NCBI GenBank assembly: GCA_000961805.1
Contig: LADV01000079.1
Location: 1 to 8,150 of the forward strand
Reading direction: 5' to 3'
DNA length: 8,150 nt
DNA from: Peptococcaceae bacterium BRH_c23
Lineage (GTDB): Bacteria; Bacillota_B; Desulfitobacteriia; Desulfitobacteriales; Desulfitobacteriaceae
Position numbers and translations under genes: made by a program
In this document: piece by piece, positions 1-8,150 of the stretch
Numbering within the stretch: the first letter of the stretch is position 1
Layout of the letters: every line of letters begins with the position of its first letter
The notes under the pieces: generated by a model
The model's database searches: none
Told to the model about the DNA's origin: nothing
Seen by the model: the letters and a program-made list of their open reading frames with translations, nothing else

Positions 1-1
1 G

Positions 2-316
2 ATCTTGCGTATGAACAAATACGAAGCCATCGCTCAGCGTATTCATCTTCAATACCACTTACAGGGTCTGACTGCCCAAGAGACTGCAACGTATATTCGC
101 CACCAAATGAAGCAAGCTGGAGTTACTACCCCTGTTTTCACGGATAGTGCAATCGGACTTATCCACTCAGAGACAAAGGGAATTCCTCGACTCATTAACA
201 CGATTTGTACTCATGCCCTGTATGAGGCTAAGCGAACAGGAAGTGAGGTCATTGAGGACGCTCACATTGGGCGTATTTTAGCGGATACTGAACGGCAACG
301 TGGTACTGCTATGTAA
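2..316 (+). CDS. ExeA/TniB-like AAA ATPase of a transposable element, C-terminal part
   Basis: The frame is open to the left edge of the window, so this is the C-terminal ~104 residues of a longer protein; Walker motifs must lie upstream. The visible part matches the lid region of ExeA/TniB-type AAA+ ATPases: a helical stretch, the phrase ETATYIRHQM, then GIPRLIN, a sensor-2-like motif, and a closing helix with AHIGRILAD. Such ATPases partner a DDE transposase, as TniB or MuB does, and help choose the target site. A terminator follows 14 bases after the stop codon, and the repeat-rich end of the element lies beyond it, which supports the transposon role. The related ExeA secretion ATPase is unlikely in this setting. 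Confidence 0.75.
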   Translation: MLRMNKYEAIAQRIHLQYHLQGLTAQETATYIRHQMKQAGVTTPVFTDSAIGLIHSETKGIPRLINTICTHALYEAKRTGSEVIEDAHIGRILADTERQRGTAM

Positions 317-330
317 AGGTTATCCACATT

Positions 331-378
331 ATCCCCAATATACACATTGATTAGCATGTGCGTGTTGGGGATTTTTCT
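331..378 (+). terminator. Rho-independent terminator of the transposon ATPase gene
   Basis: ATCCCCAA at 331-338 pairs with TTGGGGAT at 365-372. The stem continues through two G-T wobbles and ACAT/ATGT to an eight-base loop (348-355), and a T-run (TTTTTCTT) follows. It ends transcription of the ATPase gene before the end of the element. Confidence 0.85.
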
Positions 379-433
379 TAATTTGCATGTGTTGTCGTTG
401 CAATTCTACAGATCTTGGCATGTTGTCAGTACA

Positions 434-481
434 CTTCTTCCGCCATTGGCAGTGAGATTTACGCCGTCATTTTAGGTGAGA
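434..481. repeat. Tandem 24-base imperfect repeats near the transposon end
   Basis: Units at 434-457 and 458-481 lie head to tail and match at about 15 of 24 positions. Both end in GTGAGA and share CCG.CATT in the middle. TGTTGTC also occurs directly at 390-396 and 421-427 and inverted at 485-491. Arrays like this at the ends of Tn7/Mu/Tn552-type elements are transposase binding sites; that role is inferred here. Confidence 0.6.
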
Positions 482-491
482 AGCGACAACA

Positions 492-1220
492 AACCTAGAA
501 AAAGCATGGTTAAAAGCGTTGCTTAGCCAACCAGGAATAGAAATGACTTTAAGTGACGAGACTTTGGCCCAACTACAAACCATTCTTCGTGACATTGATA
601 CACCGATTAAAAAAGATTATCTGGAAATGACAAATATCATTCAGCTGCCGGAGATTTCTCAGCCGGATATATACCAAGATAATTTTAGATTGCTCTTAGA
701 AGCGTTAATTCAAGAAAAGCCTATTCGCTATGATAACCAAGATAGAAAAGGGTATGTTCATAAGAATAAACTGGCCATGCCGGTTAGCCTTGAATATTCA
801 ATAAGAGACGGTAGATTTCGAATATCTATGTTTTCCCTTGATGATAACAGGCCGATTATGGCCAACCTTTTTACACTGTCAAACCTAAGGATCGTTAACG
901 AGAAGGTCCCCATAGATAGAGAAACCGCGAGGGCATTACTTTTCGAAAAATACTCCCAAGAGCCCATAGTCTTAGAAGTTACGGACAAAAAGGGAGCGAT
1001 GGAGAGAAGTTTTATGTGCTTTTCCGGTATGGAGAGATCAGCAAAACATTTAGGAAATAATAAATACGAGTTACAACTTCATTACTACCTATTTGAAGAA
1101 GAAAATTTAATACGGAGTATTATTTCTTTAGGACCCTATGTCAAAGTAACATCCCCTCAAAGAATCGCTGATGAAATAATAAGCCGAGTAAGAAAATCAT
1201 TAGAGTTTGCAACAAGATGA
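492..1220 (+). CDS. WYL-domain protein, 5' part removed by the inserted element
   Basis: WYL-domain proteins are usually transcription regulators that sense nucleic acids or other ligands. Protein-like sequence (NLEKAWLKALLSQPG) begins right at the transposon end, so the gene has lost its start and any N-terminal DNA-binding part. Counting from the TTG at 519, a linker helix (10-65) is followed by a WYL-type beta domain (about 65-127), in which the eponymous motif is degenerate (FRI at 100-102). A C-terminal WCX-like domain (about 149-228) includes ISLGPYVKVTSPQRI. The only in-frame starts left are TTG 519, with no visible ribosome site, and ATG 543, with AGGA six bases upstream, so a shortened protein could still be made. 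It ends 90 bases or so before the leader of the RNA-repair operon and may once have regulated it, which is inference. Confidence 0.75.
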   Translation, partial: NLEKAWLKALLSQPGIEMTLSDETLAQLQTILRDIDTPIKKDYLEMTNIIQLPEISQPDIYQDNFRLLLEALIQEKPIRYDNQDRKGYVHKNKLAMPVSLEYSIRDGRFRISMFSLDDNRPIMANLFTLSNLRIVNEKVPIDRETARALLFEKYSQEPIVLEVTDKKGAMERSFMCFSGMERSAKHLGNNKYELQLHYYLFEEENLIRSIISLGPYVKVTSPQRIADEIISRVRKSLEFATR

Positions 1221-1236
1221 ATGTTGCAAACTTTTT
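1204..1236 (+). terminator. Terminator overlapping the WYL stop codon
   Basis: AGTTTGCAAC at 1204-1213 and GTTGCAAACT at 1223-1232 form a perfect 10-base-pair stem with a nine-base loop that contains the TGA stop, and TTTT follows. It separates the WYL gene from the RNA-repair operon. Confidence 0.85.
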
Positions 1237-1241
1237 GTCTT

Positions 1242-1308
1242 TTGACCGGCAAATTATCCCGGTATACTAAAAATGTTCCTAATTCCTTTACATAGATTTC
1301 AGTATAAT
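1242..1308 (+). promoter_or_regulatory. Candidate promoters of the structured leader and operon
   Basis: Two weak candidates lie after the WYL terminator. One is TTGACC (1242-1247) with TATACT (1263-1268), with a short 15-base spacer. The other is a perfect TATAAT at 1303-1308 without a good -35 box at the right distance. The second would start RNA near 1314, just ahead of the structured region. No sigma-54 -24/-12 signature is seen, unlike RtcR-controlled rtc operons of Proteobacteria. Which is used cannot be told. Confidence 0.4.
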
Positions 1309-1369
1309 CTTACGGTGCCTGACTTCTTAAGATTTAGGTATGCCGGTATCGGAATGTGGAGCTCAAGAA

Positions 1370-1434
1370 CCGAGGAACGGAGGTTCGATTCCTCCATTAC
1401 CGTAAGGTAATTAGCTCAGTGGTAGAGCCTTCGG
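1370..1434 (+). ncRNA. Circularly permuted tRNA-like module
   Basis: Read 5' to 3', the parts of a tRNA appear in rotated order. Anticodon-stem 3' strand CCGAG (1370-1374) is followed by a four-base variable loop. The T arm is GGAGG/CCTCC with loop TTCGATT (1379-1395). Acceptor 3' strand ATTACC (1396-1401), GNRA loop GTAA and acceptor 5' strand GGTAAT (1406-1411) come next. TA stands for positions 8-9, then the D arm GCTC/GAGC with loop AGTGGTA (1414-1428), and last the anticodon-stem 5' strand TTCGG (1430-1434). U8-A14, G15-C48 and G18G19 equivalents are all present. The chain opens where the anticodon loop would be. This is the topology known for the tRNA-like module of bacterial Y RNA (YrlA). 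No Ro protein gene is visible in the window. Confidence 0.8.
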
Positions 1435-1503
1435 CAAGGGGTTCGAATCCCCATCAGATTTAAGGATCTGAAGCTATGGTTAGCTCTCAATGGTCACCTG
1501 AAG
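1429..1503 (+). ncRNA. Second, degenerate permuted tRNA-like module
   Basis: A second T arm (GGGG/CCCC, loop TTCGAAT, 1438-1452) is followed by an acceptor-like hairpin TCAGAT/ATCTGA with loop TTAAGG (1454-1471). A D-like arm GCT/AGC with GG in its loop (1473-1484) completes the same rotated order as the first module. The fit is weaker: the T stem has four pairs, the capping loop is not GNRA, and one linker base is missing. CTTCGG (1429-1434) can pair with CTGAAG (1498-1503) to close it, but the same strand closes the first module, so the two may compete. Confidence 0.5.
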
Positions 1504-1762
1504 ATTGAATCTTTAGAGAGAATCCCATGTTTAGGCAGTACATCTGCAGAGACACCGGGACTTAAGCCATGAAGTGCGCGGATACCGGATAAAGCGAACC
1601 TAAACTTGTCTGAAGTAGTTCACGCCAAGGCTATGTCTGAGGCATAAACAATTAATCATGACCAAGATAGGTAACTCTGTCCTTAAGCAGTACTCCGCTA
1701 AGGTTCCGCAGGGATTCTCGAAAAAGATTCAGCAAAAATTGTTAAGAAAAGGATGGATTAAA

Positions 1763-2872
1763 ATGAAGGTAAGCATTAAGAATGATGAAAGAGGTTTATT
1801 ATTCAAAGACGGTAACTATACAAAATGCTTAAAACCTGGGAAACATTACCTTAATCCATTGCTTAAATATCAGGTTGTGACATCAGATGTTAATAATACC
1901 TTCGAGACGAACGGTAAAAACATCAATCTGTTTCTTGGAGATCATGAACTTTTGCAGGAACTCACAGTAATCGATATCCAGGACTATGAGATTGCTATCC
2001 ATTTTGAAGATAAGAAGCTTACTGAGGTGCTAAAGCCAGGAAAATATGCATTCTGGAACGTCATGAAAAAGCATGAGTTTATCATCATAGATATACGAAA
2101 TCCCCAAGTCCAAGGGGATATAGATCCTTCAGTCTACAGTAGCCCGAAGCTGGCCGGTTTTTTGAGTTACTGTGAAGTTGCAAGCTATGAAAAAGGGATT
2201 CTCTATTACGACAATATAATTCAAAGGATATTGGAACCCGGCAGATATTACTTCTGGAAGAGTCCAATACATATTGCCGTGAAAAATGTAGATCTAAGAC
2301 AGCAGCAGATAGATATGACGGGTCAAGAAATTATGACGGAAGACAAGATCACCTTAAGATTGAATTTTGTCTGTCAGTACAAAATTATCGATCCACTAAA
2401 AGTCATTGAAGTAAAGTCCTTTGAGGAACAGCTTTATATCATTTTACAGCTCATCTTAAGAGAATATATAGGATCATTAAAGTTAGACGATCTTCTTTTA
2501 AAAAAGCAAGAAGTAGGGAACTACATCCTTGAAAAATTCCAAGAGAAAAGCTCCGGTTTTGGTGTGGACTTTATTTTTGTTGGGGTGAAAGATATTATTC
2601 TGCCAGGGGATATTAAAGAAATTCTCAATACCGTGTTGATTGCGGAAAAGAAGGCTCAAGCCAACGTCATCACCCGCAGAGAGGAAGTTGCTTCCACCAG
2701 AAGCCTCTTAAATACGGCAAAGCTGATGGAGGAAAACCAGACTCTTTATCGGTTAAAGGAACTGGAGTTCTTAGAAAAAATCTGTGATAAGATCGGAAAT
2801 ATATCCCTTACAGGTGGAGGCAGCTTGCTTGAACAGCTGAACAATTTGCTCTCGGCTAAGTCAACGAATTAA
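1763..2872 (+). CDS. Slipin/stomatin-like SPFH protein of an RNA-repair operon
   Basis: The 369-residue product has an SPFH core at about 170-310, marked by VDLRQQQID, GQEIMTEDKITLRLNF and QYKIIDP, and then a charged helical, probably coiled-coil tail (295-345). No N-terminal membrane segment is seen, unlike classic stomatins, so it is probably cytosolic or peripheral. Ahead of the core are three copies of a short beta module ending in L.PG.Y.FW-like sequence (about 9-32, 75-99, 142-166). Slipins of this kind recur next to rtcB in bacterial RNA-repair loci, but their task is not known. ATG 1763 is chosen because AAGGA stands about nine bases upstream and the protein then begins like its relatives. 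An in-frame ATG at 1658 would add 35 residues but has no ribosome site and lies in the structured leader. First gene of the operon. Confidence 0.85.
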   Translation: MKVSIKNDERGLLFKDGNYTKCLKPGKHYLNPLLKYQVVTSDVNNTFETNGKNINLFLGDHELLQELTVIDIQDYEIAIHFEDKKLTEVLKPGKYAFWNVMKKHEFIIIDIRNPQVQGDIDPSVYSSPKLAGFLSYCEVASYEKGILYYDNIIQRILEPGRYYFWKSPIHIAVKNVDLRQQQIDMTGQEIMTEDKITLRLNFVCQYKIIDPLKVIEVKSFEEQLYIILQLILREYIGSLKLDDLLLKKQEVGNYILEKFQEKSSGFGVDFIFVGVKDIILPGDIKEILNTVLIAEKKAQANVITRREEVASTRSLLNTAKLMEENQTLYRLKELEFLEKICDKIGNISLTGGGSLLEQLNNLLSAKSTN

Positions 2873-2888
2873 GATGAGGGCTCGTTAA

Positions 2889-2943
2889 AAATCTCTCCGA
2901 AGAACCAATGGCTGGTAGGAGAGATTTCCTTCCTTCGGGAGGG
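2889..2943 (+). promoter_or_regulatory. Two adjacent hairpins between the slipin and HEAT genes
   Basis: A perfect 10-pair stem (2889-2898 with 2918-2927), whose loop adds ACCA/TGGT, is followed without a gap by a six-pair hairpin with a TTCG tetraloop (2928-2943). There is no proper T-run after either, so full termination is unlikely. An RNA processing or stabilising site, or partial attenuation between slipin and the downstream genes, fits better. The role is inferred. Confidence 0.6.
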
Positions 2944-2967
2944 GAATCGAGAAAAGAAGGTGATTTA

Positions 2968-4548
2968 ATGAGGGAATATCTTGATAAATACTCTGCACAT
3001 CAGACTCTAATCAAACCCCTAAAAATGTTCGGATTTCCGAAAGTTAAAGATAAACTAGCTGCCTTGCATTGGTTAAGCAAAGATATCGATCCAAAGGATA
3101 TTGAATACGTCTTTCCTCTAATTTTCGTAAAAAATACAACGCTTGCTTTAACTGCTGCCCAAATAACTGCAGGAATCATGAGTAAAATTGGGGGTAAGGA
3201 CTGGAGCCGCATCTACGATCAGGTTAAATACACTAGGATAGATGAGAAAAGCCTGGTTAGCCTTTTAGAGTTTGAGACCGATATCTCCGTTCACCTGTTA
3301 GGTATTGCGTCACTCAACAGTAATGGCTATGTTCGGGAGAAGGCTTTGAAATTAATATCTGGTGTAAAAAGCCCAAGCGCTGTTCCATATATTCTTTTAA
3401 GGCTCAATGATTGGGTTGTATCTGTAAGAAATCTGGCGGAACATATTATTAAAAACATGTTCATTCCTGACAACATAGATCTTTTTATCAATCACTTTGA
3501 TTTGATTAATAAATTACAAGACTCGGTTCGGGTGGATCTTAACCAAATAAAAATGCAAGTTGAAGATTTTCTCAAAGATGATTCCTTTAAAGATATAGTT
3601 AAGAGGAAGCTAAAACATCCTCAGGTTAAGACACGGCTGTTTTGCTATCAGCTATTGAAGGATAGGATTGTCAATGATGAAACCATCATAATCTCTGCTC
3701 TTCAAGATAAATCATTTGAAGTTAGGATGTGGCTTGTGGGAGCAATAAAATCTCTTGAACCTCAAGCCCGAGATGCGATTATTGAAAAATTGCTTCAGGA
3801 CAAATCCTCTAAAGTTAAAACGGCAGTACTAAGGGAACATGAAGATGTTGTCTGCCTGAATTTTAGGGGAATTATAGAGATGCTTTTGGTAGATGAGTCT
3901 GCTTCCGTGCGAGATGACGCTAGATTTATCGTAAAAAAGCATTCAATGGTCACAGATATTCCAGAATTCTATAGACTCAAAATTCTAAAGAACCCTTTAC
4001 CGGGAGCCATTGTTGGGCTAGGGGAAACAGGTGGCCAAAGAGACTTTGATATTGTTTGTGGTTTCAAAACAAATGAAGAACCTAAAATGAGACTAGCTTC
4101 CCTGATAGCGATGTGGCAACTATCGAAAGTGGATACCGTTGGTTTTGTATTGGACGCTTTAAATTCTGATCTGCCAAAGATTAAAAAAACAGCAAAACGT
4201 CTTCTCAAAAAAGCAAAAATGCCAGAAATACTTTCTGTAATGAAAGAGAAATTGAAGAGCGAAGATCTTAATACACGAATTTTTGCACTTCAAATAATTT
4301 ATAGTTACGGAGGGTGGCAGGCTCTTCTAGCTATTCTTTATGCCATCTCCAGAGAGCAAGAGCCGGTTTTGAGTGAAGCAAGAAATATATTAAATAATTG
4401 GTTGCCTAAATCTACAAGTTTATACTCTAAGCCAGACAGAGATACAGAGAAAGAGATTATCAATCTTGATGAGACTATCCGCCTAAAAGGATTAATCAGC
4501 GAGAATGTCATAAAAGAATTACAATTTGTTCTTGCCACTAGAAGATAG
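2968..4548 (+). CDS. HEAT-repeat protein of the RNA-repair operon
   Basis: This 526-residue protein is almost wholly alpha-helical repeats of the HEAT kind. Clear units are around 118-160 (VREKALKLI then VRNLAEHII), about 210-310 (VKTRLFCYQLL, VRMWLVGAI, VKTAVLREH) and about 370-450 (MRLASLIAMWQL, IKKTAKRLLKKA). No enzyme motif, signal peptide or membrane segment is seen. HEAT solenoids usually bind proteins or RNA, so an adaptor for the ribosome, the slipin or the leader RNA is plausible, but no function can be assigned. The ATG at 2968 is preferred over an ATG 60 bases upstream because GAAGGTGA lies just before it, and the upstream start falls inside a hairpin. The next gene, prfH, starts 49 bases after its stop. 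Confidence 0.8.
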   Translation: MREYLDKYSAHQTLIKPLKMFGFPKVKDKLAALHWLSKDIDPKDIEYVFPLIFVKNTTLALTAAQITAGIMSKIGGKDWSRIYDQVKYTRIDEKSLVSLLEFETDISVHLLGIASLNSNGYVREKALKLISGVKSPSAVPYILLRLNDWVVSVRNLAEHIIKNMFIPDNIDLFINHFDLINKLQDSVRVDLNQIKMQVEDFLKDDSFKDIVKRKLKHPQVKTRLFCYQLLKDRIVNDETIIISALQDKSFEVRMWLVGAIKSLEPQARDAIIEKLLQDKSSKVKTAVLREHEDVVCLNFRGIIEMLLVDESASVRDDARFIVKKHSMVTDIPEFYRLKILKNPLPGAIVGLGETGGQRDFDIVCGFKTNEEPKMRLASLIAMWQLSKVDTVGFVLDALNSDLPKIKKTAKRLLKKAKMPEILSVMKEKLKSEDLNTRIFALQIIYSYGGWQALLAILYAISREQEPVLSEARNILNNWLPKSTSLYSKPDRDTEKEIINLDETIRLKGLISENVIKELQFVLATRR

Positions 4549-4597
4549 TAATTCTACAATTGAGATTTTCTTTTCAAAAGTCAAGGAGGTTCCGGAA

Positions 4598-5203
4598 ATG
4601 TGGATGCAAATTAGCTCAGGGAAAGGTCCTGATGAATGTGAACTGGCAGTAGGTCTTTTCCTGAAAACAATATTGAATGAAAATAAAACTACAAGAGTCA
4701 TTGATTCAGTACCCGGACACTATAACGGTACCTATAAATCTATTCTTCTATCCATCGATCCGAAGGAATTTAAGGGTGATACTGACAGCACGAAAGGTAC
4801 AATCCTCTGGATTTGCCCAAGTCCATACAGGCCTAATCATCGAAGAAAGAATTGGTTTATTAATATTGAAGTATATCAGTCGGCTGAAAGGTTCCACTTT
4901 ACAGAAAAAGATGTAAAGATTGTCGCCATGAGAAGTTCCGGACCGGGTGGCCAAAATGTAAATAAAGTGGAAACGGCAGTCAGAGCAGTTCACATACCTA
5001 CTGGGTTAACGGTTACAGCAGATGAGGAACGATCACAATATATGAATAAAAAGCTGGCACTTGCCCGCTTGGCAAACCTTATTGAGGCGAAAAATGAAGA
5101 TAATAACAGTAGCCATAAAGAATCTATGTGGAGGCAGCACAACCTGCTTACCAGAGGAAACCCAATGAGAATTTATGAAGGCAAGGAGTTTAAACTAATA
5201 TAA
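4598..5203 (+). CDS. prfH: Peptide chain release factor homologue PrfH
   Basis: PrfH resembles bacterial release factors but lacks the stop-codon-reading domain. It hydrolyses peptidyl-tRNA on ribosomes whose decoding centre has been cut, so that the paired RtcB can repair the 16S rRNA. The 201-residue length is normal for the family. The catalytic GGQ is at 117-119 within SSGPGGQNVNKVETAV. The family signature SPYRPNHRRKNWF lies at 75-87, and a basic C-terminal tail follows. The ATG at 4598 has a perfect AAGGAGGT seven bases upstream; a longer frame from 4526 would overlap the HEAT gene and lacks such a site. rtcB begins 68 bases downstream, the usual partner arrangement. Confidence 0.93.
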   Translation: MWMQISSGKGPDECELAVGLFLKTILNENKTTRVIDSVPGHYNGTYKSILLSIDPKEFKGDTDSTKGTILWICPSPYRPNHRRKNWFINIEVYQSAERFHFTEKDVKIVAMRSSGPGGQNVNKVETAVRAVHIPTGLTVTADEERSQYMNKKLALARLANLIEAKNEDNNSSHKESMWRQHNLLTRGNPMRIYEGKEFKLI

Positions 5204-5271
5204 ATACTGGATAATTGATGAAGCTAGGTATGACTATGTTATTTAATATAGGAATGGAACGGTGGATAAAA

Positions 5272-6477
5272 ATGATGCAAATAGAAGGGAAATATAATAT
5301 GGCGAAGGTGTATACGGATATTCTGGAAGAAGGGGCTGCTTCACAGATTGAAACCCTTTGTAATCAGGATTTTGTAAAAGAAAGCAAAATTAGGGTCATG
5401 CCGGATGTGCACGCCGGAGCTGGTTGCACAATTGGAACCACGATGACCATTACGAATAAAGTAGTCCCTAACTTAGTGGGGGTAGATATCGGTTGCGGTA
5501 TGGAAACTATCTCAATCAGCAACAAACGATTGGAACTGCAAAAGCTGGATAAGTTGATTTATGAGAATATACCGTCAGGTTTTGAGGTGCGGAAGACACC
5601 CCATCGGTATAACGAACAAATTGATTTAACAGGGCTTCGTTGTCCTAAAGCAGTGCAATTGGACAGAGCAGAAAAAAGTATTGGGACATTGGGTGGTGGC
5701 AATCATTTTATTGAGGTTAATAAGGATGAGGCGGGCAGCTTATATGTTGTAGTTCATTCAGGGAGCCGACACTTAGGACTTGAGGTGGCAAAATATTATC
5801 AAGACGCTGGGTATAAGCAGATAAACCATAATGACAAATCAGATATGGAGGCACTCGTTGTCCGTTTAAAGTCTGAAGGCCGTGATAAGGAAATCCAGAA
5901 TGCCTTGAAGGAATTTAAAAATCAGGTGCTGACCGAAATTCCGTTTCCTCTCGCCTATGTAACCGGGAGCCTGTTTGAGGACTATATTCATGATATGAAA
6001 ATAGTCCAGCAGTTCGCAGTGCTCAACCGTAAAGCCATGATTACTGAGATCGTAAAAGGAATGAAATTAGACGTAGTGGAGCAGTTCACTACGACTCATA
6101 ATTACATTGACACCGACACAATGATCTTACGGAAAGGCGCAGTGTCCGCAAAGAAAGGGGAAAAGCTTTTAATTCCCATCAATATGAGGGATGGTAGCCT
6201 CATCTGTGTTGGCAAAGGCAATGAGGATTGGAACTGTTCTGCTCCCCATGGTGCAGGCAGGCTCATGAGCAGGACCAAGGCCAAACAAAGTTTTACCGTT
6301 TCAGACTTTAAAAAACAGATGAAGGAGGTCTATACGACTTCTGTCAGTAAAGAAACCTTGGATGAGTGTCCAATGGCTTATAAGACAATGGATGACATCG
6401 TAAAGCATATTGGTCCGACAGCGGATATTATGAAAGTTATTCAGCCGATTTATAACTTTAAGGCGGGAGAAAAGTAA
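5272..6477 (+). CDS. rtcB: RNA ligase RtcB (RNA 3'-terminal phosphate ligase, PrfH-linked type)
   Basis: RtcB joins RNA 3'-phosphate or 2',3'-cyclic phosphate ends to 5'-OH ends, using GTP and Mn2+. The 401-residue protein has all the key residues: D72 and C75 in VGVDIGCGME, N144-H145 in GGGNHFIEV, H162 in HSGSRHLG, H276 in TTHNYID, and H326 in APHGAGRLMSR, the equivalent of the guanylated histidine (H337 of E. coli). It is about as long as the forms paired with PrfH, whose known target is rRNA cut in the decoding centre. The family start (M..I.GKYN.AKV) favours the ATG at 5272 or 5275, with a weak GGTGG site. A frame from 5215 would add 19 atypical residues. Last gene of the operon. Confidence 0.93.
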   Translation: MMQIEGKYNMAKVYTDILEEGAASQIETLCNQDFVKESKIRVMPDVHAGAGCTIGTTMTITNKVVPNLVGVDIGCGMETISISNKRLELQKLDKLIYENIPSGFEVRKTPHRYNEQIDLTGLRCPKAVQLDRAEKSIGTLGGGNHFIEVNKDEAGSLYVVVHSGSRHLGLEVAKYYQDAGYKQINHNDKSDMEALVVRLKSEGRDKEIQNALKEFKNQVLTEIPFPLAYVTGSLFEDYIHDMKIVQQFAVLNRKAMITEIVKGMKLDVVEQFTTTHNYIDTDTMILRKGAVSAKKGEKLLIPINMRDGSLICVGKGNEDWNCSAPHGAGRLMSRTKAKQSFTVSDFKKQMKEVYTTSVSKETLDECPMAYKTMDDIVKHIGPTADIMKVIQPIYNFKAGEK

Positions 6478-6574
6478 GAAGAAAGATATTCAGAAAATCA
6501 TTTATATCTGTATTGTGATAGATACATGCAAGCTGTGTGGAGATGTATACAAACCTCCTTTTAGACATAATAAA

Positions 6575-6596
6575 AAGCACCCAAAATTGAGTGCTT
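6575..6596. terminator. Hairpin terminator between rtcB and the toxin locus
   Basis: AAGCAC (6575-6580) pairs with GTGCTT (6591-6596). On the minus strand the stem is followed by TTTTTATTATG, a good terminator for transcripts coming from the right, including the antitoxin RNA. On the plus strand the following TATATG is poor, so it may only weakly end the rtcB operon. The rest of the spacer 6478-6570 shows only a weak GGAG/CTCC hairpin before TTTT (6539-6562). Confidence 0.6.
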
Positions 6597-6599
6597 ATA

Positions 6600-6608
6600 T
6601 GCTATAAT
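6600..6608 (+). promoter_or_regulatory. Extended -10 promoter of the toxin gene
   Basis: TGCTATAAT is a perfect extended -10 element; no clear -35 box lies 17 bases upstream, as is common for this promoter type. Transcription would start near 6615, giving a leader of about 55 bases ahead of the toxin. Confidence 0.6.
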
Positions 6609-6641
6609 TTATTTGTAACAGAAAAAGGCTTGCAGGGCGGT

Positions 6642-6670
6642 CGGCATTCCTCCGAAGGGAGGTGATGCCG
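6642..6670 (+). promoter_or_regulatory. Hairpin that hides the toxin ribosome binding site
   Basis: CGGCAT (6642-6647) pairs with ATGCCG (6665-6670), and CCTCC (6649-6653) pairs with GGAGG (6658-6662), around a GAAG loop. The whole Shine-Dalgarno and the first base of the GTG start are thereby masked. In addition GGCGGTC (6636-6642) matches GACCGCC (6753-6759) just after the coding region, a 5'-3' contact typical of type I toxin mRNAs. Confidence 0.75.
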
Positions 6671-6753
6671 TGGAAGTATACCAGACTTTGATGCTGATGA
6701 TTTCATTTGCAACATTGGTAGTGTTAATACTTTCATTCCATAAACGGAAATAG
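6670..6753 (+). CDS. Holin-like type I toxin, 27 residues
   Basis: The tiny product, beginning EVYQTLMLMISFATL after the GTG-encoded first residue, is one hydrophobic helix followed by a basic tail (HKRK). This is the layout of the putative holin-like toxin family (Hol_Tox) of Firmicutes, relatives of TxpA/BsrG-type toxins that damage the membrane when over-made. GTG is used as start, with GGAGGTGA four bases upstream inside a hairpin. The antitoxin is expected to be an antisense RNA from the opposite strand overlapping the 3' end, for which a promoter is visible at 6862-6890. The gene is a separate unit from the rtcB operon, with its own promoter. Confidence 0.8.
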   Translation: MEVYQTLMLMISFATLVVLILSFHKRK

Positions 6754-6817
6754 ACCGCCTCACAGCAAAGGTTCGGTCTATTCCGCACTTTTGAAGCCGT
6801 CCGCTCTTTAAGCGGCT
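6751..6817 (+). terminator. Hairpins at the 3' end of the toxin mRNA
   Basis: The toxin stop codon lies in the stem TAGACCG/CGGTCTA (6751-6757 with 6774-6780), which adds CCT/AGG inside. A second stem, AGCCG/CGGCT or alternatively CCGCT/AGCGG (6795-6817), is followed by GTTATATT. Together they probably end and stabilise the toxin mRNA. T-runs are modest, so the exact end is unclear. Confidence 0.5.
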
Positions 6818-6856
6818 GTTATATTGGAGTCATGCGAGTAACATGACTCCTCTTTG
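6751..6856 (-). ncRNA. Antisense RNA, likely antitoxin of the holin-like toxin
   Basis: Transcription leftward from the promoter at 6862-6890 would first make a perfect nine-pair hairpin (6826-6834 with 6842-6850), then a CCGCT/AGCGG hairpin (6801-6815), and reach the toxin stop region. TAGACCG/CGGTCTA (6751-6757 with 6774-6780) could end it, though its T-run is weak. Read-through would stop at the 6575-6596 hairpin after covering the whole toxin. The 3' end is therefore uncertain. The RNA is inferred from promoter, hairpins and locus type. Confidence 0.55.
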
Positions 6857-6861
6857 ATTAT

Positions 6862-6890
6862 AGTATACCACTGTTGATTCAAAATATCAC
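6862..6890 (-). promoter_or_regulatory. Promoter of the antisense RNA
   Basis: On the minus strand GTGATA (6885-6890) and TATACT (6862-6867) are 17 bases apart, with TGG directly before the -10 box making it an extended -10. The -35 box overlaps a perfect 14-base palindrome, CACTATTGATAGTG (6888-6901), a possible operator. Confidence 0.6.
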
Positions 6891-6944
6891 TATTGATAGT
6901 GTTAGACAATACTTATAAAATTTGAAGCTAGATCATTGGCTAAG

Positions 6945-7059
6945 TACAAATCAGGCGTGGAGACCATAGAAAGTCCGGGACTGATTTCTTACGTGAAATA
7001 AGCGGCCAGCCCGATAATCGTATAATTGTACGATTATTGGATTGGCCGCTTATTTCACG
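6945..7059 (+). repeat. Palindromic repeat, copy 1 (two hairpins)
   Basis: The unit starts TACAAATCAGG and holds two hairpins. The first is AAATCAG/CTGATTT (6948-6954 with 6981-6987). The second is a very long one: 17 perfect pairs (6992-7008 with 7043-7059), a 2x2 mismatch, then 12 more pairs (7011-7022 with 7029-7040) around a TAATTG loop. A second copy in the same orientation starts at 8075. TACAAATC recurs just after the unit (7063-7070). A small non-autonomous mobile element, or a dispersed structured RNA, is likely; the class is not recognised. Confidence 0.75.
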
Positions 7060-7234
7060 GTATACAAATCCAGCAATTGAGAAGGCTCGTATTGTTGTCA
7101 AATCAGAAGCTTCTGAAAGTAGACTCGTTTTTATGCCTCTTAAATATGAGCCATTAAAATGATAATTCTAGTATTATAATCTAGGGCTACCGGTATTGTT
7201 GATAAAATTTAGCCGAATAAGACAGTAATCTTAA
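7060..7234. other. Spacer with no supported gene
   Basis: No gene with a start codon and ribosome site is seen. A plus-strand frame ending TGA 7160-7162 reads like a protein tail (KARIVVKSEASESRLVFM), but it has no plausible start and runs back through the palindromic repeat; it may be a decayed gene end or chance. CTAG..CTAG flanks ATTATAAT around 7168-7184. Confidence 0.4.
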
Positions 7235-7555
7235 TTAATTATCAGTTGGAAGGTAGATTGCATAATGAATTTTACGCCTTCCAATTATTTTATAAATGAT
7301 AATAAATTCGTTCATAATATGAGAGAAGAAGCTAAGGGGATGGGATACCACTACAGCATCAAGGTAATTGGCTTCTTTGAGTAGCTTTTGTAATTCCAAA
7401 CAGATCTCAAGGTTTTGTGGGCCTTCCACAATTTCGGTAAATAGTTTTATTTGTGTCTCTAGATTCCAATTTTTTAAGATATATTGCCTACAATTCTTAA
7501 CTTGCATGATGACATCATTCTCGTTGGCCGATCTAGCGCAAATTGCTACCAGCAT
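7235..7555 (-). CDS. Small serine-recombinase-like protein, probably not catalytic
   Basis: The 106-residue product has the outline of a resolvase N-terminal domain. It begins LVAICARSA, where resolvases have Y.RVS, so a serine sits at residue 9. MQVKNCRQYI follows, like the usual QI..C..Y, and then LQKLLKEANYLDAVVV, like the LL...DVVVV strand. Where active enzymes have the LDRLSR arginine motif, this protein has PLSFFS (73-78). The DNA-binding C-terminal part is also absent. It is therefore probably a non-catalytic relative, perhaps regulatory. AAGGA lies nine bases before the ATG. It is transcribed away from an XRE regulator and the two share a 160-base control region. The family call rests on motif reading only. 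Confidence 0.6.
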   Translation of the reverse strand: MLVAICARSANENDVIMQVKNCRQYILKNWNLETQIKLFTEIVEGPQNLEICLELQKLLKEANYLDAVVVSHPLSFFSHIMNEFIIIYKIIGRRKIHYAIYLPTDN

Positions 7556-7618
7556 TATTATTCTTCCTTTATATTAGGTTTAATTGCCCGAAATGTAGAA
7601 TCTTATCATGATATTAAC

Positions 7619-7647
7619 AGTATAAGACAAAATACAGCTAATAGCAA
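7619..7647 (-). promoter_or_regulatory. Promoter of the recombinase-like gene
   Basis: On the minus strand TTGCTA (7642-7647) and TATACT (7619-7624) are exactly 17 bases apart, about 64 bases ahead of the ATG. The -35 box is close to the XRE-gene promoter and operator, so both genes may be controlled together. Confidence 0.6.
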
Positions 7648-7653
7648 TATAAT
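7624..7653 (+). promoter_or_regulatory. Candidate promoter of the XRE gene, upstream
   Basis: AAGACA (7624-7629) and a perfect TATAAT (7648-7653) are 18 bases apart. The start point would fall in the palindrome at 7657-7669, as expected for self-repression. An alternative, TTAATT (7671-7676) with TATAGT (7694-7699) at 17 bases, lies closer to the gene. Confidence 0.45.
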
Positions 7654-7656
7654 ATA

Positions 7657-7669
7657 ACGCTTATAGCGT
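7657..7669. promoter_or_regulatory. Operator-like palindrome between the divergent genes
   Basis: ACGCT-TAT-AGCGT is a perfect 13-base dyad right after TATAAT of the XRE gene. A related weaker dyad with AGC-ATAA-GCT follows near 7678-7687; on the minus strand both contain GCTTAT. These are the natural binding sites for the XRE protein, an inference from position and symmetry. Confidence 0.5.
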
Positions 7670-7722
7670 GTTAATTAAGCATAAGCTAACCTTTATAGTT
7701 ACTATTAAAGGGGTTGTGGTTA

Positions 7723-8049
7723 GTGGATTACGGCATAATTGGAGAACGAATAAAACAGGAACGATTAGATAAAGGATTGACTCAGGAAGTGCTAGCTGAA
7801 AAAGCGAATATTTCCGCCTCATTTCTTGGGCAAATTGAGCGGGGAGAACGAAAATTAAGCCTTGTAACTTTAATTGAAATTGCTAAAGTTTTAGGGGCCA
7901 GTTTAGATTACTTGGTTAGTGATTCCTCACCGAGAGAAAATCCAGAACTTGATGAATTGATTTACCTACTGCGCGATCACAGCCGGCAAGAAATAAGAAT
8001 GATAACAGATATTTCTAAAACGGTTTTTAAATATTGTGATGTTAAATAA
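7723..8049 (+). CDS. XRE-family transcriptional regulator
   Basis: The 108-residue protein has a classic five-helix Cro/C1-type DNA-binding domain at about 7-62: IGERIKQERLDKGLTQEVLA, ISASFLGQIERGERKLSL and LIEIAKVLGASLDYL. A short C-terminal helical part (75-105), probably for dimerising, follows. It likely represses itself and the divergent recombinase-like gene through the dyads between them. GTG at 7723 is chosen because AAAGGGG lies about nine bases upstream and the protein then begins (VDYGIIGERI) like relatives; a TTG at 7714 overlaps the ribosome site. It lies between two copies of a palindromic repeat. Confidence 0.88.
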   Translation: MDYGIIGERIKQERLDKGLTQEVLAEKANISASFLGQIERGERKLSLVTLIEIAKVLGASLDYLVSDSSPRENPELDELIYLLRDHSRQEIRMITDISKTVFKYCDVK

Positions 8050-8074
8050 GCGTTCGTATAAAAAATTAATCAAA

Positions 8075-8150
8075 TACAAATCAGGCCCGAATACCCATAA
8101 AAGTCCAGAACTGATTACTTAAGCGAAATAAGCGGCCTGTGCAATCGTAC
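8075..8150 (+). repeat. Palindromic repeat, copy 2, cut by the window edge
   Basis: It aligns with copy 1 from TACAAATCAGG onward. It keeps the first hairpin (AATCAG/CTGATT, 8079-8084 with 8111-8116), the inner AAGTCC, and the start of the long stem (GAAATAAGCGGCC at 8124-8136, then AATCGTAC at the edge). Internal sequence differs while the pairing arms are kept. It begins 26 bases after the XRE stop codon and could also serve as its terminator. Confidence 0.7.

Follow-up and report, generated by a model that had tools for sequence, protein, structure and literature searches.

Circularly permuted tRNA mimicry has been described in bacterial Y RNAs. YrlA adopts such a fold (PDB code: 6CU1; PMC11472068, in part), and the accessible text of PMC8394870 presents Salmonella YrlA as an operon-encoded permuted tRNA mimic within an RNA-repair operon, with the stem of the Y RNA binding Rsr and its tRNA-like part binding PNPase. 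On the protein side, RFH/PrfH and RtcB are reported to form a ribosome-damage repair unit (PMC6514570, in part). Also, in Anabaena, TrcR acts as the common repressor of a slipin operon, of rtcB, and of a tRNA operon (PMC10272220, in part), which is a further tie of slipin to translation stress.

The window, that is, the whole stretch of 8,150 nucleotides analyzed here, contains a slipin gene preceded by a conserved leader, in the following gene context:

519..1220, forward strand: upstream WYL/WCX-type regulator (PADLOC WYL 3.6e-7; Pfam WCX weak, below its cut-off)
1763..2872, forward strand: slipin (SPFH/Band 7), the gene constantly paired with the leader RNA (Pfam Band_7 4e-30)
2968..4548, forward strand: HEAT-repeat protein (Pfam HEAT_2 2.7e-11)
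4598..5203, forward strand: PrfH release factor (NCBIfam TIGR03072 224.6 bits, cut-off 166.65)
5272..6477, forward strand: RtcB-family RNA ligase (Pfam RtcB 3.5e-64)

Slipin homologues align over their full length from the start at 1763, and a terminator-like hairpin lies behind the WYL/WCX gene at 1202-1234 (one found in the scan against 0.6 expected). The association with RNA-repair genes claimed in the initial annotation holds in the window, with PrfH and RtcB behind slipin and the HEAT-repeat gene. As in the RtcR-controlled Salmonella rsr-yrlBA-rtcBA operon, a tRNA-mimic RNA is co-encoded with RNA-repair enzymes; however, here rsr is lacking, the RNA precedes slipin, a WYL-type regulator lies upstream, and no rtcR-like gene is found among the annotated ORFs of the window. 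Likewise, the last two operon genes correspond to the PrfH-RtcB unit, but in this case the pair stands behind slipin, a HEAT-repeat gene, and a tRNA-mimic leader, an arrangement that the accessible part of PMC6514570 does not mention.

Farther downstream, positions 6616-6849 of the forward strand match Rfam BsrG (58.9 bits, cut-off 55) and contain a small ORF, seen by eye near 6670-6752, for a short hydrophobic peptide; this region resembles an RNA of a type I toxin-antitoxin system. Two similar sequence copies (6943-7060, with an inverted repeat, and 8073-8150), both ending in AAATAAGCGGCC, flank a small helix-turn-helix regulator gene (7735-8049) and are possibly a mobile or repeated element.

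The permuted module and the leader RNA around it

Leader alignments delimit a conserved RNA of about 450 nt, from about 1290 to about 1735 of the window, composed in order of a two-hairpin 5' domain, a permuted module (module 1), a degenerate permuted module 2, and a 3' domain that ends about 30 nt upstream of the slipin start. The 65-nt element of the initial annotation is therefore not discrete but part of this larger RNA, whose surrounding domains and second module had been missed. Its features are:

1240..1268, forward strand: probable promoter of the leader, with a -10 element TATACT (1263-1268) and, as -35 options, TTTTGA (1240-1245, spacer of 17 nt) or TTGACC (1242-1247, spacer of 15)
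1290..1348, forward strand: 5' domain, two hairpins (model R2 44.6 bits, covariation)
1370..1434, forward strand: module 1, circularly permuted tRNA mimic (fold, covariation, sub-cut-off Rfam YrlA match)
1370-1373/1431-1434 and 1374-1375/1429-1430: open-ended anticodon-type stem of module 1, 6 pairs in the fold
1379-1383/1391-1395: T stem of module 1, loop TTCGATT
1396-1401/1406-1411: acceptor stem of module 1, 6 pairs, GTAA cap
1412-1413: U8 and A9 equivalents of module 1
1414-1417/1425-1428: D stem of module 1, loop AGTGGTA
1378, 1419, and 1421-1422: tertiary-contact equivalents of module 1 (C48, G15, and G18G19, respectively)
1438..1485, forward strand: module 2, second permuted module (alignment with L002, L003, and L009), with T arm 1438-1452, acceptor hairpin 1454-1471, and small D-type arm 1472-1485
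1486..1505, forward strand: tentative degenerate anticodon-type arm of module 2, poorly paired in the window, at the place of CTCGA-loop-TCGAG in L002, L003, and L009
1506..1735, forward strand: 3' domain (inverted repeat I1, RNAalifold, whole-leader fold)

All the described parts of a circularly permuted tRNA are located in the sequence and fold of 1370-1434. It starts with the 3' strand of the anticodon stem, the variable loop, the T arm, and the acceptor hairpin closed by GTAA, and continues with UA, equivalent to positions 8 and 9, followed by the D arm and finally by the 5' strand of the anticodon stem. Because the helix strands come in this rotated order, the chain is opened at the anticodon loop; the ordinary tRNA order with a free CCA end is absent, since the acceptor strands are joined by GTAA, and a scan of the window with ARAGORN gave no tRNA gene. 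Energy minimization of 1366-1437 returns precisely the permuted cloverleaf, with -25.9 kcal/mol against -16.5 +/- 3.1 for shuffled sequences (z of -3.06; equal or greater stability in 4 of 200 shuffles).

The topology first proposed from the letters is also supported by comparison. Module 1 was aligned in 11 sequences: the window, five Clostridia (L002-L005 and L009), Shimazuella, Seinonella, and Kroppenstedtia (L006, L007, and L051), and two Spirochaetota genomes (L151 and L152). Shimazuella and Kroppenstedtia are Thermoactinomycetaceae, a family to which Seinonella presumably also belongs. Covariation in homologous leaders, the evidence on which the initial annotation had staked its reading beforehand, is present in this alignment (0.455 against 0.175 shuffled and no more than 0.121 when the alignment is slid). 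All helices are kept in 11/11 sequences, with 98.6% of cells paired against 84.7% in shuffled alignments, and 11 of the 20 pairs show double-sided changes. Every helix covaries except the D stem, whose four pairs are uninformative either way because they are invariant. In the end-to-end anticodon stem, double changes occur in 5/5 pairs, the stem of the window itself being one base out of register with respect to the other 10 sequences. Read from the same alignment, position 48 is C in 9/11 and position 15 is G in 11/11.

The nearest Rfam family of module 1 is YrlA (RF02553, 1358-1448), and the likeness suggested initially stands at the level of topology: T arm, acceptor hairpin, and D arm in the same order, the anticodon-side ends joined, and the acceptor capped. 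However, the score of 38.6 bits stays under the cut-off of 69, as do those of L003 (42.7), L006 (32.4), and L168 (28.6), and no RF02553 match at E <= 0.05 is obtained in L049, L151, or L154. Moreover, the 5' and 3' ends of YrlA form a large Rsr-binding stem, whereas the window RNA has 5-6 pairs there and is thus as long as the anticodon stem of a tRNA at this place. YrlA is a discrete RNA of about 90-150 nt that binds PNPase and is a substrate of TruB and DusA; the conserved slipin-leader unit is about 450 nt, with its own 5' and 3' domains, tandem modules, and, in most relatives, a full anticodon arm, and its partner gene is slipin, a Ro gene mostly not being found.

The domains flanking the modules are conserved as structures. 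For the 5' domain, model R2, built from 40 sequences including the window, shows a covariation of 0.375 against 0.193 shuffled. Its second hairpin is closed by CGG..CCG in the window and by CAG..CTG in Paenibacillus, and this closing pair co-switches in 71/71 loci matching the search pattern. In the region of module 2, model R1 (the permuted module) matches at 1432-1520 with 29.9 bits. A long helix, in which 1506-1526 pairs with 1711-1731, closes the 3' domain, which contains the conserved motifs CACCGG..GCGGATACCGG and CCTTAAGCAG.ACTCCGC; its RNAalifold consensus from 32 sequences has 30 pairs, 21 of them with double changes. The fold of the whole window leader has a z of -3.53, with 0/100 shuffles as stable. 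In the Rfam scan, the window leader reaches no family at cut-off, the best match being the sub-cut-off YrlA, and the tRNA model barely passes its cut-off of 29 within the leaders L004, L006, and L008 (29.6-31.4 bits). A long-range pairing of CAGTG (5' domain) with CACTG (3' domain) agrees in 56/71 loci, with clear counterexamples, and pairing of the anticodon loop with the rest of the leader (5.26 against 5.07; 2/300 shuffles) shows a very small excess that relatedness can explain. The identification of the leader RNA as a mimic of the 16S decoding site, judged by eye only, was dropped.

The promoter at 1240-1268 was not called by a generic scan of the window, and TATACT or TATAAT is read at the aligned -10 position of L003, L005, L006, L009, and L010.

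The thrS operator and the T-box also place tRNA-related structure within an mRNA leader. In comparison with these, the slipin leader mimics the tRNA elbow and not an anticodon arm alone, with no terminator found in the window leader, and a T-box was not found by Rfam in 15 slipin leaders or RNA copies. Text searches of open-licence literature gave no description of the ~450-nt slipin RNA. The permuted topology is known from YrlA, and what is apparently new is this RNA and its pairing with slipin in genomes where Ro was mostly not found, together with the tandem modules, the variable-loop openings, and the anticodon arms of changing identity.

Distribution and neighboring genes

A slipin-profile scan of species genomes gave 568 relatives, and the best 80 loci were taken as the set; most are from Paenibacillus, others from Clostridia and Thermoactinomycetaceae, and a few from Spirochaetota. 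Presence of the element at related loci, as anticipated in the initial annotation, is nearly general: among these best 80 of 568, R1 matches 75 (E <= 0.01), R2 76, either model 77, and both 74, the loci without a match being L046 (just 301 bases upstream present), L075, and L081. All the counted matches lie upstream of slipin. For loci of this set outside model building, the fractions are 34/39 for R1 and 37/41 for R2, and of the 23 loci that contributed to neither model, 20 are matched by one or the other. Elsewhere over about 1 Mb, matches occur at L035 4329, L017 5355, and L025 (minus strand), with E of at least 0.09.

As a genome-wide probe, R1 was discarded as unspecific, with matches in 197/197 and 282/291 genomes that we read, by their lengths and spacing, as mainly tandem tRNA gene junctions. 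Slipin adjoins 29 of the 30 inspected Paenibacillaceae R1 loci (at least 60 bits), L114 being without it. R2 was specific, and its matches are rare in random genome draws made with stricter filters: 2/196 (class of G002) and 3/398 (phylum of G006), both counting the known-positive center, and 3/149 (phylum of G011), where the center genome is missed by R2, its locus L036 being matched by R1 only. Six R2-positive genomes were checked, and all have slipin except the spirochaete G968, which has a weak slipin relative only and whose R2 match, the weakest among spirochaetes (22 bits), is probably due to chance. No slipin relative was found in viral contigs or in phages. A Subdoligranulum plasmid match was rejected as a sign of leader conservation, the match lying in slipin coding sequence with query-relative coordinates; the plasmid locus itself has tRNA-like arms before slipin (R1 19.4 bits, E 0.016) and no match in the R2 search.

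Neighbor families were defined by clustering, with Pfam assignment of representatives, and loci cut by contig ends were counted as they stand. Within about 6.5 kb of slipin, RtcB is present in 24/80, RlaP in 13/80, and Hen1 in 4/80 of the best 80 of 568 loci, at least one of the three being nearby in 33/80; WYL-type genes are frequent upstream, one cluster occurring in 29/80. Hence, the element heads a slipin-HEAT-PrfH-RtcB operon in the window, as first described, but elsewhere slipin is accompanied by RtcB, RlaP, Hen1, or none of them. Searched for anywhere in the genome, RtcB was found in 32/38 genomes; the leader RNA thus does not strictly need it, although some of these assemblies may be incomplete. 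As the loci were found via slipin and the Paenibacillaceae check gave 29/30, slipin is the constant gene; the constant partner of the leader RNA is slipin and not RtcB.

TROVE was found in 3/16 and 7/49 genomes with a slipin locus (the second batch covering 49 of 50 loci), a total of 10/65; the other 55/65 gave no Ro/TROVE gene, with the caveat that incomplete assemblies may be among them. Thus, Ro is not the usual partner, and the suggested use without Ro is sustained in this set, outside which the genome of the window itself lies.

In L015 and L027, slipin lies near Hen1 and an 861-residue protein; in L027, this protein matches bacterial Pnkp (194 bits, sub-cut-off, NCBIfam) and Hen1 (Pfam), L015 being assigned by clustering, and a link of slipin to a Pnkp-Hen1 repair system is suggested. 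A family of about 530 residues stands directly behind slipin in L013 (7139-8749) and L043, the L013 protein being without a match in Pfam, NCBIfam, or PADLOC.

tRNA-like sequence also precedes the slipin relatives of E. coli, Citrobacter, Burkholderia, and Photobacterium, where it lies between slipin and a sigma-54-like motif recognized by eye from the consensus. The leaders of E. coli and Citrobacter contain a T arm and a capped acceptor hairpin (R1 21.8 and 18.9 bits), without a clear anticodon arm in E. coli. In Photobacterium, two tandem tRNA-like units of ordinary order are present, one of them tRNA-Met by ARAGORN. The Burkholderia leaders (L156 and L164-L166) have an acceptor-plus-T mini-tRNA and, behind it, a complete tRNA-like unit of ordinary order in which, by eye, a short GAAA- or AAA-type cap replaces the anticodon loop, and the R1 matches (25.5-30.4 bits) span the junction of the two units. 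The tRNA-like part varies greatly, and R2 gives 0/7 matches at E <= 1 in these loci (E. coli, Citrobacter, Photobacterium, and four Burkholderia), which may be distant relatives or convergent. In E. coli (L154) and Citrobacter (L155), slipin and RlaP lie between rluF-DUF3811 and lysC, with rtcR beside them in Citrobacter, where the listed neighbors of slipin include no rsr; this gene order suggests a possible RtcR-controlled repair operon. At coverage of at least 80%, the leader is present in 1623/5426 complete E. coli genomes, and leader plus slipin in 1621/5426.

Among spirochaetes, the element and slipin of G901 are on contigs with overlapping ends, and the element is therefore a slipin leader. 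In G905, a copy comprising the 5' domain (R2 33.3 bits), module 1 (R1 29.7 bits), and a GATACCG motif (L168 4392-4690) is flanked by an alpha/beta-hydrolase gene and an opposite-strand mechanosensitive-channel gene; about 55 nt behind this copy, the scaffold is interrupted by an N gap. The promoter-like site before the copy is at chance level (9 found against 6.2 expected), and neither R1 nor R2 matches the approximately 1.5 kb available upstream of slipin, which is on another contig. This copy is apparently free-standing.

Anticodon arms of the relatives

The module of the Paenibacillus type has the order T arm, acceptor hairpin, D arm (often shrunken), and complete anticodon arm, with a covariation of 0.176 against 0.076 shuffled in 41 sequences. 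Because the anticodon arm is complete and last in order, these modules are mostly opened in the variable loop. The initial proposal of a mimic of a tRNA cut at the anticodon thus stands for the window type, represented by the 11 aligned sequences from Clostridia, Thermoactinomycetaceae, and Spirochaetota, but not for most Paenibacillus-type modules, whose anticodon arm is intact.

A script for arms of 5 pairs and 7-nt loops found one in 83 of 113 slipin loci, giving 68 distinct elements, a few of them wrong hairpins such as T loops; the other 30 loci, left out by it, include the window and some with 6-nt loops. The stem CTCGA/TCGAG is kept in 51/68 elements while the 7-nt loop switches identity. 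By their triplets, we take the loops to correspond to Lys (CTTTTAA), Glu (CTTTCAA/C), Gly (CTTCCAA), Asn (CTGTTAA), Tyr (CTGTAAA), Leu (CTTAAAA), and Gln (CTCTGGA), others being present as well. U33 is present in 57/68. Identity with real tRNA loops, 35 of which were taken from ARAGORN calls on the studied loci (a few calls being doubtful), is observed in 29/68 elements against 15.3 after column shuffling (0/5000), an excess inflated by kinship of the elements; when each loop is counted once, the figure is 7/30 against 3.0, with 62/5000 shuffles as high. The second commonest loop, CTTTCAA (11/68), is absent from the 35 real loops. The evidence for exact tRNA-loop likeness is therefore moderate. 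The surface common to all types is the T arm and acceptor, mostly with the D-loop GG, the anticodon arm being optional.

Possible roles of the slipin-leader RNA

With its acceptor end closed, the RNA cannot be charged and can only present tRNA surfaces. Since the T arm and acceptor are common to all types and the anticodon arm is optional, we favor, with a probability of roughly 0.45, a Ro-independent, Y-RNA-like partner or competitor made with slipin. The leader would encode a large structured RNA showing one or two permuted tRNA mimics, co-transcribed with slipin and working like a bacterial Y RNA without Ro. Its body, formed by the 5' and 3' domains, would hold out the tRNA elbow, accompanied in most species by an anticodon arm, for contact with a protein that handles tRNA when RNA is damaged, the RNA serving the slipin system as partner, scaffold, or competitor. 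The structure of the RNA, its conservation, its tie to slipin, and the frequent absence of Ro are computed here; from these we infer that the RNA is made, acts as RNA, and would bind such a protein. Support is given by the covariation in module 1, the module of the relatives, and both the 5' and 3' domains, by the model matches at 77/80 of the best 80 of 568 loci, by the 55/65 genomes in which TROVE was not found, by the presumed redundancy of an added cis sensor beside RtcR in Citrobacter, by the G905 copy apart from slipin, and by the precedent of Salmonella YrlA. Nonetheless, the Bacillota 3' domain ends just upstream of the slipin ribosome site, as in a cis-acting leader, and the highly variable tRNA-like part and lack of R2 matches in the seven Proteobacterial loci also speak against it, as do the N gap and the chance-level promoter-like site of the G905 copy.

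A cis-acting sensor that controls slipin and the genes behind it is possible, although the less probable explanation. In this case, a tRNA-binding operon product or damaged tRNA would compete for the mimic, or the mimic would be cut, changing access to the slipin ribosome site; the model would be ThrRS, which acts on its own mRNA. The fixed place directly upstream of slipin (77/80 of the best 80 of 568 loci) and the long 3' helix closing just before the ribosome site agree with this. Moreover, regulatory mRNA anticodon mimics are known (PMC6542539, in part), the thrS operator being named among them in the accessible part of PMC8394870. However, a terminator-like site was not found inside the window leader, no sign of pairing between the anticodon loops and the start region was seen (4.31 against 4.35 shuffled in 61 elements), and the G905 copy is apparently free-standing. 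Also, a sensor would presumably be redundant where RtcR is present, as in Citrobacter, because RtcR would already supply induction by tRNA damage (PMC7790460, in part).

It is unlikely that the intact arms of the relatives are bait for anticodon nucleases, cut instead of tRNA and resealed by the ligase or end-healing enzymes of the operon. The conserved U33, the matches to real loops, and the fixed stem with switching loops would fit such a role, as would the repair enzymes near slipin in 33/80 of the best 80 of 568 loci; but the excess is weak on distinct loops and inflated by kinship on all elements, and CTTTCAA is not a real loop in the set. Furthermore, module 1 of the window lacks a closed anticodon loop, the Burkholderia unit ends in a short cap instead, no clear anticodon arm is seen in E. 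coli, and, in the accessible part of PMC7790460, YrlA fragments are unseen under a tRNA-cutting nuclease in Salmonella. That the leader represents functionless decayed or rearranged tRNA genes, or chance likeness, is largely refuted by the strength of the covariation, by conservation of both the 5' and the 3' domain, and by the constant pre-slipin place over very distant species, although tandem tRNA gene junctions share the order of the module, R1 matches nearly every genome, and such junctions are a possible source.

Returning to the slipin-leader RNA as a Y-RNA-like partner or competitor, permuted tRNA mimicry is known from Ro-tied Y RNAs, and here it occurs in a much larger RNA paired with a different protein, slipin. 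A bolder and improbable extension is a new, Ro-independent class of large slipin-associated RNAs whose species-switching anticodon loops are both bait and gauge, a cut reporting damage and repair resealing it; if true, this would be a self-resetting alarm for attack on tRNA. The RNA extends over Bacillota and Spirochaetota, with tRNA-like leaders in some Proteobacterial slipin operons as well, and the role of a Y-like tRNA mimic in RNA repair would thus become testable without Ro, possibly in E. coli too.
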